A DNA stretch of 64,000 bases. Source: Planctomicrobium piriforme. GTDB taxonomy: Bacteria; Planctomycetota; Planctomycetia; Planctomycetales; Planctomycetaceae. Below are positions 1-64,000 of the stretch, in pieces. Under the pieces are notes generated by a model. The model had not been told where the DNA came from. It searched no databases and worked only from the letters and a program-made list of their open reading frames with translations. The position numbers and the translations under genes are program-made. Where the stretch lies: contig CAMATH010000033.1 of assembly GCA_945860955.1 (NCBI GenBank), forward strand, positions 1 to 64,000, written 5' to 3'. Numbering within the stretch: position 1 is the stretch's first letter; the number at the start of each line of letters is the position of its first letter.

Positions 1-240
1 CGCCCCATGCGATGGGAAATCGACCAAACTCCAGGCTGTGTGTCCATTGAGGCGCTTTCGGAAAGTGCGGGGCGACTTGCGAATCGATCGAAAGCGAATT
101 TCCTGGTGGGACGATTCGCCGATCAGAACTGTTTTGTAACGCGTCGCGACGACGCTTGCACGCTCGGCGGGGGAAATTCCCACCCCGACCGCCTGCGGAC
201 TCTACTCCGCGCGGTCGGAAATCTCACGATTTTCTGCGCA

Positions 241-296
241 GAGCCGCGCCCGTCAGGAAACGGAAACCTGCAACCGCACCCTGCCGGGCGCGGCTC
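241..296. repeat. GAGCCGC hairpin repeat, copy 1
   Basis: Perfect 12-bp inverted arms: GAGCCGCGCCCG at 241-252 and CGGGCGCGGCTC at 285-296. The left part continues as TCAGGAAACGG, which recurs at 25366, 42731 and 59911, so this is a dispersed family and not a one-off terminator. Confidence 0.75.
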
Positions 297-348
297 CATC
301 AATATGTCTCAACGCGGCTTGAATTCAGTTGTTGGACACTGGCCGCCG

Positions 349-439
349 TAAGACGGGTCTCTGACCCGTCCGGAGCGGCAGCATGTTAACCGGAACACCA
401 GCCACCATTTTGTGCGGACGGGTCAGAGACCCGTCCTAA
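349..439. repeat. REPIN-like element, copy 1
   Basis: Two palindromes, GACGGGTC-TCT-GACCCGTC (352-370) and GGACGGGTC-AGA-GACCCGTCC (416-436), lie in inverted orientation about 45 nt apart. The outer ends match as inverted repeats sharing GACGGGTCTCTGACCCGTCC. The architecture of two inverted REP palindromes around a short spacer is that of REPINs, which are mobilised by RAYT-type Y1 transposases. No such transposase is in the window. A diverged copy lies at 60003-60096 and a single palindrome at 42821-42841. Confidence 0.7.
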
Positions 440-515
440 CTAAGCCAACGTCTCGTTTTCGGCCGCGTGGAGTTTCACGATGTGCCGAAGGCTCCTCGCC
501 TCGGGCGCCCCATAT

Positions 516-1841
516 TTACTCCACCGGTGGAGCCGCAGGGCCGACGACCGGCTGACTCCAGGCGCGTTCAAACTCCCCAGGAACCGAAGGATTGGGATGT
601 TTGCGACTGGAGGTGATTCGGGCACGCACATAAAGGTCGTCGCGTTCGAAATCGTATTTCGCGGAAGTCCCTTCGACACTCGCCAGAATTCGGCCGATCT
701 CCTCGCTGTACCGCCGGGTTGTCCAGATCTCCTTGCCAGCGTCGTCCAGCGTCGGTTCGCTGTCGCGGGGATAGTCCTTTTTCGTGCCGATGAATTCGAT
801 CGTATAGCGAACCCCCGGTTCGGGCGCAATGTCGATCTCGAGTCCGCGCGCGGACGAACGGACCTGCTTCAACGAGACCCCGGAAGTGGAGTAGAACGCT
901 CCCTGTTCCAGGCTGCTGATGAGCGCGGGGGTCGACAGTTCCGTTGCCAGTACCATCACCCACCCGCGACCGGGATTCGCATCTCGGTTTGGCAGGTCGT
1001 GGTACGCGTGACCGTCGTCGACTGCCAAGCCGTACAACACCGGAAGCTTCAGTTCGGCGATTCGCTTGGTCAACACAATGTCCCAGATCCGGTCGGCCCC
1101 GGCCCGCTGGTTATCTCCATTGTTGTTGACTCCCGGATGCCCGTTGTACACTTCGAAAAAATTCTCGCCACGCACGCGCATCAGATCTTCCGCTCTCACC
1201 GCGTAGCCGAAATTCGGGTGGTTGAGGTGAATGATCATCGGATCGCCGGTCCGTTCCCGCTGGGCAATGAGCGCGTCAGTATTCCGCTGGAGTACCTCAT
1301 AAACGCTTTCGCCTCCCATCGGGGGCAGGAGTTCCTTGTTATTCGTGGTGTTCATGTGCAAGGGGAGACCGCCGAATTTGTCCGAGACCTCCTCCCCCTG
1401 GATCAGCAGGAATTTTCCAGGTTGCCCGACGCGGGCGTTGACATCGGAAAAGGTCTTCAGGCGAACTTCCATCCGACCGTCCGCGGTGGTCCGTTCCCGC
1501 ACCCAGTCACCCGGGAACTTCCGTTTCAACTTGTCGTACGCCTTTTTGCCCCCCTTGTTTTTCTCGGCGTCAATCCAGCGCTCCCCGGTCAGTAGCGTGT
1601 TGTGATCGGTGAACGACAGGAACTGATATCCCTGGTCGCGGTACCATTGAGCGACCATTTCGGGATAGTCGTCTCCGTCGCTCCACAGGGTATGAGTGTG
1701 GAGGTTGCCGCGGTACCATTTCAGGTTGTCATCCGCGGCGAGTACCCGTTGGGTGGCCCCTGTTTCGACACCGTGTGGCGTGAGCCAGACGACGGACGCC
1801 AGCACGCTGGCGACCGCCACCGCGATCAGTAAACGCTTCAT
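516..1841 (-). CDS. Exported PHP-domain phosphoesterase-like protein
   Basis: 441 aa. The start at 1841 is chosen because a GAGGGGGGA ribosome site precedes it and it opens a signal peptide (residues 1-36). Motifs of the PHP metallo-phosphoesterase superfamily are visible in order: HTHTLWSDG (48-56), TDHN (78-81), a Glu in LIQGEEV, a His in IIHLNHP and the late Asp/His pair in VDDGHAYHD. These are the ligands of the usual metal cluster, so catalysis is plausible. Export is predicted, unlike cytoplasmic PHP proteins such as histidinol phosphatase. Substrate unknown; hydrolysis of a phosphodiester or phosphomonoester is an inference from the family. It is divergent from the gene at 1968. Confidence 0.8.
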   Translation of the reverse strand: MKRLLIAVAVASVLASVVWLTPHGVETGATQRVLAADDNLKWYRGNLHTHTLWSDGDDYPEMVAQWYRDQGYQFLSFTDHNTLLTGERWIDAEKNKGGKKAYDKLKRKFPGDWVRERTTADGRMEVRLKTFSDVNARVGQPGKFLLIQGEEVSDKFGGLPLHMNTTNNKELLPPMGGESVYEVLQRNTDALIAQRERTGDPMIIHLNHPNFGYAVRAEDLMRVRGENFFEVYNGHPGVNNNGDNQRAGADRIWDIVLTKRIAELKLPVLYGLAVDDGHAYHDLPNRDANPGRGWVMVLATELSTPALISSLEQGAFYSTSGVSLKQVRSSARGLEIDIAPEPGVRYTIEFIGTKKDYPRDSEPTLDDAGKEIWTTRRYSEEIGRILASVEGTSAKYDFERDDLYVRARITSSRKHPNPSVPGEFERAWSQPVVGPAAPPVE

Positions 1842-1967
1842 GCGATCCCCCCTCGGATCAGTCACCGGTTCCAAAACTGTCGACGGAGCGAACGTCGGTC
1901 CTGCGACGGATCGGCTCGCACCTGCCGAGTGCTTATACCTTCCCGTTCGTCCGGAGAACAACCAACC

Positions 1968-2696
1968 ATGAGCCTCGCGGATCTCGAACACGCTGCGATC
2001 CTGCTACGCGATCACCTGGGAGCGGACACTGGGTCGGCGATCGATTGCCGGGGGGATTCGACAGGCCCCGACATGACCAGCGTGTGGACGATCGTTGTGG
2101 AACTGGTCTTGAACCGCCGGTCGCGCTCGACACAGACCCCGGTCCCCGAAAACTCCCCTTTGAGCGAAGCGGCGGCTTGTTCGAAACTCTCGACTCTCGA
2201 ATTGGCGGCACTTCTCGAGAAGTCGCGACTGTCGACCCGATTGGCCGCACCGCTCGCCGCGCTCGCCCGCTGGTGGGCCGACACTGTTTCTGTGCCCGAC
2301 CCGGACGACGCGTCCGTCGGAGACCGCCGCGACCAGCTCCCATGGGAGGTCCGGCGCAAACGGGCGTCGAGATCTTTGGAAACAGTGCGGGGTGTGTCGC
2401 GAGAACTGGGAGAACGAATTCGGCTGTTCGCGCTCGGCGAACCGGTCGTTCCCGTCAGTCGCGCGGCACAGCGCGTCTTTTGCCGCCACGGCTGGCTGGA
2501 TCTGCAATCGGAGTACGACGACTGGCAGTCGACGCTGTCGCGATGGGCCGAATCGTGCGATCTCGATCGACGACAGATCACACTGTGGCTCGACGAACTG
2601 GGAAGTCGCTGGTGCGGTCCCAAACCCAAGTGTGACGAGTGTCCACTGAATGATTTACTGCCGCGTGGCGGACCGTATGAGCTGAACGGGGAGTGA
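1968..2696 (+). CDS. Hypothetical protein with endonuclease III-like cysteine tail
   Basis: 242 aa. ATG 1968 is preferred (GGAG 12 nt upstream). Most of the protein is not recognised. The C-terminus has C216-X5-C222-X2-C225 in the context GPKPKCDECP. This closely resembles the end of the [4Fe-4S] loop of endonuclease III/MutY (C-X6-C-X2-C-X5-C), but the fourth cysteine is replaced by Leu231. No helix-hairpin-helix or catalytic Lys/Asp of that family is evident. It may be a remnant or a distant relative of the HhH glycosylases, or a small metal-binding protein. The product name should stay hypothetical. Confidence 0.6.
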   Translation: MSLADLEHAAILLRDHLGADTGSAIDCRGDSTGPDMTSVWTIVVELVLNRRSRSTQTPVPENSPLSEAAACSKLSTLELAALLEKSRLSTRLAAPLAALARWWADTVSVPDPDDASVGDRRDQLPWEVRRKRASRSLETVRGVSRELGERIRLFALGEPVVPVSRAAQRVFCRHGWLDLQSEYDDWQSTLSRWAESCDLDRRQITLWLDELGSRWCGPKPKCDECPLNDLLPRGGPYELNGE

Positions 2697-2760
2697 CCCG
2701 ACACCAGCCGCAGTTACGAACCAGCGGATAGGTCTCGGGGACGATGGTCCCTCCGGATGA

Positions 2761-5274
2761 CTAATACACCCGCATCGCCAGCGGACCTTCGGGGAGCAGG
2801 ATCACGCCCCAGACCTGATCGGCTTCCGCTTCAATGGTCTCGGTCTGTTCGGTGCCGTCGGCGAGTTTCACAATCAACTTGTGCTTGCCTGGCTTCACAT
2901 CGAAACGGGGACCGTTGGGCTTTTCGGCCCCTTCCCCCGCTCTGACCGAAACGGTTTTCATCCCCAGTGTCACCTTGGCTCCCTGGTCCCCCGGATTTCC
3001 CACCATGATCACCGACGTCCCCGGCTTGGGGAGAATTCCCGCCTCCTTGGCCGCCGCCGTCAGACGCACTTCCAGGTGGATAGTGGTTTCATCGTCTTCC
3101 TTGCGGTTCACTTTCAGCTTGAGCCGATCGGTCCCCTTCTCAAACGTGACTTGCTGTTCGATCGGGTTCCCCGCCGACGCGGTTTCCTTCCAGCCGAGCG
3201 TCTTGAGTTCCTTGCGATACAACTCGACAACCGGCTTCAATGCCGCGCCCGTCGTGACATCCATTTCCTTGAAGAACGGCGTGCCGCTGAAGCTGCTGGA
3301 CGTGTGATCCTCCAGGACGGGAAGATCGTGTTCGATTTTCGCGGTGAGCGGTGCCGTGGCCGCTGGCTCGGCGGTGGGATCTGTCGTTTCGGGATCGGAC
3401 TTTTCCGTCGGAAGCCCCGCGTTTTTCCCCTTGGCCTTCCCTTTGGCCTTCTTGCCGAAGGCGGCACCAATCGCGTCGTCGACCGCGTTTTTCAAATCAC
3501 CATCCAGCTCCGAAGTCGCTTTCTCCAATTCCGCCATCGCCTTTTCCTTCGCCTCGGCGATTTCCGCGGCAACGTCCGTTTCGGCCTCATCCGATTCGGC
3601 CACTTTGGTCGAGGGCTGTTCTTCTTCAGGATCCTCAACCAGCATTTCCGCCACCGGGTTCCACTTGAACCCATAGGCCAGTGCGGTCACTTCGGTCGGG
3701 GTTTTGTCGTCCAATTTGAAGAAGTTGACGAACACCCGATCATCATTCAGTTCGGCGTTGAAATTGCCCGTCGTTTTTTCAACGGCTCGATTCTGCTCAT
3801 TCTCCTTCCAACCGGCGTCCGTGAACGCCTTGACGTAGAAGTCGACCAGTTCCTGAATTCCCAGGGGACTCTGGAATTTGACCCGCTTCGATTCCCGATC
3901 GTATTTGGCCGCTTTCGCCCCCTCCGGCAGCGGAAGATCCTGACCGTTATTCTCCATGTCGATTCTCCCCTGATTGGCCCTGGCCAGCGCCCGCTCTTCA
4001 TCCCGGGGCACTTTGTTGACCAGTCCCGTCAGGACCAGGGTGTAGCCCTTCTCTCGCGGCCGGACATCAACCATCGTCACATCGTTGTCGTGCGCGTAGA
4101 GCAGTCGCGCCAACCTGTCTCGCACGACCCTCCCATCTTTCCTCTGGGACCATCCCAGTTCTTCAAACCGGGTGTCGTAGAATTCAACGATAGCGGGCAC
4201 TTCCATTTCGGAGTTGAATTTCACCACACCCGGCGTCATGGGAAACCGTACTGTGTCGGCATCCGTGGTCAGGGGCAACTCGGCGGAGTGAACCGAGCAA
4301 TGGTACTGAATTGCCGTCTTACCGGGGACGTCGGTCGATTCGGAGAGATAGGCCAAGACCTGAATCCCGTTCTTGAAGAACTGCGGGAACCGAACTTTCG
4401 GATCCTTTTCCGGGGTCTGTTCGAAGTCGAGCGTGTGTTCGCGCCACCCTTCCTGGAGAAACAGATCGATCGTGGCTTTCTCGGCGGCATCAATGTCGTC
4501 GGCGGTGATCGCCAGCGAATAGCTGCGGTCATGCCTCAGGCGTTCCGCCCCTTCGGGAATCGCCAGACTCACCGGCGCGACGTTTCCGACACAGGTCAAT
4601 ACAACATTGGTCTGTTTCTCGGGATCCGTGCCCGGACTGATAAACGCGCTGGCAAGGAAATTTCCCTTGCCAAACGCCAGACTGACATACGGAGGATTCG
4701 CTGGCGACTCGGGCTTCAGCTCAACGCAGCCCTGCGCCTTGAGATGTTTGCGGACGAACTCGGTCGCGGCCCGCGTGTCTCCACTGAGAACCAGGTAACA
4801 CGTTCCCAGTCGCCGTTCGGTGAACGTGGCGTCTTCGGGAATCGGAACTTTGCGCAGGTCGATCGCCTCGGCCAGTTGTGTGAACGTCGCCGGCTCAACC
4901 GGCGTCGCCACTGTTGGCTTCTCAACCGTTTCCTCCCGTTTCGCGGCGGATTCAGGTCCGGGCGCTACGGTCACTTCAGCGGTCGGCTTTTTGGTCGCAG
5001 GTTTCCCACCAGCGTCGGCCACACGCGGCGACTTCGACTCCGTTCCTGCGGGTTGCTTCTCGGGAACCGCCTTCGCGTTGGCTGCGGGCGGTGTGTCCGA
5101 AGGGGGGGGCGACGAGGATTTCTCCTGCGCGGGGGGGGCCGATGCGACCGGTTGGGAGTCCACGCCCCGCGGCGCTGTCGCGGCGTCGTTACCAGCAGGT
5201 TTTGAACTGCCACATCCCGAGAAGCACACAACCACAGCAATGCAGGGGACGAACGAAAATCGGAGCCGAGTCAT
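2761..5274 (-). CDS. Large repeat-containing lipoprotein
   Basis: 837 aa. Start at 5274 opens a lipoprotein signal (FSGC, Cys21 lipidated). Residues 22-130 are a low-complexity Pro/Ala/Lys linker. The body contains five diverged copies of a module of about 40-45 residues that opens with a proline or acidic turn (typically LPEGA or IPEDA) and closes with a helix ending in GW-[KRS]-E/Q: about 143-185, 238-279, 337-376, 447-490 and 650-697. Residues 545-645 are acidic and Lys-rich. Residues 750-837 look like a small beta domain of the PEGA type. Probably anchored on the outer face of a membrane. No enzyme motif is seen. Function unknown. Confidence 0.75.
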   Translation of the reverse strand: MTRLRFSFVPCIAVVVCFSGCGSSKPAGNDAATAPRGVDSQPVASAPPAQEKSSSPPPSDTPPAANAKAVPEKQPAGTESKSPRVADAGGKPATKKPTAEVTVAPGPESAAKREETVEKPTVATPVEPATFTQLAEAIDLRKVPIPEDATFTERRLGTCYLVLSGDTRAATEFVRKHLKAQGCVELKPESPANPPYVSLAFGKGNFLASAFISPGTDPEKQTNVVLTCVGNVAPVSLAIPEGAERLRHDRSYSLAITADDIDAAEKATIDLFLQEGWREHTLDFEQTPEKDPKVRFPQFFKNGIQVLAYLSESTDVPGKTAIQYHCSVHSAELPLTTDADTVRFPMTPGVVKFNSEMEVPAIVEFYDTRFEELGWSQRKDGRVVRDRLARLLYAHDNDVTMVDVRPREKGYTLVLTGLVNKVPRDEERALARANQGRIDMENNGQDLPLPEGAKAAKYDRESKRVKFQSPLGIQELVDFYVKAFTDAGWKENEQNRAVEKTTGNFNAELNDDRVFVNFFKLDDKTPTEVTALAYGFKWNPVAEMLVEDPEEEQPSTKVAESDEAETDVAAEIAEAKEKAMAELEKATSELDGDLKNAVDDAIGAAFGKKAKGKAKGKNAGLPTEKSDPETTDPTAEPAATAPLTAKIEHDLPVLEDHTSSSFSGTPFFKEMDVTTGAALKPVVELYRKELKTLGWKETASAGNPIEQQVTFEKGTDRLKLKVNRKEDDETTIHLEVRLTAAAKEAGILPKPGTSVIMVGNPGDQGAKVTLGMKTVSVRAGEGAEKPNGPRFDVKPGKHKLIVKLADGTEQTETIEAEADQVWGVILLPEGPLAMRVY

Positions 5275-5681
5275 GCGGGAAATCTCAGTTCGGTTGCGCG
5301 GGAAATCGCGGGAATCACTCATGTCGGGCGTTGATCGCAGACCTGACCATTCACTCTACGGAAGAAGCCTTGGGAAGTGAATCCCCATCGGACGCAGATT
5401 TCCCTCACGGAATTTTGAGAAACAAGAAAAACGCGATTTTTTGGCTGTCTTGAACCGTGAATTGGACTGGCACAGCCCGAGTTTGCAAGTTTGGGCTGGC
5501 CAGGGATCAAACGCTCACGTTTGCCAGTACGCATCTGCCAAAGGGACGTTGGGGTGATGGAGCACTCGTGCAGGCCCGCAGGCCCGCGAGCGTGGCAACT
5601 GATCTTTCTCGATTCCGCCAATTGACGTATTCTTGAGACTGGATACATTGCCGTTCACCGTCTCCAGCCCCAGAAGCGGAT
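5275..5681. other. Divergent intergenic region
   Basis: About 400 nt between the lipoprotein gene (minus) and the small anchored protein gene (plus). It holds an imperfect stem-loop near 5468-5500 (CAGCCC..GGGCTG) and the promoter candidate at 5622-5649. No open frame with coding signs is present. Confidence 0.4.
5622..5649 (+). promoter_or_regulatory. Sigma70-like promoter candidate
   Basis: TTGACG (5622-5627), 16-nt spacer, TACATT (5644-5649). The start codon of the downstream gene is 33 nt further on. Confidence 0.4.
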
Positions 5682-6302
5682 ATGACGCAGCAGGATGCTA
5701 CTCACCGCCCGGTCGCCGACCGTCGTCCCAACAGCCTGAAATTGCGGGGGATTGTCGGTTGTTGTGTGTTTGGCGCGATTGCCTGGTTTGGATTCCGGAA
5801 CGGCGGTTCCGCCCCCAGGGGCGTTTCGGACGGAACTCCGAGTCCGTCGGCCGCGGTCAGTCAACTGGACAGCGTCCCCACTGGCGGGAATTCGCCGACA
5901 GACGCGAATTCGGCCGATCCTGTCGAACTTCCTCTCGACCAACGGGTCCTGGGGGAGTGGCGTGACCATTACCGGGGTGAGCGAACCCTGGTGCTGCGGG
6001 CCGATGGAACCGGAACGATGGTGGTGGTGCTGGCGGGGTTCGCGAAAAAGTTGTTCGCCGAGCGGTTGACGTTCGACATTCAATGGTCGCTCGAAGAGGG
6101 AGAGATTACGCTGAAAACCGTTTCTGGCCAGCCCGAAGCGAAGTTCAACATGATTCGCAAAGTCTATGGCGACGAGGCGACCTATCGGGTGCTGACGGTC
6201 GACGCGGACCAGATGCGTCTGCTCGACGGCGACGGCAAACAGGAATACGACTGGCGTCGCCTGGAGACCATGTACGACGAAGTGGCGATCGACGAACGGT
6301 AA
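5682..6302 (+). CDS. Small membrane-anchored hypothetical protein
   Basis: 206 aa. One N-terminal transmembrane or uncleaved signal segment (about residues 22-42, hydrophobic with two Cys) is followed by a short Ser/Ala/Thr-rich linker. A C-terminal domain of about 110 residues begins with GEWRDHYRGERTLVLRADG and alternates short strands, in the manner of lipocalin-like TIGR/DUF domains that bind small molecules. No catalytic residues recognised. The gene is 108 nt upstream of the phosphatase gene on the same strand and may be co-transcribed. Confidence 0.65.
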   Translation: MTQQDATHRPVADRRPNSLKLRGIVGCCVFGAIAWFGFRNGGSAPRGVSDGTPSPSAAVSQLDSVPTGGNSPTDANSADPVELPLDQRVLGEWRDHYRGERTLVLRADGTGTMVVVLAGFAKKLFAERLTFDIQWSLEEGEITLKTVSGQPEAKFNMIRKVYGDEATYRVLTVDADQMRLLDGDGKQEYDWRRLETMYDEVAIDER

Positions 6303-6410
6303 CCGGGGTCGGGGTTGCCATGCGTGGGGAAGTCGCGGAGCGACTTCCGTTCACAATAAAAATCGGGGAACGTCTTCCCCGGATTGAGTTCACAAGAAGG
6401 ATCTGAAGAC

Positions 6411-7007
6411 GTGGCGAACTGGACTCGCAGACAGTGGCTGGTGTCGACTCTGGGATTGGTCGCGGCGTCGGCCACAGGCATCGGGGTGTGGTACAACAAG
6501 CGGTACAATCACTTCGCGGTCCATGACGCGGGCATGGTCTATCGCAGCGCGTGGCTCAAAGGGGAGGCGTTCTCCGACCTGATCGACAAACATCAGATTC
6601 GCTCGATCGTGAATCTGTGCAACCCGGGCGAAATGGGAGCCGAGCGGTGCGTCGACCAGCGCAAGTACGTCGAAGGATCCGGCGCGGTTCTGTATGACTG
6701 CACGATGCCCAACACGATTGACCCCAGCGACCCTCAGGTCGAAAAGCTGGTGGCCATTCTCTCGGATCCCAAGAACTACCCGATGCTGGTGCATTGCCAG
6801 CATGGGGTGACCCGCACGGCCAAGGTGCTGGCGATGTACGACATTCTTTACAAAGGGATGTCGGGGGATGAATCGCTGAAACGGATGCCGTTGTTCGGGC
6901 GGGACGACTACAGCGTTTCCGTCTACGCGTTCGCCCGGAACTTCGAGCAGAAACACACCGAGCTGTATCCCCAGACCGCGGGCAAGCTCGACTCGCTTCT
7001 GCGTTGA
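6411..7007 (+). CDS. Membrane-anchored dual-specificity/tyrosine phosphatase
   Basis: 198 aa. GTG 6411 is preferred over TTG 6384 because AAGGA lies 10 nt upstream. The N-terminus is TRRQWL followed by a hydrophobic stretch (10-27), so it is a Tat-like signal or signal anchor, placing the domain outside the cytoplasm. The active-site loop HCQHGVTRT (128-136) fits HC-X5-R-[ST] with nucleophile Cys129 and Arg135. The general-acid aspartate may be D104 or D107 in IDPSD. The fold matches the compact DSP/PTP family (DSP_c, Y_phosphatase2). Substrate unknown: a phosphoprotein, polyphosphate/inositol phosphate or a lipid phosphate are all possible for such enzymes. Confidence 0.8.
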   Translation: MANWTRRQWLVSTLGLVAASATGIGVWYNKRYNHFAVHDAGMVYRSAWLKGEAFSDLIDKHQIRSIVNLCNPGEMGAERCVDQRKYVEGSGAVLYDCTMPNTIDPSDPQVEKLVAILSDPKNYPMLVHCQHGVTRTAKVLAMYDILYKGMSGDESLKRMPLFGRDDYSVSVYAFARNFEQKHTELYPQTAGKLDSLLR

Positions 7008-7173
7008 TCCCGGACGGGTTCTATGGACTGTCCAAGATCCATTCCGAATTCTGGTGGTTGCTTTTCGGGCGAATCGCCAAAAACGACTGTTGGCCGAACG
7101 AATGGTCGTGCTGGAGATCGCTGAATCCACCAGTCACGAAACCGTCCGAAAGACGCTCAACCTGAATTACTGC

Positions 7174-7201
7174 TTGACAGTTCGTAAACTTCCGATATAT
7201 T
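7174..7201 (+). promoter_or_regulatory. Promoter of the arsR-type gene
   Basis: TTGACA (7174-7179), 16-nt spacer, TATATT (7196-7201), 25 nt before the start codon at 7226. This is the best sigma70-type match in the window. The -35 box overlaps the operator candidate at 7176-7193. Confidence 0.65.
7176..7193. promoter_or_regulatory. Putative ArsR operator, site 1
   Basis: GACAGTT-CGTA-AACTTCC. The left half and AACT are shared with the perfect palindrome at 7570-7587 (GACAGTT-TCCG-AACTGTC). It overlaps the -35 box, the expected position for autorepression. Confidence 0.5.
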
Positions 7202-7225
7202 TGAATGTGTAAGGACAATCCACCG

Positions 7226-7540
7226 ATGAGCAAGACCCAATCACGACTGACCGATCTGGAAGCGCTGGGACAGGCGGCGGAATGCCTGCGCGTCCTGGCT
7301 CATGCTCACAGGCTGCGAATGATCCAGATGCTGCTCCAGGGGAACTACACCGTCGGCGAACTGGCCGACGCGTGTGAGTTGCCAACGGCGATGGCTTCGG
7401 AACACCTGCGGCTGATGCAGCGTTGCGGCTTTCTCACCAGCGAAAAAGATGGCCGCAAGGTGTACTACCGTGTCACCGAGCCGCACCTGAAGAGCATTCT
7501 GGCGTGCATCGAAGCGCGGTTCGATTCCGCGACGAAGTAG
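7226..7540 (+). CDS. ArsR/SmtB-family transcriptional repressor (YgaV/BigR-like)
   Basis: 104 aa; start at ATG 7226 behind AAGGA. Winged-helix HTH: TVGELADACELPTAMASEHLRLM (about 42-64) is the recognition region and DGRKVYYRV (75-83) the wing. Cysteines at 20, 50, 67 and 94. Persulfide sensors of the BigR/SqrR/YgaV group use a two-cysteine switch including one in the last helix; Cys94 fits that, while Cys50 sits later than the classical alpha-2 cysteine. The CVC metal motif of ArsR is absent. The neighbours (rhodanese, persulfide dioxygenase, sulfur permease) argue for a sulfide/persulfide signal. It probably represses its own gene and the downstream enzymes. Confidence 0.85.
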   Translation: MSKTQSRLTDLEALGQAAECLRVLAHAHRLRMIQMLLQGNYTVGELADACELPTAMASEHLRLMQRCGFLTSEKDGRKVYYRVTEPHLKSILACIEARFDSATK

Positions 7541-7569
7541 CACCCCCCCCCTATTTGCCACAACAGGTC

Positions 7570-7587
7570 GACAGTTTCCGAACTGTC
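7570..7587. promoter_or_regulatory. Putative ArsR operator, site 2
   Basis: Perfect palindrome GACAGTT-TCCG-AACTGTC, 41 nt before the rhodanese start codon. It shares GACAGTT-N4-AACT with site 1 at the arsR promoter. No T-tract follows, so a simple terminator is less likely. Confidence 0.5.
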
Positions 7588-7628
7588 AATCCTTTGATTC
7601 GATTCCACCTTTTTCTGGACAGGAGTTC

Positions 7629-8231
7629 ATGATGAGCGTCACAACGATTTCTCCGAAGCAGTTGAGTGACCTGGTTCGCGCGGGACAGCCAGTCGACCTG
7701 ATTGATGTCCGGACTCCGGTCGAATACCGCGAAGTTCACGTGGACTTCGCACGCAATGTCCCGCTGGATCAACTCGACGCCGCCCAATGGGCGGCCAGTC
7801 GCAACGGCTCAACTCACCCCCTGTACATCATCTGCCGTTCCGGCGGGCGTGGCAAACAGGCGTGCGAGAAATTCCTGGCGGCCGGTTACTCGGCTGTGGT
7901 CAATGTCGAAGGGGGAACGCAGGCGTGGGATCAGGCGGGGCTGCCCGTGGTCCGCGGGAAAAAGGCGATGTCTCTCGAACGTCAGGTGCGGATCGCTGCG
8001 GGTTCTCTTGTGCTGATCAGTTGTATTGGGACATATTTCAGCCCGTATGCACTCGGGCTGGCGGCGTTCGTTGGGGCCGGGCTGGTGTTCGCCGGTGTCA
8101 CCGACACCTGCGGAATGGGAATGATTCTCGCCCGCATGCCCTGGAATCAGGTGCCGAAAGCGCCGACCGCCGCCCCAGCCATAAACACGGGTTCCTGCGA
8201 CGCAAAGTCGTCGAAACCGTGCTGCAAATAG
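7629..8231 (+). CDS. YgaP-like membrane rhodanese (rhodanese + DUF2892)
   Basis: 200 aa; AGGAG ribosome site 4 nt before ATG 7629. Rhodanese domain at about 5-110 with the catalytic loop CRSGGRG (Cys69). It is followed by a DUF2892 two-helix membrane domain (about 120-172) and a Cys-rich tail ending KPCCK. This is the arrangement of E. coli YgaP, a membrane sulfurtransferase encoded next to the ArsR-type regulator YgaV, the same order as here. It would accept sulfane sulfur on Cys69 at the cytoplasmic face. The C-terminal Cys190, Cys198 and Cys199 might take sulfur in relay; that is inference. Confidence 0.88.
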   Translation: MMSVTTISPKQLSDLVRAGQPVDLIDVRTPVEYREVHVDFARNVPLDQLDAAQWAASRNGSTHPLYIICRSGGRGKQACEKFLAAGYSAVVNVEGGTQAWDQAGLPVVRGKKAMSLERQVRIAAGSLVLISCIGTYFSPYALGLAAFVGAGLVFAGVTDTCGMGMILARMPWNQVPKAPTAAPAINTGSCDAKSSKPCCK

Positions 8232-8288
8232 TCGATTTGTGATCGCTGTCAGCCAAACCATTCATCTCTATTACAGAAGCACCGCATC

Positions 8289-9722
8289 ATGATTCTCAAG
8301 CAATACTATCTCGGCTGTCTGGCGCACGCGTCCTACCTCATCGCCGATGAACGGACCAAAAAAGCGGTCGTCGTTGATCCGCAACGAGACATCGAACAGT
8401 ACCTGCACGACGCCCAGGCCGGCGGGTACTCGATCCAGTACGTGATTCTGACCCACTTTCACGCCGACTTCCTTGCCGGTCACATCGAGTTGCGAAACCG
8501 CGCGGGAGCCCGGATTGTGATGGGTGCTCGTGCCGAGGCCGAGTTCGACTTTCAAGGAGTCAAGGACGGTGACCGGATCGATCTGGGTGACGTCCGCCTG
8601 CAAATGCTCGAAACCCCGGGACACACACCCGAGGGACTCTCGGTACTGGTGTTTGATCTCACGAAAAGCGACACCCTCCCGCAGGCGGTGCTAACCGGCG
8701 ACACTCTGTTCATCGGCGACGTCGGGCGACCCGACCTGTTGGCCTCGATCGGCGTCACCGCCGACGAACTCGCCGACATGCTCTTTCATTCGCTGCAGAA
8801 ACTTCGCGACCTGCCTGACTCGACTCTCGTTTATCCCGCGAACGGTGCCGGCTCAATGTGCGGCAAGAACCTGAGCAAGGAAACCGTCTCGACCATTGGC
8901 GAACAAAAGCAGTTCAACTATGCCCTGCAGCCGATGAGTCTCGACGACTTCAAGCGTCTGGTCACCGCCGACCAACCCGAAGCTCCCGAGTACTTCGTCT
9001 ACGACGCGATCAAGAATCGGCAAGAGCGCCCCGATCTCGCGACCACGCTCCAAACGTCCTTGCAGGCGCTGTCGCTCGACGACGTCACTCGGCTGAAAAA
9101 CCAGGGGGCTCAACTGGTCGACGTTCGCGAAGCGGCCGACTTCGAGGGGGCGCATCTGGCGGGTTCGATCAACATCGGCCTCAAGGGGAAGTACGCCACT
9201 TGGTGCGGTTCGATACTCAGTCATGATCAGCCGATTGTTGTGATCGCCGACCCGGGGAGTGAAGAAGAAGCGGTGATGCGACTGGGACGGATCGGTTTCG
9301 ACAACGTCAGCGGCTACCTCCGAGAGGGAATGCAGGCGTTGGACTCGCATCCGGAGTCGATTCGCACAATCCCGCGGATCACGGCACAGGCGCTGTCCGA
9401 CCGGCTGGCCGAGTCGGATCCTCCATTCGTGCTGGACGTTCGGTCCGAGAAGGAATGGCAGGCGGGACACGTCGTCGGTAGCCACAACATTCCGCTCACG
9501 CATCTCCGTGAACGTCTGGCCGAAGTCCCGGCGGATCGTCCCGTCGTGGTCCACTGTGAAGGGGGATATCGCTCGGCGATCGCCAGTAGCCTGCTGTCAA
9601 CAGCGGGACGATCGAACCTGCAGGATCTGGTCGGTGGGATCAAGGCTTGGGGGGCCTCGAAGTTGCCGACCGAGTCAGCCGGGACCGAAGCCCCGGTCTG
9701 CGCGACCTCGTGCAAAATCTAG
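8289..9722 (+). CDS. MBL-fold persulfide dioxygenase fused to two rhodanese domains
   Basis: 477 aa. Residues 1-240 are a metallo-beta-lactamase fold of the ETHE1/persulfide dioxygenase group: THFHADFLAGH (55-65), PGHTPEG and TGDTLFIGDVGRPDL. It should oxidise glutathione persulfide (or another low-molecular persulfide) to sulfite with Fe(II). A first rhodanese domain (about 265-355) has Asp in VVIADPG where the catalytic cysteine belongs, so it is inactive as a sulfurtransferase. The second (about 372-460) is complete, HCEGGYRS with Cys423. The tail has two more Cys (CATSC). Such fusions (BlhlikeCstB/PRF types) couple oxidation to sulfur transfer. It is 57 nt downstream of the rhodanese gene, probably one operon. 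Confidence 0.88.
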   Translation: MILKQYYLGCLAHASYLIADERTKKAVVVDPQRDIEQYLHDAQAGGYSIQYVILTHFHADFLAGHIELRNRAGARIVMGARAEAEFDFQGVKDGDRIDLGDVRLQMLETPGHTPEGLSVLVFDLTKSDTLPQAVLTGDTLFIGDVGRPDLLASIGVTADELADMLFHSLQKLRDLPDSTLVYPANGAGSMCGKNLSKETVSTIGEQKQFNYALQPMSLDDFKRLVTADQPEAPEYFVYDAIKNRQERPDLATTLQTSLQALSLDDVTRLKNQGAQLVDVREAADFEGAHLAGSINIGLKGKYATWCGSILSHDQPIVVIADPGSEEEAVMRLGRIGFDNVSGYLREGMQALDSHPESIRTIPRITAQALSDRLAESDPPFVLDVRSEKEWQAGHVVGSHNIPLTHLRERLAEVPADRPVVVHCEGGYRSAIASSLLSTAGRSNLQDLVGGIKAWGASKLPTESAGTEAPVCATSCKI

Positions 9723-9753
9723 TGAAATCGTACCTACGAGAAGGATCGCCCCC

Positions 9754-10572
9754 ATGCCGGCACTCAGTCTGTTTTTCGGTGCGGTGGTCGGCCTCTCGCT
9801 GGGACTGACCGGCGGTGGAGGCGCGATTTTCGCGGTTCCGCTTTTGGTCTACGGCCTGTCGGTTCCCATGCGCGAAGCGGTCGCGATCTCACTGGCCGCC
9901 GTGGGTGCGACTTCGTTTGTTGGCTTTCTGCATCGCTGGAAACTGGGGCAGGTCGAGATTCGGACCGGCCTGTTGTTTGCCGCGGCGGGAATGCTGGGCG
10001 CTCCCCTTGGCACGTGGATCGCCGGCCAGATCCCCGAAGCGCTGCTTCTCATGCTCTTCGCCGGGTTGATGATTGTGGTCGCACTTCGACTCTGGCAACA
10101 GGCGTCGGGTCCGGTTGCCCAGACAATCGCGTGCCCGATTCCCGACGAACGCGATGGTCCCACCTGTCAACGAGACGCCTCGGGGGCGCTGCGACTGAAT
10201 TCCCGCTGCGCGATGCTGCTGTTTTTTGTGGGGATTTTGACCGGCGTGTTGTCGGGGCTGTTCGGCGTCGGCGGCGGATTCGTGATTGTTCCCGCACTGG
10301 TTCTGTTCAGCGGGATGTCGATTCATCGAGCGGTCGGCACCTCGCTGATGGTGATCGCACTCGTCAGCGTTTCTGGCATCGCGTCGCAGGTGTGGGCCGG
10401 TCGGGTGATTCCGCCGACCATGACCGCCCTGTTTGTCGTCGGTGGGATCGCGGGTCTGTTCGCGGGCCAGCAGATTGGCCGCCGGTTGTCTGGGCCTGCC
10501 CTTCAAAGAGTATTCGTCGTCGCCATCCTCGCGGTGGCGGCCTTCGTGATCGTTCGGAACCTCTCTGCCTGA
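9754..10572 (+). CDS. TauE/SafE (TSUP) family sulfur-compound permease
   Basis: 272 aa; AAGGA before ATG 9754. Two homologous halves each begin with a glycine-rich loop: GLTGGGG (about 14-20) and GLFGVGGG in the second half, the hallmark of the TSUP family. About eight hydrophobic segments. Between the halves lies a cytosolic loop of about 25 residues (SGPVAQTIACPIP...). Family members export sulfite or sulfoacetate, or import thiosulfate. Next to a sulfite-producing persulfide dioxygenase, sulfite export is the best guess. 31 nt downstream of that gene. Confidence 0.85.
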   Translation: MPALSLFFGAVVGLSLGLTGGGGAIFAVPLLVYGLSVPMREAVAISLAAVGATSFVGFLHRWKLGQVEIRTGLLFAAAGMLGAPLGTWIAGQIPEALLLMLFAGLMIVVALRLWQQASGPVAQTIACPIPDERDGPTCQRDASGALRLNSRCAMLLFFVGILTGVLSGLFGVGGGFVIVPALVLFSGMSIHRAVGTSLMVIALVSVSGIASQVWAGRVIPPTMTALFVVGGIAGLFAGQQIGRRLSGPALQRVFVVAILAVAAFVIVRNLSA

Positions 10573-10655
10573 GGGCAGCTTCGGCAGCTTCAATATGTCT
10601 GCCACGACGCAACAATGAATTCAACTTGTGACTCTCACACGAAAGACATCTCCTC

Positions 10656-11822
10656 ATGTTCCGACTTCCGAAATTGACACTTCTGTTGTCGCTTACCGTT
10701 TTGACTGGCACCGTCGCTTTGGCTCAGGAAAAGAGTTTGAAGCCCGGGATCAACGATTCCTTTCGGGACCCCGACGTCAAAGAATTCCTGGGCCGGTTCG
10801 AGGTTGAGAGCCGCGAGGTCTTCACCCGCCGCAAAGAAATTGTGGCGGCCTGCAAGATTCAGCCCGGACAGATTGTGGCCGACATTGGAGCGGGAACCGG
10901 GCTCTTCACACAGATGTTCTCCGAAGCAGTGGGAAAAGAGGGACGGGTTGTCGCCGTTGACATCGCGCAGAAATTCCTCGATCACATCGCAGCGACCAGC
11001 CGTGAAGCGGGACGCCGGAATGTGGAGACGCTGCTTTGCAAGCCCGACTCGACCGAACTGCCCCCAGAGTCGGTGGATGTCGCGTTCATCTGCGACACAT
11101 ACCACCACTTTGAGTTTCCGTTGAAAACCATGACCTCGGTGCGTCGCGCTCTAAAACCGGGCGGGCGGGTGATCATCGTGGACTTTCGCCGCGTCGAAGG
11201 GAAGAGTACGGACTGGGTGCTGAATCATGTGCGCGCCGGCCAGGAGGTTGTTGAGGCGGAGATCGTGGAATCGGGATTCCAAAAGACCGCGGAAGACAAA
11301 GAACTGCTGAAGGAAAACTACTTCGTTGCCTTCGAAAAGCCCGCAAAACCGAAACTTGAATTCCCGATCATTCCCAAAAACGGTGGGGTGCTGCACCGGC
11401 CGAACGCGGTCGAACAGCCGCGATCGGGGGCTCGGGTTGTCTTCGACACGACGGCCGATTCCAAACCGACCGACGTCAACAAAGGACTCGAACGGGCGGC
11501 GCGACTCTTGAATCTGTACGGAGTCGCGGGCCTGAAAGCCCAAGATGTCAAGATCGCCATCGTACTCCATGGAGATGCGACGAAAGCGGTTTTGAACGAC
11601 GCCGCCTACAAATCGCGGTGTGGAGCGGATGAGAATCCGAATCTGCCGTTGATTCGCGAACTGCAACAGGCGGGGGTGGACGTGTTCGTTTGCGGCCAGG
11701 CGCTCAGCTACAAGGGATTCGCTGATGCGGAGGTCGCCGAGGGAATTCCGATCGCCGCAGCCGCACTGACAGTGGTGATCAACCGGCAGTCAGAAGGCTA
11801 CAGCTACTTTCCAGTCCCGTAA
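10656..11822 (+). CDS. Exported SAM-methyltransferase fold fused to DsrE-like domain
   Basis: 388 aa. Residues 1-23 are a clear signal peptide ending ALA-Q. Residues 60-225 are a class I methyltransferase (motif I VADIGAGTG 74-82, acidic post-I loop VVAVD 98-102, DTYHHF 147-152, PGGRVIIVDF 168-177). Residues 255-388 resemble the DsrE/F family (HGDAT 305-309, FVCGQAL with Cys346, then a Gly/Ala helix). The pairing of these folds with an export signal is odd, because SAM is not normally available outside the cytoplasm. Either SAM is supplied there, the signal is retained as an anchor with the domain inside, or the fold binds something else. 83 nt after the permease; last gene of the sulfur cluster. 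Confidence 0.8.
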   Translation: MFRLPKLTLLLSLTVLTGTVALAQEKSLKPGINDSFRDPDVKEFLGRFEVESREVFTRRKEIVAACKIQPGQIVADIGAGTGLFTQMFSEAVGKEGRVVAVDIAQKFLDHIAATSREAGRRNVETLLCKPDSTELPPESVDVAFICDTYHHFEFPLKTMTSVRRALKPGGRVIIVDFRRVEGKSTDWVLNHVRAGQEVVEAEIVESGFQKTAEDKELLKENYFVAFEKPAKPKLEFPIIPKNGGVLHRPNAVEQPRSGARVVFDTTADSKPTDVNKGLERAARLLNLYGVAGLKAQDVKIAIVLHGDATKAVLNDAAYKSRCGADENPNLPLIRELQQAGVDVFVCGQALSYKGFADAEVAEGIPIAAAALTVVINRQSEGYSYFPVP

Positions 11823-11857
11823 TCGCAGCGGAGGCAGGAACGTTTGGTTCCGGAATC

Positions 11858-12346
11858 CTATTTCGCAGGTGCGCCAGTTGCATTCGCGAATCCGGGGCGG
11901 TCCATCGAGATCACCTCGGCGTCCGGTGGGAACTTGACCTCCTCCTTTTTCACCCGTCCGTGAAGCCAGAGATCAATCCGCACGCGGCGGGGATCGAGCC
12001 GTTCTCCGAACACCCGCGCGGCTGGTCCCGTCGTCACGGACCAGTCGGCTGGTCTCTCGCGATCCGTTTTGTCCCAGGGTGATTTCGCCCGACCGGCTCC
12101 TGAATGCACCACAATCTGCACCTTGTGCCCGTGTCGCTTCACCAGCTCCGCCGCGAATTTGTTGAATTCGTCCGCATTCCCCGTGTGGTAGAAGACATCC
12201 GATTCATTGATGAAGTAGCCGTGGACGCAGCTTGCCCCCTGGGACTCCAGCATCTGCCGGGGATGTTCCCCTCCCAAACCGAACGCCTCCTGAGACCCTC
12301 GGGTGGCCAGCAACAGCGCCGCGGCGAAGATTGCGATGCGATTCAT
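11858..12346 (-). CDS. Small exported hypothetical protein
   Basis: 162 aa; GAGAGAGA before ATG 12346. Signal peptide (about 1-22). The mature part has one cysteine (SCVHGYF) and alternating helix and strand (FNKFAAELVKRHGHKVQIVVHSG), suggesting an alpha/beta fold, and ends with basic then acidic segments. No family recognised. It converges on the methyltransferase-DsrE gene with 35 nt between stops, so it is not part of that operon but could act in the same compartment. Confidence 0.65.
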   Translation of the reverse strand: MNRIAIFAAALLLATRGSQEAFGLGGEHPRQMLESQGASCVHGYFINESDVFYHTGNADEFNKFAAELVKRHGHKVQIVVHSGAGRAKSPWDKTDRERPADWSVTTGPAARVFGERLDPRRVRIDLWLHGRVKKEEVKFPPDAEVISMDRPGFANATGAPAK

Positions 12347-12667
12347 GACGTCTCTCTCTTTCGTTTGTGTGGTACTCGTGGACAGGTCTGCACGTTAGAC
12401 GTCGGTCGGCAGGCCCTTCTTTGTCACGCCCTTGTAAAACCAACGTGGACACGCCATTCCCTCCACGCCACAGTCGGGAAAGTAGGCGGAATGCTCGTGT
12501 TTGAAAAGTCGTTGTAGAATGCGGGGCGAACTGAGGTCACAGGCCCGCACTGCGGAGCCCTTGTCGCGCCATCAACTGCGCCCAAGTGACTCTCCATTTC
12601 GCATCGCCCGTCAACACCGTCCGCCAGCAAAATACTGGTCGTTCCTCGATTTTCTAAGAACCAATTC
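12347..12667. other. Divergent intergenic region
   Basis: About 320 nt between the small exported protein (minus) and the MBL hydrolase (plus). Promoters for both must lie here, but no hexamer pair with good spacing stands out, and no repeat family member is seen. Confidence 0.3.
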
Positions 12668-13498
12668 ATGCCCGTACGATGGGAAGTGCTCGCCAGCGGA
12701 TCGAGTGGCAACGCCAGTCTGCTGGATCTTGACGGTCGGCGATTATTACTGGACGCGGGACTTTCCCCTTCGAAACTGACCGGACTGTTGGCGGATGTGG
12801 GAGTTGACTGGTCGGGGATCCACGCTCTTTTGCTGACGCATACACATTCCGACCACTGGCATCCGGGCGTTCTGGAAGAGTTGCTGGCCCGTCGGATTCC
12901 GCTGTTTTGTCATTCCGGGCATCGTGCCACCTTGCAGTTGAACGGGCCGGCCTTTGTCCCACTGGCGCTGGGGGGATTGGTTCGGTACTTCGAAGCAAGT
13001 CGACGGTTTTCGCCGATCCCGGGGGTCAATTGCACACCGCATACTGTGCCGCACGATGGGGGGCCGACGTTTGGATTTCGTCTGGAAGGGACGACGGGGG
13101 CTCAACGGGGAGAATGGGCAATCGCTTATGCCGCCGACCTGGGATCCTGGGATCGGGGACTCGCTCCCGCGTTTGCGAATGTCGATGTACTGGCGTTGGA
13201 GTTCAATCACGATCTGGACCTGCAAAAGGGGAGCAAACGCCCTCCCTGGTTGGTCGCGCGGGTGCTGGGAGACCAGGGACACCTCTCGAACCATCAGGGA
13301 GCCCGGCTGCTGAAAGAATGTATCCATCACTCCCGGCCCGACCGGCTAAAACACGTGGTTCAGCTTCACGTCAGCCAGGAGTGCAATCGGACCGAGTTGG
13401 CCGCCGACGTGGCGCGGGCGATTTTGGAGGAGTTTCAGGTCGGTGCCGAATTACACACAACCATTCAGGGGGTCCGCGGCCCGTCGATTGAACTTTGA
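12668..13498 (+). CDS. MBL-fold metallohydrolase (YycJ/WalJ-like)
   Basis: 276 aa, cytoplasmic. Begins with the LASGSSGNA signature of the YycJ/WalJ group, followed by the metal motif THTHSDHWHPG (57-67; His58, His60, Asp62, His63). Further ligands are likely in NCTPHTVPHDGG and YAADLGSWD, and HVSQECN lies near the end. Members are nuclease-like or of unknown hydrolase activity; WalJ is linked to cell-wall regulation in Firmicutes, which need not apply here. No signal peptide. Free-standing transcription unit. Confidence 0.85.
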   Translation: MPVRWEVLASGSSGNASLLDLDGRRLLLDAGLSPSKLTGLLADVGVDWSGIHALLLTHTHSDHWHPGVLEELLARRIPLFCHSGHRATLQLNGPAFVPLALGGLVRYFEASRRFSPIPGVNCTPHTVPHDGGPTFGFRLEGTTGAQRGEWAIAYAADLGSWDRGLAPAFANVDVLALEFNHDLDLQKGSKRPPWLVARVLGDQGHLSNHQGARLLKECIHHSRPDRLKHVVQLHVSQECNRTELAADVARAILEEFQVGAELHTTIQGVRGPSIEL

Positions 13499-13644
13499 GT
13501 GCGGGACGAAATCGTGACATTGCACCTGATTCGGACGGGGCCTTCGGCAAGCCTGATGGCGGCTGGTGATGGCGACGGCCCCATCCGCCTTGGGGTCTGG
13601 GGGCGCGAATCGTCTGATTCGACGCCGTGCGGAATATAAAACTC

Positions 13645-13679
13645 ACGCTACGCCCCGTAGCGTGGAATTCAATCCACGA
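13645..13679. repeat. Two overlapping stem-loops
   Basis: ACGCTAC-GCCCC-GTAGCGT (13645-13663) runs directly into CGTGGA-ATTCAA-TCCACG (13662-13679). The two hairpins share two bases and are mutually competing. They lie about 100 nt before the secreted-protein gene, in a leader of about 290 nt without a gene. Confidence 0.45.
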
Positions 13680-13784
13680 GTCAACACGCCTTTCCCCATT
13701 TCCCGCCACCCGTTAAACTGGGAACGCCGATTCGGGGGGAGCCCCGCTGTTGCCGCAACAGATTTGATTGAAGGAGTCGATTTC

Positions 13785-15650
13785 GTGAGACGGAGCATCA
13801 CTCTGACCGCGTTCGTGGTCGCGTTTTTGTCGACAGCCGCGTTCGCCCAGCCGCCCGCCGCTGCGCCGGCGGGAATCAACACGATCACGGTCGTGCTCCC
13901 CAGCCTGGAGAATTTCTACAGCGATCTCAAGGTTCCTTTCGATCTGGCCGAGGATCCCAAGGGCTACACCACGCTCACCGAGACGCTCGACGTCTTTATC
14001 GTGGGGATCCAGAAGGACAAACCACTGGGGGTTCGGATGATGTCGTCGGCTTCCGGGCTGAATATGACGATGTCGCTCCCGGTGAAAGGTTTGCCAGGGG
14101 CCGCCAAGGCCGATCCGCAGTACCAGAAATTGCTGGAAAATCTGTGGGATCTCGACTTGAAGATGAACCCGCCTCCTTCCCCCGCGATGATTCGTCTGGT
14201 GCCGGCCGCGATTCGAACGAAGACCGTTTCCCTGAGGTTGCAGCCGACCGAAAAACTGATGTTCAGCGGTTTCGATGGCTTTTCCCGTCGTGAAGCCGAT
14301 GTGGTCCATATTGGTAAAGAACTCGCCGACGTGCGGGCACTCAAAGGACCGCTCGCTAATTCCCAGCCCGAGGGGGTGGACTTGGCGATTTCGATCGACG
14401 GGAAATCCCAAAAGCCTGAAGATCGCCTGAAGGCGTTCGACAAAATCCGGAAGGAACTGCTGGGAGCTGCCAAGAAGAAAGAAGGAGAGGCCCAAACCGC
14501 GTTTGATCTGCGTGACGGTTCCTTCAAGCAGGTGGTCGCCGAGCTGGAACGGTTCTACGCCGAGAGTTCGAGCATTGATTTTCTGTGGCGGCTCGACAAC
14601 GAGAAGAAGACAGGCGCACTGGACATTCTGCTGGCGGCACTTCCCAACACCCCGCTGGCGGCGAGCGCGGAACTGGTCAAAAACGAGCCGTCGGCCTACG
14701 CGCTCGTGTCGTCGCAGGGGGCGGCGATCAGCATGACGTCGAAGCTGACCCTCGACCCGCTGCGCAAGGAGCATGCCGCCGAACTGGCGAAACTGGTGAA
14801 AAACCACGTCGAGCAACTGATTGATTCTGACGCGAAAAAAGAGGCGGCTCAAAAGACCGCCGACAAGGATTCGCTGGCGATTCTGTTTGAAGCGATGGCC
14901 GACGTGGCGGAACAAGGGGAATTGACCGGCTGCCTGCGATCTTGGGGGACCGGCAATGGCCACTTCGACACGCTGGGCGCGCTCAAGATTCCCGACACCG
15001 CGAAGTACCTGAAGCTCCTGGAGAAGATCAAGGCGGCCGCTGGTCCAATCACGGTCGAACTCAACGTCGACAAAGTGGGAGAGGTGGAGATCCACAAGAT
15101 TGTTTCACCCGGCGTTCAGGCGAATCTGGCCGAGATCATCGCGGCCGACGGCTCGATCTACATCGGGCTGGGGAATGGCGTGCTGTGGTACGCATCGGGG
15201 GATGGAGTATTGCCCCGGTTGAAGGGGGCGATTGGCGAGGCGGCGGGTGCGCCGACCGACGCCGTCCCCCCGCTGGTGGTTTCGCTGCGGATGGGCCCGC
15301 TGACACAGTTCATCGACAGTTACCGCAAGCGGAATCCGCTGCCGGTGAAAGCGAAGGCCGCCCCGGCTCCGAAAGCCGCCCCGGGCAAGGGTGAGAAGAA
15401 GACCGCGCTTCCCAAAGCGCAACGCGACACGTCGAAGTCTCCTCTCGAACAGGTTTCGACGTTGATGGGCGACATGGATCTGCAAAAGATCGCTTCCAAG
15501 GCGTTCACCAAGGACGACGACCTCATTGAGTTTTCGCTGGGGGACTCTGAGGGCAAAGCGCATGTCGCGGTCAAGTTTGACACGGGACTGTTGCGGTTTG
15601 TGGGGACGGCCGCCTCGAAGTTCGTGAAGGACAATCTGTCGGACGAATGA
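13785..15650 (+). CDS. Large secreted hypothetical protein
   Basis: 621 aa. GTG 13785 is preferred (GAAGGAG 8 nt upstream) because it opens a signal peptide, MRRSIT.. to AFAQ (1-21). The mature protein alternates helices and strands with many Lys/Asp/Glu, no cysteine cluster and no metal motif. A Lys/Ala/Pro-rich stretch (about 510-550) precedes the last domain. Nothing known is recognised. Its stop overlaps the ATG of the following acyl-CoA dehydrogenase-like gene by four bases (ATGA), implying translational coupling with a cytosolic enzyme. Confidence 0.7.
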   Translation: MRRSITLTAFVVAFLSTAAFAQPPAAAPAGINTITVVLPSLENFYSDLKVPFDLAEDPKGYTTLTETLDVFIVGIQKDKPLGVRMMSSASGLNMTMSLPVKGLPGAAKADPQYQKLLENLWDLDLKMNPPPSPAMIRLVPAAIRTKTVSLRLQPTEKLMFSGFDGFSRREADVVHIGKELADVRALKGPLANSQPEGVDLAISIDGKSQKPEDRLKAFDKIRKELLGAAKKKEGEAQTAFDLRDGSFKQVVAELERFYAESSSIDFLWRLDNEKKTGALDILLAALPNTPLAASAELVKNEPSAYALVSSQGAAISMTSKLTLDPLRKEHAAELAKLVKNHVEQLIDSDAKKEAAQKTADKDSLAILFEAMADVAEQGELTGCLRSWGTGNGHFDTLGALKIPDTAKYLKLLEKIKAAAGPITVELNVDKVGEVEIHKIVSPGVQANLAEIIAADGSIYIGLGNGVLWYASGDGVLPRLKGAIGEAAGAPTDAVPPLVVSLRMGPLTQFIDSYRKRNPLPVKAKAAPAPKAAPGKGEKKTALPKAQRDTSKSPLEQVSTLMGDMDLQKIASKAFTKDDDLIEFSLGDSEGKAHVAVKFDTGLLRFVGTAASKFVKDNLSDE

Positions 15651-16735
15651 CATCGGCTGACGCCACCGCGCAACGCGAGATTCAACCGGTCGCCGACCGC
15701 CTGAAAGAAGTGGCGGCCGGCGCTACCGATGAGAACGCCTGGCCGATCCGACAGTTCGATGCGTTGGCTCAGGCGGGAGTGTTGCGCTGGGGACTGCCGG
15801 CGGAGCTGGGCGGTATTGAGGTCAGTTCCCGCGAGATGCTCGGGGGCTACATTGCCCTCTCCCGGGCGTGTCTTACAACGGCATTCATCCTCACCCAACG
15901 GAATGGCGCTTGCCAGCGAATCGCCAATTCGCCCAACGCCGAACTGAGGCAACGCCTGCTCCCGAGACTGGCAGGCAACGAGATCTTCGCGACGGTCGGG
16001 ATTTCCCATCTCACAACCTCACGCCAACATCTTGGCGTGCCAGCGGTGCGGGCAATTCCGACTGACGCAGGATTCGAACTCTCGGGGGAGGTACCGTGGG
16101 TCACTGGAGCGCCACAGGCTGAGTTCATTGTGACGGGGGGCACACTTCCCGACGGTCGACAAATTCTGGCTGCCGTTGAAACGAGTTCGCCGGGCGTCAC
16201 CGTCGCCGCTCCCGTTCGACTGCTGGCACTCTCGGCTTCACAAACTTCCGCGGTGATTCTCGATCGGGTGGTCGCCCGCTCCAGTGACGTGGTTCAACCG
16301 CCGACCGAAAACGTGATGCGGCAGGGACCCAACGTCAGCACCGGATCGCTATCGACATCGGCACTGGCGCTCGGCCACGCGTTGGGGGCGATTGACGCGT
16401 TGGACGAACACGCGGGGCGTCGTGCCGAGCTGGGGGAATTCGCGACTGCGCTACGTCAGGAAGCAATCGTTCTGGAACGGGAACTCCTGGACGCCTCAAG
16501 TGGCGACGCCTGTGGAACCCCGGGAGGGACCAACGAATCATTACGGGCCCGTGCGAATTCGCTGGTCTTGCGGGCCACCCAAGTCTTGCTGGCGGCGACC
16601 AAAGGGGCGGGCTTTGTCGCAGGCAGTTACGCCGAGCGCGCGGTGCGCGAAGCGATGTTCTTTTTGGTGTGGAGTTGTCCGCAGCCGGTCGTCATGGCGA
16701 ATCTGCGGCAGTTGGTCCGGGAGTCCTCGGGATAA
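15647..16735 (+). CDS. Acyl-CoA dehydrogenase-like flavoprotein
   Basis: 362 aa, a little short for the family (about 380-400). N-terminal helical domain with GVLRWGLPAELGGIEVSSREM (about 44-65), the usual acyl-CoA dehydrogenase opening. The middle beta domain has SGEVPWVTGAPQAEFIVTGG, equivalent to the G.K.wit.a..ad strand but with Pro/Trp in place of Lys. The C-terminal helical bundle is shortened and I cannot identify the catalytic glutamate. It may be a degenerate or specialised member, e.g. a DszC/hydroxylase-type flavin monooxygenase component. Start overlaps the upstream stop (ATGA). Confidence 0.7.
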   Translation: MTSADATAQREIQPVADRLKEVAAGATDENAWPIRQFDALAQAGVLRWGLPAELGGIEVSSREMLGGYIALSRACLTTAFILTQRNGACQRIANSPNAELRQRLLPRLAGNEIFATVGISHLTTSRQHLGVPAVRAIPTDAGFELSGEVPWVTGAPQAEFIVTGGTLPDGRQILAAVETSSPGVTVAAPVRLLALSASQTSAVILDRVVARSSDVVQPPTENVMRQGPNVSTGSLSTSALALGHALGAIDALDEHAGRRAELGEFATALRQEAIVLERELLDASSGDACGTPGGTNESLRARANSLVLRATQVLLAATKGAGFVAGSYAERAVREAMFFLVWSCPQPVVMANLRQLVRESSG

Positions 16736-16758
16736 ATGAAAAAAAGTTCACTTCACAC

Positions 16759-16787
16759 TTGAATCCTAAAAAATACACGCGTATACT
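16759..16787 (+). promoter_or_regulatory. Sigma70-like promoter
   Basis: TTGAAT (16759-16764), 17-nt spacer, TATACT (16782-16787). The expected transcription start is at about 16794, immediately before an ATG at 16795. Confidence 0.55.
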
Positions 16788-16794
16788 GAAACGT

Positions 16795-16872
16795 ATGAGT
16801 ACTTCACCGGCGCAGCTCCAAGAGGATTCGAACGCGGTGTCCTATGAATTCACGGGTGATTCACACATCTGA
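16795..16872 (+). CDS. Possible leaderless 25-aa upstream ORF
   Basis: ATG 16795 lies at the predicted transcription start of the promoter at 16759-16787, so it would be leaderless. It encodes 25 residues (MSTSPAQLQEDSNAV...) and overlaps the start of the main gene (ATG 16844) in another frame, ending 26 nt inside it. Overlap of this kind can couple translation. It could equally be chance or the remnant of a frameshifted N-terminus. Low certainty. Confidence 0.3.
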   Translation: MSTSPAQLQEDSNAVSYEFTGDSHI

Positions 16873-18016
16873 CCGGGGTGGACCCGGTCGCGAGAAACGG
16901 CGGTCGCCGGCTTCTGAAGCGACACAGACGACAGTTGAACAGATTCAGGTCCGGGACTGGAGTATTGACGAAGAGTCGCTCCTGGAACCCGACTGGATCT
17001 GGCAACGGTGGCTTCCACGAGGAAGATTCACGGTGCTGGGAATCCCCTCGGGAGGTGATTTCTCGGGGCTGGTTGCTGACCTTGTCGCCCGGGTCACTGC
17101 GGGTACCAGGTTTCCAGGTCTTGGCCCGCCGACCGGCCTGTATCGCAGGCAATTCGAGCAGAAGGTCGCCGTCGTGACCGCGGGAGGCGACCCGCGGCGC
17201 GACTTTGGTCGGCTGGTCGCGCTGGCTGGCGGTCGGCTCGATCCGTTGCACCTGACCAGTGGCGTTGTCGAACCCGCCGGTCCGGATGGGAATCCGTGTG
17301 AGCGACCGTTCAACCTGCCGGCCGATTTCCCGTTGTTGCGCCAGTGGCTGATCGCGGGAAACCTGCCCCCCGCTTTCGGGTCCATTCCTCGTTCGCCGGA
17401 ACACGAACCGGTCGCGCTCCTGGTGATCGAAGCCCTTCCCCGGCAGGTTGCGAAATGGCGCGAGCCGGAGTTGCGCACGCTGTTCGATCAGCTCAACCGT
17501 CTGGCGTTCGAACGTCACATGGCGATCCTGCTGGTGACACCGCTCACGGTTCTGCCCGCGCGATTGTCGGCCGGGAAGGTCACACTGGCGAAAGCGTTCG
17601 GCAGCTCCATGCTGGTCGAATCGGCCGGCGCGCTGTGGCATATTGATCAGAGTCCCACACATCCCGATCGCTTCGATCTCATTTGTCATAAACTGTGCCA
17701 GCGTCCCCCCTCGCTGGCATTCTCAGTGTCCGAGAGTGGAATCCAGTGGGAGATCGCCGACTGGCAGGATCCCCGTTCCGCGCCTGCGATTGCAAGGCCC
17801 GCCGCCGCCGTTGTCCCCGCGACCTCTGAATTGACCGCGATACCTGACGTGCCCTGGTTGTTCGCGTCTCCTCCGGAGGCGTCGACAAACAGCGCACCAC
17901 CTCCCACACCCCCCTCTTTACAACCGACACCTCACGTGCCACGGCGGGCGTCGAGAAACGACTGCAGGAAGAACTGCGCCGCCAGCATGTCGCGGCGGGC
18001 TTGGCGCTGCTTGTGA
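16844..18016 (+). CDS. Degenerate RecA/RepA-like ATPase-fold protein
   Basis: 390 aa. The region 55-92 (WLPRGRFTVLGIPSGGDFSGLV..VARVTAG..FPG) follows the layout of AAA_25/RepA-type ATPases, but the P-loop reads GIPSGGDFSG, lacking the GK[ST]. The Walker B position is VALLVIE (190-196), and AILLVTPLT matches the following strand. ATP hydrolysis is therefore unlikely. The last 80 residues are Pro/Ala/Ser-rich and then basic, and the reading frame runs 85 nt into the convergent ruvX gene, so the tail may be an extension past an older stop. Weak ribosome site (GAGGA 17 nt away). Function unknown; possibly a DNA-binding or regulatory derivative. Confidence 0.6.
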   Translation: MNSRVIHTSDRGGPGREKRRSPASEATQTTVEQIQVRDWSIDEESLLEPDWIWQRWLPRGRFTVLGIPSGGDFSGLVADLVARVTAGTRFPGLGPPTGLYRRQFEQKVAVVTAGGDPRRDFGRLVALAGGRLDPLHLTSGVVEPAGPDGNPCERPFNLPADFPLLRQWLIAGNLPPAFGSIPRSPEHEPVALLVIEALPRQVAKWREPELRTLFDQLNRLAFERHMAILLVTPLTVLPARLSAGKVTLAKAFGSSMLVESAGALWHIDQSPTHPDRFDLICHKLCQRPPSLAFSVSESGIQWEIADWQDPRSAPAIARPAAAVVPATSELTAIPDVPWLFASPPEASTNSAPPPTPPSLQPTPHVPRRASRNDCRKNCAASMSRRAWRCL

Positions 18017-18384
18017 CTGAGTCCCGCCGCCCGCAGTTCTTCGTCGGCGAACAGGGTGGAAAAACGCTCGTCGTGATAGGCGACTGGTAACCCGCAGGCT
18101 GTCGATGCCCAGGTGCCAAACGCCCGCGCTTCCTGGGCCTTCTCCCCTTCGTCCCCACTCATGTGGACGGGAAGTCCCACCACCAGCCCGACCGCCCGAA
18201 ACTCGGCGACTTGTTTCGTCAGGAATCGGGCGTCCTGTGCCAGATCTTTGCGTTCCCAATTCGCGACCGGCGAAGCGATGGTCTGATCGTAGTTCGAGAC
18301 CGCGACCCCAAACCGACGGGTCCCGAAGTCGAGGCCGATCAGTCGCCCGACGCCCGGAAGATCCATGGGAGCGTTACCTGTCAT
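17932..18384 (-). CDS. ruvX: Putative pre-16S rRNA nuclease / Holliday junction resolvase RuvX (YqgF)
   Basis: 150 aa, normal length for YqgF. RNase H-like fold motifs: GLDFGTRRFGVAVS (17-30, catalytic Asp19), VVGLPVHMSGDEG, and YHDERFST with the second acidic pair; the final Asp lies in RRDMLAAQFFLQSFLD. The family acts in 16S rRNA 5'-end maturation and is named after Holliday junction resolvases. A start at 18366 (MDLPG) is an alternative with AGG 10 nt upstream. It overlaps the end of the convergent ATPase-like gene by 85 nt. Confidence 0.9.
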   Translation of the reverse strand: MTGNAPMDLPGVGRLIGLDFGTRRFGVAVSNYDQTIASPVANWERKDLAQDARFLTKQVAEFRAVGLVVGLPVHMSGDEGEKAQEARAFGTWASTACGLPVAYHDERFSTLFADEELRAAGLSHKQRQARRDMLAAQFFLQSFLDARRGT

Positions 18385-18518
18385 GCGATTTGGGAAATAC
18401 GCCGGTCAGAAAAATCCATGTCTTGAAGACGCTCCGCGGCTTCCCTAAGCGCATCGCCGGGTTCCGGTCGAAATCGGGGAAGGCCGGAGTTGAGGTTGGC
18501 CGGAACCAGGGACACAAA

Positions 18519-19604
18519 TTACAGATAGTGCGCGAGCCCCCGTTTCTCGAGCGTGGCCACAAGTTCGCGCAACGCATTTTCATCGTCGCGGGGCGCGACC
18601 AGTGTGGCGTCGGGGGTGTGAACCACCACGCAATCGCGGAGCCCGATGGTCGCCACCAGATGATCGTCTGTCGTGCGAATGACACACCCGGTGCTATGCA
18701 GCGCGCACGTCGGGCCGACCGAGGTGTTCCCCTGTTCGTCCTTTCCCAGAACTGCAGGGAGCGACTGCCAGCTTCCGACGTCGTCCCATTCGAAATTGGA
18801 GGGGAGAACATACACGCCTCCTCCCTCAGTACCGGCCGCCGCGACGGGTTCCAGTACTGCGTAGTCGATCGAGATCGACGGCATTTTGGGAAACTCCTCG
18901 GCGAGCGCCCGCGTCCAGTCGGGTGTCCCCCAGGCCGGCTTCAGTCGGTCCAGTCCCGCCACGATCGCCGGCTGGTATTGCTTGAGCAGTTCCAACACGC
19001 GCGCCGCCCGCCATACGAAGATCCCCGAATTCCAGTAGAAGCGCCCGGTCCGCAGGAACTCTTCGGCTGTTTCGCGAACAGGTTTCTCGCGGAAGCGGTC
19101 GACATGAAACGCCCCTCCGGCCGCAGCGCCCCGTTCGATGTAACCGTAGCCGGTGGCGGCGTAGGTCGGGGTGATGCCGATCAGTACGCTCGCGTTGGGA
19201 TGGTCACCTAACAGCGATTGCGCCTCGGCGATCTTTTCCCGAAACGCGGGTTCGGGACGAATGAGATGGTCGGCGGGGGTGACCAGAATTGTCGCGTTGG
19301 GGTCGGCTTGAGTGACGGCGAATGCCGCCAGGGCGATACACGGGGCGGTGTTTCGTCCGCACGGCTCCAAGAGAACCTGCGATTCAGGAAGCTCGGCCAA
19401 CTGCTTGCGGGTCTCGGCGGCGTGGGCTGAGCCGGTGACGACCCAGGTGCGCTCGTCGGGAATCAACGGCCGACAACGGTGCGCCGCCTGCTGAATCAGA
19501 GAGGTCTCCCCCGCCAGCGTGAGGAATTGCTTGGGGCGGGCGCGGCGGCTTTCCGGCCAGAAGCGGGTGCCGCTTCCGCCAGCCATGATGACCAGGTGCA
19601 ACAT
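18519..19604 (-). CDS. Mannose-1-phosphate guanylyltransferase
   Basis: 361 aa. Starts MLHLVIMAGGSGTRFWPESR, the nucleotide-binding signature of type II mannose-1-phosphate guanylyltransferases, followed by RPKQFL with the catalytic lysine. VTPADHLI supplies the metal-binding Asp, and GYGYIE, REKP and NSGIF are further family motifs. The protein stops near 360 residues, so it is the single-domain ManC type without the phosphomannose isomerase fusion. It makes GDP-mannose from mannose-1-phosphate and GTP for glycans. 134 nt downstream of it lies ruvX on the same strand. Confidence 0.92.
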   Translation of the reverse strand: MLHLVIMAGGSGTRFWPESRRARPKQFLTLAGETSLIQQAAHRCRPLIPDERTWVVTGSAHAAETRKQLAELPESQVLLEPCGRNTAPCIALAAFAVTQADPNATILVTPADHLIRPEPAFREKIAEAQSLLGDHPNASVLIGITPTYAATGYGYIERGAAAGGAFHVDRFREKPVRETAEEFLRTGRFYWNSGIFVWRAARVLELLKQYQPAIVAGLDRLKPAWGTPDWTRALAEEFPKMPSISIDYAVLEPVAAAGTEGGGVYVLPSNFEWDDVGSWQSLPAVLGKDEQGNTSVGPTCALHSTGCVIRTTDDHLVATIGLRDCVVVHTPDATLVAPRDDENALRELVATLEKRGLAHYL

Positions 19605-19727
19605 GTGTGTGGGGTCGAGTTCGATCTGTGAGACAGAGACAGGAGCAGGTGCAAGGAGGTCAGAGATTCCCCGATCGTGAACCGGGTTGCAACTCCTCCC
19701 TTCCATTCGAGATTCGCCAGCGCAGGA

Positions 19728-20450
19728 CTATTTCGCGTCTTCCGGAAGTTCCCGGATCCGAATGTTCCGGAATTCGATTTTGAGCGGGGGGCCGCTATGG
19801 ACTTGCAGCGCGATGATCCCTTCGCGAGCGATGTCTTTGTCTTTCTCGACGTAGTCCACCGAGGTCACGCCGTTGATGGAGAGGGTGATGTGATCGCCTG
19901 CGGCGCGAATTGTGTAGGTGTTCCACCCTTCCTTTTTGAGGACGGGTTCCAGTTCGTCGGCCGCCTGGACCAGCACTTTGTTCCGCCGGCTCTCGTCATA
20001 GAGGCAGCCCCAGTACTTCTCGCCAATGTCGGCCTGATAACCCGAAACCTCGGTGCTGTCGGGAACGCGTTTCGAACGAAACTGAACGCCCGTATTCCCT
20101 TTGCCGTCTTTGAGGCGGAATTCCAGCTTGAGTTCGAAATTCGAGAACGTCTGACGGGTCGCCAGAAACTGGTTGTGCTTGATGCCCGGGGAATCGCCGA
20201 CGATGCAGCCATCGACGACTTTCCACAACTCCAGATCCCCCTCCCAACCCTCCAGCGATTTGCCATCGAAGAGTTGGACGACCGGGGTGTCTTTGGGGGT
20301 GACCACTGTTCCGTTGCTGAGTTCGGTCTCCCGATTCTGCAACGGCTCTCCTGTCGCCCGGGTTCCGAGGAGGGACGTGACCGAGAGCAGCGAAGCGATC
20401 ACCACACACAACGGCAGGTGACAAAGATTTGAAGCGGTGGGATTTGACAT
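19728..20450 (-). CDS. DUF1080 (3-keto-disaccharide hydrolase-like) exported protein
   Basis: 240 aa. ATG 20450 gives a signal peptide (about 1-34); a TTG at 20522 is possible but less likely. The DUF1080 domain is complete: LFDGKSLEGWEG, the DGCIVGDSPGIK strand, FELKLEFRLKDGKGNTGVQFRS, YQADIGEKYWGCLYDESRR, and INGVTSVDY toward the end. The fold is a concanavalin-like beta sandwich; characterised members act on 3-keto-glycosides. Planctomycetes carry many copies. Substrate here unknown. Confidence 0.88.
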   Translation of the reverse strand: MSNPTASNLCHLPLCVVIASLLSVTSLLGTRATGEPLQNRETELSNGTVVTPKDTPVVQLFDGKSLEGWEGDLELWKVVDGCIVGDSPGIKHNQFLATRQTFSNFELKLEFRLKDGKGNTGVQFRSKRVPDSTEVSGYQADIGEKYWGCLYDESRRNKVLVQAADELEPVLKKEGWNTYTIRAAGDHITLSINGVTSVDYVEKDKDIAREGIIALQVHSGPPLKIEFRNIRIRELPEDAK

Positions 20451-20642
20451 GAGCGGCGACCCAGCGGGACCAACGAAACAAAACCAGACAAATGCGGCGA
20501 CGCGACGGAGTTCGGTCTTCAACCGGACAGGGGAGGAGTATATCCACGCCCCCGCTGCTGGCGAAGCAGTCGTTCACTGATCTGAATGAACCTCTTCCCC
20601 CGATTGGAAGTCTATGGTAGAATCCTTGCCTCGCCCCACTGA

Positions 20643-20659
20643 GATCACGTTCTGTGATC
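20643..20659. promoter_or_regulatory. Perfect inverted repeat before MFS gene
   Basis: GATCAC-GTTCT-GTGATC, centred about 31 nt before the ATG at 20682. Size and placement suit a dimeric regulator, but no regulator gene is adjacent. Confidence 0.35.
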
Positions 20660-20681
20660 CCCCCTCTCTTGCGTTGACTCC

Positions 20682-22124
20682 ATGAACACTCGCGTCTCCC
20701 ATGCACCCGCAACGGGTCATGGCGACTCACCGTCTGGGCACCCGTCCAGTACGACACCTTCCATTCCGTCCCCTCCCCTCCGAACACTCCGTCCGAAGCG
20801 TCACGGCCGACGTCGCACGCTGCGTCGCAACTTGCGCAACAGTGTCGCCGACGGTGCCGCGTTCAGCATAATGGTGGGAATCGGGGAGACCTATTTTCCC
20901 GCATTCGCTTTGGCGTTGGGAATGGGAGAAATCGTCTCGGGGCTGATCGCGTCGGTGCCTCTGCTGATTGGCGCGTTCCTGCAACTCATCTCCCCGTTTG
21001 CGGTTCGCCAGCTTGGCTCGAATCGCATGTGGTGCGTGATTTGCGTCGCCTTGCAAGGTTCCAGCTTTATTCCTCTGATCATTGGTGCGCTCTACGGAGC
21101 AATGCCGGTCTGGGGGGTCTTCGCCGCTGTCTCCCTGTATTGGGGTGGCGGATTGGGGGCGGGGCCTGCCTGGAATACCTGGATGGAAACCGTGGTTCCG
21201 TTCCGGGTGCGTGCGCCGTTTTTCGCCATGCGAACCCGACTGGGGCAGGCTGGCGTGTTGTTAGGATTCCTGGTGGGGGGGCTTTCCCTTCAATATGGCA
21301 AGCAGAATGGCAACCTCCTGCTGTTGTTCGCCGCCATTTTCACTGTCGCCGCCGTCTGCCGACTGATTTCCGCCCGATTCCTGTCGCGACAGACCGAGAC
21401 AGTCAACATGCACGGCCGACAGTTGCAGGTTTCGATCGGCGAGTTGGTCGGACGAATCCGGGCGGGTGGCAGCGAGCGATTGCTGCTGTACTTCCTCGCG
21501 GTGCAGATCGCGGTCCAGATTTCGGGACCGTATTTTTCGCCGTTCATGCTGGGCCAGTTGAAGATCTCGTACCTGCACTTTGTCGCGCTGTTGGCGACTT
21601 CGTTCGTGGCGAAGATTCTGGCATTGCCCGCGTGCGGTCGACTGGCGGCGGTGTTTGGTGCCCGCCGACTGCTGTGGATCGGAGGAATCGGGATCATGCC
21701 CGTCTCGGGATTGTGGCTCTACGCCGACAATTTCTGGATGCTCGCTGGCGTGCAGTTTCTCGCTGGCGCGGTCTGGGCCGCCTACGAACTCGCCATGTTT
21801 CTACTCTTTTTCGAGACGGTCCGACGCGAAGAACGGACCAGCATTCTCACGATGTTCAACCTGGCGAACTCGGTGGCGCTGGTTATTGGCGCCATCATTG
21901 GTGGTTGTGTGTTGAAGACCCTGGGACAGTGCCGGGAGGCATATCTGTTTCTGTTCGCGGTCTCGTCCTTCGCCCGGGCGGGGGCTCTATTGGTCTTGCG
22001 ATTCGCGCCCGGCGCGGAACTCACATTGCCCGAGGATGAGGAGTTGGGAGAGATCGCCACGTGCCAGATTGACGACGCCGAACCGATCAACGGTCCGCGT
22101 GCCGCGACCGTGCGGGCGAGTTAA
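20682..22124 (+). CDS. MFS transporter
   Basis: 480 aa. Residues 1-50 are Ser/Pro/Arg-rich and cytosolic. About 12 transmembrane segments follow, with the break between halves near residues 230-265 (RQTETVNMHGRQLQVSIGEL). A charged loop ETVVPFRVRAPFFAMRTRLGQ (about 170-190) corresponds to the motif-A region. The C-terminal 30 residues are acidic. The substrate cannot be told; the sequence resembles the poorly characterised MFS_1 members common in planctomycetes. It starts 232 nt from the divergent DUF1080 gene and converges on the Uma2 gene. Confidence 0.8.
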   Translation: MNTRVSHAPATGHGDSPSGHPSSTTPSIPSPPLRTLRPKRHGRRRTLRRNLRNSVADGAAFSIMVGIGETYFPAFALALGMGEIVSGLIASVPLLIGAFLQLISPFAVRQLGSNRMWCVICVALQGSSFIPLIIGALYGAMPVWGVFAAVSLYWGGGLGAGPAWNTWMETVVPFRVRAPFFAMRTRLGQAGVLLGFLVGGLSLQYGKQNGNLLLLFAAIFTVAAVCRLISARFLSRQTETVNMHGRQLQVSIGELVGRIRAGGSERLLLYFLAVQIAVQISGPYFSPFMLGQLKISYLHFVALLATSFVAKILALPACGRLAAVFGARRLLWIGGIGIMPVSGLWLYADNFWMLAGVQFLAGAVWAAYELAMFLLFFETVRREERTSILTMFNLANSVALVIGAIIGGCVLKTLGQCREAYLFLFAVSSFARAGALLVLRFAPGAELTLPEDEELGEIATCQIDDAEPINGPRAATVRAS

Positions 22125-22200
22125 ACGCTCTCGCTGGCACTGGGTCGGCCGGAAAATCGGCGGCATTGCGTCGCTTGAAACCATGAGAATCGGTCCCATC

Positions 22201-22986
22201 TCAGGTCGCGGGAGGGGGCGACCGCCGGTCCGGGGACGCACTCAATCGAATCAGTTGCTCTTCGAGAAGTCTCACGCGCTCCGCCAGTGCGGCGTTCGCA
22301 CGACGCTCGATATCCTTCTCCGCCCGTTCCCGCTCTTTCTCCGCTCGTTCGAACTCCTTGGCAGCCCGCTCCCGTTCCTTCGCTCGGCGTTGCTGATCCG
22401 CCACCCGTTTCGCAGCCTCGACGCCGGTCTCGAGGATCCTTCCGCTGTGTCGATCTCGAAACACCAGTTCACGGGCATCGAGTTCCAGCCACAAATCGAG
22501 TTGCTCGCTCTCCAGCCGGCCCGCCGCATTCGGCTTCATGGGAACATAGCCATTCGGAGTCAGGCGAAACCCCTGCAACGGTGGATCGAGGTAGTCGGCG
22601 GTCGGGTCGTACAGAAAGTACTCCGCGACACCCATCGACCGGTAGATCGCCGGCTTGATTTTCAAGTCGTTATCGCGGGTCGTGTCCGACGTGGTTTCAA
22701 ACACCACCTGCGGCGGTTTCCCCTCAGCCCACACCTTGTAGATGTTTCGCCACTGAGTCGTGGTCTCCTTCACGACGAACGCGTCCGGAGCCACACTCTT
22801 CTTGGAATCCCCCTCGACGTAGTACATCAACATGTTGCCCGACACATAGACCGGCTCGCCCCGGTACCGCTCCATCAAGATGTCAATAATCCGCGTCATC
22901 CAAATACGGTGACAGTCACTCTCTGCCATCGGTTGCCCGTCCGATTCCGGGTAATAAACTTCTGTGACCAGACTAGCGGAACTCAT
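22201..22986 (-). CDS. Uma2-family PD-(D/E)XK nuclease-fold protein
   Basis: 261 aa; start at 22986 behind GGAGG. N-terminal Uma2 domain (1-170) with the restriction endonuclease core residues: APDAFVV (Asp68), QVVFETTS (Glu97) and the following D..K..YRSMGVAEYFLYDP segment. Residues 185-255 form a highly charged coiled coil (repeats of RAKERERAAKEFERAEKE type). Uma2 genes occur in large numbers in planctomycetes and cyanobacteria; their role is not established. The coiled-coil extension suggests oligomerisation. Confidence 0.85.
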   Translation of the reverse strand: MSSASLVTEVYYPESDGQPMAESDCHRIWMTRIIDILMERYRGEPVYVSGNMLMYYVEGDSKKSVAPDAFVVKETTTQWRNIYKVWAEGKPPQVVFETTSDTTRDNDLKIKPAIYRSMGVAEYFLYDPTADYLDPPLQGFRLTPNGYVPMKPNAAGRLESEQLDLWLELDARELVFRDRHSGRILETGVEAAKRVADQQRRAKERERAAKEFERAEKERERAEKDIERRANAALAERVRLLEEQLIRLSASPDRRSPPPAT

Positions 22987-23133
22987 CTCAACGCCTCCCC
23001 CCCAGGAGCCCGCAGCGTCACGACCACCGTTGGCATCGCACAGGTTTTCCAAGGTTCCACCCATTGTACACGGCTACCCGACACCGTCGATAGCGTTTCG
23101 TACCGACGGCGTGCCGGACTTCAAACGTGAACT

Positions 23134-24495
23134 CTATTCCTGAAGACCCCGCGCAACATCGACCCGATAGGCTGTGAATCCGGGAATCAGACCGACGACG
23201 ATCGAGAGGAGCAGGATGCCGGGGAGAATGTACCAGATTTCTCCCGCTTCGAAACTCCACGGATCGATCAGAACGTCACTGCGGGCTTCCACAATCGGGG
23301 CGGCGACAAACACCAGCGCGTGGCCCAGTAGCGTCCCCACCAGCCAGCCGATCATGCACAGCAGCACCGCCTCGGCGACGATGATCGAGAAGACCGTATT
23401 CCGCCGGGCACCGAGGGCCCGCATGATGGCGATTTCCCGTCGACGGTCGGCCATCGAATTGTAAATGCTGACGAAAATGCTGATCCCCGACACGATAATG
23501 ATCAGCCCCGTCAGCACCAGCAGCATGGTGCGCACGCTGCCGACCAGATCTCGCAACAGTCGGTCGATCTGCGCGATTGGATTCGCCGCCTGTGCGACGG
23601 GAGCTTTGTTGATCCGCGGGGCGTACAGATACGCCAGCGTGTCCGACTTCATTTGCAGGAGGATCGCTGTGACTTCTTTTTGCTCGCTGGCGATCTTTCT
23701 GGGACCGGCGGCTGGCTTGGGTGCGGCCTCTTTGGGCACATCGGTTGCGGCCCGAACTGTTCCTACCCCTCCGCCTTCGATCGGCTTGGGATTGGGCAGA
23801 ATGATAGGGGCATCACCGGAGTTCAGGGCAGCGTCCTGGGCCCGCGCCTCGTCGAGAGGCTTTTCATGACCCGCGATCGAATAAAAGCCGTCAAAGTGAA
23901 TGAAGACTGCCCGGTCATTGGGTGTCCCCGTGGGGGCGAGAATTCCGACCACCTTAAACTTCTCGGCGTGGATGTCGTCCAGATTCCCCCCGTGGGCAAT
24001 CGGGAATTCGCTGCCGATTTTCCAGCCATACGCCCGGGCGACGCGCGCCCCAATCACCGCTTCGAACCCGTCCGAAAGGGCTTTCCCGTCGCGAAACTCA
24101 AAATGCTTGCCGGGGATGTACTCGACTTCGAAGTATTCGGGAATTGTCCCCACGATGCGGAATCGTCCGTCCTGCGTGGTGTCTCCCAGATTGAAGGGGA
24201 TCGCGTGCAGCACCGCCGAGTTTTTCTTGAGTGTTTCGTAGTACTTGTACGGCAGGTTTTCGATCGGTTTGTCCATGAAGTAAATCGTGTTCAGCACAAG
24301 CTGCATCGGGCTCCCTTTCGCCCCCACGATCAGGTGGTATCCGGTCGCGCTCTGGCTGAACATCCGGGTGACGGTGCCGTTAATCACCAGCACCATCACC
24401 ATCAGCGCCACCCCCAGCGCGACCGACAACGCGGTCAACGAGGAGGCGAGTGCCCGCTGTTTGATGCTCTTCCAGGCGATTGTGAACAGGTTCAT
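23134..24495 (-). CDS. ABC transporter permease (FtsX/MacB/LolC-like)
   Basis: 453 aa; start overlaps the stop of the ATPase gene (shared T at 24495), so the two are translationally coupled. N-terminal transmembrane segment (about 17-38), a large periplasmic MacB_PCD-like domain (about 45-320), then three membrane helices containing the FtsX signature with NSMADRRREIAIMRALGARR (about 355-380). This layout is that of lipoprotein-release or peptide/macrolide efflux type VII ABC systems. Cargo unknown. A Pro/Ala/Lys linker interrupts the periplasmic domain around residue 255-275. Confidence 0.87.
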   Translation of the reverse strand: MNLFTIAWKSIKQRALASSLTALSVALGVALMVMVLVINGTVTRMFSQSATGYHLIVGAKGSPMQLVLNTIYFMDKPIENLPYKYYETLKKNSAVLHAIPFNLGDTTQDGRFRIVGTIPEYFEVEYIPGKHFEFRDGKALSDGFEAVIGARVARAYGWKIGSEFPIAHGGNLDDIHAEKFKVVGILAPTGTPNDRAVFIHFDGFYSIAGHEKPLDEARAQDAALNSGDAPIILPNPKPIEGGGVGTVRAATDVPKEAAPKPAAGPRKIASEQKEVTAILLQMKSDTLAYLYAPRINKAPVAQAANPIAQIDRLLRDLVGSVRTMLLVLTGLIIIVSGISIFVSIYNSMADRRREIAIMRALGARRNTVFSIIVAEAVLLCMIGWLVGTLLGHALVFVAAPIVEARSDVLIDPWSFEAGEIWYILPGILLLSIVVGLIPGFTAYRVDVARGLQE

Positions 24496-25166
24496 CAGGC
24501 GGCCCTCGGGTGGTTGAATTCGCTCAGTTTGTCGACGCGATCGAATTGGCCCGCCGCCTCCAGCGAGTGCGTCACGACCAGCAGCGACACCCCCCGCTCG
24601 CGGCAATTCGCGCGGATGAGATCGAGAATTGTCTGTTGATTCGCGGGATCGACGTTGGCCGTCGGTTCGTCGGCGAGTACCAGGCTCGGTTGATTTGCCA
24701 GCGCCCGGGCGACCGCGACCCGTTGTTGTTCCCCGACCGACATCTGTGCCGGGCGATGATGCAGGCGGTGCCCCAGGCCGACATGCTTCAGCAACTCTTC
24801 AGCCCGCTTTTTGTTCCCTCCCAGGCCGGCGAAGCTCATGCCGACCAATACGTTTTCCAGCGCGGTGAACGCCGCGAGGAGGTTGAACGTCTGAAAGACA
24901 AACCCAATTTTCTTGGAGCGGAAGCGGTCACGTCCCACTTCGTGGAGTTTGGCGATGTCGACGCCGTCAATCACCACGGAACCAGAATCGGGGGTAGTGA
25001 TGCCGGCGATCACGTTCAGGAGTGTGGTTTTCCCCCCGCCCGACGGCCCCAGCAGCGCCATTTGTTCACCCGAAGCCAGTTCAAACCGGCGGATGTTGAG
25101 GATGGGAAGAACCGTGCCGCCGGGTTCGCGGTAACTCTTCCGGATCTCCTGAAGGATCAGCGACAT
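24495..25166 (-). CDS. ABC transporter ATP-binding protein (LolD/MacB-like)
   Basis: 223 aa. Walker A GPSGGGKTT (40-48), Q-loop in VFQTFNLL, signature MSVGEQQRVAVARAL (SVGEQ in place of LSGGQ), Walker B LVLADEPT and switch His in VVTHSLEA. Short single-domain ATPase, as expected for the LolD/FtsE/MacB N-terminal group. Start at 25166 (MSLILQEIRK) is chosen over an upstream frame without domain content. Energises the permease encoded next to it. Confidence 0.9.
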   Translation of the reverse strand: MSLILQEIRKSYREPGGTVLPILNIRRFELASGEQMALLGPSGGGKTTLLNVIAGITTPDSGSVVIDGVDIAKLHEVGRDRFRSKKIGFVFQTFNLLAAFTALENVLVGMSFAGLGGNKKRAEELLKHVGLGHRLHHRPAQMSVGEQQRVAVARALANQPSLVLADEPTANVDPANQQTILDLIRANCRERGVSLLVVTHSLEAAGQFDRVDKLSEFNHPRAA

Positions 25167-25732
25167 GGGGCCTGCGTGGGGAGGGATGTTGGGCGAAAAC
25201 GAGGGAAACTCGCGGAACGCGAGTCGGCAGGGGTTTGCCCCTTGTACGCTCGTTCCATGCGCGGTGTGGGAGGATCCAACCTGTCGTTTAGCCTTTCGGG
25301 GCATTGGGGGCAAGAGAACCTCGCTCCCCACTGATAAACTCCACGCACGACCACCTGATTACGCAGAGCCGCTCCCGTCAGGAAGCGGTAACCGTTTGCC
25401 CCTTCCAGACGGGAGCGGCTCGGGTTCGGTGTCGCTCGCGCCGACATGCCTAGAAAACCAAATCCCAGCCCATTTCCCAGGGAAATCAAGAGAGTACACC
25501 CTTGATTTGCCGTTGTTCCCCGCCACTTTCCGAGGCAGCCTTTCACTGGGGCGGTGTGCCGGGCATAATGCAGTCTGTGTGGCTGGCGGGAGGATCGGTC
25601 GGCGAACCGTTGAGAGAGCGTCTCTTGAAGGATCGCCGCGAATTCGCTCCGCCAGTCGTTTTATTTCGTGACCAGTACGAACGCGTCACCCGCAGGCCGA
25701 GGTGACTCGTTCACGCGTGGAGGTAACAGGCC
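25167..25732. other. Intergenic region with hairpin repeat
   Basis: About 566 nt between the divergent ATPase gene and greA. It contains the GAGCCGC hairpin at 25366-25421. A weak promoter-like pair, TTTCAC (25541) and CATAAT (25564-25569) spaced by 17 nt, may serve greA. No gene is supported. Confidence 0.4.
25366..25421. repeat. GAGCCGC hairpin repeat, copy 2
   Basis: Perfect 14-bp inverted arms: GAGCCGCTCCCGTC (25366-25379) and GACGGGAGCGGCTC (25408-25421), with loop start AGGAAGCGG as in the other copies. Total length 56 nt, the same as copy 1 although the arm sequence differs, i.e. compensatory change (G/T with C/A). Confidence 0.75.
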
Positions 25733-26215
25733 ATGGAGCGGATCCCGACGACGCGCGAGGGCTTTGACAAGCTTCGCGAGGAAATCCGAATCCTCGAAGA
25801 CGAGGAAATGCCGAAGATTGCGGAGAAGATCGGCGAAGCGCGAGCCGAAGGGGATCTCAGCGAAAACGCCGAGTACCACGGCCAGCGCGAAGCGCAGGGG
25901 CTGTTGCAGGCGCGAATCAATCGTCTGAAAGCCAAACTGACCGCGTCGTATATCGTCGATCCGAAAGATCTTCCCAAGGGGGTCGCTGTCTTTGGGTCGG
26001 TGGTGACCGTTCGCGACCTGACGAATGGCATGGAAGACAAGTACCAGTTCTGTGGAGCGGGCGAAGAAGACTACAGCGGCGACATCATGAAGATTCTGAC
26101 CAGCAGCCCGCTGGCGAAAGCGATGCTGGGAAAGAAACCGGGGGACCAGGTCGACGTTCCGTTGCCCAAAGGGTTGCGGAAGATGGAAATTGTCGCAGTC
26201 GACGACGCGGGCTGA
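25733..26215 (+). CDS. greA: Transcription elongation factor GreA
   Basis: 160 aa, normal length. GGAGG 9 nt before ATG 25733. N-terminal coiled coil with the catalytic acidic tip ARAEGDLSENAEYHGQRE (about 36-53), followed by the C-terminal FKBP-like domain (GSVVTVRDL.., SPLAKAMLGKKPGDQVDVPLP). It stimulates RNA cleavage by backtracked RNA polymerase. Monocistronic, about 116 nt ahead of the PQQ-propeller gene. Confidence 0.95.
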   Translation: MERIPTTREGFDKLREEIRILEDEEMPKIAEKIGEARAEGDLSENAEYHGQREAQGLLQARINRLKAKLTASYIVDPKDLPKGVAVFGSVVTVRDLTNGMEDKYQFCGAGEEDYSGDIMKILTSSPLAKAMLGKKPGDQVDVPLPKGLRKMEIVAVDDAG

Positions 26216-26331
26216 TCCCGCAGTACTGTGAACAAGAGGGCCGGCGGCGCGGGATCGCGGCGGAACACCGTCGCGGACGCACTGCTGGCGAAATCGAAAG
26301 CAACCGAGACTCCACCAGGAATTTCCTCACC

Positions 26332-27603
26332 ATGCGTTCCCTTGTGACCCTGTTGTGCCTGGCCGCCACGTTGGTGTCGACACGTTCCGCGTTCGCCGAG
26401 GACTGGCTGGAGTTTCGTGGCCCGGGCGGATTGGGGCACTCGCTCGCGAGTGGACTCCCGACCAAGTGGTCGGAGGGTGAAAACGTCGTTTGGAAAGAGC
26501 CGATCCCGGGGAAAGGGTGGTCGTCCCCCGTGATTGTCGGTGGGAAGGTGTTCCTCACGACGGCGGTGCCGACGGGCGAGGACGAACTGCCAGCACAGTC
26601 ATTGCGGGCGCTCTCCCTCGACGCGAAGACCGGCAAGATCGACTGGGACATCGAACTGTTTCAAATGGCCGCCGGCCGACGCGTGCATGGGAAAAACAGC
26701 CACGCCAGTTCCAGCCCCATCTGTGACGGCAAGCGGATTTACGTCCATTTCGGGACCGATGGCACCGCCTGCCTGGAACGGGACGGAACGGTCGTCTGGA
26801 AGACGAACGAATTGAAGTACGCTCCGGTCCACGGCAACGGCGGTTCCCCCGTCCTGTTCGAAGACCTGTTGATTCTCAATTGCGATGGTGCCGACACGCA
26901 ATTTGCCGTGGCGCTTGAGTGCCCGACGGGAAAGATCCGCTGGAAGCGCGACCGGGGTTTGGAACCGGACCGCGGTTTTTCGTTCTGCACGCCTCTGTTG
27001 GTGAAGGTCGATGGCGAGACCCAGTTGATCAGTTCGGGTTCCGACGCGGTGTTTGGGCTGTCTCCCACGACGGGCGAAGAGATCTGGCGGGTTCGGTACA
27101 AAGGGGGCTACTCAGTCGTCCCCCGACCCGTGTTCGGGCATGACATGGTTTATGTCTGCACCGGGTTCAACACGCCGGTGCTGCTGGCGATTCGGGTGCC
27201 GGGCGCGAAGGGGGACGTGACCGAAACACATGTGGCATGGAAACTGACAAAAAAAGTTCCGCTGGATCCCTCGCCACTGGTTGTGGGTGACGATCTCTAC
27301 CTGGTCAGCGACGACGGCATTCTGACCTGTTGCGACGCGAAGAGCGGCGACGTGCGCTGGACACAACGATTGGGGGGTGCCTACTGGGCTTCCCCAACGT
27401 TCGCGGACGGACGGATCTACATCCAGAGCGAACAGGGGGAGACCATTGTCATCGAGCCGGGTGCGGAATATCGGGAAATCGCCCGCAGCAACGTGGGCGA
27501 ACAAACGTTCGCATCGTACGCGATCGCGGATAAAGCGATTTTTCTGCGGTCGGAAAAGCTGCTGTGGCGATTGCAGTCGATGAAGACGACGGCGGCGCAG
27601 TGA
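26332..27603 (+). CDS. Exported PQQ-type beta-propeller protein
   Basis: 423 aa with signal peptide (1-22, ending AFAED). The mature part begins DWLEFRGPGG and continues with repeated blades of the form SLDAKTGKIDW, ALECPTGKIRWKR, LSPTTGEEIWRVRY and CCDAKSGDVRWTQ, the PQQ/Kelch-like eight-blade propeller. No dehydrogenase active-site motif, so it is a PQQ_2 repeat protein with no evidence for PQQ catalysis. Such propellers are among the most abundant exported proteins of planctomycetes. Binding partner unknown. Confidence 0.87.
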   Translation: MRSLVTLLCLAATLVSTRSAFAEDWLEFRGPGGLGHSLASGLPTKWSEGENVVWKEPIPGKGWSSPVIVGGKVFLTTAVPTGEDELPAQSLRALSLDAKTGKIDWDIELFQMAAGRRVHGKNSHASSSPICDGKRIYVHFGTDGTACLERDGTVVWKTNELKYAPVHGNGGSPVLFEDLLILNCDGADTQFAVALECPTGKIRWKRDRGLEPDRGFSFCTPLLVKVDGETQLISSGSDAVFGLSPTTGEEIWRVRYKGGYSVVPRPVFGHDMVYVCTGFNTPVLLAIRVPGAKGDVTETHVAWKLTKKVPLDPSPLVVGDDLYLVSDDGILTCCDAKSGDVRWTQRLGGAYWASPTFADGRIYIQSEQGETIVIEPGAEYREIARSNVGEQTFASYAIADKAIFLRSEKLLWRLQSMKTTAAQ

Positions 27604-27717
27604 TTGGCCGTTGGTGAACGCGAATCACGAGATTGAATCCCCGCCGCACCTCGGACGTAGACAATCCAGCCCCACTCCGTCCGAACTTCTGCCCCGCGCC
27701 CGCTCTCGGTCTGTGAG

Positions 27718-29058
27718 ATGCTCCGTTCCGATCGACCGACCGACATTCCGCCGTGCGACACACGCGAAGCCATCGAAGCCCGTCAGTCCGAACGGCTTGC
27801 GCGGTTGATCGCGGAGGTGGGAACGCAGAACCGTTTCTTGAATCAAAAGCTGACACGAGCGGGAATTTCGCCTGCCTCCATCCGATCTCTTGCGGACCTT
27901 TACCGCATTCCCTTCACAACGAAGGCCGAGATTCTCGCCGACCAGCTTGCTCACCCCCCCTATGGCACCAACCTCACCTACCCCCGCAGTGCCTACAGTC
28001 GACTGCACCAGACTTCGGGGACGACCGGACAGCCGATGCGATGGCTGGACACCCCCGAAAGCTGGAACTGGGTCTTGGGATGCTGGCGACAACTGTTTGG
28101 GTGGATGGGACTGCGCCCGGACGATCGCCTGTTTTTCCCCTTTTCCTTCGGACCATTTTTAGGCTTCTGGGCTGGCTTTGAAGGAGCGAATCGCCTGGGC
28201 AACCTGTGCATCGCCGCCGGCGGCATGAGCAGTGAAGCCCGACTGACATCACTCCTCGAAAATGAAGCGACGATTGTCTGTTGTACGCCGACCTATGCGC
28301 TACGATTGGCGGAGGTCGCCAAATCCAAGGGAATCGACCTGCCCCAATCCGCAGTCCGCGCGCTGCTGGTCGCAGGGGAACCCGGGGGAAACATCCCGGC
28401 GACTCGCACTCAGATCGAACGCGACTGGGGCGCGACGGTGATCGATCACTGGGGAATGACCGAATTGGGACCGTTGGCGATCGAATGCTCAGGATCGACT
28501 GGCTCCCTCACAGTCCTGGAAACCGAGTGCATCGCGGAGGTGATCGATCCCCAGAGCGGGGCGGCTGTTCCGCCGGGTTCTGAGGGGGAGCTGGTGGTGA
28601 CGACGCTGGGGAGACTGGGAAGTCCCCTCGTGCGGTATCGCACCGGTGATCGAGTTCGCAATGAACTCCCCACGGGTGAATCGAACGCCTGTTTGCGTTT
28701 GCCCGGTGGAATTCTGGGCCGTGTGGACGAGATGCTCACCATCCGGGGAAACAACTTCTATCCCTCGGCACTGGAAGATGTGATTCGCTCGCTGCCGGGG
28801 GTCGCCGAGTTTCGGATCCGGTTGCGCGAAGAGCGGGCGATGCAGCAGATCGCGATCGAGATTGAACCGCAGGCCGACCTGTCGGAAGTGGCGATGGATC
28901 GATTGCTGAATGAACTCGAAGAGGCCATTCGGCGGCGGTTTCACTTTCGAGCCGACATCCGAAAGGTGGGGTTGGGAGAGTTGCCACGATTTGAAATGAA
29001 GGCGCGACGGTTCCTGCGCGAAGTCGCCACCCCGGCTGGTGGCACGCACCCGGGGTGA
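27718..29058 (+). CDS. PaaK-like AMP-dependent acyl/aryl-CoA ligase
   Basis: 446 aa. Adenylation motifs: LHQTSGTTGQP (97-106), VAGEPGG, DHWGMTELG and RYRTGDRVR, then the hinge GRVDEMLTIRGNNFYPSALED. The C-terminal AMP-binding domain ends with a basic segment (FEMKARRFLRE), where the last catalytic Lys is expected. The layout is phenylacetate-CoA ligase-like (PaaK). Substrate cannot be inferred, since no phenylacetate degradation or thiolation genes are nearby. The ribosome site is weak (GTGAG). Confidence 0.85.
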   Translation: MLRSDRPTDIPPCDTREAIEARQSERLARLIAEVGTQNRFLNQKLTRAGISPASIRSLADLYRIPFTTKAEILADQLAHPPYGTNLTYPRSAYSRLHQTSGTTGQPMRWLDTPESWNWVLGCWRQLFGWMGLRPDDRLFFPFSFGPFLGFWAGFEGANRLGNLCIAAGGMSSEARLTSLLENEATIVCCTPTYALRLAEVAKSKGIDLPQSAVRALLVAGEPGGNIPATRTQIERDWGATVIDHWGMTELGPLAIECSGSTGSLTVLETECIAEVIDPQSGAAVPPGSEGELVVTTLGRLGSPLVRYRTGDRVRNELPTGESNACLRLPGGILGRVDEMLTIRGNNFYPSALEDVIRSLPGVAEFRIRLREERAMQQIAIEIEPQADLSEVAMDRLLNELEEAIRRRFHFRADIRKVGLGELPRFEMKARRFLREVATPAGGTHPG

Positions 29059-29151
29059 TCGGTACAGTAGCCCGGTTCACCCTACCGGTCCCGAAGTGAA
29101 GCGTCTGGCTCGCCGGCCCCCGGTGAGCCAGTTTTGGGAGACGACACCACG

Positions 29152-32025
29152 ATGCGGATTCGAACCCGACCGACCCGGAACCAGTGGCTGATTCCATCGA
29201 CTTCGAACCGACCGGTTTGGTCGCGAGTGGCGTTTCTCGCCCTCTTCCAGTGTCTGTTGCTCGCCGTGACGACGTCGGTCGGTGTGGCGCAGGGGCCTCA
29301 GCCCCAGGGGACGCCATTGACCGGCGCCCCCGAAGTCGTCATACCGCTCGCCGACCCCGATGACCCGGCGGCCAAGCCCGGGGAAGTGAAAGAAGGGGAG
29401 CCACAGCGCAGCCTGCAGTATTATGTCTTGCCCGCACCCGGCGGGTTGTATGTTTACGTTCCCGGCCAATGGGGCGTCGTGAACATCAACCTGCAAAACC
29501 CCCGGGACGAAGCGGCCGAGATCACCTGTTTCACATTTTTTGACACCGAACCATCATTGCAGTATGGCCGGAAGATCTGGATGCCCCCGCGCTCCCGCAT
29601 GCGCACCTCGCACCCGATTCTTCTCCCCGAAAAAGTCACTGACATCGTGATCAACTACCACTCGGTGGTTGAAAGCGCCGGGGCCGTGATTCGCGAAGAC
29701 ACCGCGCAAGTTCGGCATGGGGGCAGTTTTCTCGTCACCCACAAGCAACAGGGAGAGGGAAACCCCGGGGGAGAACGCTCGATCACGGGGATCATTCAGG
29801 ATCTCGAAAAGGAGTCCGACAATCCCAAGAACCCGCCGTACGACACGGTGGTCGCCTGTCGTGTGCGTCTCGGTCAGGGTCGCCGGGTCGCCGACCAGCG
29901 CGATGATTTTCTCCCGCCCGAGCAAGAGAGCTACAACGCCGTCGACCAACTCGTGATCACCTCCAGCCGAATGCTGGGAGATCAGGCGGGGCTTTCCGCG
30001 ATTCGACAATGGGTCGGGGGAGGCGGTCGGCTGTGGTTGATGTTGGATTCGCTCGATCCGGAGATTCTTCCGGGCATTTTCGGCGATGAATGGAAAGGGG
30101 AATACATCGATCGGATCGAACTCCCGGATGTCGAGATTCTTCCCGCCCGTTCGAATATCGGTCACCCGACAGTCAGAACCTTTTACGAGAAACCAGTCCC
30201 GTTGGTGCGACTGGTGACGGTCGACGAAGAAGTGTGGTACACGGTGAACGGCTGGCCGGCGGCGTTTTGGAAAACGTACGGGGCGGGGCGGGTTTTGGTG
30301 ACGACGTTGGGATCGGAAGGGTGGATTCGGCTGAACGCGATCTCGGCCAAAGAGACGGCGGACAACAAAATCCTGAACGATAAGGCGGCCCGCTGGGGAC
30401 AGGAGGGCCTGCCTCCCGAAGCCCCCACCCCTGCGCCTCCGGCTCCGCCTTCGCCACAACAGCGCCCTCCCGAGGACGGCCGGCCGCGCGTCGACCCCGC
30501 CGAGTTTCCGAGACTGCCGCAAATGGGTGGCCCCGGCCGCCGAAATCCCCCGGGGGAAGAGAGCCTGTTTGACCCCAACGAATCGATGGCCCGTCTGGCC
30601 GAGGAGTTCTTCTCGCGCCGGCCCAAAGAGGCGACGACCGCTGAGATTGTTCAGGAACAGGCCGCCGAGTACATCGGCTACAAAATCCCCACCCGCAACG
30701 TGGTGTTGGGAACGCTGCTGGGGTTCGTTCTGGGCCTGGGAGTGGTGGGGGTGGTGTTATGGAAGCGCGAGCGGCTGGAACTGCTCGGCTGGTCGGTGCC
30801 GATTCTGGCTCTGGCGGCGGGGGCCTGGCTGGTCTGGCTGGGAAAAGAGAGCCGGCAGGCGAGCGATCCATTGCTGGCCGTCGTGCAGATCGTGCATGCC
30901 GTTCCCGGTTCCCACGACTTCACATCCAGGGGATACGGGGCGGTTTATTCTCCGGAAGGGAAAGAGCGGATCCTGGGTCTGCAGAACGGCGGCCGTCTGA
31001 CGCCCGATATGACGGGAATGTCCGAAACCAATCGGCGGATGGAGTGGACCGACTTGGGCAAATGGGAGTGGATTGATCTTGATCTGCCTCCGCCGCAACG
31101 GTCGATTCATCTGTTACGTTCCGGCACCACACGCCGACCGATCATCGCCGACGCGACGTTCAATGGCGATGGTTTGGTTGGAAATCTGCAATTGGGGGAT
31201 GCGACGGGGGTCTCCGACGCGATCATCGCCACCGACGATGGCCGACTGGGGGTGACGCTGAAGGGCGATGGCACGTTTGTCGCGACGGCGAAGGACGTTT
31301 TGGCAGCGAATCAGTATCTGTCGTCGACATTTCTGACCGATGAACAGAACCGCAGGCAGCGGACGGTAAGAAAACTGTTGAACGCGGTCGATTCGGTCGG
31401 AGGAACGGAGACGATTCAACTCCTGGCTTGGTCCGATCCGTGGGTGGAGGGGTTGAAACTCGATCCGCAGCGCGGCGTCAAAGGGGCGGCGGTCGTGCAA
31501 ATTCCGTTGTCGATCCGTCGACCGGCACCGGGTGCGCCGTATCTCATCCCGGCCCCGCTCTTGTCGTTTCGAAACGTGCGTGGACCCGGTCCCGACGGGT
31601 TGACTTCGTCACCAATCTGGGACTTTTCAAAGAATGTTGGTGCCGACCGCGATCAGCCCGGAACCGCGTGGTTCCGGTTTGATCCTCCCGTGGCGTTGGA
31701 GCCATTGTCCCCGGTCTCGGCCCACGTGCGCGTGGACGTCTCGGGTCCGATGGGGCGACTGGAACTGGCCGGCTGGAAGAATGGAAAGCTGGAAGTGCTG
31801 AAGGAATGGATCGACCCGGTCGGCCAGCTTGAATTTGAGGTCACCGATGCCGAGGCGCTCAAACTGATTGACGGGAGTGTGCAATTGCGATTGTCTGCGG
31901 GGGATCCGTCGCGGCCGGAATTGACCTCGCGCAAAGAGGAAGGGCAGGATCGGAAAATCCCCTGGAAGATCCAAAGTCTGTCGGTCGACCTGAAAGCTCA
32001 GTCGCCCGCCGACCAGGGGGGCTAG
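29152..32025 (+). CDS. Large membrane protein of ABC-2 export operon
   Basis: 957 aa; ATG 29152 behind GGGAG, preferred over TTG 29134. Signal or anchor helix at about 25-45. A large extracytoplasmic domain to about 510 includes a beta segment and an alpha/beta part (QLVITSSRMLGDQAGLSAIRQWVGGGGRLW, about 262-291) of class I glutamine-amidotransferase-like folds. A Pro-rich linker (about 425-470) comes before two transmembrane helices (about 516-538 and 543-563), then a second large beta-rich domain. It precedes ABC ATPase and permease genes on the same strand (77 nt), recalling GldG-type auxiliary subunits of GldAFG, but the domain order differs. Function unknown; probably a partner of the transporter. 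Confidence 0.72.
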   Translation: MRIRTRPTRNQWLIPSTSNRPVWSRVAFLALFQCLLLAVTTSVGVAQGPQPQGTPLTGAPEVVIPLADPDDPAAKPGEVKEGEPQRSLQYYVLPAPGGLYVYVPGQWGVVNINLQNPRDEAAEITCFTFFDTEPSLQYGRKIWMPPRSRMRTSHPILLPEKVTDIVINYHSVVESAGAVIREDTAQVRHGGSFLVTHKQQGEGNPGGERSITGIIQDLEKESDNPKNPPYDTVVACRVRLGQGRRVADQRDDFLPPEQESYNAVDQLVITSSRMLGDQAGLSAIRQWVGGGGRLWLMLDSLDPEILPGIFGDEWKGEYIDRIELPDVEILPARSNIGHPTVRTFYEKPVPLVRLVTVDEEVWYTVNGWPAAFWKTYGAGRVLVTTLGSEGWIRLNAISAKETADNKILNDKAARWGQEGLPPEAPTPAPPAPPSPQQRPPEDGRPRVDPAEFPRLPQMGGPGRRNPPGEESLFDPNESMARLAEEFFSRRPKEATTAEIVQEQAAEYIGYKIPTRNVVLGTLLGFVLGLGVVGVVLWKRERLELLGWSVPILALAAGAWLVWLGKESRQASDPLLAVVQIVHAVPGSHDFTSRGYGAVYSPEGKERILGLQNGGRLTPDMTGMSETNRRMEWTDLGKWEWIDLDLPPPQRSIHLLRSGTTRRPIIADATFNGDGLVGNLQLGDATGVSDAIIATDDGRLGVTLKGDGTFVATAKDVLAANQYLSSTFLTDEQNRRQRTVRKLLNAVDSVGGTETIQLLAWSDPWVEGLKLDPQRGVKGAAVVQIPLSIRRPAPGAPYLIPAPLLSFRNVRGPGPDGLTSSPIWDFSKNVGADRDQPGTAWFRFDPPVALEPLSPVSAHVRVDVSGPMGRLELAGWKNGKLEVLKEWIDPVGQLEFEVTDAEALKLIDGSVQLRLSAGDPSRPELTSRKEEGQDRKIPWKIQSLSVDLKAQSPADQGG

Positions 32026-32101
32026 GTGCCGTCCGCCCCGCTCCCGTCTCACTCCACCAATCTCCCCGAATTTCGCTCGCTTTCCCGGAAGGGTATTTTC
32101 G

Positions 32102-33127
32102 ATGGTTGCTGATCGACCGGTTCTCGAGATCGAGAATCTGACCAAAAAGTACGGCGAGTTCACCGCGCTCGACTCGATGACCCTGCAGGTCCACAAAGGT
32201 CAGATTCTGGGTCTGATTGGCCCCAACGGCGCGGGGAAAACGACCACGATCAAAATCCTGGTCGGGTTGCAGCGCCCGACCAGTGGCACCGCCCGAATCG
32301 CGGGAGCCGACTGTGTCCGCGACGCCAAAAAGATCAAACAGCTTGTGGGGTATATGCCCGACAAGTTCGGTTCATACGAGAACATGCGGGTTCGCGAATA
32401 CCTTGACTTCTTCGGGGCGGCGTTCGGGATCCGGCGTCGCGTTCGCGTGCAGCGGATTGAAGAGGTGATGGAGACGACCGGCACGGCGTACATGCGCGAC
32501 AAGTTCGTCGACAGCCTGAGTCATGGAATGGGTCAGCGGGTCGGCATCGCCCGCACGCTGCTGCACGATCCGCAGGTGCTGATCCTCGACGAGCCGGCGA
32601 ATGGACTTGATCCGCAGGCCCGAATCGAAATGCGCGAGTTGCTCCTGCGGCTCGCCGACATGGGGAAGACGCTGCTGGTCACCAGTCACATTCTTCCGGA
32701 GCTGGCGCGGATCTGTAACCGGGCGGCCATCATGACCAACGGCAAACTGCGGGCGTATGGGACCGTCGAAGAGATCGGCCGGCAGGTGCATCAGAATCGT
32801 CTGATCGAGGTGCAGCTCGACAACCCGGAACAGGTCGACGCCGCCACCGAGGTGATTCGCAAAGGATTGGAAGACGGGGCCGAGGTGACCCCCGCCCCGA
32901 CCGAGGCGATGGTGCGGTTTCGGTCGGCGAAACAGGAATCGGATCTCGGACTGGTCTTGGCGACGCTGGTTCGCGAGGGGATTCGTGTCACGCAGTTCCG
33001 CGAGGTGCAGACCGACCTGGAAGACGCGTTCATGACGTTCGCCCGGCCCAATCAGCCAGACGGTGCCGTCGTGAAAAAGGCTGAAACGGGGAAAAAGCCT
33101 GACGCAGGAGCGCGCCACCATGGGTAA
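32102..33127 (+). CDS. ABC-2 type transporter ATP-binding protein
   Basis: 341 aa; GGAAGG ribosome site 8 nt before ATG 32102. Walker A GPNGAGKTTT (40-49), signature LSHGMGQRVGIARTLL, Walker B VLILDEPANGLDP, switch His in VTSHILPEL. Residues 225-320 form an accessory C-terminal domain with a charged tail. CcmA/GldA/NatA-like group that energises ABC-2 permeases. The last eight bases overlap the permease gene, giving translational coupling. Confidence 0.92.
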   Translation: MVADRPVLEIENLTKKYGEFTALDSMTLQVHKGQILGLIGPNGAGKTTTIKILVGLQRPTSGTARIAGADCVRDAKKIKQLVGYMPDKFGSYENMRVREYLDFFGAAFGIRRRVRVQRIEEVMETTGTAYMRDKFVDSLSHGMGQRVGIARTLLHDPQVLILDEPANGLDPQARIEMRELLLRLADMGKTLLVTSHILPELARICNRAAIMTNGKLRAYGTVEEIGRQVHQNRLIEVQLDNPEQVDAATEVIRKGLEDGAEVTPAPTEAMVRFRSAKQESDLGLVLATLVREGIRVTQFREVQTDLEDAFMTFARPNQPDGAVVKKAETGKKPDAGARHHG

Positions 33128-34916
33128 TCCAGTTCTGGGACGCGAGTTGTTGTCGCTATTTCGCAGTCGGCGGATGGCGCTCATTCAGGTGCTGCTCCCC
33201 GCCTTGCTCGGCCTGCTGATTCTTCTGCGCTGGCCGACCGAAGATTCACTGTCCGGGAATCGCCCCAGGGAAGTGTTTCGTCTGTTCGGGATGGGACTGC
33301 TGAGCGCGATGCTGTTGTTGATGCCGGTATTCCCGGCGACCAGCATTGTCAAGGAAAAACTCCAGGGGACGCTGGCGCTGTTGCTCAACACCCCGCTGGG
33401 GGCGTTCAAGATTTACTCCGGCAAGTTGCTGGCGATTTTGTCGTTGGCGCTCCTGGTGCTGCTTTTGAGTCTGCCGGCGGCGTGTGCCTGTTATGCGCTC
33501 GGCGGGATCGCGTTTGACCGCGATCTCTTGCGGCTGTACGTGCTGCTGGCCCTGGTGGCATTGCAATGCACGGCATTGGGTCTCTTGGTCAGCACGTATG
33601 CCGGTTCGATCGACGGGGCGATTCGGGCCACGTATGGCATCATGCTGGGACTCAGTGTGCTGTCGATGGGGCCTAACTACTTCTTCTCGGGAGACGAATC
33701 CAGCTTCGCCGTCGCCGGCGACTGGATTCGCTGCTGTTCCCCCTTCTCGGCATTGATGTCGGTTTTGGGAGCGGCGGATATGGGGAGCCAGGGAATCGCG
33801 TCCCGGACCGATGTCCCCCAGATGTTCATGATTTTCTCGCTGGTGATGGCCGCCGTCTGCGGTGCCTGGACGATCGCGCGGTTGCGGGGAAAGACCGCGG
33901 TCTGGTTCATTTACGGTGTGACGATTTCCGTTGTGGTTTTCGTCATGCTTCTGTTTCAGATGGGCATGCTCGGAAACATCATAATCGCGCTGATCGCCAT
34001 CGTGATCGGAATGGCCGGAAGCGGGCTCAATCAATCGATGTTCGACTTTTCCCATTCCGCGGGAATCGTGTCGGACGATCAGGCGTTGGGGGTCCGGCTC
34101 TTTCGGCGGCTGCTGTTCGTTGTGGACCCGAACCGCCGCAGCCCGGGAATTCCCCCCTTGGTGAATCCCGTGATGGTCAAGGAGTTTCGCTGCCGCAAGT
34201 TCGGCCGGCTGCACTGGTTGTTGCGGCTCGTGGCGGTGATGGCAATTCTGTCGTTGGGTTTGGCGTTTGCGGCGACGGTCGGTGCCCAGGATTGGGACGT
34301 GTATCGCATCGGGGCGATCATTGTGATTCTGCAAGTCGCCCTCTTTGTATTGATCACCCCCAGCGTCGCGGCGGCGTTGATCAGTTCGGAACGGGAGAGT
34401 GGCGGCTGGTTGCTGCTGCAAAGCACGCCGCTGTCTCCGTGGCGGATCGTGTGGGGCAAACTCCTGAGTGTGATTCTGACGGTCGCCCTGGTGTTTTGCG
34501 CGACACTTCCCGGCTACGTCGTGATCGTCTGGATCGAACCGGGAATTCGTTCGCAGGTGGAACGGGCGATCGTCTGTCTGGCATTCACCGCCGTGTTCAC
34601 GATGATGGCGAGCGCCGGGATTGGAAGTCTGTTCAAACGAACGACGGCGTCGACAACAGTGAGTTATGTGGTGCTGTTGTTGATCACCGTGGTTCCGCTG
34701 TTGATCTGGTTGGGGCGTGACGCGCCGTTTGGTCCGGCGACGGTGCAACGCGCGCTTCTGGTCAATCCGGCCGCCGCGGCTCTCTCCGCGCTGCGGGTGG
34801 AAGGGTTCACCGATTACAATCTGATTCCCGGCAACTGGTGGTTTTTGGGGGGAGCGTCGGTGGTGTCGCTGGTGACGCTGCTGGTTCAAACGTGGCGCGT
34901 TTCCCGACCTCAGTAG
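33120..34916 (+). CDS. ABC-2 type double permease
   Basis: 598 aa; AGGAG before ATG 33120, overlapping the ATPase gene by 8 nt. Two halves of about six transmembrane helices each: residues 1-290, beginning GNPVLGRELLSLFRSRRMALIQV, and residues about 345-598, beginning NPVMVKEFRCRKFGRLHWLLR. The two starts are similar (NPV...E...), so it looks like an internal duplication of an ABC-2 permease. A single polypeptide could therefore form the whole membrane channel. Substrate unknown. Confidence 0.85.
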   Translation: MGNPVLGRELLSLFRSRRMALIQVLLPALLGLLILLRWPTEDSLSGNRPREVFRLFGMGLLSAMLLLMPVFPATSIVKEKLQGTLALLLNTPLGAFKIYSGKLLAILSLALLVLLLSLPAACACYALGGIAFDRDLLRLYVLLALVALQCTALGLLVSTYAGSIDGAIRATYGIMLGLSVLSMGPNYFFSGDESSFAVAGDWIRCCSPFSALMSVLGAADMGSQGIASRTDVPQMFMIFSLVMAAVCGAWTIARLRGKTAVWFIYGVTISVVVFVMLLFQMGMLGNIIIALIAIVIGMAGSGLNQSMFDFSHSAGIVSDDQALGVRLFRRLLFVVDPNRRSPGIPPLVNPVMVKEFRCRKFGRLHWLLRLVAVMAILSLGLAFAATVGAQDWDVYRIGAIIVILQVALFVLITPSVAAALISSERESGGWLLLQSTPLSPWRIVWGKLLSVILTVALVFCATLPGYVVIVWIEPGIRSQVERAIVCLAFTAVFTMMASAGIGSLFKRTTASTTVSYVVLLLITVVPLLIWLGRDAPFGPATVQRALLVNPAAAALSALRVEGFTDYNLIPGNWWFLGGASVVSLVTLLVQTWRVSRPQ

Positions 34917-34955
34917 ACGATTTCTTCGTCCGCATCCTCTTCGCCGTCGACTGCC

Positions 34956-36737
34956 ATGAAGTTTCTTTCGCGTTTGCTGATTCCCGCCGTGTTGGGATGT
35001 TGTGTGCTGTTCGCCGACCCGGCCCGGGGCGAGATCAAAGCCGACTTCGAGATGTTCCACGATCCGCTGTTCGATCGGCCGATCACGAGTTCCTACTACT
35101 CGGCCAGGCTGGCGAAATTGTGGATCGAGGCGCTCGAACGTTCCGAAGTCGATATGCAGCGGCTGTCGGCGGAGTCGATGGCCAAAGGGGTCAAACTGGG
35201 GGTAAAGGGGCTCGAGCCGGCGATTCCCCGGTTGCGCGAACTCCTGCTGGGGGAATCGACGCATACGGCGGTTCGCGTCGCCGCCGCCCGGGCGCTGGTT
35301 GCGTTTGACGACCGCGAGTCGGCGAGTGCGCTCGCGACGGTGGCGGGGAAGTTCTCGGGCGACGTGCGGCAACTGTGCGAAACCGCGTTGGGAGACTGGA
35401 AATTTGAACCGATTCGGGGGGAATGGCGCGATCGGCTGACTCGCACCGGCGTGCGTCACCGCGAATTGGTGGTCGCGATTCGTGGGCTGGGACTGGCGGG
35501 TGATCCTCAGTCGGCACCCCGTTTGTTGGAACTGACTCATTCGCCATTGCAACCCGCCGAGATACGGATTGAGTCGGCTCTGGCGGCGGGACGTTTGCAA
35601 ACGACCGGACTCGCTACCGATGCGCAAAAGCTGATCGACGCGAAGACCGGGACGTTGCTGATCAACCGGATCTGTGCGGCCCGGGTGCTGGCAAAGCACC
35701 AGGCGGCCGACGCCCAGGCTCAGTTACTGAAACTGGCGATTGATCAAGAGCCGGCGGTCGCAGGCGAGGCATTACGGCTGCTCAACGAGATCGATTCGCG
35801 GTTGGTGTTGCCGTTGGCTGGCGAGGCGATGAAAAGCCCGGACGGGCTGGTTCGCCGACAGGGGATGTTGGCGTATGTCAAACTCCCGACGGTGGAACGG
35901 ATCCCGGCGATTGTCGCCATGTTGGATGACCTGTTGCCGAGCGTGCGGGGGGAGGCTCGGGAAGCGGTTCATGAGTTGCTTATGCAAGAGTCATTGCGGC
36001 CGACGATTTGGGTCGAGGTGTTGGCGATGCTGGCGCAGCCAAGTTGGCGGGGGGAGGAACAGGCGGCGCTGTTGGTGGGAGCGAACCAGCATCAGCCGGC
36101 GGCCAAGCGGCTGTTGGAGATGCAATCGATCGGCCGGGGCGAGGCGCGGGTGGCGGCGGCCTGGGCGTTGCGGAAGGTCGCGGTTCCAGAAACCTGCCCG
36201 GCGATCTTTTTACGGGCTCAGCAGTTGACCAAACAACGGAACGGCGGTCCCCGGCTCGAATCGATCGATGAGCAGTGCGCTCATTTGATGGAAGCGCTGG
36301 CTGTGATGAAGTTCTGGGAGGCGGAGGCGTTGTGGCGGGAATACGTCCCCAAGAATCTGCAGATGGGGAGTTGTTCGCGGGGGGCGTCGATTTGGGCGTT
36401 GGGTTTGCGGTTTGAGGAGCAGCATCAGCCCGAGTTGGCGCAACAGTTGGTCGAGCGATTGACCGATAACGCTCCGCTGCCGCCAGAAATGCCCTATGTG
36501 CGGTATTCGAGCGCGATCGCGCTGGGTCGCATGAAAGCGAAGGAGCAGGTCCGGCAGATGCTCGATTGGGTTGGAGAGGAGAATCTGAAATCAGGACACG
36601 TGAGTTCGGAACCGGCGCTGGCGATTCGTTGGGCGATGACGCAGATTACCGGAGAAGTGTATCCGGATTTGAAACCGATCTTGCGGGGGAAGCAAGGTTG
36701 GTTTTTGGAGTCGACGATCGCGGAGGATTTGAAGTAG
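34956..36737 (+). CDS. Exported HEAT-repeat protein
   Basis: 593 aa. Signal peptide (about 1-26, MKFLSRLLIP.. with LGCC, so a lipoprotein signal is possible). Beyond residue 60 the sequence is a solenoid of alpha-helical HEAT/PBS-lyase type repeats: AIPRLRELLLGESTHTAVRVAAARAL, SAPRLLELTHSPLQPAEIRIESALAAG, VAMLDDLLPSVRGEAREAV and others to the C-terminus. 39 nt behind the ABC permease gene, so likely in the same operon and possibly a docking or scaffold component for the exporter. No catalytic motif. Confidence 0.8.
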   Translation: MKFLSRLLIPAVLGCCVLFADPARGEIKADFEMFHDPLFDRPITSSYYSARLAKLWIEALERSEVDMQRLSAESMAKGVKLGVKGLEPAIPRLRELLLGESTHTAVRVAAARALVAFDDRESASALATVAGKFSGDVRQLCETALGDWKFEPIRGEWRDRLTRTGVRHRELVVAIRGLGLAGDPQSAPRLLELTHSPLQPAEIRIESALAAGRLQTTGLATDAQKLIDAKTGTLLINRICAARVLAKHQAADAQAQLLKLAIDQEPAVAGEALRLLNEIDSRLVLPLAGEAMKSPDGLVRRQGMLAYVKLPTVERIPAIVAMLDDLLPSVRGEAREAVHELLMQESLRPTIWVEVLAMLAQPSWRGEEQAALLVGANQHQPAAKRLLEMQSIGRGEARVAAAWALRKVAVPETCPAIFLRAQQLTKQRNGGPRLESIDEQCAHLMEALAVMKFWEAEALWREYVPKNLQMGSCSRGASIWALGLRFEEQHQPELAQQLVERLTDNAPLPPEMPYVRYSSAIALGRMKAKEQVRQMLDWVGEENLKSGHVSSEPALAIRWAMTQITGEVYPDLKPILRGKQGWFLESTIAEDLK

Positions 36738-36741
36738 CCGT

Positions 36742-36827
36742 CATCTGTAACTGTCTTTCTCAGAAAGACGGGCTCCGCTGCGCCTCCGCCGGCCAAACAA
36801 CGCACTGAGGGAAGCCCCAAGACTCAC
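36742..36827 (-). repeat. GTCTTTC..GAAAGAC dispersed repeat, copy C
   Basis: Holds the palindrome GTCTTTCT-C-AGAAAGAC (36753-36769). Read on the minus strand, about 80 nt align at roughly three bases in four with 54037-54120 (shared blocks CAGTGCGTTGT, GGCGCAGCGG, GAGAAAGAC). It fills nearly the whole gap between two converging genes. Confidence 0.7.
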
Positions 36828-36828
36828 A

Positions 36829-37173
36829 TCAAGTCCCCGCCACCGAATCGGACTGCGATCGTGGAATCTCCAGTCGGCAGCAGCCAAAATCGAGGATGTC
36901 GAACTTTGATTGAGCGACTTCGCCGTGAAAAATGGTTTCGTCCAGTCGATACGCGATACATCGCCCGCGACGTTCGCTTTGGACCAGTCCAGCGTGCTTC
37001 AGGATCTTGAGATGGTGCGATGTGGTCACCATCTCCGACGCCAACTGATCTGCGAGCTGGGTGACGGTCAAGGGACCGGCTCGCAGCAGGTCGACAATCC
37101 GCAGACGCAACGGCTCGGAGAGCGCTTTCAGGCGTTCCGCACACTCCGTCGCGGCTTTCTTATTCTGCTTCAC
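36829..37173 (-). CDS. ArsR-family transcriptional regulator
   Basis: 114 aa. Winged-helix domain: LKALSEPLRLRIVDLLRAGPLTVTQLADQLASEMVTTSHHLKILKHAGL (about 15-64) and wing ERRGRCIAYRL (67-77). The CVC motif of ArsR is absent; Cys72 in the wing and Cys98-Cys99 (FGCC) near the C-terminus could bind metal or respond to thiols. The C-terminal extension of about 30 residues resembles members annotated beside DUF1501/cofactor genes. Target genes unknown; an inverted repeat GACAGG-N9-CCTGTC at 37197-37217 lies just upstream of its start. Confidence 0.85.
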   Translation of the reverse strand: MKQNKKAATECAERLKALSEPLRLRIVDLLRAGPLTVTQLADQLASEMVTTSHHLKILKHAGLVQSERRGRCIAYRLDETIFHGEVAQSKFDILDFGCCRLEIPRSQSDSVAGT

Positions 37174-37196
37174 CGTTTCGACCGTGAGTTGAGTTT

Positions 37197-37217
37197 GACA
37201 GGGAGAACCCGCCTGTC
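37197..37217. promoter_or_regulatory. Inverted repeat upstream of ArsR gene
   Basis: GACAGG (37197-37202), nine-nt spacer, CCTGTC (37212-37217), 24 nt upstream of the arsR start on the minus strand. A TATATT-like -10 candidate lies further upstream at about 37231-37236. Autoregulatory operator candidate; no promoter with a good -35 is seen. Confidence 0.35.
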
Positions 37218-37471
37218 GCCGTTACGGATCAATATACCGGTCGTTCCGCAAGCGAGCAAACGGTCAGTTTCCATGTGGATCCATGGGACGCCTATGCGAC
37301 TGTCGATTTTTCCTGACATCGATCTTCCACGGAGTATTCGTCTCGCGTGGATACTCGATCCACTCATTCACTCGACAGAGTTTCGTGGCGTGGTGAATTA
37401 CCGGGAGTCTTGTCAAAATTCTTGAGCGAGACTCGGGTTTGATGTCGCATCGTACGAACGCAGGCGCAACC

Positions 37472-38899
37472 ATGAATGTGATCCGACGAACGTTTCTGAC
37501 GGAGACCGCTTTGGGACTCGGCGGGGTCGCGCTCTCTGCGTTGTTCGCCCGGGATCGCGTCGTGCTGGGAAACGAAGCTCCCGCGCCCCACGGATTGTCG
37601 GGCCTGCCCCATCACTTTCCGAAAGCCAAACGGGTGATCTTCCTGTACATGTCGGGAGGCCCGTCGCAGTTCGAAACGTTCGATCACAAGCCAAAGCTCA
37701 ACCAACTCGACGGCCAGCCGATGCCCGAGTCGGTGACCCAGGGTCAGCCAATCGCGCAATTGCAGGGGCAGCAGCTCAAGATCCTCGGTTCGCAGTTCAA
37801 ATTCCACAAACATGGCGAATCGGGGCAGGAAATCGCCGACATCCTGCCCCACACTGCGAAACTCGCCGACGATCTGGCCATCATCCGGTCAATGCACACC
37901 GACCAGATCAACCACGACCCGGCACATACCGTGATGAACACCGGAACGTCGATTTCCGGCCGACCCAGCATGGGGGCGTGGATCACCTACGGCCTCGGAT
38001 CGGAAGCCGACGAACTCCCCGGCTTTGTCGTGATGACCAGCGAGGGGGGGAGGAATCCGCAGCCAATCTCGTCGCGACAGTGGGGGGCGGGTTTTCTGCC
38101 GGGCAAGTTCCAGGGAATCCAGTTCCAACAGCAGGGGGACGCGGTCCATTATGTTCGTAACCCGCCAGGGGTTTCCGAAACGCATCAGCGTCGGACGCTC
38201 GACGCGGTTCGCAAGTTGAACACCGAATACCAGAAGGCAGCACTGAATCCCGATGTCGAAACCCGGATCGCCCAGTATGAACTGGCGTTTCGAATGCAGT
38301 CGGGCATCCCCAACCTGTTCGATCTGGCGACTGAGCCGAAACATGTGCTGGAGGCGTACGGACTGACCAGCGACACGCTGCAGCAATCGAGTTTCGCCCG
38401 AAACTGTCTGGTCGCACGCCGAATGGCCGAGCGGGGGGTGCGGTTCATTCAGCTCTATCACCGCGACTGGGATCATCATGGCGATCTGGTGAAGTACATG
38501 AACACGACGTGTGGACTCACCGACCTGCCCACCTACGCGTTGATTCAGGATTTGAAACAGCGCGGGATGTTCGACGAGACGCTGATCGTCTGGGGAGGCG
38601 AATTCGGACGGACGCCCATGTTCCAGGGAAAGGGGCAGGAACCGGGACGCGACCACCATATGCGTTCGTTCTCGATGTGGCTCGCCGGCGGGGGAGTCCG
38701 GGGAGGGGTCACCTATGGCGCGACCGACGAACTCGGCTACCATTCTGTGGAGAATCCGGTGCATGTCCGCGACCTGCACGCCACCATGCTGCATTTGCTG
38801 GGAATCGACCACAACCGGTTAACCTACCGCACCCAGGGACTGGATTTTCGATTGACGGGAGTCGAACCGGCCCGGGTGGTTCGCGAGGTTCTGGCGTGA
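37472..38899 (+). CDS. DUF1501 protein with Tat signal (copy 1)
   Basis: 475 aa. ATG 37472 gives MNVIRRTFLTETALGLGG, a twin-arginine signal. The mature part shows the DUF1501 block: AKRVIFLYMSGGPSQFETFDHKPKL (near 55-80), DIL.H...LADDLAIIRSMHTDQINHDPAH, VRFIQLYHRDWDHHGD and IVWGGEFGRTPM, then GRDHHMRSFSMWLAGGGVRGG. DUF1501 is a sulfatase/alkaline-phosphatase-fold family whose histidines and aspartates suggest a metal site. Usually paired with DUF1549/DUF1553 proteins; none is adjacent here. Natural role unknown. Confidence 0.9.
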   Translation: MNVIRRTFLTETALGLGGVALSALFARDRVVLGNEAPAPHGLSGLPHHFPKAKRVIFLYMSGGPSQFETFDHKPKLNQLDGQPMPESVTQGQPIAQLQGQQLKILGSQFKFHKHGESGQEIADILPHTAKLADDLAIIRSMHTDQINHDPAHTVMNTGTSISGRPSMGAWITYGLGSEADELPGFVVMTSEGGRNPQPISSRQWGAGFLPGKFQGIQFQQQGDAVHYVRNPPGVSETHQRRTLDAVRKLNTEYQKAALNPDVETRIAQYELAFRMQSGIPNLFDLATEPKHVLEAYGLTSDTLQQSSFARNCLVARRMAERGVRFIQLYHRDWDHHGDLVKYMNTTCGLTDLPTYALIQDLKQRGMFDETLIVWGGEFGRTPMFQGKGQEPGRDHHMRSFSMWLAGGGVRGGVTYGATDELGYHSVENPVHVRDLHATMLHLLGIDHNRLTYRTQGLDFRLTGVEPARVVREVLA

Positions 38900-38978
38900 C
38901 ATTTGAGCGCGAACCCCGGGCCTACGGGGCTCGTCAGAACACCTAACCACTTCCAGAATCCACGAACGACTTCCCGTT

Positions 38979-40088
38979 GTGCTGACGCCACGCTTTACGA
39001 TCAACAACGCGATCACCCGGGATCTTACGACAATTGAGCGTGCCCGCGGGTTTCTCGAAGCAGCCACCCTGTCGGAAGACTGGGTGAGGCAGATGAGCCA
39101 GCGCGCCTTGTTGCTGGAAGCGCACCATACGACGCATATCGAGGGGGCACGCCTGACGCTCGATCAGTCTCGCCAGCTTTGGGCCGGCGAGAGTGTCTCG
39201 GGAACGGATGTGGATGACGTCCGCGAACTGCTCAATTATCGGGCGGCTTTTGAGCTGGTGGTCCAACATGCGGCGGGCGATCAGCCGATCAGCGAGATCC
39301 TGATTCGCGAAATTCATCGACGACTTGTGACGGGCGTTCGTGGCGAAGCGGCACAACCGGGAATGTACAGGGTCACCCAGAATTACATCGCCAACAGCCG
39401 AACCGGGAAGGTCGTGTACACCCCTCCCCCGCCCGGCGACGTCCCGGATCTCATGCGGGAACTCGTCGAGTGGCTCAGATTCGATACTGCCGTTCACCCC
39501 GTTTTGATCGCGGGAATTGCGCAGTTTCAGTTGGTTCACATCCACCCGTTTGTGGATGGGAATGGACGAACGTCGCGGTTGTTGTCGACCGTGTGCCTCT
39601 ATCGGGCAGGCTACGACTTCCGGCGATTGTTCACGTTGAGCGAGTACTATGATCGGAATCGAACCGCGTTCTACACCGCACTTCAAAGTGTACGCGAACG
39701 CCATTTGGACCTCACCGGTTGGCTCGAGTACTTTGTCGACGGACTGGCGACGCAGTTAACGGAAGTCAAACAGCGGGGAGAGGTTGCGATACGGACCGAC
39801 GTGGTGGCAAGACGTCATCGACTGAACGCGCGCCAAGCGGCTGCGATCGCCTGGGTCCAGACCCACGGAACCTTGGCGATTTCCGACCTATTCGGACAGT
39901 TCCCCGAAATCACACGGCGCACATTGCAGCGTGACCTAAAGTCGCTCGTGGAACGGGGACTGCTATTGGAGATTAGTTCAGGTGCGACCGACCCGAATCG
40001 CCACTACGTTCTCGCGCAGGATACATCAGGACACTTGCCCCCTGGGGAGTGCCATCGAGCTGTGACAAGCTGTGACATCGAGCTGTGA
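38979..40088 (+). CDS. Fic-family AMP transferase-like protein
   Basis: 369 aa; start GTG 38979, no clear ribosome site. Fic core [12 protein letters not shown] (189-200; His189 base, Asp193, the GNG loop and Arg200 intact). An inhibitory helix T51-x3-E55-G56 precedes the core, so it is class II with intramolecular inhibition. The C-terminal 100 residues hold a winged-helix region ([32 protein letters not shown]). This Fic+HTH layout is typical of chromosomal, non-effector Fic proteins. Its last residues and stop are read from the 23-bp tandem repeat at 40055-40123, so the tail is not conserved in function. No toxin-antitoxin partner adjacent. Confidence 0.88.
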
Positions 40089-40123
40089 CAAGCTGTGACA
40101 TCGAGCTGTGACAAGCTGCGACA
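40055..40123. repeat. Three tandem 23-bp repeats
   Basis: Unit TCG + two AGCTGTGACA decamers (23 bp), at 40055-40077, 40078-40100 and 40101-40123; the last decamer has AGCTGCGACA. The AGCTGTGACA boxes therefore alternate at spacings of 10 and 13 bp. The array begins inside the 3' end of the Fic gene and contains its stop (40086-40088). No spacers, so not CRISPR. Confidence 0.85.
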
Positions 40124-40177
40124 TTTCCCAATTCCTGCCTCGGCGTTGTTTGATCCGACCACAAAGAGTGCCCCAGA

Positions 40178-40975
40178 ATGCTGATTCCCGATCCCTGGCA
40201 CGAGCTGCGCAACATCTCTCCCGCGCGAATCGCATTGGGCCGCGCGGGGGGGAGTCTGCCAACCCGGGAGCTTCTGGACTTCGCGCTGGCCCATTCCCGG
40301 GCTCGCGACGCCGTCCAGATGCCCTTTGACGTACAGCGAATGGCGCAGGAAATCCGCGATCTCGGTTGCGAGGTGACTCTCGTCACCACGTTGGCGACCA
40401 CCCGCAAGGCGTACCTCACGCGTCCCGACTGGGGTCGGGGACTCGCTCCCGAGAGTGTTGATCCACTCCAGCGAATTCGCACCTCGAAACCGGGGGTTTC
40501 GCCAGCGTTTGACTTGGTGATTGTGGTTTCCGACGGTTTGTCGGCTCTGGCGGCCGACCGCCAAGTGGTCCCCCTCTTGCGCTCCCTGTTGCCCCGACTG
40601 GTGGAACAGAACTGGTCGCTGGCCCCGATTGTGGTGGCCCCCTTCGCCCGGGTCGCGCTGCAGGATGCGGTGGGACAAATTCTGGACTGCCGGCTGGCGC
40701 TGTCGTTGCTGGGAGAACGCCCGGGTTTGAATTCCCCCGACAGTCTGGGGGCATACTTCGTCCATGAACCGCTCGTGGGCAAGACCGACGCCGACCGCAA
40801 CTGCGTTTCAAACATTCGACCCGAGGGGTTGCCGATTGAACCGGCGGCACAGACCCTCTACAGACTCCTCACCGCCGCCCGCGATCGGAGAGTGAGTGGT
40901 GTCGCATTGAAAGATGACACACCGGCGTTGCTGGAACCTCGCGAAAAAGGGTTGCCTACGGACTCCCATGGATGA
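40178..40975 (+). CDS. eutC: Ethanolamine ammonia-lyase small subunit (EutC) homologue
   Basis: 265 aa. Contains the EutC layout: LRNISPARIALGRAGGSLPTRELLDFALAHSRARDAVQ (about 10-48, the segment contacting EutB and B12), FDLVIVVSDGLSALA, PIVVAPFARVALQDAVGQIL, GERPGLNSPDSLGAYF and NIRPEGLP. The partner eutB is not present on either side: the Fic gene is upstream and a DUF1501 gene converges downstream. EutC cannot act alone, so eutB must be elsewhere or the gene is a relic. Frame intact and signature residues kept, which favours function. Starts 89 nt after the Fic gene. Confidence 0.87.
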   Translation: MLIPDPWHELRNISPARIALGRAGGSLPTRELLDFALAHSRARDAVQMPFDVQRMAQEIRDLGCEVTLVTTLATTRKAYLTRPDWGRGLAPESVDPLQRIRTSKPGVSPAFDLVIVVSDGLSALAADRQVVPLLRSLLPRLVEQNWSLAPIVVAPFARVALQDAVGQILDCRLALSLLGERPGLNSPDSLGAYFVHEPLVGKTDADRNCVSNIRPEGLPIEPAAQTLYRLLTAARDRRVSGVALKDDTPALLEPREKGLPTDSHG

Positions 40976-41008
40976 CAGGGCCTGGACTATCGACATTCAC
41001 AATCTTCG

Positions 41009-42568
41009 TTACGCCAACAACCCCTTAATCACGTGACCGTGAACGTCGGTCAGTCGGCGGTCGATGCCGTTGTGACGCACGGTCAGCCGGGTGTGATCGA
41101 TCCCCAGGAGATGCAGGATCGTCGCGTGGATGTCGTAGACCTGTGTCGGGTTGTCCCGGTCGGCCGGTTTGTAGCCCCAGGAATCACTTTCGCCGCACGT
41201 CACGCCGCCACGAATTCCACCGCCCGCCAGCCAGTTTGTGAAAACGTACGGATTGTGGTCTCGGCCTTTGCCCCCTTGAGTGGACGGCATTCGGCCGAAT
41301 TCGGTCGTCCAAAGGACGATGGTGTCGTCGAGCAGGCCGCGTTGTTTCAGATCCTGAATGAGGGCCGACGCTCCCCGCGCCATGCCGCGCGCCAGTGGCC
41401 CGTGATCCCGCTCGACATCTTCGTGCGAATCCCAATTCCGCCGGGGGAACCCGTTGTCGTTCCCGCTCCAGATCTGCACGAATCGGACTCCCCGTTCGAG
41501 CAGTCGCCTGGCCACCAGGCACTTGCGGCCGAAGTACTCGATCTCCTCGGTCGGATTGATCTCCGCGGGAAATGTGCTTTGGCCATGATCGAGGCCGTAG
41601 AGCTTCAGAATGTGCTTTGGCTCCCCCGAAACATCGAGTGCCTCCGGGGCGGCAAGTTGCATTTTCGCCGCCAGTTCATAGCTGCGGATCCGGGCCTCCA
41701 GTCGCGAATCTCCCGGTCGCTCGGCAGCATGTTCCTGATTGAACCGCCGAAGCAGTCGCTGCGTCGCCTGTTCACTCGACGCGTTGACGTAGCTCCCCCC
41801 CTTGCCGGGGAACAGGTCGGCGATGGGCGTGTTCTTTCCGGGGTAAATGATCGTTCCCTGATGTTGCGCGGGAAGGAACGCCGTATCCCAGTTTTTCGGA
41901 CCGTTGGAAGCGAAGCCGCGATGATCCGGAAGAACCACGAACGTGGGCAGATTTTCGTTCAGGCTCCCCAGTCCGTAGCTCACCCAGCAACCCATGCCGG
42001 GGAAGCCGGGGAGTTGAAATCCGGTCGCCTGCAGGTAGGTCGCCTGACTGTGAACGCCGGTTTTGCCCACGAGGTTGTGCACGAACGCCATGTCGTCGAC
42101 GCACGCCCCCAGGTCGGCGACCACTTCCGACAGCGGTTTGCCACAACCGCCATACGGTTGGAACTTCCAGATCGGCTTCATCCAAGGCCCCAGCCCATTC
42201 TGAAACGCTTCGACATGCTCGCCAAAGTCCGAGGGTTCGCCATGATGTTTGACGAGCTCGGGCTTGTAGTCGAACAAGTCAATATGGCTGGCGGCTCCTC
42301 CCATGAACAACTGCACAACCCGCTTCGCGCGGGGGGGATGGTGGGGGATTCCGGGCAGTCCACCGATGCCGGCATTGGGCGAGTTCGTGGCAGGGGACGT
42401 GGCGGCGGGTGTGTCGGAGGCGAGCAAACCCTCCTGTTGCAACAGTCCCGCGAGCGCCAAGCCACCAAATCCGCCACCAGCTTCCCAAAGAAACTCCCGC
42501 CGCGTCGGGCAAGTTTTTTTGCCAACGTCGTGGAAAGGAGACGAATTGGTTGCGGAAGGATGACTCAT
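41009..42568 (-). CDS. DUF1501 protein with Tat signal (copy 2)
   Basis: 519 aa; start at 42568. Tat motif TRREFLWEAGGGFGGLALAGLL (about 21-43). The DUF1501 blocks are in order: AKRVVQLFMGGAASHIDLFDYKPEL, MAFVHNLVGKTGVHSQATY, VRFVQIWSGNDN..NWDSHEDVERDH, VLWTTEFGRMPSTQG, GRDHNPYVFTNWLAGGGIRGG and DIHATILHLLGIDH. Its nearest neighbour EutC is convergent (33 nt). No DUF1549/1553 partner in the window, as for the other two copies. Confidence 0.9.
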   Translation of the reverse strand: MSHPSATNSSPFHDVGKKTCPTRREFLWEAGGGFGGLALAGLLQQEGLLASDTPAATSPATNSPNAGIGGLPGIPHHPPRAKRVVQLFMGGAASHIDLFDYKPELVKHHGEPSDFGEHVEAFQNGLGPWMKPIWKFQPYGGCGKPLSEVVADLGACVDDMAFVHNLVGKTGVHSQATYLQATGFQLPGFPGMGCWVSYGLGSLNENLPTFVVLPDHRGFASNGPKNWDTAFLPAQHQGTIIYPGKNTPIADLFPGKGGSYVNASSEQATQRLLRRFNQEHAAERPGDSRLEARIRSYELAAKMQLAAPEALDVSGEPKHILKLYGLDHGQSTFPAEINPTEEIEYFGRKCLVARRLLERGVRFVQIWSGNDNGFPRRNWDSHEDVERDHGPLARGMARGASALIQDLKQRGLLDDTIVLWTTEFGRMPSTQGGKGRDHNPYVFTNWLAGGGIRGGVTCGESDSWGYKPADRDNPTQVYDIHATILHLLGIDHTRLTVRHNGIDRRLTDVHGHVIKGLLA

Positions 42569-42670
42569 GACGGCGACCTGACTCGGGGGACGTCGGAATG
42601 TTCCGGGCCTATTGATCCTATCAGAGACGATTGACGCGTACGTAGTGAACCCGCGATTCGTGGCACATCG

Positions 42671-42700
42671 TTCGCGGTGTGTGCGGGGCGACACTATACT
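42671..42700 (+). promoter_or_regulatory. Weak promoter candidate
   Basis: TTCGCG (42671-42676), 18-nt spacer, TATACT (42695-42700). Good -10, poor -35. Leader to the ATG at 42960 would be about 250 nt and contains two repeat palindromes. Confidence 0.3.
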
Positions 42701-42730
42701 CCCCCTGGACGAAAACGACGTGCAGTAGCA

Positions 42731-42790
42731 GAGCCGCACCCATCAGGAAGCAGTGTCCTTTCGCCGCCTCCAGACCGGCGGGGATCTGGT
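42731..42790. repeat. GAGCCGC hairpin repeat, degenerate copy 3
   Basis: Begins GAGCCGCACCCATCAGGAAG, matching the left arm and loop of the family with two changes. The right arm is too diverged to pair fully. Confidence 0.55.
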
Positions 42791-42820
42791 TACCTGTTCC
42801 GTCTTCGACACCCCCCATGT

Positions 42821-42841
42821 GGACGGGTCTGCGACCCGTCC
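42821..42841. repeat. GGACGGGTC palindrome, solo copy
   Basis: GGACGGGTC-TGC-GACCCGTCC, 9-bp perfect arms. Same palindrome as in the REPIN-like elements at 349-439 and 60003-60096, here single. Confidence 0.7.
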
Positions 42842-42959
42842 GACGACAGCCCAGTGGCAAGGAATGCGCTGGCCGTCCTGCGGGGTGTTTCGGTTCGCGC
42901 TCCCGTGAACGTGTTGACCGCGACCTCCGTTCTTTCCGCCTCACCTGGAACTCCCATTC

Positions 42960-45662
42960 ATGGCTTCGCGAGCGTCCCTCTATTCCATCGTTCTGGCGGC
43001 TGGCAAGGGGAAGCGGATGCGCAGTCAGAATCTGCACAAAGTCTGCTTTCCCATCGCGGGAGTCCCGGCAATCATTCGGGCTCTCGACGTCTACAACCGT
43101 TCGGGAATCTCCCGCAATGTGGTCGTCGTGGGAGATCTGGCGGGGCAGGTGGTGGAACTCGTGGGTCAAAAGTTCCGCAACACGGTGTTCGCCTACCAGC
43201 CCCAGGCGCTGGGAACCGGAGACGCCGCCCGGTGCGGTTTGCTGGCGCTCACCGAGGTCAACCCCGACGCGCGACTCTTGTTGGTCGCGGGGGACAAGCT
43301 GGTTGACTCCGCAGCACTGACGCGGCTGATCGACCGCTGTGACGCGATCGACGCCGACCTGGGTCTGATCGTGTCGCGAGCCGAGTGGGGAGGAGATTCC
43401 GCGGGCCGCGTATTGTTCGACGACGATCATCGCCCCTTGGCGATTGTGGAAGCACCCGATATCCGACTGCGAAAATGTCGTGGCGCGCTGTGGGAGCTGG
43501 CCCGAGGCGCGCAGACGGGACTTCCGATCACGGACATCCTGGCGATCATGGAGCGGGAACTTGGCGCGGGGAAGAAACTGGAGCAGGTTGTCCCCGATCC
43601 GCCCTCTGTCTCGCCGGACGGCGTGATCGACCGCAAGAAGTTTCTCAAGCGGTTGGAGTCGATTCCCCGGGACTTCCAGGCGGGGCCGGCCGGCAAGACG
43701 TTCACGCCGCAAGAAGCCTGGGTGGCCCCATTTCGCAATGAATTCGTCTATCTGGTGAAGAAACGGGCCCTGGAGTATGGCCTCAAGCACATGGATGCCG
43801 CCAATGCCCAGGGGGAGGCGTACCTGACCGACGCCGTCGGCGCGATTTGCTCGGCCACACGTAAAGGGACGCCGCAGTTCCGCGTCTGTCATATTGAAAC
43901 CGAGACCCCGCATGAGATTCAGTCGTATAACAATCCCGAAGAGCTGTTGCGGATTGAGGATCATCTGCATGGGGAACACCATCAGTCGCTGGAAGAGTTG
44001 AGGGAACGCCTGGGAATCGGGCGCTTCAAACCACTCGCCGACTGGCTGAGGCTCTTTCCCGAGACCGGCGAACTGCCTCCGGAAACCCGTCAGACACTGG
44101 TCGAATGCTATGGCGACGACCCCGAGACGATTCAGGAGCGGGTCGCCGCTTACCGTTCGGTCCTGAAAGCCTTTGAACAGAATTTTGGTTCCGAGCGTTC
44201 GGTCCTGCTGGTGCGCTCCCCGGGGCGCATCAACGTCATGGGCCGGCATGTTGACTGGCAGGGGGGCCGGTGCAACCTGATGGCGGTGACGCAGGAGGTG
44301 CTGCTGGCCGTCGCACCCCGCAACGACGATTGCGTCGAAGCCCGCAACGTCGACCCGGTTCAATTCCCGCCCGCTTCCATTTCCCTGGGTAAACTGGTCA
44401 GCCGACTCGAGTGGGACAACTGGCTGAGTGTGGTCAATTCCGAGGAACTGACGCGGCACCTGCGAGACTCGGCCGGGAACTGGCGGCTGTATATCGAGGC
44501 GGCCCTGCTGCGTCTGCAAATGGCCTATCGCTCGACCCTGCTGAGTGGAATGGACATGGCGGTCTGCGGAAATATCCCCGTCGCCGCCGGCCTCAGTTCC
44601 TCCTCCGCGATTGTGGTCGCCACCGCCGAGGCGGCATTGGCGCTCCATGGCCTGGAACTGACTCCGCAACAGTTCGTCAACTTCTGCGGCGAAGGGGAGT
44701 GGTTTGTGGGAACACGCGGAGGCAGCGCCGACCACGCGGCGATGAAACTGGGAATGAAAGGGACAATCAACCACGTCACCTTCCACGATTTCGAGGTTCT
44801 CGAACAGCTCGCGTTTCCGTCGACACACATGCTGGTGGTGGCGAACTCCCAGGTGCAGGCGAAAAAGGCGGCGGGAGCCAAAGCGGCCTTCAACTCACGT
44901 GTCGGTTCGTATCTGGTCGGCCTGCAAATCGTCAAACGGAAATTCCCGCGACTGGCCCCCTTCATCCGATTCATCCGCGATCTCAACACTGACACATTGC
45001 AGGTGCCCCCGTCGCGAATCTACGAAATTCTGTTGGCGCTGCCCCTCGCGATGTCGGCCGCGGAAGTGCGGGCTGAATTCCGGGATGATCCCGAAGTCTG
45101 GAAAGTCCTGGAACCCCATTTTGGTGCCGCTCCGGATGACGCGGTTTACCCTGTGCGCGGGGTGGTGATGTTTGGTGTTGCGGAATGCGCCCGGTCACGG
45201 CGGGCGGCGGATCTGTTACGCGACGGTGATATGCGTGGATTGGGCCGACTGATGCGGATTTCGCACGATGGTGAGCGTTGTTTTCAGGCCGGCCCCGCGG
45301 GGGTCGAACCGTTTGAAGTCGACATTTCCGACGCCGCCCTGCACGGTTTGATCGATGACCTGACCAGTCAGGATCTGTCGCGGGTGGAACACGCGCAGCT
45401 TCACCTGCAGCCGGGAGGGTATCGCTGCAGCACCGAGGAGATCGATTGCATCGTCGACATCGCTGGCCGGATTCCGGGAGTCGAAGGAGCCCAAATCGCC
45501 GGCGCGGGCCTGGGGGGGTGCGCGATGATTCTGGTGCGGGTCGAACATGTCGATACCCTTCGCCAGGCATTGCTGCGTGAGTACTACGAGACCCGCGGAC
45601 TCGCACCGGGAGTCCTGAAATGCACCGCGTCCGCCGGGAGTTGTGTGGTCTCGATCGGATGA
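42960..45662 (+). CDS. Bifunctional sugar nucleotidyltransferase - GHMP (galactokinase-like) kinase
   Basis: 900 aa, two enzyme halves. Residues 1-260 are a nucleotidyltransferase: YSIVLAAGKGKRM (9-20), HKVCFPIAGVP and the QPQALGTGDAA segment. Residues about 290-400 are a linker with NTase-like remains. Residues 410-900 are a GHMP kinase with the galactokinase signature RSPGRINVMGRHVDW (419-433), the ATP loop PVAAGLSSSSA (540-550) and GTRGGSADH (584-592) with catalytic Asp591. Expected chemistry: phosphorylate a free sugar at C1, then activate it to NDP-sugar. FKP-type fucokinase/GDP-fucose pyrophosphorylases are the best-known analogue but have the opposite domain specialisation. Sugar and nucleotide cannot be told from sequence. 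Confidence 0.85.
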   Translation: MASRASLYSIVLAAGKGKRMRSQNLHKVCFPIAGVPAIIRALDVYNRSGISRNVVVVGDLAGQVVELVGQKFRNTVFAYQPQALGTGDAARCGLLALTEVNPDARLLLVAGDKLVDSAALTRLIDRCDAIDADLGLIVSRAEWGGDSAGRVLFDDDHRPLAIVEAPDIRLRKCRGALWELARGAQTGLPITDILAIMERELGAGKKLEQVVPDPPSVSPDGVIDRKKFLKRLESIPRDFQAGPAGKTFTPQEAWVAPFRNEFVYLVKKRALEYGLKHMDAANAQGEAYLTDAVGAICSATRKGTPQFRVCHIETETPHEIQSYNNPEELLRIEDHLHGEHHQSLEELRERLGIGRFKPLADWLRLFPETGELPPETRQTLVECYGDDPETIQERVAAYRSVLKAFEQNFGSERSVLLVRSPGRINVMGRHVDWQGGRCNLMAVTQEVLLAVAPRNDDCVEARNVDPVQFPPASISLGKLVSRLEWDNWLSVVNSEELTRHLRDSAGNWRLYIEAALLRLQMAYRSTLLSGMDMAVCGNIPVAAGLSSSSAIVVATAEAALALHGLELTPQQFVNFCGEGEWFVGTRGGSADHAAMKLGMKGTINHVTFHDFEVLEQLAFPSTHMLVVANSQVQAKKAAGAKAAFNSRVGSYLVGLQIVKRKFPRLAPFIRFIRDLNTDTLQVPPSRIYEILLALPLAMSAAEVRAEFRDDPEVWKVLEPHFGAAPDDAVYPVRGVVMFGVAECARSRRAADLLRDGDMRGLGRLMRISHDGERCFQAGPAGVEPFEVDISDAALHGLIDDLTSQDLSRVEHAQLHLQPGGYRCSTEEIDCIVDIAGRIPGVEGAQIAGAGLGGCAMILVRVEHVDTLRQALLREYYETRGLAPGVLKCTASAGSCVVSIG

Positions 45663-45695
45663 CGTCGACAAATGCGACACTGCCACTCCAAAACA

Positions 45696-45714
45696 GGGGG
45701 GAGTCTGTCCCCCC
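45696..45714. terminator. G-tract/C-tract hairpin behind DUF1501 gene
   Basis: GGGGGGA-GTCTG-TCCCCCC lies 22 nt beyond the stop of the minus-strand DUF1501 gene and 34 nt beyond the convergent kinase stop. No T-tract. Read on the minus strand it is almost identical to the hairpin at 50915-50945. Confidence 0.45.
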
Positions 45715-45735
45715 AGACCCTCCAGGGATGTACTT

Positions 45736-47172
45736 TCACCCAAACAGATCGTACAGCGGCGTCCCGGTACTGATTGGCCGGGTGAAGCCGTCTTTTCCCA
45801 ATCGCGTTTCGAGCGGCACCCCCAACGAGTGGTAGATCGTCGCGCCGAGATCTTGCGGGCGGACGGGTTTGTCCTTCACGTAGGCGGCGTGTTTGTCTGA
45901 CTCGCCGTAGACCGCCCCTCCGCGAATTCCTCCGCCAGCGATCAAGGCCGAATAGCACGACGGCCAGTGCTGTCGACCGGGGTTCGCGCCGGGGGCGTTG
46001 ATCGTCGGCGTCCGGCCGAATTCGCCGGTCACCACCACCAGCGTCGATTCCAGCATGCCGCGATCTTCGAGATCGATCAACAACGCCGCGACCGCTTCAT
46101 CCAGACACGGGAGGCACCAACCCATTCCGTACGAGCCGTTGCCAAACGCGTTCCCCATTCCCATTTCGCCGCCGTGCATATCCCAACTGGAACTCGGGGG
46201 ACCGCCGAGAACCGCGTTGGGAGACGGACCGGTCCAGCCGTTGACCGTGACGAAACCCACGCCCGATTCCACCAGACGCCGGGCCAACAGCAGGTTCTGA
46301 CCCAGTGGATGTCGACCGTAGCGATCGCGGACCTCGGTCGGCTCCCGTTCGAGATCGAAGGCCTGCACCGCGCCCGAACCACTCGACAACTCCACCGCCC
46401 GATGGTGCAGATCGCGCCAGTCTCGGGTCGCGCGGGTCGGGTCGTTGGGGCCCCCTTCCGTATCGAGGCAATCCAACAGCCGTTCCCGGTTTTGAAGCCG
46501 GTCTTTCGCGACCGACGCCAGAAGTTCTTCCGGCGGTTTGAAACCGGGCATCGCCGGGTGATTGCTCGCCGACCCGACGAACAACGGCGTGTGCATCGCC
46601 CCCAGATGTCCCCCGGTCCCGATATTCGGGGCGCAGAAGACGGGATCCCCAACGCATTTGATCAACCAGACATACGACGAGAGGCTGTCGGGATTGGGGC
46701 GAACCTTCGACAGAATCGAACCGAGGTACGGGGAATCGGGGGGAGCGTCGGCTTGCCCGCTGATCAGGTGATGCATCGCATCGAAGTGATTGCTGATGTT
46801 GCCGACATGCGTCATCGAGCGAATCAGCGAAAAATGCTGCGTCATCGACGCCATCCGTTGGTGCAATTCACTGATCCGCATGCCAGGGACAGACGTCGCG
46901 ATCGGCTTATAGGGACCGCGGATTCCATCGGGCGCTTCGGGTTTAAGATCCCAAGTGTCGAGATGGCTGGGACCGCCGCAGCAGAGGATGAAAATCACCG
47001 ATTTCGCCGCTGCTCCACGCCCCAGACCCTGCGATTCATCGACCCCGGCCATGACGGCCCCGGGAACCCCCATCGCCAAGGCCCCCAATCCACCCGCCTG
47101 TAACAGACTGCGGCGGGAAAGACGCGAAGAGATTTGTCGCGGCAAGCCGGGAGTCGCGGGCAGTGTCTTCAT
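45736..47172 (-). CDS. DUF1501 protein (copy 3)
   Basis: 478 aa; start at 47172. Signal region SRLSRRSLLQAGGLGALAMGVPGAV (about 17-41), a Tat-type motif. DUF1501 blocks: AKSVIFILCCGGPSHLDTWDLKPEA, FSLIRSMTHVGNISNHFDAMHHLISG, VGFVTVNGW, MHGGEMGMGNAFGNGSYGMGW, VVVTGEFGRTPTI, GRQHWPSCYSALIAGGGIRGG. Among the three copies it is the one that most resembles the C-G-G-P-S-H-L-D-T-W-D consensus. Converges on the kinase fusion gene. Confidence 0.9.
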   Translation of the reverse strand: MKTLPATPGLPRQISSRLSRRSLLQAGGLGALAMGVPGAVMAGVDESQGLGRGAAAKSVIFILCCGGPSHLDTWDLKPEAPDGIRGPYKPIATSVPGMRISELHQRMASMTQHFSLIRSMTHVGNISNHFDAMHHLISGQADAPPDSPYLGSILSKVRPNPDSLSSYVWLIKCVGDPVFCAPNIGTGGHLGAMHTPLFVGSASNHPAMPGFKPPEELLASVAKDRLQNRERLLDCLDTEGGPNDPTRATRDWRDLHHRAVELSSGSGAVQAFDLEREPTEVRDRYGRHPLGQNLLLARRLVESGVGFVTVNGWTGPSPNAVLGGPPSSSWDMHGGEMGMGNAFGNGSYGMGWCLPCLDEAVAALLIDLEDRGMLESTLVVVTGEFGRTPTINAPGANPGRQHWPSCYSALIAGGGIRGGAVYGESDKHAAYVKDKPVRPQDLGATIYHSLGVPLETRLGKDGFTRPISTGTPLYDLFG

Positions 47173-47366
47173 CGAGTGGCCAGTTGGTCGAGTGGGATGT
47201 GGAATCAACAACCTCACATAGGATATCGACACCGTTCGAAGAATGGCAGCGGAAATCTGGCGAGCGGGGCGGCGTCAGCCCCCTGCCGCGCGTGATGGTG
47301 TGTCACGCGACGGCAGAGGGAGGGGGTGTATGAACCAGCCGGCTCACGCCGGCCGTTCGCCAGGGG

Positions 47367-49709
47367 TTAGCTCGCACCGTTGGTCGTCAGCATCGCAGCC
47401 CGCTCCGCAATCGACTTGGGAACCACCCCGTGGTTGGAGCCGGGCGTCCGGTCCATCAATTCCATGGCGTCGCGGGTCATTTTTTCGGCCATTTCCTTCA
47501 GCGCCTGCTGTTCGGGGCCATCCACCAGTTGGAAGCCCGATTTCTCGGCGACCAGCAGACTGACCAGCAAACCGACCAGTCCGGTCCCCGCGTTTCCACC
47601 ACCCACCGCGTCCGCCGAACCCGAACCGGGGGCCATAAAGACCCGTTCCGGCACCAGCGGTTGTGACGATTGCGAGAGCTGTTCCGACACGCGGGCCAAA
47701 GCGAACAGCCGGGGATCGCCGTACGAAGCGACTTTCTTCAGCAGCACCGATGCTTCCGCCAGACCGATCTGCATCACCTTTTGAGCTTCACCACGCCCCG
47801 CGAGCGCCTTCTGCTGGCTGTCGGCCTCGGCGAGCAAGACGGTCTGTTCGGCTTGACGGCGCGAACGGGCCAGGTCTGCCTCGGCGACAACGATCGCCTG
47901 TTCCGCCTGCTTGCGGGCGCGGTTCAATTCACCATCGGCCTGCACGGCGACCTGTTCAGCCTGTTTGCGCGACCGGGCCAGTTCGGCGGCGGCCTGGTTC
48001 TCGACAATCTCGATCTGAACTTTGGCGTTGGTCAACTGCGTCTGCATGTTGGCCTGGGCCTGAGACTCGTTCAGTGTCCGCAGCTTGTTGGCGGCGTCGC
48101 GCTGGCGGTCGTAGGTTTCGAGCTGTTCGATCGACAACTGTCGGGTGCGCAACTGATCGAGCAGCGATTCGATCTTGGTGTCCCCTTCGGGTGAATCGGG
48201 TTTGCCGATCAGCACGTCGACACATTCGATGTCGAATTCATGGAACTTGCGACGCAGCTCCTCGCGAGCCTCCGCCTGAATGGCGTCGCGATCGTGCAGC
48301 AGTTGCAACATGGTCTTTTTGTGGGCGACGTCGCGGAAAAACGCGCTCAACATCGGGTCGAGTGTCTGCGTGATCAGTTTCTTCACGTCCCCAAACCGCT
48401 GGATGACGTTGGGAGCGCGCTGGTAGTCGATATGCACGACCACCGAGAGTGGCAGACGGGGTTCGTAGGCGTCGCGGGTCACCAGGTCGATGGAGCGCAG
48501 CGTTTCGTCGTAGCGGTGCGTCTCCGACTTGCCCGTGATCCAGTGCAGCACGAAGTTGGTCGTGGGAACGAGAACGATGCTCCCCGCATAGGTGTTGAAC
48601 GCGTATTTGCCGGGGCCGAGCGGCTTTTCCCAGACACCACGTTCCCCTTCGGAAACGCGTTCCCCATGACGGAAGGAAGCTCCCGAGAGGTCGCGACCGG
48701 CTTTACCATAGTAGCTGACGACAACCCCCACATAACCGATCGGGACCACGGTTTTGGGAATCATCTGCACGGTGGCGAACCAGCGGTTGAGGAAGTACGT
48801 GCCATCGGTCAGGGTTTGATACTGTCGTCCCCGACGACCTCCGGCGCGAAGAAACGCCTCGGGATCCTGGAAGTTGTTGTGGTAATCTTCGTCGTCGGGG
48901 GTGGTGGAGACGGGGGGGGCGATGATCGCACCCGGTTCCAGCGAGGGGCCATCATGAATCGTGACGATCGCGATGCCGTCGACCTGGGAGGGAAGTTCGG
49001 GATGGAGAGGATCCTGGGCTTCGATGGTGCCGCCGACAACGATCGGCTGAAAACCACCCGCGTCGCTCAGTACTTTGGCCCATTCGAGAATCGCTTTGGC
49101 TTCTTCGACCGGCTGAACCTGTTTGAGCGCGTAGACCTTGGATTCGGTGACGACAACAAACAGCGCGGGGTTGATGGCGTAGACCCCTTCACGCAGGATC
49201 GACCGTTGCCGACCGCGCTGGCCGACGAGCGTATTGTCGTGTTCCGACAGTCCCAGAAACCGCCGGGCGTCCTGGAAATTGTTGCATTCGACCACCCGCC
49301 CGAGCGTCTGGCTGGGGGGGAGAGATTGACCATCCCGGGCGTAGACATAACCCATGCGGCCCTGGCGAATGGTGACGAGGGGGACGACGTGGATGCGGTA
49401 CTGCCAGCGGGGGAGTCCAAAGTGAATACCACCGCGCAACAGCTCGGCCTGATATCCCGCTTCGCCATTCAGCGCGATGATCCGACCCTCGGGAACGGAA
49501 CCCCGGTTCGACCAGAGTTTTTCCACCACGCCAATCGAGTTGTTGGGGATGTAGCGGACCGTGAGCCACAGTGCGAGCAGTACGAGGAACCCGATCCCCG
49601 CGGCGATGATCAACACGAAACTCAGGTCACCGGTTGCGGCCAATAGCGCTGGCCCAGTGAATGACGTTCCAAAAACCAACGACGAATTCAAACTCAATGC
49701 GACGGACAT
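47367..49709 (-). CDS. SPFH/band-7 (flotillin-like) membrane protein
   Basis: 780 aa. One N-terminal transmembrane helix (about 29-51, SFVLIIAAGIGFLVLLALWL). Long SPFH/band-7 region, residues about 60-520, with DIECVDVLIGKPDSPEGDTKIESLL near its end. A helical tail (about 545-690) contains tandem 17-18-residue units of the type ELARSRKQAEQVAVQAD, NRARKQAEQAIVVAEAD, LARSRRQAEQTVLLAEAD, which should form an extended coiled coil. The C-terminal part has a Gly-rich stretch and ends MLTTNGAS. Flotillin-like proteins scaffold membrane microdomains. Monocistronic; a 1.3-kb non-coding region follows upstream of it. Confidence 0.85.
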   Translation of the reverse strand: MSVALSLNSSLVFGTSFTGPALLAATGDLSFVLIIAAGIGFLVLLALWLTVRYIPNNSIGVVEKLWSNRGSVPEGRIIALNGEAGYQAELLRGGIHFGLPRWQYRIHVVPLVTIRQGRMGYVYARDGQSLPPSQTLGRVVECNNFQDARRFLGLSEHDNTLVGQRGRQRSILREGVYAINPALFVVVTESKVYALKQVQPVEEAKAILEWAKVLSDAGGFQPIVVGGTIEAQDPLHPELPSQVDGIAIVTIHDGPSLEPGAIIAPPVSTTPDDEDYHNNFQDPEAFLRAGGRRGRQYQTLTDGTYFLNRWFATVQMIPKTVVPIGYVGVVVSYYGKAGRDLSGASFRHGERVSEGERGVWEKPLGPGKYAFNTYAGSIVLVPTTNFVLHWITGKSETHRYDETLRSIDLVTRDAYEPRLPLSVVVHIDYQRAPNVIQRFGDVKKLITQTLDPMLSAFFRDVAHKKTMLQLLHDRDAIQAEAREELRRKFHEFDIECVDVLIGKPDSPEGDTKIESLLDQLRTRQLSIEQLETYDRQRDAANKLRTLNESQAQANMQTQLTNAKVQIEIVENQAAAELARSRKQAEQVAVQADGELNRARKQAEQAIVVAEADLARSRRQAEQTVLLAEADSQQKALAGRGEAQKVMQIGLAEASVLLKKVASYGDPRLFALARVSEQLSQSSQPLVPERVFMAPGSGSADAVGGGNAGTGLVGLLVSLLVAEKSGFQLVDGPEQQALKEMAEKMTRDAMELMDRTPGSNHGVVPKSIAERAAMLTTNGAS

Positions 49710-50538
49710 TTTTGCACTTTCCGACGACAGCAGCGCGGATCCGTTCTTTACGGCGCATTTGTCTGGGTGGCCCCAACTCGCACGATTCGCAAACCAGAGC
49801 GTGTCTGGAGGCGAAGCTCAGGCGGTGGGGAATTCCAGCAACATGCGGGTCGATGGGTCAAACGAGCGGAGTCACCGGCCGGCTGTCCGACGGGAAGTTC
49901 CCCAGTCCGGAGCGAGCGCGGCGCGCGACGACACGAACGCGTGAGCCTAGTGAGAACCAGTGGAATGGAGCGCTCCACCGGAACAACGAACGGAACGGCC
50001 TCTGTGGCGCCTTCAAAAGAAACCAACAGGGCACGTCGTCGTGGAGAAACTGGACGGTTGTGCCCATTCAACTGGCCACGCCACCATGGCGCGGCCTGCC
50101 TGCGAGGTTAGCTGTCGGGCTCGGGCTTGAATGACACCCGGAGCGACCTGTGGCGCGGATTTCTCCTCCCGCCTGGCGGTCGCTCTTCGCCCCGGAGTGA
50201 TGAAGTTCACCACTCATTGGGTCCCCCGCTCCCGAAGTTCTGTCCGGGATTCGGCTGCAATGAGCATCATTTTACACTGATTTCCACCCCGGTCCAGAAC
50301 TTTTTGCGCGGATTGTTCCGAAGTACTTATTGCATAACGAGATGTGCCGCCAGAAGGAGGCATTCACCACACCCTGGAGTTTCAAGGAATGACCAAAGTA
50401 CCTGTCCAATATCAAAACTGTTTTTCTGGCTAGTCTTCGCGGACGGTCAACACGGCGAGTGCCGAAGTGCGAATTGGGCACCGGTGGCGGGTGACGGTAG
50501 GTTTTTGAGGTATGGCGAAAGCGTTCCATGAATTCGGG

Positions 50539-50568
50539 GGCGTCCTCCGCACATCAACGGAGGACGCC
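50539..50568. repeat. 11-bp-arm stem-loop
   Basis: GGCGTCCTCCG-cacatcaa-CGGAGGACGCC, perfect arms. No T-tract on either side, so not an obvious intrinsic terminator. Confidence 0.5.
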
Positions 50569-50588
50569 TCGGACAAACGACGGAAAGA

Positions 50589-50624
50589 ATTTGACAGGAT
50601 GAAAGGGATGAACAGGATGGAGTT
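50589..50624. repeat. AGGATGAA-type short tandem repeat
   Basis: Run of GACAGGATGAAAGGGATGAA then CAGGATGG: three imperfect units of about 12 nt. Similar (T)TGACAGGAT-AACAGGAT sequences are dispersed in many bacteria; from memory, not searched here. Confidence 0.4.
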
Positions 50625-50914
50625 GCTCGCCATTCCTTGCTCTCTGGCTAAGTGGCCGAAATCGAAAAACTCCTAATCGACACGATCGAATGTCGCCTCG
50701 ACAATCCTGTCCATCTCGATTTTCCACACCATGTCCTTGTAACGTGAACGGCAACCGCCGCCGGCGACTTGGATCAACCGTTGGCGGTTCGACTTGTCCG
50801 GAGCATCTCTCAAACCCCAGCGCAGCCCCCTTCGCGGGGCCGCAACCAGAACAATACCCCTGTCACAGGAATTGGTAGGGCATAGCTGGCGGCAATTACG
50901 ACGCTGCCGCACTG

Positions 50915-50945
50915 AAGCTGGGGGGGACAGAGTCCCCCCCAGCTT
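50915..50945 (-). terminator. Strong G/C hairpin behind minus-strand gene
   Basis: Perfect 14-bp arms, AAGCTGGGGGGGAC (50915-50928) and GTCCCCCCCAGCTT (50932-50945), loop AGA. It is 71 nt beyond the stop of the exported protein gene that ends at 51016. No T-tract, so a Rho-independent role is doubtful. Core shared with 45696-45714. Confidence 0.5.
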
Positions 50946-51015
50946 CTGCCGAACGGCTTGATCACTGGTAGTTCGAAATTGATCTTGGAAAGGCACCTTG
51001 GGAACGAATCTCCGG

Positions 51016-52692
51016 CTATTCGTTCTCTTCGCCGTCCAATTCGATCACTTGATCCAGCAACACCATTCGCTTCAACCAGCGCTGGATGCGTTGATGCCCG
51101 GCGGCGGTCTGTCGGATCACCAGCCCGTCGCGAGTCGCGACGATTTTCCCTGTCGCCGAATCCGTTGTGGGAGTTGATCCTGCGACATTCTCCTGCGCCG
51201 AATCTTCCAGCGAAAGCAGCAAATGGCGGATGGTTTCGGGCGAGTCGCCCTGAATTCGGTAGTACGTGGACTTGAGCTTGGTTTGCTCAGGCTTCCCGGC
51301 CTCATCAGGTACCGATTCCGAAGCGGACGCGAACTGTCGAAGGTCTGCGAGGACGCTGGCGATCTTCTGGTGATTTGCCGCGGTCTGCCGCACGATCAGT
51401 TGATCCCGAAACCGAACAACCACCCCCTCGCCTCCCAGCGCCTCCCACGATTCCGGCGAGACAACTGCCTGCAACAGGTCGTAGAGTCCGTCTGCGGGTT
51501 GTGCCCCTTTCGCTGCCGCTCCTCCCCCCATTGTCGCGACCCCGCCCCCGCCGAATTGGAAGAATCCCCCACTGCCGCCCCCTCCGCCACCCATGCCGCC
51601 CCAGCCTCCGCCAAAACCGCCCGGCGCCTCCCCTTCGACCGGGTTGTCTTGCGAATACGCATCCGTGTGCTTCAAAACCAGCTCGTCGGGAAGATCCTTG
51701 ACCGCATACAACCGAACCGAATTCTTGTCGGGTGTGCCGTCCAGAGACAGGAGAATCCCCTCGTTGGCAATGCTCCAGGCAACACCGGTGTCGGACAACA
51801 CGTGGTTCAGCACCGATTCCAACGGCACCTGTTTCATGGAGAGGGTTCGCTCGCGCGAAATGATGGACCCGTCCCGCGTGAGTCGTTCCAGATCACACCA
51901 GATTGTCACCGGTGAAAGCTTTCGCAACTGTTCCAGGCAGCCCTCAAAATCGAGTTGCTGAAAAGCGACGTCGACCGGTTCCCTCAACGCCGACAGGATC
52001 TTCTCTTCGGAGACGATTACAGCCTCCACTGTGACATCAATCTCCGAGCCATCACTCTCCGGTCGATCGTTGAAGTCTTCCTCGCCCTCACCGGCCAACC
52101 CGCGCAGAATTCTCGCGATTTCGGCATGGACTTTCGTGGATTGACGGACCATCAAGCCTCCCCGGAAGGCTCGGAGAGAACCCGTCCCCCCCAGGTCCTC
52201 CCACGACTCGGGAGCGGCGACCCGAACCAAAGTCGCGGCCAAGACGCGCAGCTCGTCGTCCGTCTTGGCCACACTCTTGGTCGGGTGACTCCGGACAACC
52301 ATCTCACCGAATGCTCGATCACTCGTCGTGATCCGAAACTGTCCGTCGCGGGCCTCCCAGGCGAGGTCTCGGCATTCCAGAAGCTGATTCAGAACCGACC
52401 TCAGCGTGATCTCCTGGACCGCGAGGTCGATTTCCTCCGTGAGCGGATCGTTCGCGTAGGCCAGCGCGACCTCGTCAAACTCCAACGGCAACCCGTGCGA
52501 AATCAGCAGCTTTTCCAGGACCGATCGGACACTTTCTCGACTTGCGCTGATTTCCACCTGTGCGTTCAGTTTTTCCCGAAAACGCAGCTCATCGGTCCGA
52601 TTCGCCTTGTCGTCAGCGGCTGAAAACCCGGTCACTCCCAGCGCCACGCAGAATGCGATCAACACACTCGCAGAGAATCTCAGACAAGTCAT
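51016..52692 (-). CDS. Exported repeat-module protein with STN-like domain
   Basis: 558 aa; start at 52692 gives a signal peptide (about 1-27, ending FSAAD). The N-terminal part has STN-like features (VRSVLEKLLISHGLPLEFDEVALAYANDP.. followed by VLNQLLECRDLAWEARDGQFRITT). A module [AS]PESWE-[DA]-LGG followed by an RFRDQLIVRQT strand-helix occurs twice (about 165-215, 415-460), and a third, truncated copy of the second half (ATRDGLVIRQTAAGHQRIQRWL) is at the C-terminus. A Gly-rich stretch (about 360-395) separates the halves. The second segment again starts like STN (VDVAFQQLDFEGCLEQL). Secretin-like or planctomycete-specific exported protein, function unknown. Confidence 0.7.
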   Translation of the reverse strand: MTCLRFSASVLIAFCVALGVTGFSAADDKANRTDELRFREKLNAQVEISASRESVRSVLEKLLISHGLPLEFDEVALAYANDPLTEEIDLAVQEITLRSVLNQLLECRDLAWEARDGQFRITTSDRAFGEMVVRSHPTKSVAKTDDELRVLAATLVRVAAPESWEDLGGTGSLRAFRGGLMVRQSTKVHAEIARILRGLAGEGEEDFNDRPESDGSEIDVTVEAVIVSEEKILSALREPVDVAFQQLDFEGCLEQLRKLSPVTIWCDLERLTRDGSIISRERTLSMKQVPLESVLNHVLSDTGVAWSIANEGILLSLDGTPDKNSVRLYAVKDLPDELVLKHTDAYSQDNPVEGEAPGGFGGGWGGMGGGGGGSGGFFQFGGGGVATMGGGAAAKGAQPADGLYDLLQAVVSPESWEALGGEGVVVRFRDQLIVRQTAANHQKIASVLADLRQFASASESVPDEAGKPEQTKLKSTYYRIQGDSPETIRHLLLSLEDSAQENVAGSTPTTDSATGKIVATRDGLVIRQTAAGHQRIQRWLKRMVLLDQVIELDGEENE

Positions 52693-52799
52693 CGCGGTCT
52701 CCAGATCTGAATGGGGGAATGAGTTTCCTGGTTGCAACACAGCCCGAACTACTTCACTCTATGTCAGATCCCTCACCGTGAGGTACAGAATTCTGGTCG

Positions 52800-53759
52800 A
52801 TGTCGATTCCATTTGCCAACCGCCCCCCGTCCGCGACATGGGAGTCGATCCCCCTGCCAGGGAACCCACCCGCAACCGCCTGGATCTGGTTCAAGCCCGC
52901 GACCGCCCCGCTGGCGATCTTGCTGCAAATTCCCGCCGAACTCTTCCGAAACCCGGCGACTCGGCCAACATTGACGTTACGCGGACTGCTGGCAGCCGTT
53001 GGAATGGACGTTCGCCTGGTCACTGTCTGCGTCGTTTACGGCAGTCCGCTCGATCCGCACCAGGGACTCAATCCGATCCTCGACTACCCGTTGACCGAGC
53101 CGCCGGCCGGTGGCGATCCCCTGATTGCCCTCCACGTTCATCCGATGGCCGTCCAACCGCAGCCCATGGTGGACGTCCCCTATACCCCGGTTGTCGCCGC
53201 CGGTTACTCCGGGGGGATGCAGAATCCGATGCCGGCATCCTCGACGCAAATCCCTCCTGGTGCCGACGAGATCCTTTTACGCATGGCGGCCGACTGGCAC
53301 GCCAGTTTGCAACTGGAACAGCAGCTTGATGGAATGGCGAAACAGCTCAACGCGACGGCGCAGCGGTTGAATGGCCTCAATCGTGAACTGACTCCCGAAG
53401 AATCGCGATTCGCCGACTCGCAAGACAAACGCGAATGGCAAGACGCGCGCCGCTGGTTGCGCGACGCCGTCGCGAAAATCTCGCGATTTCTCAAGGAACA
53501 CGTGGTGGGAATCACCAGTGCTGCGGGGAAACGCGATTCCTACGAGTTGATCTTTGACCAGTTTGTCGCGCCGCGCCGGCCATTCGACGGACTGGTTCAA
53601 GCCGACCGGGATTTCTCGGCCTATCGCAAGCTGTTGCAGACACTGCTCAACAACATGAACTCCGCCCAGGGTTCCGCGGTCCAAGACGCCGAACGAAAAG
53701 CGCAGACTCTGATCACCCGCATGGCGGCACGGGTGCGGGCGGGGAAATCGAAGAAGTGA
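52800..53759 (+). CDS. Hypothetical protein
   Basis: 319 aa, ATG 52800. No signal peptide; hydrophobic and Pro-rich for the first 100 residues (LPGNPPATAWIWFKPATAPLAILLQIPAELF), then an alpha-helical second half rich in Gln, Arg and Ala (residues 165-319, LNATAQRLNGLNRELTPEE..). The C-terminal helical part contains DAVAKISRFLKEHVVGIT and RKLLQTLLNNMNSAQGSAVQDAERKAQTLI, likely a coiled coil. No known family recognised. Divergent from the exported repeat protein (107 nt). Confidence 0.6.
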   Translation: MSIPFANRPPSATWESIPLPGNPPATAWIWFKPATAPLAILLQIPAELFRNPATRPTLTLRGLLAAVGMDVRLVTVCVVYGSPLDPHQGLNPILDYPLTEPPAGGDPLIALHVHPMAVQPQPMVDVPYTPVVAAGYSGGMQNPMPASSTQIPPGADEILLRMAADWHASLQLEQQLDGMAKQLNATAQRLNGLNRELTPEESRFADSQDKREWQDARRWLRDAVAKISRFLKEHVVGITSAAGKRDSYELIFDQFVAPRRPFDGLVQADRDFSAYRKLLQTLLNNMNSAQGSAVQDAERKAQTLITRMAARVRAGKSKK

Positions 53760-53840
53760 GCGGCATGCGCACCACCATCGCATTTTCCGCCGTGTCGAGT
53801 GGAACTTCCCGAGTCGTGGTGATTCAGTGAATTGTCGCTG

Positions 53841-53957
53841 GGCCAGTCTTTCGGAGAAAGACGAATGTAGCCCGCACTCTCTGAGTGCGCGGCCCGCTGT
53901 GCGAACTCCGTCACTCGACGCACTTAGGGCTGGCACAACCTCCCAAGCGAGCCGTCC
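53841..53957 (+). repeat. GTCTTTC..GAAAGAC dispersed repeat, copy A
   Basis: Starts GGCCAGTCTTTCGGAGAAAG and carries the palindrome GTCTTTC-GGA-GAAAGAC (53846-53862). The following 90 nt align to copy B at about four bases in five over GCGGCC..GCTGTGCGA.., GTCGACGA-type and GGGCTGGC blocks. Confidence 0.7.
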
Positions 53958-54036
53958 ATCGCTGGATGAATCCGACGCCGCACGGTTTCAACAGGGAAGT
54001 GAACCGCTGGTCGAAATCGGATGCGCCGGTTTTGGT

Positions 54037-54196
54037 GTGAGTTCTGGGGCAGCCCCCAGTGCGTTGTCTTGCCGGTCGGGGCGCAGCGGGGCCAGTCTTT
54101 CGGAGAAAGACGGCTACATTGGGAGTTCGCGGCCGGCTGTGCGATCTTCGTCAGTCGACGAACTCGGGGCTGGCGAAATCCCCCCAGGCGAGGCGG
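54037..54196 (+). repeat. GTCTTTC..GAAAGAC dispersed repeat, copy B
   Basis: Palindrome GTCTTTC-GGA-GAAAGAC at 54095-54111. The left 75 nt match copy C (36742-36827, inverted); the right 100 nt match copy A. It therefore links the two other copies and represents the fullest form of the family in this window. Confidence 0.7.
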
Positions 54197-54276
54197 GCGT
54201 CGGGACGTGGTAGCCGATCCCCGCTTCCTGACCGGCGCGGCTTGGACCGAAACCCGAGGTTTCCACCGGGTTCAGT

Positions 54277-56652
54277 TCAGTTGACCGGGCGCAAGGTCTG
54301 CGTCATACACGGTCCCGGTTCCCCCTTCAGTCGCAGCGCGTGGTATTCACCGCGCTGCCACGCCGGAAGCTGGTCGTCGTAATGCGGACTTCCGGGGCAG
54401 CCCGATTCGCTGCCCGCGTCCACCGCCCACAGGGTCGCCTGCGGGTCGGAGAGGTCGGCGATCATGCGGTACCCCGCACCGGTTGGCGCGGAGTAGTCGG
54501 CCGCTTGTCCGGTGTTGCAAACCGTCTGCATGTCGCCGCGCACGGGGACTCCTCCCCGATCCAGCAGCGTCCCCAAATCCCCCCGATCGGTCAGGAGGTG
54601 CTTCTGTTGCAACAGGTGCAGCCGACCCCATCCCCAGTCGAGAGGATTCGCCCCCAGTTTGCCGGCAATCCACGTCAACGCGGATTCAAACGCGTCGTGA
54701 ATCGCGATACGTCGTGCCGCATCGTCCGGGAACCAGCCGGCGGGGTCTTCCGACAATAGCGCCTGGGCGAGTCCGCCGCACGCTCCCGCCGCCAGAGTCG
54801 CGGTCTCGCCGGTGAACCGCACTTCCGCCACCCGCTGCGACCAATGGGTGAAAAAGACATTGAACAGCGTTGCGCCGACACGGTCGGGTTCAATGCGACA
54901 GTCCCAGGCCGCCAGGTATCCTGCCGCCTCGCGCACTTGTGGATTCGCCGACTCGCGCAAAACCGATAGCATTGGCGGGAGACAATCCACCGCCCGTAGC
55001 GACATCGTGTCGAGTTGCATATCAACCATCTGGCGGTGGGTCGCGACCGATCGCTCTTCAAACATTTGTCGAATGCGGAGTCCCCGGTAACAACTCCCCC
55101 AGGTTCCCGAGAGAGGATAGGGAAAATCATCGGGGGCGACCCGGTTGTTGGCGGTTCCAATCCAGCCGCGCGGCGGGTTCTCGACATGCGGCATCCCTTC
55201 AAACGGAATCAGCCCAGCCCATTGATGGGCGGGATCCCACCCGGGGCGATATCCCCGTTCCCAGACCGTGCGGATCGGCAACCGTCCCGTACATTGATAG
55301 CCGATCTGCCCCTCCACATCGGCGTACACAACGCAGAACGTCGGTACCATCCATGGCTCGGTCGCGGCCCGCAACTCGCTGGCGGAGTTGGCGCGATCCA
55401 TCGCGAGCAGCGCGGGAATCCAGCCACACGGGTTCATGCCGAGCCAGCGGAGTGAGACCGGGCCGGTGTCTCGCGCCGGTCCAGGGAGGATCTCATCGAC
55501 AATTGGCCCATTGCGAGACAGCCTGACCGTGCGCGTGACCGTTTCGGCACCGCGAACGTCGATTTCCTCGGGAATCTCGCGCCACGGTTCCCAACGGCCG
55601 TCATACAGAAAGCAACCAGGATGAGCCGCGTCGGTTCGCTCCTGGTAAAGATCACGCAGCGAGCAGATGTTGTTCGTGATTCCCCAGGCGACCCGTTCAT
55701 TCCGCCCGAACATGATCGCCGGCATGCCCGCGTAGGTGATTCCCGCGACGTTGAACGATCCCCCTTGCAGATGCACCTCGTGCCAGCACGAAACCGCGGC
55801 GAACGCAATGTGCGGGTCACTGGCGACGAACGGCTTCCCTGTGGTTGTGCGACTCCCCGCGACGACCCAGTTGTTGCTCCCGTGCCCCGCGTCCGGATCG
55901 TTGACCGAGACTCCGACAGGCTGAATCCCATTCCGCGTTGCGGCGTAGTCCCCGGAGTGCAAGATCGATTCGGCGTCGGCCTCGGCACGCAGAAACGTCT
56001 GATACAAGGCTCCCTCCCCCAGCACCCGGCTGGCGAGTTCCGGAATCACAATGACCGGGAATCGCCCGGTCAGGTACCAGCGAAACTCCCCGGCGATCGC
56101 CAGAGAGTCGATCGGACTCCACGGTTCAGGGCGGTAATCGAGCAAAGCGAATTCGACGGGCAACCGTTCGCCGCACGATTCGATAAACGCGTTGACACCC
56201 GCCGACCATGCTTCGCACAGCGTGCGGGTTTCGGCGGGGAGATGGTCCCACTCACGCTGGGCAATCCGGTGCAGTCCGACCGTCCGCGCGACGAGATCCG
56301 ATTCGACCGCCGACGGACCCAGGATTTCCGCCAGCCGACCAACGGCCCGGCGTCGCAACGTATCGAGCTGAAACAGCCGATCTTGCGCGGTCGCGAAACC
56401 GAAGCCAAAAAACAGGTCATTGTCGTTTTCGGCCGTGATGCGGGGAATGCCACATTCGTTGCGAGAGATTTGAACCTGCCGCTCGACGGTCGCGGAAACG
56501 GGAGTGGTCAAATCGGGGAGGCGGGCGGAGCATTCGGAGGTCCACCAGTCGTCGAATTGCAAGCGGGTCCAGGCTTGTGATTGGCAGATCGAGGCGATCG
56601 ATTCCCCCTGGCCAAGTCGTGCGAGAAGGTCGGCGGACGGGGTGGGAGGCAT
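54277..56652 (-). CDS. Penicillin-acylase family N-terminal nucleophile hydrolase
   Basis: 791 aa with start at 56652; an upstream start at 56742 would add 30 residues, and neither has a good ribosome site. An alpha segment with the family motif (RITAENDNDLFFGFGFATAQDRLFQLD, about 71-97) precedes the cleavage site HGSNNWVV, where Ser259 (GS|NNW) becomes the nucleophile after self-cleavage. The beta segment follows with FVASDPHIAF, and the later SGTWGSCYRG block is also family-typical. No signal peptide or Tat motif is evident, unusual for the family, which is mostly exported. Substrates can be acyl-homoserine lactones, beta-lactams or other amides; cannot be chosen from sequence. Confidence 0.85.
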   Translation of the reverse strand: MPPTPSADLLARLGQGESIASICQSQAWTRLQFDDWWTSECSARLPDLTTPVSATVERQVQISRNECGIPRITAENDNDLFFGFGFATAQDRLFQLDTLRRRAVGRLAEILGPSAVESDLVARTVGLHRIAQREWDHLPAETRTLCEAWSAGVNAFIESCGERLPVEFALLDYRPEPWSPIDSLAIAGEFRWYLTGRFPVIVIPELASRVLGEGALYQTFLRAEADAESILHSGDYAATRNGIQPVGVSVNDPDAGHGSNNWVVAGSRTTTGKPFVASDPHIAFAAVSCWHEVHLQGGSFNVAGITYAGMPAIMFGRNERVAWGITNNICSLRDLYQERTDAAHPGCFLYDGRWEPWREIPEEIDVRGAETVTRTVRLSRNGPIVDEILPGPARDTGPVSLRWLGMNPCGWIPALLAMDRANSASELRAATEPWMVPTFCVVYADVEGQIGYQCTGRLPIRTVWERGYRPGWDPAHQWAGLIPFEGMPHVENPPRGWIGTANNRVAPDDFPYPLSGTWGSCYRGLRIRQMFEERSVATHRQMVDMQLDTMSLRAVDCLPPMLSVLRESANPQVREAAGYLAAWDCRIEPDRVGATLFNVFFTHWSQRVAEVRFTGETATLAAGACGGLAQALLSEDPAGWFPDDAARRIAIHDAFESALTWIAGKLGANPLDWGWGRLHLLQQKHLLTDRGDLGTLLDRGGVPVRGDMQTVCNTGQAADYSAPTGAGYRMIADLSDPQATLWAVDAGSESGCPGSPHYDDQLPAWQRGEYHALRLKGEPGPCMTQTLRPVN

Positions 56653-56775
56653 GGGCGGAGGGGGGATTCGAGGGGGCGAATTGTCGTGACTTCCGGATTG
56701 CAACGCGAACGGCAGTAAAGCACAATCGGACCGCCAGTACAAAGCGCACGCCGTCGACCAATGCAGGAGAGACCC

Positions 56776-58335
56776 ATGAGCGAAGGATCCACAGCCGAAT
56801 CAGCCCGCGGAACAGCGGACGGCTCCACAACCGACGCGTGCATTGTGATCTTCGGCGCGTCGGGCGATCTGACCGCGCGAAAACTGCTGCCGGCGCTGTT
56901 CCATTTGTGGGTGGATGGTTACCTGTCAGACCGGTCGCCCATCGTCGGAGCGGCGCGGCGGGCGAAGACCGACGAGGAATTTCGAAACGAGATTTTTGAC
57001 AACCTGAAGCTGATCAGCCGCAGCGGGGCGGTCGACGCGGCGAAATGGGCCGAGTTCTCCAAACGTATGTTTTACCGACAACTGGATCTGTCCCGTCCTG
57101 AGGAATTCCCGGCGTTTGGCGAATCTCTGACCGAACTGGAGCGGGCTGCGGGAATCGCCAACAAGCGTGTCTTTTACATGGCGACGACCCCCGATCTGTT
57201 TGTACCGACCATTGAGTCGCTGTCGCAGGCGAAACTGATCCCCGGACGCAACAGTGAGCAGGTGTTGCGCGTCGTGTTCGAAAAGCCGTTCGGTCGCGAT
57301 CTCGACAGCGCCCGCGAACTCGGCGCGAATCTGGGGCGGATGTTGCGGGAAGATCAGATCTATCGCATTGACCATTACCTCGGCAAAGAGACGGTTCAAA
57401 ACCTGCTGCTGTTTCGGTTCGGCAACGCGATTTTCGAACCGCTCTTCAACCGGACGCACGTCGACCACGTGCAGATCACGGTCGCGGAGGCGCAGGGGAT
57501 GGAACATGGGCGTGGCGGCTACTACGACAACTCGGGAGCGCTGCGCGACGTTCTGCAGAATCACGTGCTGCAACTGCTGGCGCTCGTGGCGATGGAGGCT
57601 CCCTCTTCGTTTCGCGGCAAGGAGATTCGAGACGAGAAGGTCAAAGTTCTCGATGCGCTCGCCCCCGCCGCGAATTCGATCGACAAATGGGCGGTCCGTG
57701 GTCAATACACCTCGTCCTTGATCAACGGCAAACAGGCGGCCGGGTATCTGCAGGAAGACCGCATTCCGCCAGAGTCCCGCACCGAAACCTTCGCGGCGAT
57801 GGAGGTCCGAATCGACAACTGGCGGTGGGCGGGGGTTCCGTTCTACTTGAGGACCGGCAAGCGGATGCCCCGGCGGGTGAGCGAAATCGCGATTCAATTC
57901 AAGCTCCCGCCACTGCATTTGTTCAAGACGGTCGAATGCGAAGGGGACATTTGCGAACTGGTCGAAGCCCGACCCAATCAACTGGTGTTTCGGATTCAGC
58001 CGAGCGAATCGATCTCGCTGACCTGCTCGGCGAAGCGTCCGGGAATGCAGTACCAGATTCATCCTGTGAATCTCGACTTCGCATTCGACGAAGGCTTCAA
58101 ACAACTCGCGCTCCCCGAAGCGTATGAGAGACTCCTGCTGGATGTGCTGCGGGGAGACTCGACACTGTTCATGCGAAACGACGAACTCGACGCCGCGTGG
58201 CGACTGGTGACGCCAGTCCTCAATGCGTGGGAAGGGTCGCCAGACCGGCCGGAAGAGTATGCGGCGGGAACCTGGGGACCGGCGGGGTCGGAACGGCTCT
58301 TGGCCAGCGCCGGACGGAAGTGGAGATTGCCGTGA
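56776..58335 (+). CDS. zwf: Glucose-6-phosphate 1-dehydrogenase
   Basis: 519 aa; AGGAG before ATG 56776. NADP-binding GASGDLTARK (27-36), substrate motif RIDHYLGKE (197-205) with the catalytic His, and the family block FRFGNAIFEPLFN. The C-terminal domain is complete (DALAPAANSIDKW.., RWAGVPFYLRTGKRM). Oxidises glucose-6-phosphate to 6-phosphogluconolactone, entering the pentose phosphate pathway. Slightly longer than usual because of a Ser/Thr-rich N-terminus of about 20 residues. Starts 123 nt from the divergent penicillin-acylase start and 54 nt before the flavoprotein gene, so an operon with the latter is possible. Confidence 0.95.
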   Translation: MSEGSTAESARGTADGSTTDACIVIFGASGDLTARKLLPALFHLWVDGYLSDRSPIVGAARRAKTDEEFRNEIFDNLKLISRSGAVDAAKWAEFSKRMFYRQLDLSRPEEFPAFGESLTELERAAGIANKRVFYMATTPDLFVPTIESLSQAKLIPGRNSEQVLRVVFEKPFGRDLDSARELGANLGRMLREDQIYRIDHYLGKETVQNLLLFRFGNAIFEPLFNRTHVDHVQITVAEAQGMEHGRGGYYDNSGALRDVLQNHVLQLLALVAMEAPSSFRGKEIRDEKVKVLDALAPAANSIDKWAVRGQYTSSLINGKQAAGYLQEDRIPPESRTETFAAMEVRIDNWRWAGVPFYLRTGKRMPRRVSEIAIQFKLPPLHLFKTVECEGDICELVEARPNQLVFRIQPSESISLTCSAKRPGMQYQIHPVNLDFAFDEGFKQLALPEAYERLLLDVLRGDSTLFMRNDELDAAWRLVTPVLNAWEGSPDRPEEYAAGTWGPAGSERLLASAGRKWRLP

Positions 58336-58389
58336 GTTGGGAGAGCAGCGGGGCGGTGAGACTCATGCATCACAAGAATCGAACACTTT

Positions 58390-59940
58390 ATGGATATTGA
58401 CGGCGACGTCGCGATTATTGGTTCGGGATTTGGCGGCGCGTTGACGGCGCTGATCCTTCAAAAACTCGATCTGCGTCCGGTGTTGATCGATCGGGCGAGC
58501 CATCCCCGGTTCATCATCGGGGAATCGTCCACGCCCATTGCCGACCTGGTCTGGCAGGATTTGTGTCGTCGCTACGATCTGCCGCGACTGGAACCGCTGT
58601 GTGAATACGGGAGCTGGCAACGTTCGTATTCCCAGTTGCCGTGCGGACTCAAGCGGGGGTTCAGTTACTACCGGCATCAAAGCGGTGCCGAGTTCGCGCC
58701 TCGCATCGACCATGCCAACGAATTGATGGTCGCGGCGAGCAATCAGGACGTTGACGCCGACACCCACTGGTACCGTCCGGATTTCGACGCCTTTCTGGTG
58801 CGAGAGGCGATCGCGGCGCACATTCCGGTTCTGGATTTGACGGAAATCACTGAGATTGTCGATGGGGATGAATGGCGACTCAGCGGACATCGCGCGGGGG
58901 AGACAGTCCGCATCCGATCGCGGTTCATCGTCGATGCGTCGGGAGAGGGGGGATTTCTGGCGCGACATCTGCGACTGCGCAATGAAGTCGCCTCCATGCG
59001 GACATCGTCACGCTCGGTTTTCGGCCACTTTCGAGGAGTTGGGCTTTGGGAGGAGGAATTGCGGCGTGGCAAGGGTCGGATTGGTGATTATCCGTTTCGA
59101 TGCGACGACGCGGCGCTCCACCACATTGTGGATGGCGGGTGGATGTACGTCTTGCGGTTCAACAACGGCGTGACGAGCGCGGGAGTGCTGTTGGATACGG
59201 AGAGACATCCGCTCGATCTGGGAGTGAGTCCCGAGGACGAATGGCATTCCCTGCTGGGGAGATATCCATCGATCGCGAGACAATTCACCGACGCCGAGTT
59301 GACCCCGCTCTGCGGTCCCATGCGTCGGACCGGCCGTCTGCAGCGGCGCTGGTCCCGGTTCGTGGGACCGAACTGGGCGATGCTTCCCTTCAGTGGCTAC
59401 GGCCTCGACGCGCTGCACAGCACCGGCAACGCCCACACGCTGCGCGGGATTGAGCGCCTGTGCGATATTCTGGCGGGTCGATTCGGGCGGGATGAGTTGT
59501 ACGCCGACCTGCAGAAATACGAACGAACGCTGCGTGGCGAAGTTGATCTGCTGGATCAGGTGGTGCATGGCTGCTATTTGGCGTTCGCCGACTTTCGGTT
59601 GTTCGCGTCGTTTTCGATGTGCTACTTCGCGGGGGCGATCTTTAGTGAAGACCAGCGGCGGAAGGGAAAGACCGGCGCTCACGACGCGATTCTGATGGCC
59701 GACCAGCCGGCGTACCGCCAGGTGGTCGATGAGTGCTACCACGAACTGCGGCGACTGTTGTCACTCGGGCGAATCAGTGACGGTCAGGCGGAGGAATACC
59801 GACAATTCGTGGAGCGGCGGATCGCTCCGTACAACCTGGCGGGACTGTGCGACCCGGCCCGGCGGAACCTCTATCCGTACCTGGAAACGGCACCGGCTGA
59901 GGTTGTATCCGAGCCGCGCCCGTCAGGAAGCGGAATTTGA
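58390..59940 (+). CDS. Flavin-dependent halogenase-like oxidoreductase
   Basis: 516 aa. FAD-binding GSGFGG (11-16) in the context DVAIIGSGFGGALTAL. Halogenase-type segments follow: GESSTPIADLVWQDLC (about 44-60), and later VDASGEGGFLARHL and MLPFSGYGLDALHSTGNAHTLRG, as in tryptophan-halogenase/geranylgeranyl-reductase relatives. The WxWxIP motif of true FAD halogenases is not present, so dehalogenation or hydroxylation/desaturation is an equal possibility. The last ten residues, ending EPRPSGSGI, and the stop are read from a GAGCCGC dispersed repeat. 54 nt after the glucose-6-phosphate dehydrogenase gene. Confidence 0.78.
   Translation: MDIDGDVAIIGSGFGGALTALILQKLDLRPVLIDRASHPRFIIGESSTPIADLVWQDLCRRYDLPRLEPLCEYGSWQRSYSQLPCGLKRGFSYYRHQSGAEFAPRIDHANELMVAASNQDVDADTHWYRPDFDAFLVREAIAAHIPVLDLTEITEIVDGDEWRLSGHRAGETVRIRSRFIVDASGEGGFLARHLRLRNEVASMRTSSRSVFGHFRGVGLWEEELRRGKGRIGDYPFRCDDAALHHIVDGGWMYVLRFNNGVTSAGVLLDTERHPLDLGVSPEDEWHSLLGRYPSIARQFTDAELTPLCGPMRRTGRLQRRWSRFVGPNWAMLPFSGYGLDALHSTGNAHTLRGIERLCDILAGRFGRDELYADLQKYERTLRGEVDLLDQVVHGCYLAFADFRLFASFSMCYFAGAIFSEDQRRKGKTGAHDAILMADQPAYRQVVDECYHELRRLLSLGRISDGQAEEYRQFVERRIAPYNLAGLCDPARRNLYPYLETAPAEVVSEPRPSGSGI
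59911..59934 (+). repeat. GAGCCGC repeat, left half, in a coding 3' end
   Basis: GAGCCGCGCCCGTCAGGAAG then CGG: matches the left arm and loop of copies 1 and 2. The right arm is absent. It encodes the C-terminal PRPSGSG of the flavoprotein. Confidence 0.6.
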
Positions 59941-60002
59941 CGTCCGTTTGATAACGGCAATGCTTAAGGGAATTCCATTCCCGGCTGCCGAAAAGATTTG
60001 GG

Positions 60003-60096
60003 TAAGACTCAGATCTCTGACCCGTTCGCCCAAATTGGTGGGTTGTGTTCCGTTTCAGTTGCCGCTCCCTCGGGACGGGTCAGAGACCCATCCTAC
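60003..60096. repeat. REPIN-like element, diverged copy
   Basis: TAAGAC..TCTCTGACCCGT at 60003-60025 and the palindrome GGACGGGTC-AGA-GACCCATCC (60073-60093, one mismatch) followed by TA lie inverted about 48 nt apart. Same overall architecture and length as 349-439; the left palindrome is degenerate. Confidence 0.6.
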
Positions 60097-60145
60097 GGCG
60101 GCCCGTGCCCAAGCTCTGAATTCAGGCCGTGTGGAGTCGAGTCGA

Positions 60146-61156
60146 TCATTTCGCCTGCCAAGACTGAAACCCAGGCGATTCCCAGGTTTCCGTTTTGTCC
60201 GCGACACGGGTGACAATCAGCGCCTCAGTCCCTTTCCTGTTCGCGATAAACTTCAACCCCCGCTTAGGCCCCAGCACGCAAACTGCCGTCGCATAGCTGT
60301 CAGCTTCCCTGCAATTCCGGGCGATCACGGTCACGCTCGTCGGACGAGTCAGCCCGAGTCCGGTTTTGGGATCGACAATGTGCGAATACCGGACACCGTC
60401 GATTTCCACGAATTGAAACGCATCCCCCGACGTGGTGACGGCGGCGTTTTTGAGGACCAGGTAGCGACTCGGTTCCGCCTCGGCGTCGAGTGGTGCCACA
60501 CCGATCCGCCAGCCATCGGTTCCCGGGGGGGCGTCGCTGACGCCAATGTCGCCACTGCCGTCGATCAACGCGCTCGTGATGCCGTGTGACTTCAGAACCA
60601 GAAGCGCCTCATCGATCGCATATCCGACGGCGATTCCTCCCAGATCAAGCTGCATTTTTGGCAGCAACAGCTCGGCGGTTTCGTGTTCGAGATTGAGTCG
60701 CAGATGCCTGTAGCCAACCGCCGCTCGGGCCGACTCCAAGACGTCTTTCGCGGGCAACGTTTTCGATCGACGTGAACGGCGCCACAACCGGGTGAGGGGA
60801 CCGACGGTGGGGTCAAACGCCCCGTCACTGAGTTCCGCCAGTCTTTGCGACTGTTCGAGTACAATCCGCAAGTCTTCACTGATCGGAACCGCTTTCCCCT
60901 GTCCGGCGGTCTGACAGAGCCGGGAGAGTTCGCTGTCGGCCTGGTAATCGCTGCAAACGTCGTTCAATTCCTGGATTCTGCGGAAAGCGGCCTGGGCGGC
61001 TTTGTTTGCGGACTCTCCATCGGGGGCATATACTACGAGTTTGAACTGCATGCCCATCAGCATCTCGGCGAACTCGTAGCGTTCGCGCGGGTTGAGTGCC
61101 TCTGGCGGAGCGGAGAGTGCCGCCAGTACCGTGGCGAGTGCCAACAGGTGGGTCAT
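60146..61156 (-). CDS. apbE: FAD:protein FMN transferase (ApbE)
   Basis: 336 aa; start at 61156 gives a short signal peptide (1-16). ApbE blocks: ELNDVCSDYQADSELSRLC (about 61-79), DGAFDPTVGPL (FD.. flavin contact), LDLGGIAVGYAIDEAL, DGSGDI, TSGDAFQFVEIDG, SHIVDPKTG and ADSYATAVCVLG. In the family LDLGGIAKGYAVD segment the Lys is Val here, which might lower activity. The enzyme attaches FMN to Ser/Thr of extracytoplasmic redox proteins (Rnf, Nqr, FMN-binding domains). No such target is in this window. Confidence 0.88.
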   Translation of the reverse strand: MTHLLALATVLAALSAPPEALNPRERYEFAEMLMGMQFKLVVYAPDGESANKAAQAAFRRIQELNDVCSDYQADSELSRLCQTAGQGKAVPISEDLRIVLEQSQRLAELSDGAFDPTVGPLTRLWRRSRRSKTLPAKDVLESARAAVGYRHLRLNLEHETAELLLPKMQLDLGGIAVGYAIDEALLVLKSHGITSALIDGSGDIGVSDAPPGTDGWRIGVAPLDAEAEPSRYLVLKNAAVTTSGDAFQFVEIDGVRYSHIVDPKTGLGLTRPTSVTVIARNCREADSYATAVCVLGPKRGLKFIANRKGTEALIVTRVADKTETWESPGFQSWQAK

Positions 61157-61191
61157 GTGAGAACGCTCTCGAATTGAGATCAGGCAGAGGA

Positions 61192-62274
61192 ATGTCCAGT
61201 CTATTACGAAGTCGAGTCGTTCGCCAAGCCGCGCTGTTGGCGATGATCGTCGCTGGCGTCGCGTGGGGGCTTTCGGGCGACCGCGCCTCGCAACCGATGG
61301 CAGACGAAGTCGCACAGGCCCTTCCCCCGGTCGCAGTTCCCAATGCCGACGCGAAGTCGCCGGCGGAGATGAAGCCGTACACCGAGAGGATGGTTGGAAC
61401 GGAAATCACCTTCGACATGCTTCCGATTCCCGGCGGCGAACTGCTGATGGGCAGTCCCGAATCGGAAGCGGGACGGAACGAAGACGAAGGCCCCCAGCAC
61501 AAAATGAAGATCGCCCCCTTCTGGATGGGGAAGTGCGAAGTGACGTGGGATGAATATGACATCTGGAGTTTCAGCCTGGATGTGAAGCGTCGCCAGACGT
61601 TGAATGTCGCCCCCACCGAACGCGACAATATCTCGGACGCGGTCACCCGTCCGACAAAGCCGTACACCGACATGACGTTCCGCATGGGCCACGACGGTTA
61701 CCCGGCGATCTGTATGACTGGACTGGCGGCGCGGGTGTACTGCGAATGGTTGACGACGAAGACCGGCCGATACTACCGCCTCCCCACCGAAGCCGAGTGG
61801 GAATATGCCTGCCGGGCCGGGACGACGACCGCCTTCTCGTTTGGTGACGATCCGGCGACCCTCGAAGACCACGCCTGGTTCATCGACAACTGCGAGAAGT
61901 ACCAGAAGGTTGGCAAGAAGAAGCCCAATCCCTGGGGGTTGTACGACATGCATGGAAACGTCGCCGAGTGGTGCATCGATCAGTACTACGAAGATGGCTA
62001 TACGAAGCACAGTGCCGAGACTCCCTTCTTTCTGGCGACGAAAGAGTACCCGCAGGTGGTTCGTGGTGGTGGCTGGGACGGGACGGCGGAGATGCTCCGC
62101 AGCGCGGCCCGTGACTACTCGAAGCCAGAGTGGAAAATTCAGGATCCGCAGCTTCCCAAGAGCCGTTGGTACCATACCGACGCCCGGTTCGTCGGATTCC
62201 GTGTGGTGCGTCCGCTGGGAGGAGCTGACATCAAGTTTCCTCCCGTCGAAAAGAGTGTGACAGAAAAGAACTGA
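61192..62274 (+). CDS. Exported SUMF1/FGE-sulfatase-modifying-factor-type protein
   Basis: 360 aa; ATG 61192 with GCAGAGGA before it. Signal peptide or anchor at about 7-27. SUMF1 fold signatures: MLPIPGGELLMGSPESEAGR, WMGKCEVTWDEYD, RLPTEAEWEYACRAGT, NPWGLYDMHGNVAEWC, RGGGWDGTAEMLRSAARD, DARFVGFRVVR. The two active-site cysteines expected in the C-terminal RGGSW..C...C region of formylglycine-generating enzymes are missing (DGTAEML instead), so it is probably not an FGE. Divergent from apbE (35 nt); 67 nt before the oxidoreductase gene. Confidence 0.85.
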   Translation: MSSLLRSRVVRQAALLAMIVAGVAWGLSGDRASQPMADEVAQALPPVAVPNADAKSPAEMKPYTERMVGTEITFDMLPIPGGELLMGSPESEAGRNEDEGPQHKMKIAPFWMGKCEVTWDEYDIWSFSLDVKRRQTLNVAPTERDNISDAVTRPTKPYTDMTFRMGHDGYPAICMTGLAARVYCEWLTTKTGRYYRLPTEAEWEYACRAGTTTAFSFGDDPATLEDHAWFIDNCEKYQKVGKKKPNPWGLYDMHGNVAEWCIDQYYEDGYTKHSAETPFFLATKEYPQVVRGGGWDGTAEMLRSAARDYSKPEWKIQDPQLPKSRWYHTDARFVGFRVVRPLGGADIKFPPVEKSVTEKN

Positions 62275-62341
62275 CGGACGGAATTAGCGCCCGTCCCCCT
62301 GGAACTGTTTCTCCCGCTTCCGTTTCTCTGGAGTTTGTCCG

Positions 62342-63682
62342 ATGACTCAGCCGCAATCTCAAGATCCCGCTTCGCGTCGCGATTTCCTGAAACACTCGAC
62401 TCTCGCCGCGGTGGGTGCCACGGTTCTCAGTCAGGTCTCCACCGTGCATGGCGCGTATGCTGGCGGCGACGACCTGATTCGGGTCGGTCTCGTCGGTTGC
62501 GGCGGTCGCGGGTCGGGTGCCGCCGCCCAAGCCCTCAGCACCGCCGGCAATGTGAAGCTCGTCGCGATGGGTGACGCGTTCGCCGACCGGATCAAGAGTT
62601 CGATCGGCGCGATTCAAAGCGAAGGGGGCGAAAAAGTCGTCAGCCGGATGGACGTGCCGGCCGAGCGGCAGTTCGTCGGCTTCGACGCGTATCAGAAAGT
62701 GATCGACGCGGGGGTCGACCTCGTGATTCTGGCGACTCCTCCCGGATTCCGCCCGGTCCATTTCGAAGCGGCCGTCAAGGCGGGCAAACACGTCTTCATG
62801 GAGAAGCCGGTCGCCGTCGACGCCCCCGGCGTTCGCCAGGTGCTGGCGGCCGCCGCCGAATCGAAAAAGAAGAATCTTGCGGTTGGCGTCGGTCTGCAAC
62901 GCCACCACCAGGAAGCGTACATCGAAACGATCAAGCGGCTGCAGGATGGCATGATTGGCGACATTCACACCACCCGCGCCTATTGGAACGATCGCGGCGT
63001 GTGGGTGATTCCGCGTCAGCCCGGCATGACCGAAATGACCTACCAGATGCGCAACTGGTACTACTTCAACTGGCTGTGCGGCGACCACATCTGCGAACAG
63101 CACATCCACAACCTCGACGTCATCAACTGGCTGAAGAACGGTTACCCCGTTCGGGCCTTTGGTATGGGCGGTCGGCAGGTGCGTACCGACAAGAAGTTCG
63201 GCGAAATCTTCGACCATCACGCGGTCGAGTTCGAGTACGCCGACGGCAGCCGGCTGTTCAGCCAGTGCCGCCACATTGAAGGGTGCTGGAGCAGTGTTTC
63301 CGAACATGCCCAGGGATCGAAGGGATCGTCCGATATCTCGGCCGGCATCATCCGGGTCAATGGTCAGCCCGAGTGGCGGTTCCAGTTGCCCAAGGGAACC
63401 CGCGCCCGCAACCCATACCAGACCGAGCATGACGATCTGTTCGCCAGCATCCGCGCCGGCAAGCCGATCAACGAAGCCGAGTATGGCGCTCTGAGTTCGA
63501 TGACTTCAATTCTCGGCCGGATGGCGACCTACTCGGGCAAGCAGGTCGAGTGGTCGGAAGCGCTGGCGTCCGAGATCAGCCTGCAGCCGAAGTCGTACGA
63601 CTTCGACGCGACCGCGCCCACGCTGCCCAACGCGGAAGGGTGGTACACGATCGCCGTCCCCGGTTCGACCAAAGTGGTCTGA
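62342..63682 (+). CDS. Gfo/Idh/MocA-family oxidoreductase with Tat signal
   Basis: 446 aa. Tat motif SRRDFLKHSTLAAVG (11-25). NAD-binding GLVGCGGRGSGA (49-60) and EKPVAVD (154-160) of the Gfo/Idh/MocA group. The segment QHIHNLDVINW probably supplies the catalytic His near the C-terminal domain start. Exported members are frequent in planctomycetes and act on sugars or inositols while keeping a bound cofactor. Substrate cannot be inferred. Adjacent to the SUMF1 gene in the same orientation; a terminator follows at 63723. Confidence 0.88.
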   Translation: MTQPQSQDPASRRDFLKHSTLAAVGATVLSQVSTVHGAYAGGDDLIRVGLVGCGGRGSGAAAQALSTAGNVKLVAMGDAFADRIKSSIGAIQSEGGEKVVSRMDVPAERQFVGFDAYQKVIDAGVDLVILATPPGFRPVHFEAAVKAGKHVFMEKPVAVDAPGVRQVLAAAAESKKKNLAVGVGLQRHHQEAYIETIKRLQDGMIGDIHTTRAYWNDRGVWVIPRQPGMTEMTYQMRNWYYFNWLCGDHICEQHIHNLDVINWLKNGYPVRAFGMGGRQVRTDKKFGEIFDHHAVEFEYADGSRLFSQCRHIEGCWSSVSEHAQGSKGSSDISAGIIRVNGQPEWRFQLPKGTRARNPYQTEHDDLFASIRAGKPINEAEYGALSSMTSILGRMATYSGKQVEWSEALASEISLQPKSYDFDATAPTLPNAEGWYTIAVPGSTKVV

Positions 63683-63722
63683 TTCGGGCGAATCGCATTC
63701 GCGCGGTTGAGGGTGAATCCAA

Positions 63723-63767
63723 CGGCTCGGGCATCGAACGATGTCCGGGCCGTTTTTTGTTTTTTTC
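63723..63767 (+). terminator. Intrinsic terminator of the oxidoreductase gene
   Basis: Stem CGGCTCGGGCATCG with CGATGTCCGGGCCG (two mismatched pairs, AA loop) at 63723-63752, followed by a T-rich run TTTTTTGTTTTTTTC (63753-63767). 40 nt behind the stop at 63682. Confidence 0.8.
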
Positions 63768-63928
63768 AAATGGAAAGGGGAGCGGAGCGGGAATCAGGAC
63801 GTATGACACTTTGCAATCGGGATGAGATTGGGCAATCGGTATTCGGGGAGCGAGACGGACCACTTTCCCACTCTCAAGACTCTCCAGGCGACCCAATTCC
63901 CACCGCCGACAACACAATTTTTCCGCCG

Positions 63929-63955
63929 TGACAAAAGTTTGACAATTCACTGACA
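63929..63955. promoter_or_regulatory. Three 11-bp-spaced TGACA boxes (Pho-box-like)
   Basis: TGACA at 63929, 63940 and 63951, exactly 11 bp apart (i.e. TGTCA on the minus strand). Pho boxes of PhoB (CTGTCA) and PhoP (TT[ATC]ACA) families are 11-bp direct repeats. TATAAC at 63976-63981 is a -10 candidate downstream. The regulated gene is beyond the window edge. Confidence 0.45.
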
Positions 63956-64000
63956 TTACCGCGAAACGACTTCCGTATAACTCACTTCATTGACGGACCG

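Follow-up and report, generated by a model that had tools for sequence, protein, structure and literature searches.

The protein P0001, encoded on the 64,000-nucleotide stretch of Planctomicrobium piriforme DNA that was analysed as a whole (the window), consists of a Sec-type signal peptide, a UbiE-like methyltransferase of class I and a DsrE domain. This architecture is confirmed, and the finding as a whole is real and conserved: two known folds are fused, they stand in an operon of a known kind, and they fall inside a wider clade of export-type methyltransferases. The parts of P0001 and the evidence behind each are as follows.

10656-11822, + strand: gene of P0001, an open reading frame of 388 aa
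10656..10724, + strand: signal peptide, residues 1-23, with its site between ALA and QEK (sequence; homologous N-termini)
10725..11345, + strand: class I methyltransferase part, residues 24-230 (Pfam, AlphaFold2, match to 3dh0)
10881..10901, + strand: SAM-binding motif I, DIGAGTG, residues 76-82 (residue conservation over homologues)
11091..11114, + strand: post-strand-4 loop, C146-D-T-Y-H-H-F-E153 (residue conservation over homologues)
11361..11819, + strand: DsrE/DsrF-like domain, residues 236-388 (Pfam PF02635; PDB sequence matches)
11691..11693, + strand: Cys346, conserved cysteine of the DsrE domain (45/45 fused homologues)

The original prediction of a class I methyltransferase with an intact motif I holds, as Pfam Methyltransf_11 covers residues 76-174 at 60.7 bits against a cut-off of 21.2 and the motif reads ADIGAGTG. 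It was also right about a DsrE-like domain that keeps Cys346: PF02635 covers residues 280-385 at 50.2 bits (cut-off 22.7) and the cysteine sits within VCGQAL, the assignment being based on Pfam together with weak sequence matches to the PDB (2pd2, E 0.002; 1l1s, E 0.018). P0001 is the sole DsrE match of its genome at E 0.01. An AlphaFold2 model made from a 46-sequence alignment has a mean pLDDT of 93.7 and a pTM of 0.71. In a VIA-align structure comparison covering residues 25-231, the best solved neighbour of the methyltransferase part is 3dh0 (Z 25.2, rmsd 2.4, 190 aligned residues, 20% identity), and 4obw (yeast Coq5) and 5f8e, titled as SAM- or SAH-bound, rank behind it. The best curated NCBIfam models are the UbiE/MenG equivalog, at 54.6 bits with a cut-off of 378, and two arsenite methyltransferase models, at 49.0 bits (cut-off 510) and 46.7 bits (cut-off 263). 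Orthology to UbiE and orthology to ArsM are both ruled out by these scores, all of which fall under the curated cut-offs.

Residues expected to hold SAM are conserved far beyond the window. All five SAM positions (D76, G78, G80, G82 and D/E102) are kept in 83 of 84 homologues, the lone exception being an open reading frame cut on its 5' side (L104). Residue by residue, motif I keeps D76 in 83/84 and G78, G80, T81 and G82 in 84/84. A second set, C146, D147, H150, H151, E153, H191, R193, E202 and Y222, is invariant over the 84 homologues, and Y149 is found in 83. Where the DsrE domain is fused, its residues C346 and H305 are present in every copy (45/45). These counts omit L002, L003, L004 and L074 and merge rows with identical C-terminal 200 residues; near-identical rows remain, so that the rows are non-independent. 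Among 20 paralogues of the wider group, Y149 and H150 are kept in all 20, and C146 together with H151 occurs in two (L161, L167).

The N-terminus of P0001 has a basic n-region, a best 10-residue hydropathy of 2.48 and the site given above, which by sequence and a home-made score bears out the signal peptide proposed earlier, of the Sec type. Homologues keep it: 79 of 82 readable N-termini, a count that includes L074, combine a hydrophobic stretch with a small residue ahead of a near-constant Gln. The N-termini of L067, L074 and L076 are hydrophobic yet fail the small-residue test, and those of L075, L094 and L104 were unreadable. As a control within the genome, a stricter score flagged 3 of 26 Methyltransf_11 proteins, one control protein (L170) having no Met to score. 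The three are P0001, a lipoprotein-like paralogue at G000:C91 and a 536-aa open reading frame flagged at an internal Met, the last a probable false positive. Strongly hydrophobic N-termini, some of them lipobox-like, were seen by hydropathy and by eye in all 20 paralogues chosen by hand from other Planctomycetota genomes (L148-L167), and by eye the N-terminus of one cyanobacterial plasmid relative is likewise hydrophobic. These N-terminal sequences suggest a whole clade of export-type methyltransferases.

The lipoprotein-like paralogue (L002 892-3525) is the second exported-looking methyltransferase architecture of the same genome, and in it a related methyltransferase is fused to DUF7133 (218.5 bits). 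Export of P0001 by Tat was considered as well and is unlikely, since by eye its signal holds no RR pair; such a pair occurs in a few homologues (e.g. L044, L071, L083, L090), where by eye it forms no constant motif.

The fusion of methyltransferase and DsrE recurs. Counted by eye among the matches listed, at least 28 of the 170 genomes of the order, its own among them, encode the two domains in a single frame: 23 contiguously (its own again included) and five with an insert between the domains. At E 1e-20, 161 of the 170 gave a match of some kind, with paralogues and single domains counted. Fused two-domain frames in other assemblies show 52-74% identity. The best 80 of 484 matching loci comprise 33 with methyltransferase and DsrE, 7 with methyltransferase, a further domain (INS, below) and DsrE, 2 with methyltransferase and INS, and 38 with the methyltransferase alone, shares which among the best matches are not frequencies. 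The presence of DsrE needs a minimum of 16 changes on a tree built from 84 methyltransferase domains; the exact two-domain architecture also needs at least 16, and strongly supported branches force 6 of these. The tree is a quick and moderately resolved one, with 34 of 81 inner branches weak and a long branch for L106, and some methyltransferase-only labels may stem from frameshifts or contig ends.

A chance fusion or misassembly is ruled out by this recurrence in other assemblies and by the gain and loss of DsrE on the tree. Homologues do not all have the DsrE part, being without it in some cases; where it occurs it is no accident of assembly. Judged from these sequences, it is a recurrent module that comes and goes among the methyltransferase relatives. 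The two checks proposed with the original prediction both favour it, as homologues retain the signal (79 of 82 readable) and the SAM-binding positions (83 of 84).

P0001 had been placed last in a sulfur operon, and the gene order agrees. Four genes precede it on the same strand:

7205..7540, + strand: ArsR/SmtB-family regulator, 111 aa (NCBIfam HTH_metalloreg, 77.9 bits, over its cut-off)
7629..8231, + strand: rhodanese with a YgaP-like membrane domain (Pfam Rhodanese 54.0, YgaP-like_TM 37.8 bits)
8289..9722, + strand: metallo-beta-lactamase (MBL) fold fused to two rhodanese stretches (Pfam Rhodanese twice, Lactamase_B)
9751..10572, + strand: TauE/SafE sulfite-exporter family membrane protein (Pfam TauE, 170.2 bits)

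All five genes are on the + strand, and 83 bases separate the TauE gene from that of P0001. The regulator scores 45.4 bits against the NCBIfam BigR model, under the cut-off of 155. Its cysteines 27, 57, 74 and 101 are conserved in all 23 aligned copies, and from this pattern it is possibly a persulfide-sensing variant with four cysteines. The MBL-rhodanese protein reaches 44.9 bits with the NCBIfam model for the Blh sulfur transferase/dioxygenase, whose cut-off is 625, and is likely a persulfide dioxygenase.

Relatives show a similar but variable setting. Clusters of reading frames around the 80 best loci include TauE in 26, the dioxygenase type in 25, rhodanese-YgaP in 23, ArsR in 21 and an SQR-like gene in 12; a signal-like rhodanese protein occurs in 9 and an oxidoreductase-rhodanese fusion in 8, two classes for which the Pfam check covered one member each. 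In five loci (L006, L009, L018, L021, L046) the SQR-like gene has TauE on one side and the fusion on the other, and the L006 protein scores 234.6 bits against the model of type III sulfide:quinone reductase, under its cut-off of 525. Forty-three loci have 5 kb or more of flanking sequence on each side. In 16 of these a gene of the dioxygenase, TauE or SQR-like type stands within 6.5 kb upstream, and in none does one stand downstream. When the oxidoreductase-rhodanese type is counted as well, these numbers become 21 upstream and 2 downstream. The sulfur-operon context of the original prediction recurs upstream in those 16 loci but is missing in the other 27 (e.g. L010, L022, L052), which lack dioxygenase, TauE and SQR genes upstream, and 22 of the 43 are without sulfur context even by the wider count. 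The methyltransferase part also occurs independently of these three kinds of gene, and a strictly sulfur-related role for it is thereby disfavoured.

The INS domain either separates the methyltransferase and DsrE parts or stands next to them (L108:2224-2604, L082 6335-6715, also L039, L040, L046 and others). It has about 127 residues and two helix-hairpin-helix repeats, and its His7, His45, His105 and His124 are invariant in 17 rows. The domain had no match in Pfam at E values up to 1 and none in the PDB with E <= 0.001, and one member searched against NCBIfam gave none there. The SQR and INS sequences of relatives gave no match in the genome of the window, in a search run without a positive control, a result that speaks against the leading explanation given below. 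One locus, L082, carries DsrE, INS and methyltransferase as three separate genes of a single cluster that also holds ArsR, rhodanese, dioxygenase, TauE and SQR-like genes, and by eye each of the three proteins has a hydrophobic, signal-like N-terminus. Separate but clustered genes of this kind are a classical sign that the fused parts cooperate, which would apply here too. In L038 a 216-aa reading frame (7226-7930), methyltransferase-like by eye, separates the three-domain fusion from the SQR-like gene.

Our leading explanation, offered tentatively and with somewhat less than even confidence, is that P0001 S-methylates sulfide-derived sulfur in the cell envelope. Exported by Sec, the protein would assist from the envelope an operon that detoxifies sulfide and persulfide. 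Sulfane sulfur or sulfide could be captured by Cys346 of the DsrE domain and then S-methylated by the methyltransferase domain, giving methanethiol, dimethylsulfide or a methylated persulfide. Reactive sulfur that gets past the persulfide dioxygenase in the cytoplasm would in this way be turned into volatile or inert products, with SAM located beyond the cytoplasmic membrane as the methyl donor. The evidence establishes the anatomy and the context of P0001, from which we infer the chemistry. Envelope S-methylation is favoured by the conserved signal and residues, by the recurrent sulfur genes upstream, by the three separate but clustered genes of L082, by a signal-bearing DsrE with sulfur-gene neighbours on a Novosphingobium plasmid (below) and by MddM2, a published signal-bearing protein that S-methylates H2S and MeSH (PMC12904073). 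MddM2 gives a precedent to the original prediction that a sulfur species might be methylated.

Perhaps the exported protein is an active SAM-dependent methyltransferase with a substrate other than sulfide, such as a metalloid, a quinone-like lipid or a side chain of some envelope protein, while the DsrE domain supplies or senses sulfur. We regard this as rather unlikely. It would agree with a methyltransferase that also occurs alone and away from sulfur genes (27/43 loci; 13 neighbourhoods inspected), with a paralogue fused to another domain, DUF7133, and with UbiE and arsenite methyltransferase types as the best curated models, although P0001 scores far under the cut-offs of these models and the methyltransferase is repeatedly found together with DsrE and the sulfur operon. 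The methyl donor poses a problem for any catalysis in the envelope. We know of no source of SAM outside the cytoplasm and of no route to it. An exported SAH nucleosidase would hint at SAM use in the envelope, and neither of the two PF01048 proteins of the genome was flagged as exported. Both points count against envelope methylation and would fit a non-catalytic envelope protein instead, one in which the methyltransferase fold is a binding site for SAM, SAH or some other ligand and the DsrE cysteine binds or relays sulfur. Such a binder is unlikely, and the near-invariant SAM and post-strand-4 residues of the homologues appear to weaken it: nine further residues are invariant over 84 homologues, which would go beyond the needs of ligand binding.

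The SAM problem would disappear if the hydrophobic N-terminus were an uncleaved anchor and the catalytic part faced the SAM-containing cytoplasm. MddM2, which is described as predicted to be membrane-bound with a transmembrane helix (PMC12904073), gives some support to such an anchor. We nevertheless consider this arrangement improbable for P0001, as basic residues precede the hydrophobic stretch, a small-x-small site followed by a conserved Gln comes after it, and some paralogues have lipobox-like N-termini. By the positive-inside rule, basic residues ahead of a hydrophobic stretch place the C-terminus outside.

Envelope S-methylation by P0001, if it takes place, could be one branch of something broader. 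It is conceivable, though on balance doubtful, that Planctomycetota run SAM-dependent chemistry outside the cytoplasm through an exported clade of class I methyltransferases, reaching at least one cyanobacterial relative, and that the sulfide branch of this clade methylates envelope sulfur, with an exported methyltransferase, an exported DsrE carrier and an undescribed exported domain capturing reactive sulfur. The consequence would be a pool of SAM outside the cytoplasm: if the exported methyltransferases of the clade are active, cells must present SAM beyond the cytoplasmic membrane. P0001 is well conserved and tractable and makes the question of extracytoplasmic SAM testable. If it is active, Planctomycetota would become possible producers of methanethiol or dimethylsulfide, and sulfide detoxification would gain an envelope stage.

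By titles and the starts of abstracts, we found no description of the combination of signal, methyltransferase and DsrE in the open-access literature, by title nothing relevant on exported or periplasmic SAM methyltransferases, and no paper on planctomycete operons that combine SQR with persulfide dioxygenase. The closest published precedent for the proposed function is MddM2 of Mycolicibacterium, a UbiE-type methyltransferase with a predicted Sec signal that confers formation of MeSH and DMS from H2S and MeSH (PMC12904073). Compared by description, MddM2 and P0001 are alike in their UbiE-type class I fold, GxGxG motif and predicted Sec signal, and would share a sulfur-gas substrate. MddM2 differs in its length of 204 aa, in its origin from Actinomycetota and, as far as the accessible text goes, in having no DsrE part described. 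The Mdd-type features of P0001 are common to many unrelated methyltransferases and are thus no proof that it belongs to the Mdd proteins. Nor does MddM2 settle where SAM would come from, as its orientation in vivo is not stated in the accessible text (PMC12904073).

The nearest solved structure to the methyltransferase part, 3dh0, is a SAM-dependent methyltransferase of Aquifex aeolicus whose chain of 219 residues is too short to hold a DsrE domain as well, unlike P0001. The DsrE domain has PF02635 in common with the DsrE/DsrF-like family (A. vinosum DsrE, MTH1491 1l1s, ST0148 2pd2), and Cys346 aligns with a cysteine in each of 1l1s and 2pd2. Cysteines of DsrE-type proteins take part in sulfur or thiosulfate transfer, according to two reports (PMC13047784, PMC4175335), and the DsrE-type sulfurtransferases of A. 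vinosum are described as cytoplasmic in the title of another (PMC3397948). Unlike these relatives, the DsrE domain of P0001 is of an exported type and is fused behind a methyltransferase. Signal-bearing stand-alone DsrE proteins on plasmids of Pseudomonadota, for example from Acetobacter and from the Novosphingobium plasmid pLA2 (L145 1011-6483), show about 40% identity over the DsrE part of P0001. They have by eye a signal-like N-terminus of their own and contain no methyltransferase domain. The Acetobacter protein is surrounded by cytochrome oxidase-type genes, whereas on pLA2, which is typed as a conjugative plasmid, sulfur genes are among the neighbours, which comprise ArsR, YeeE, DUF6691, TauE, MBL hydrolase, rhodanese and multicopper oxidase.
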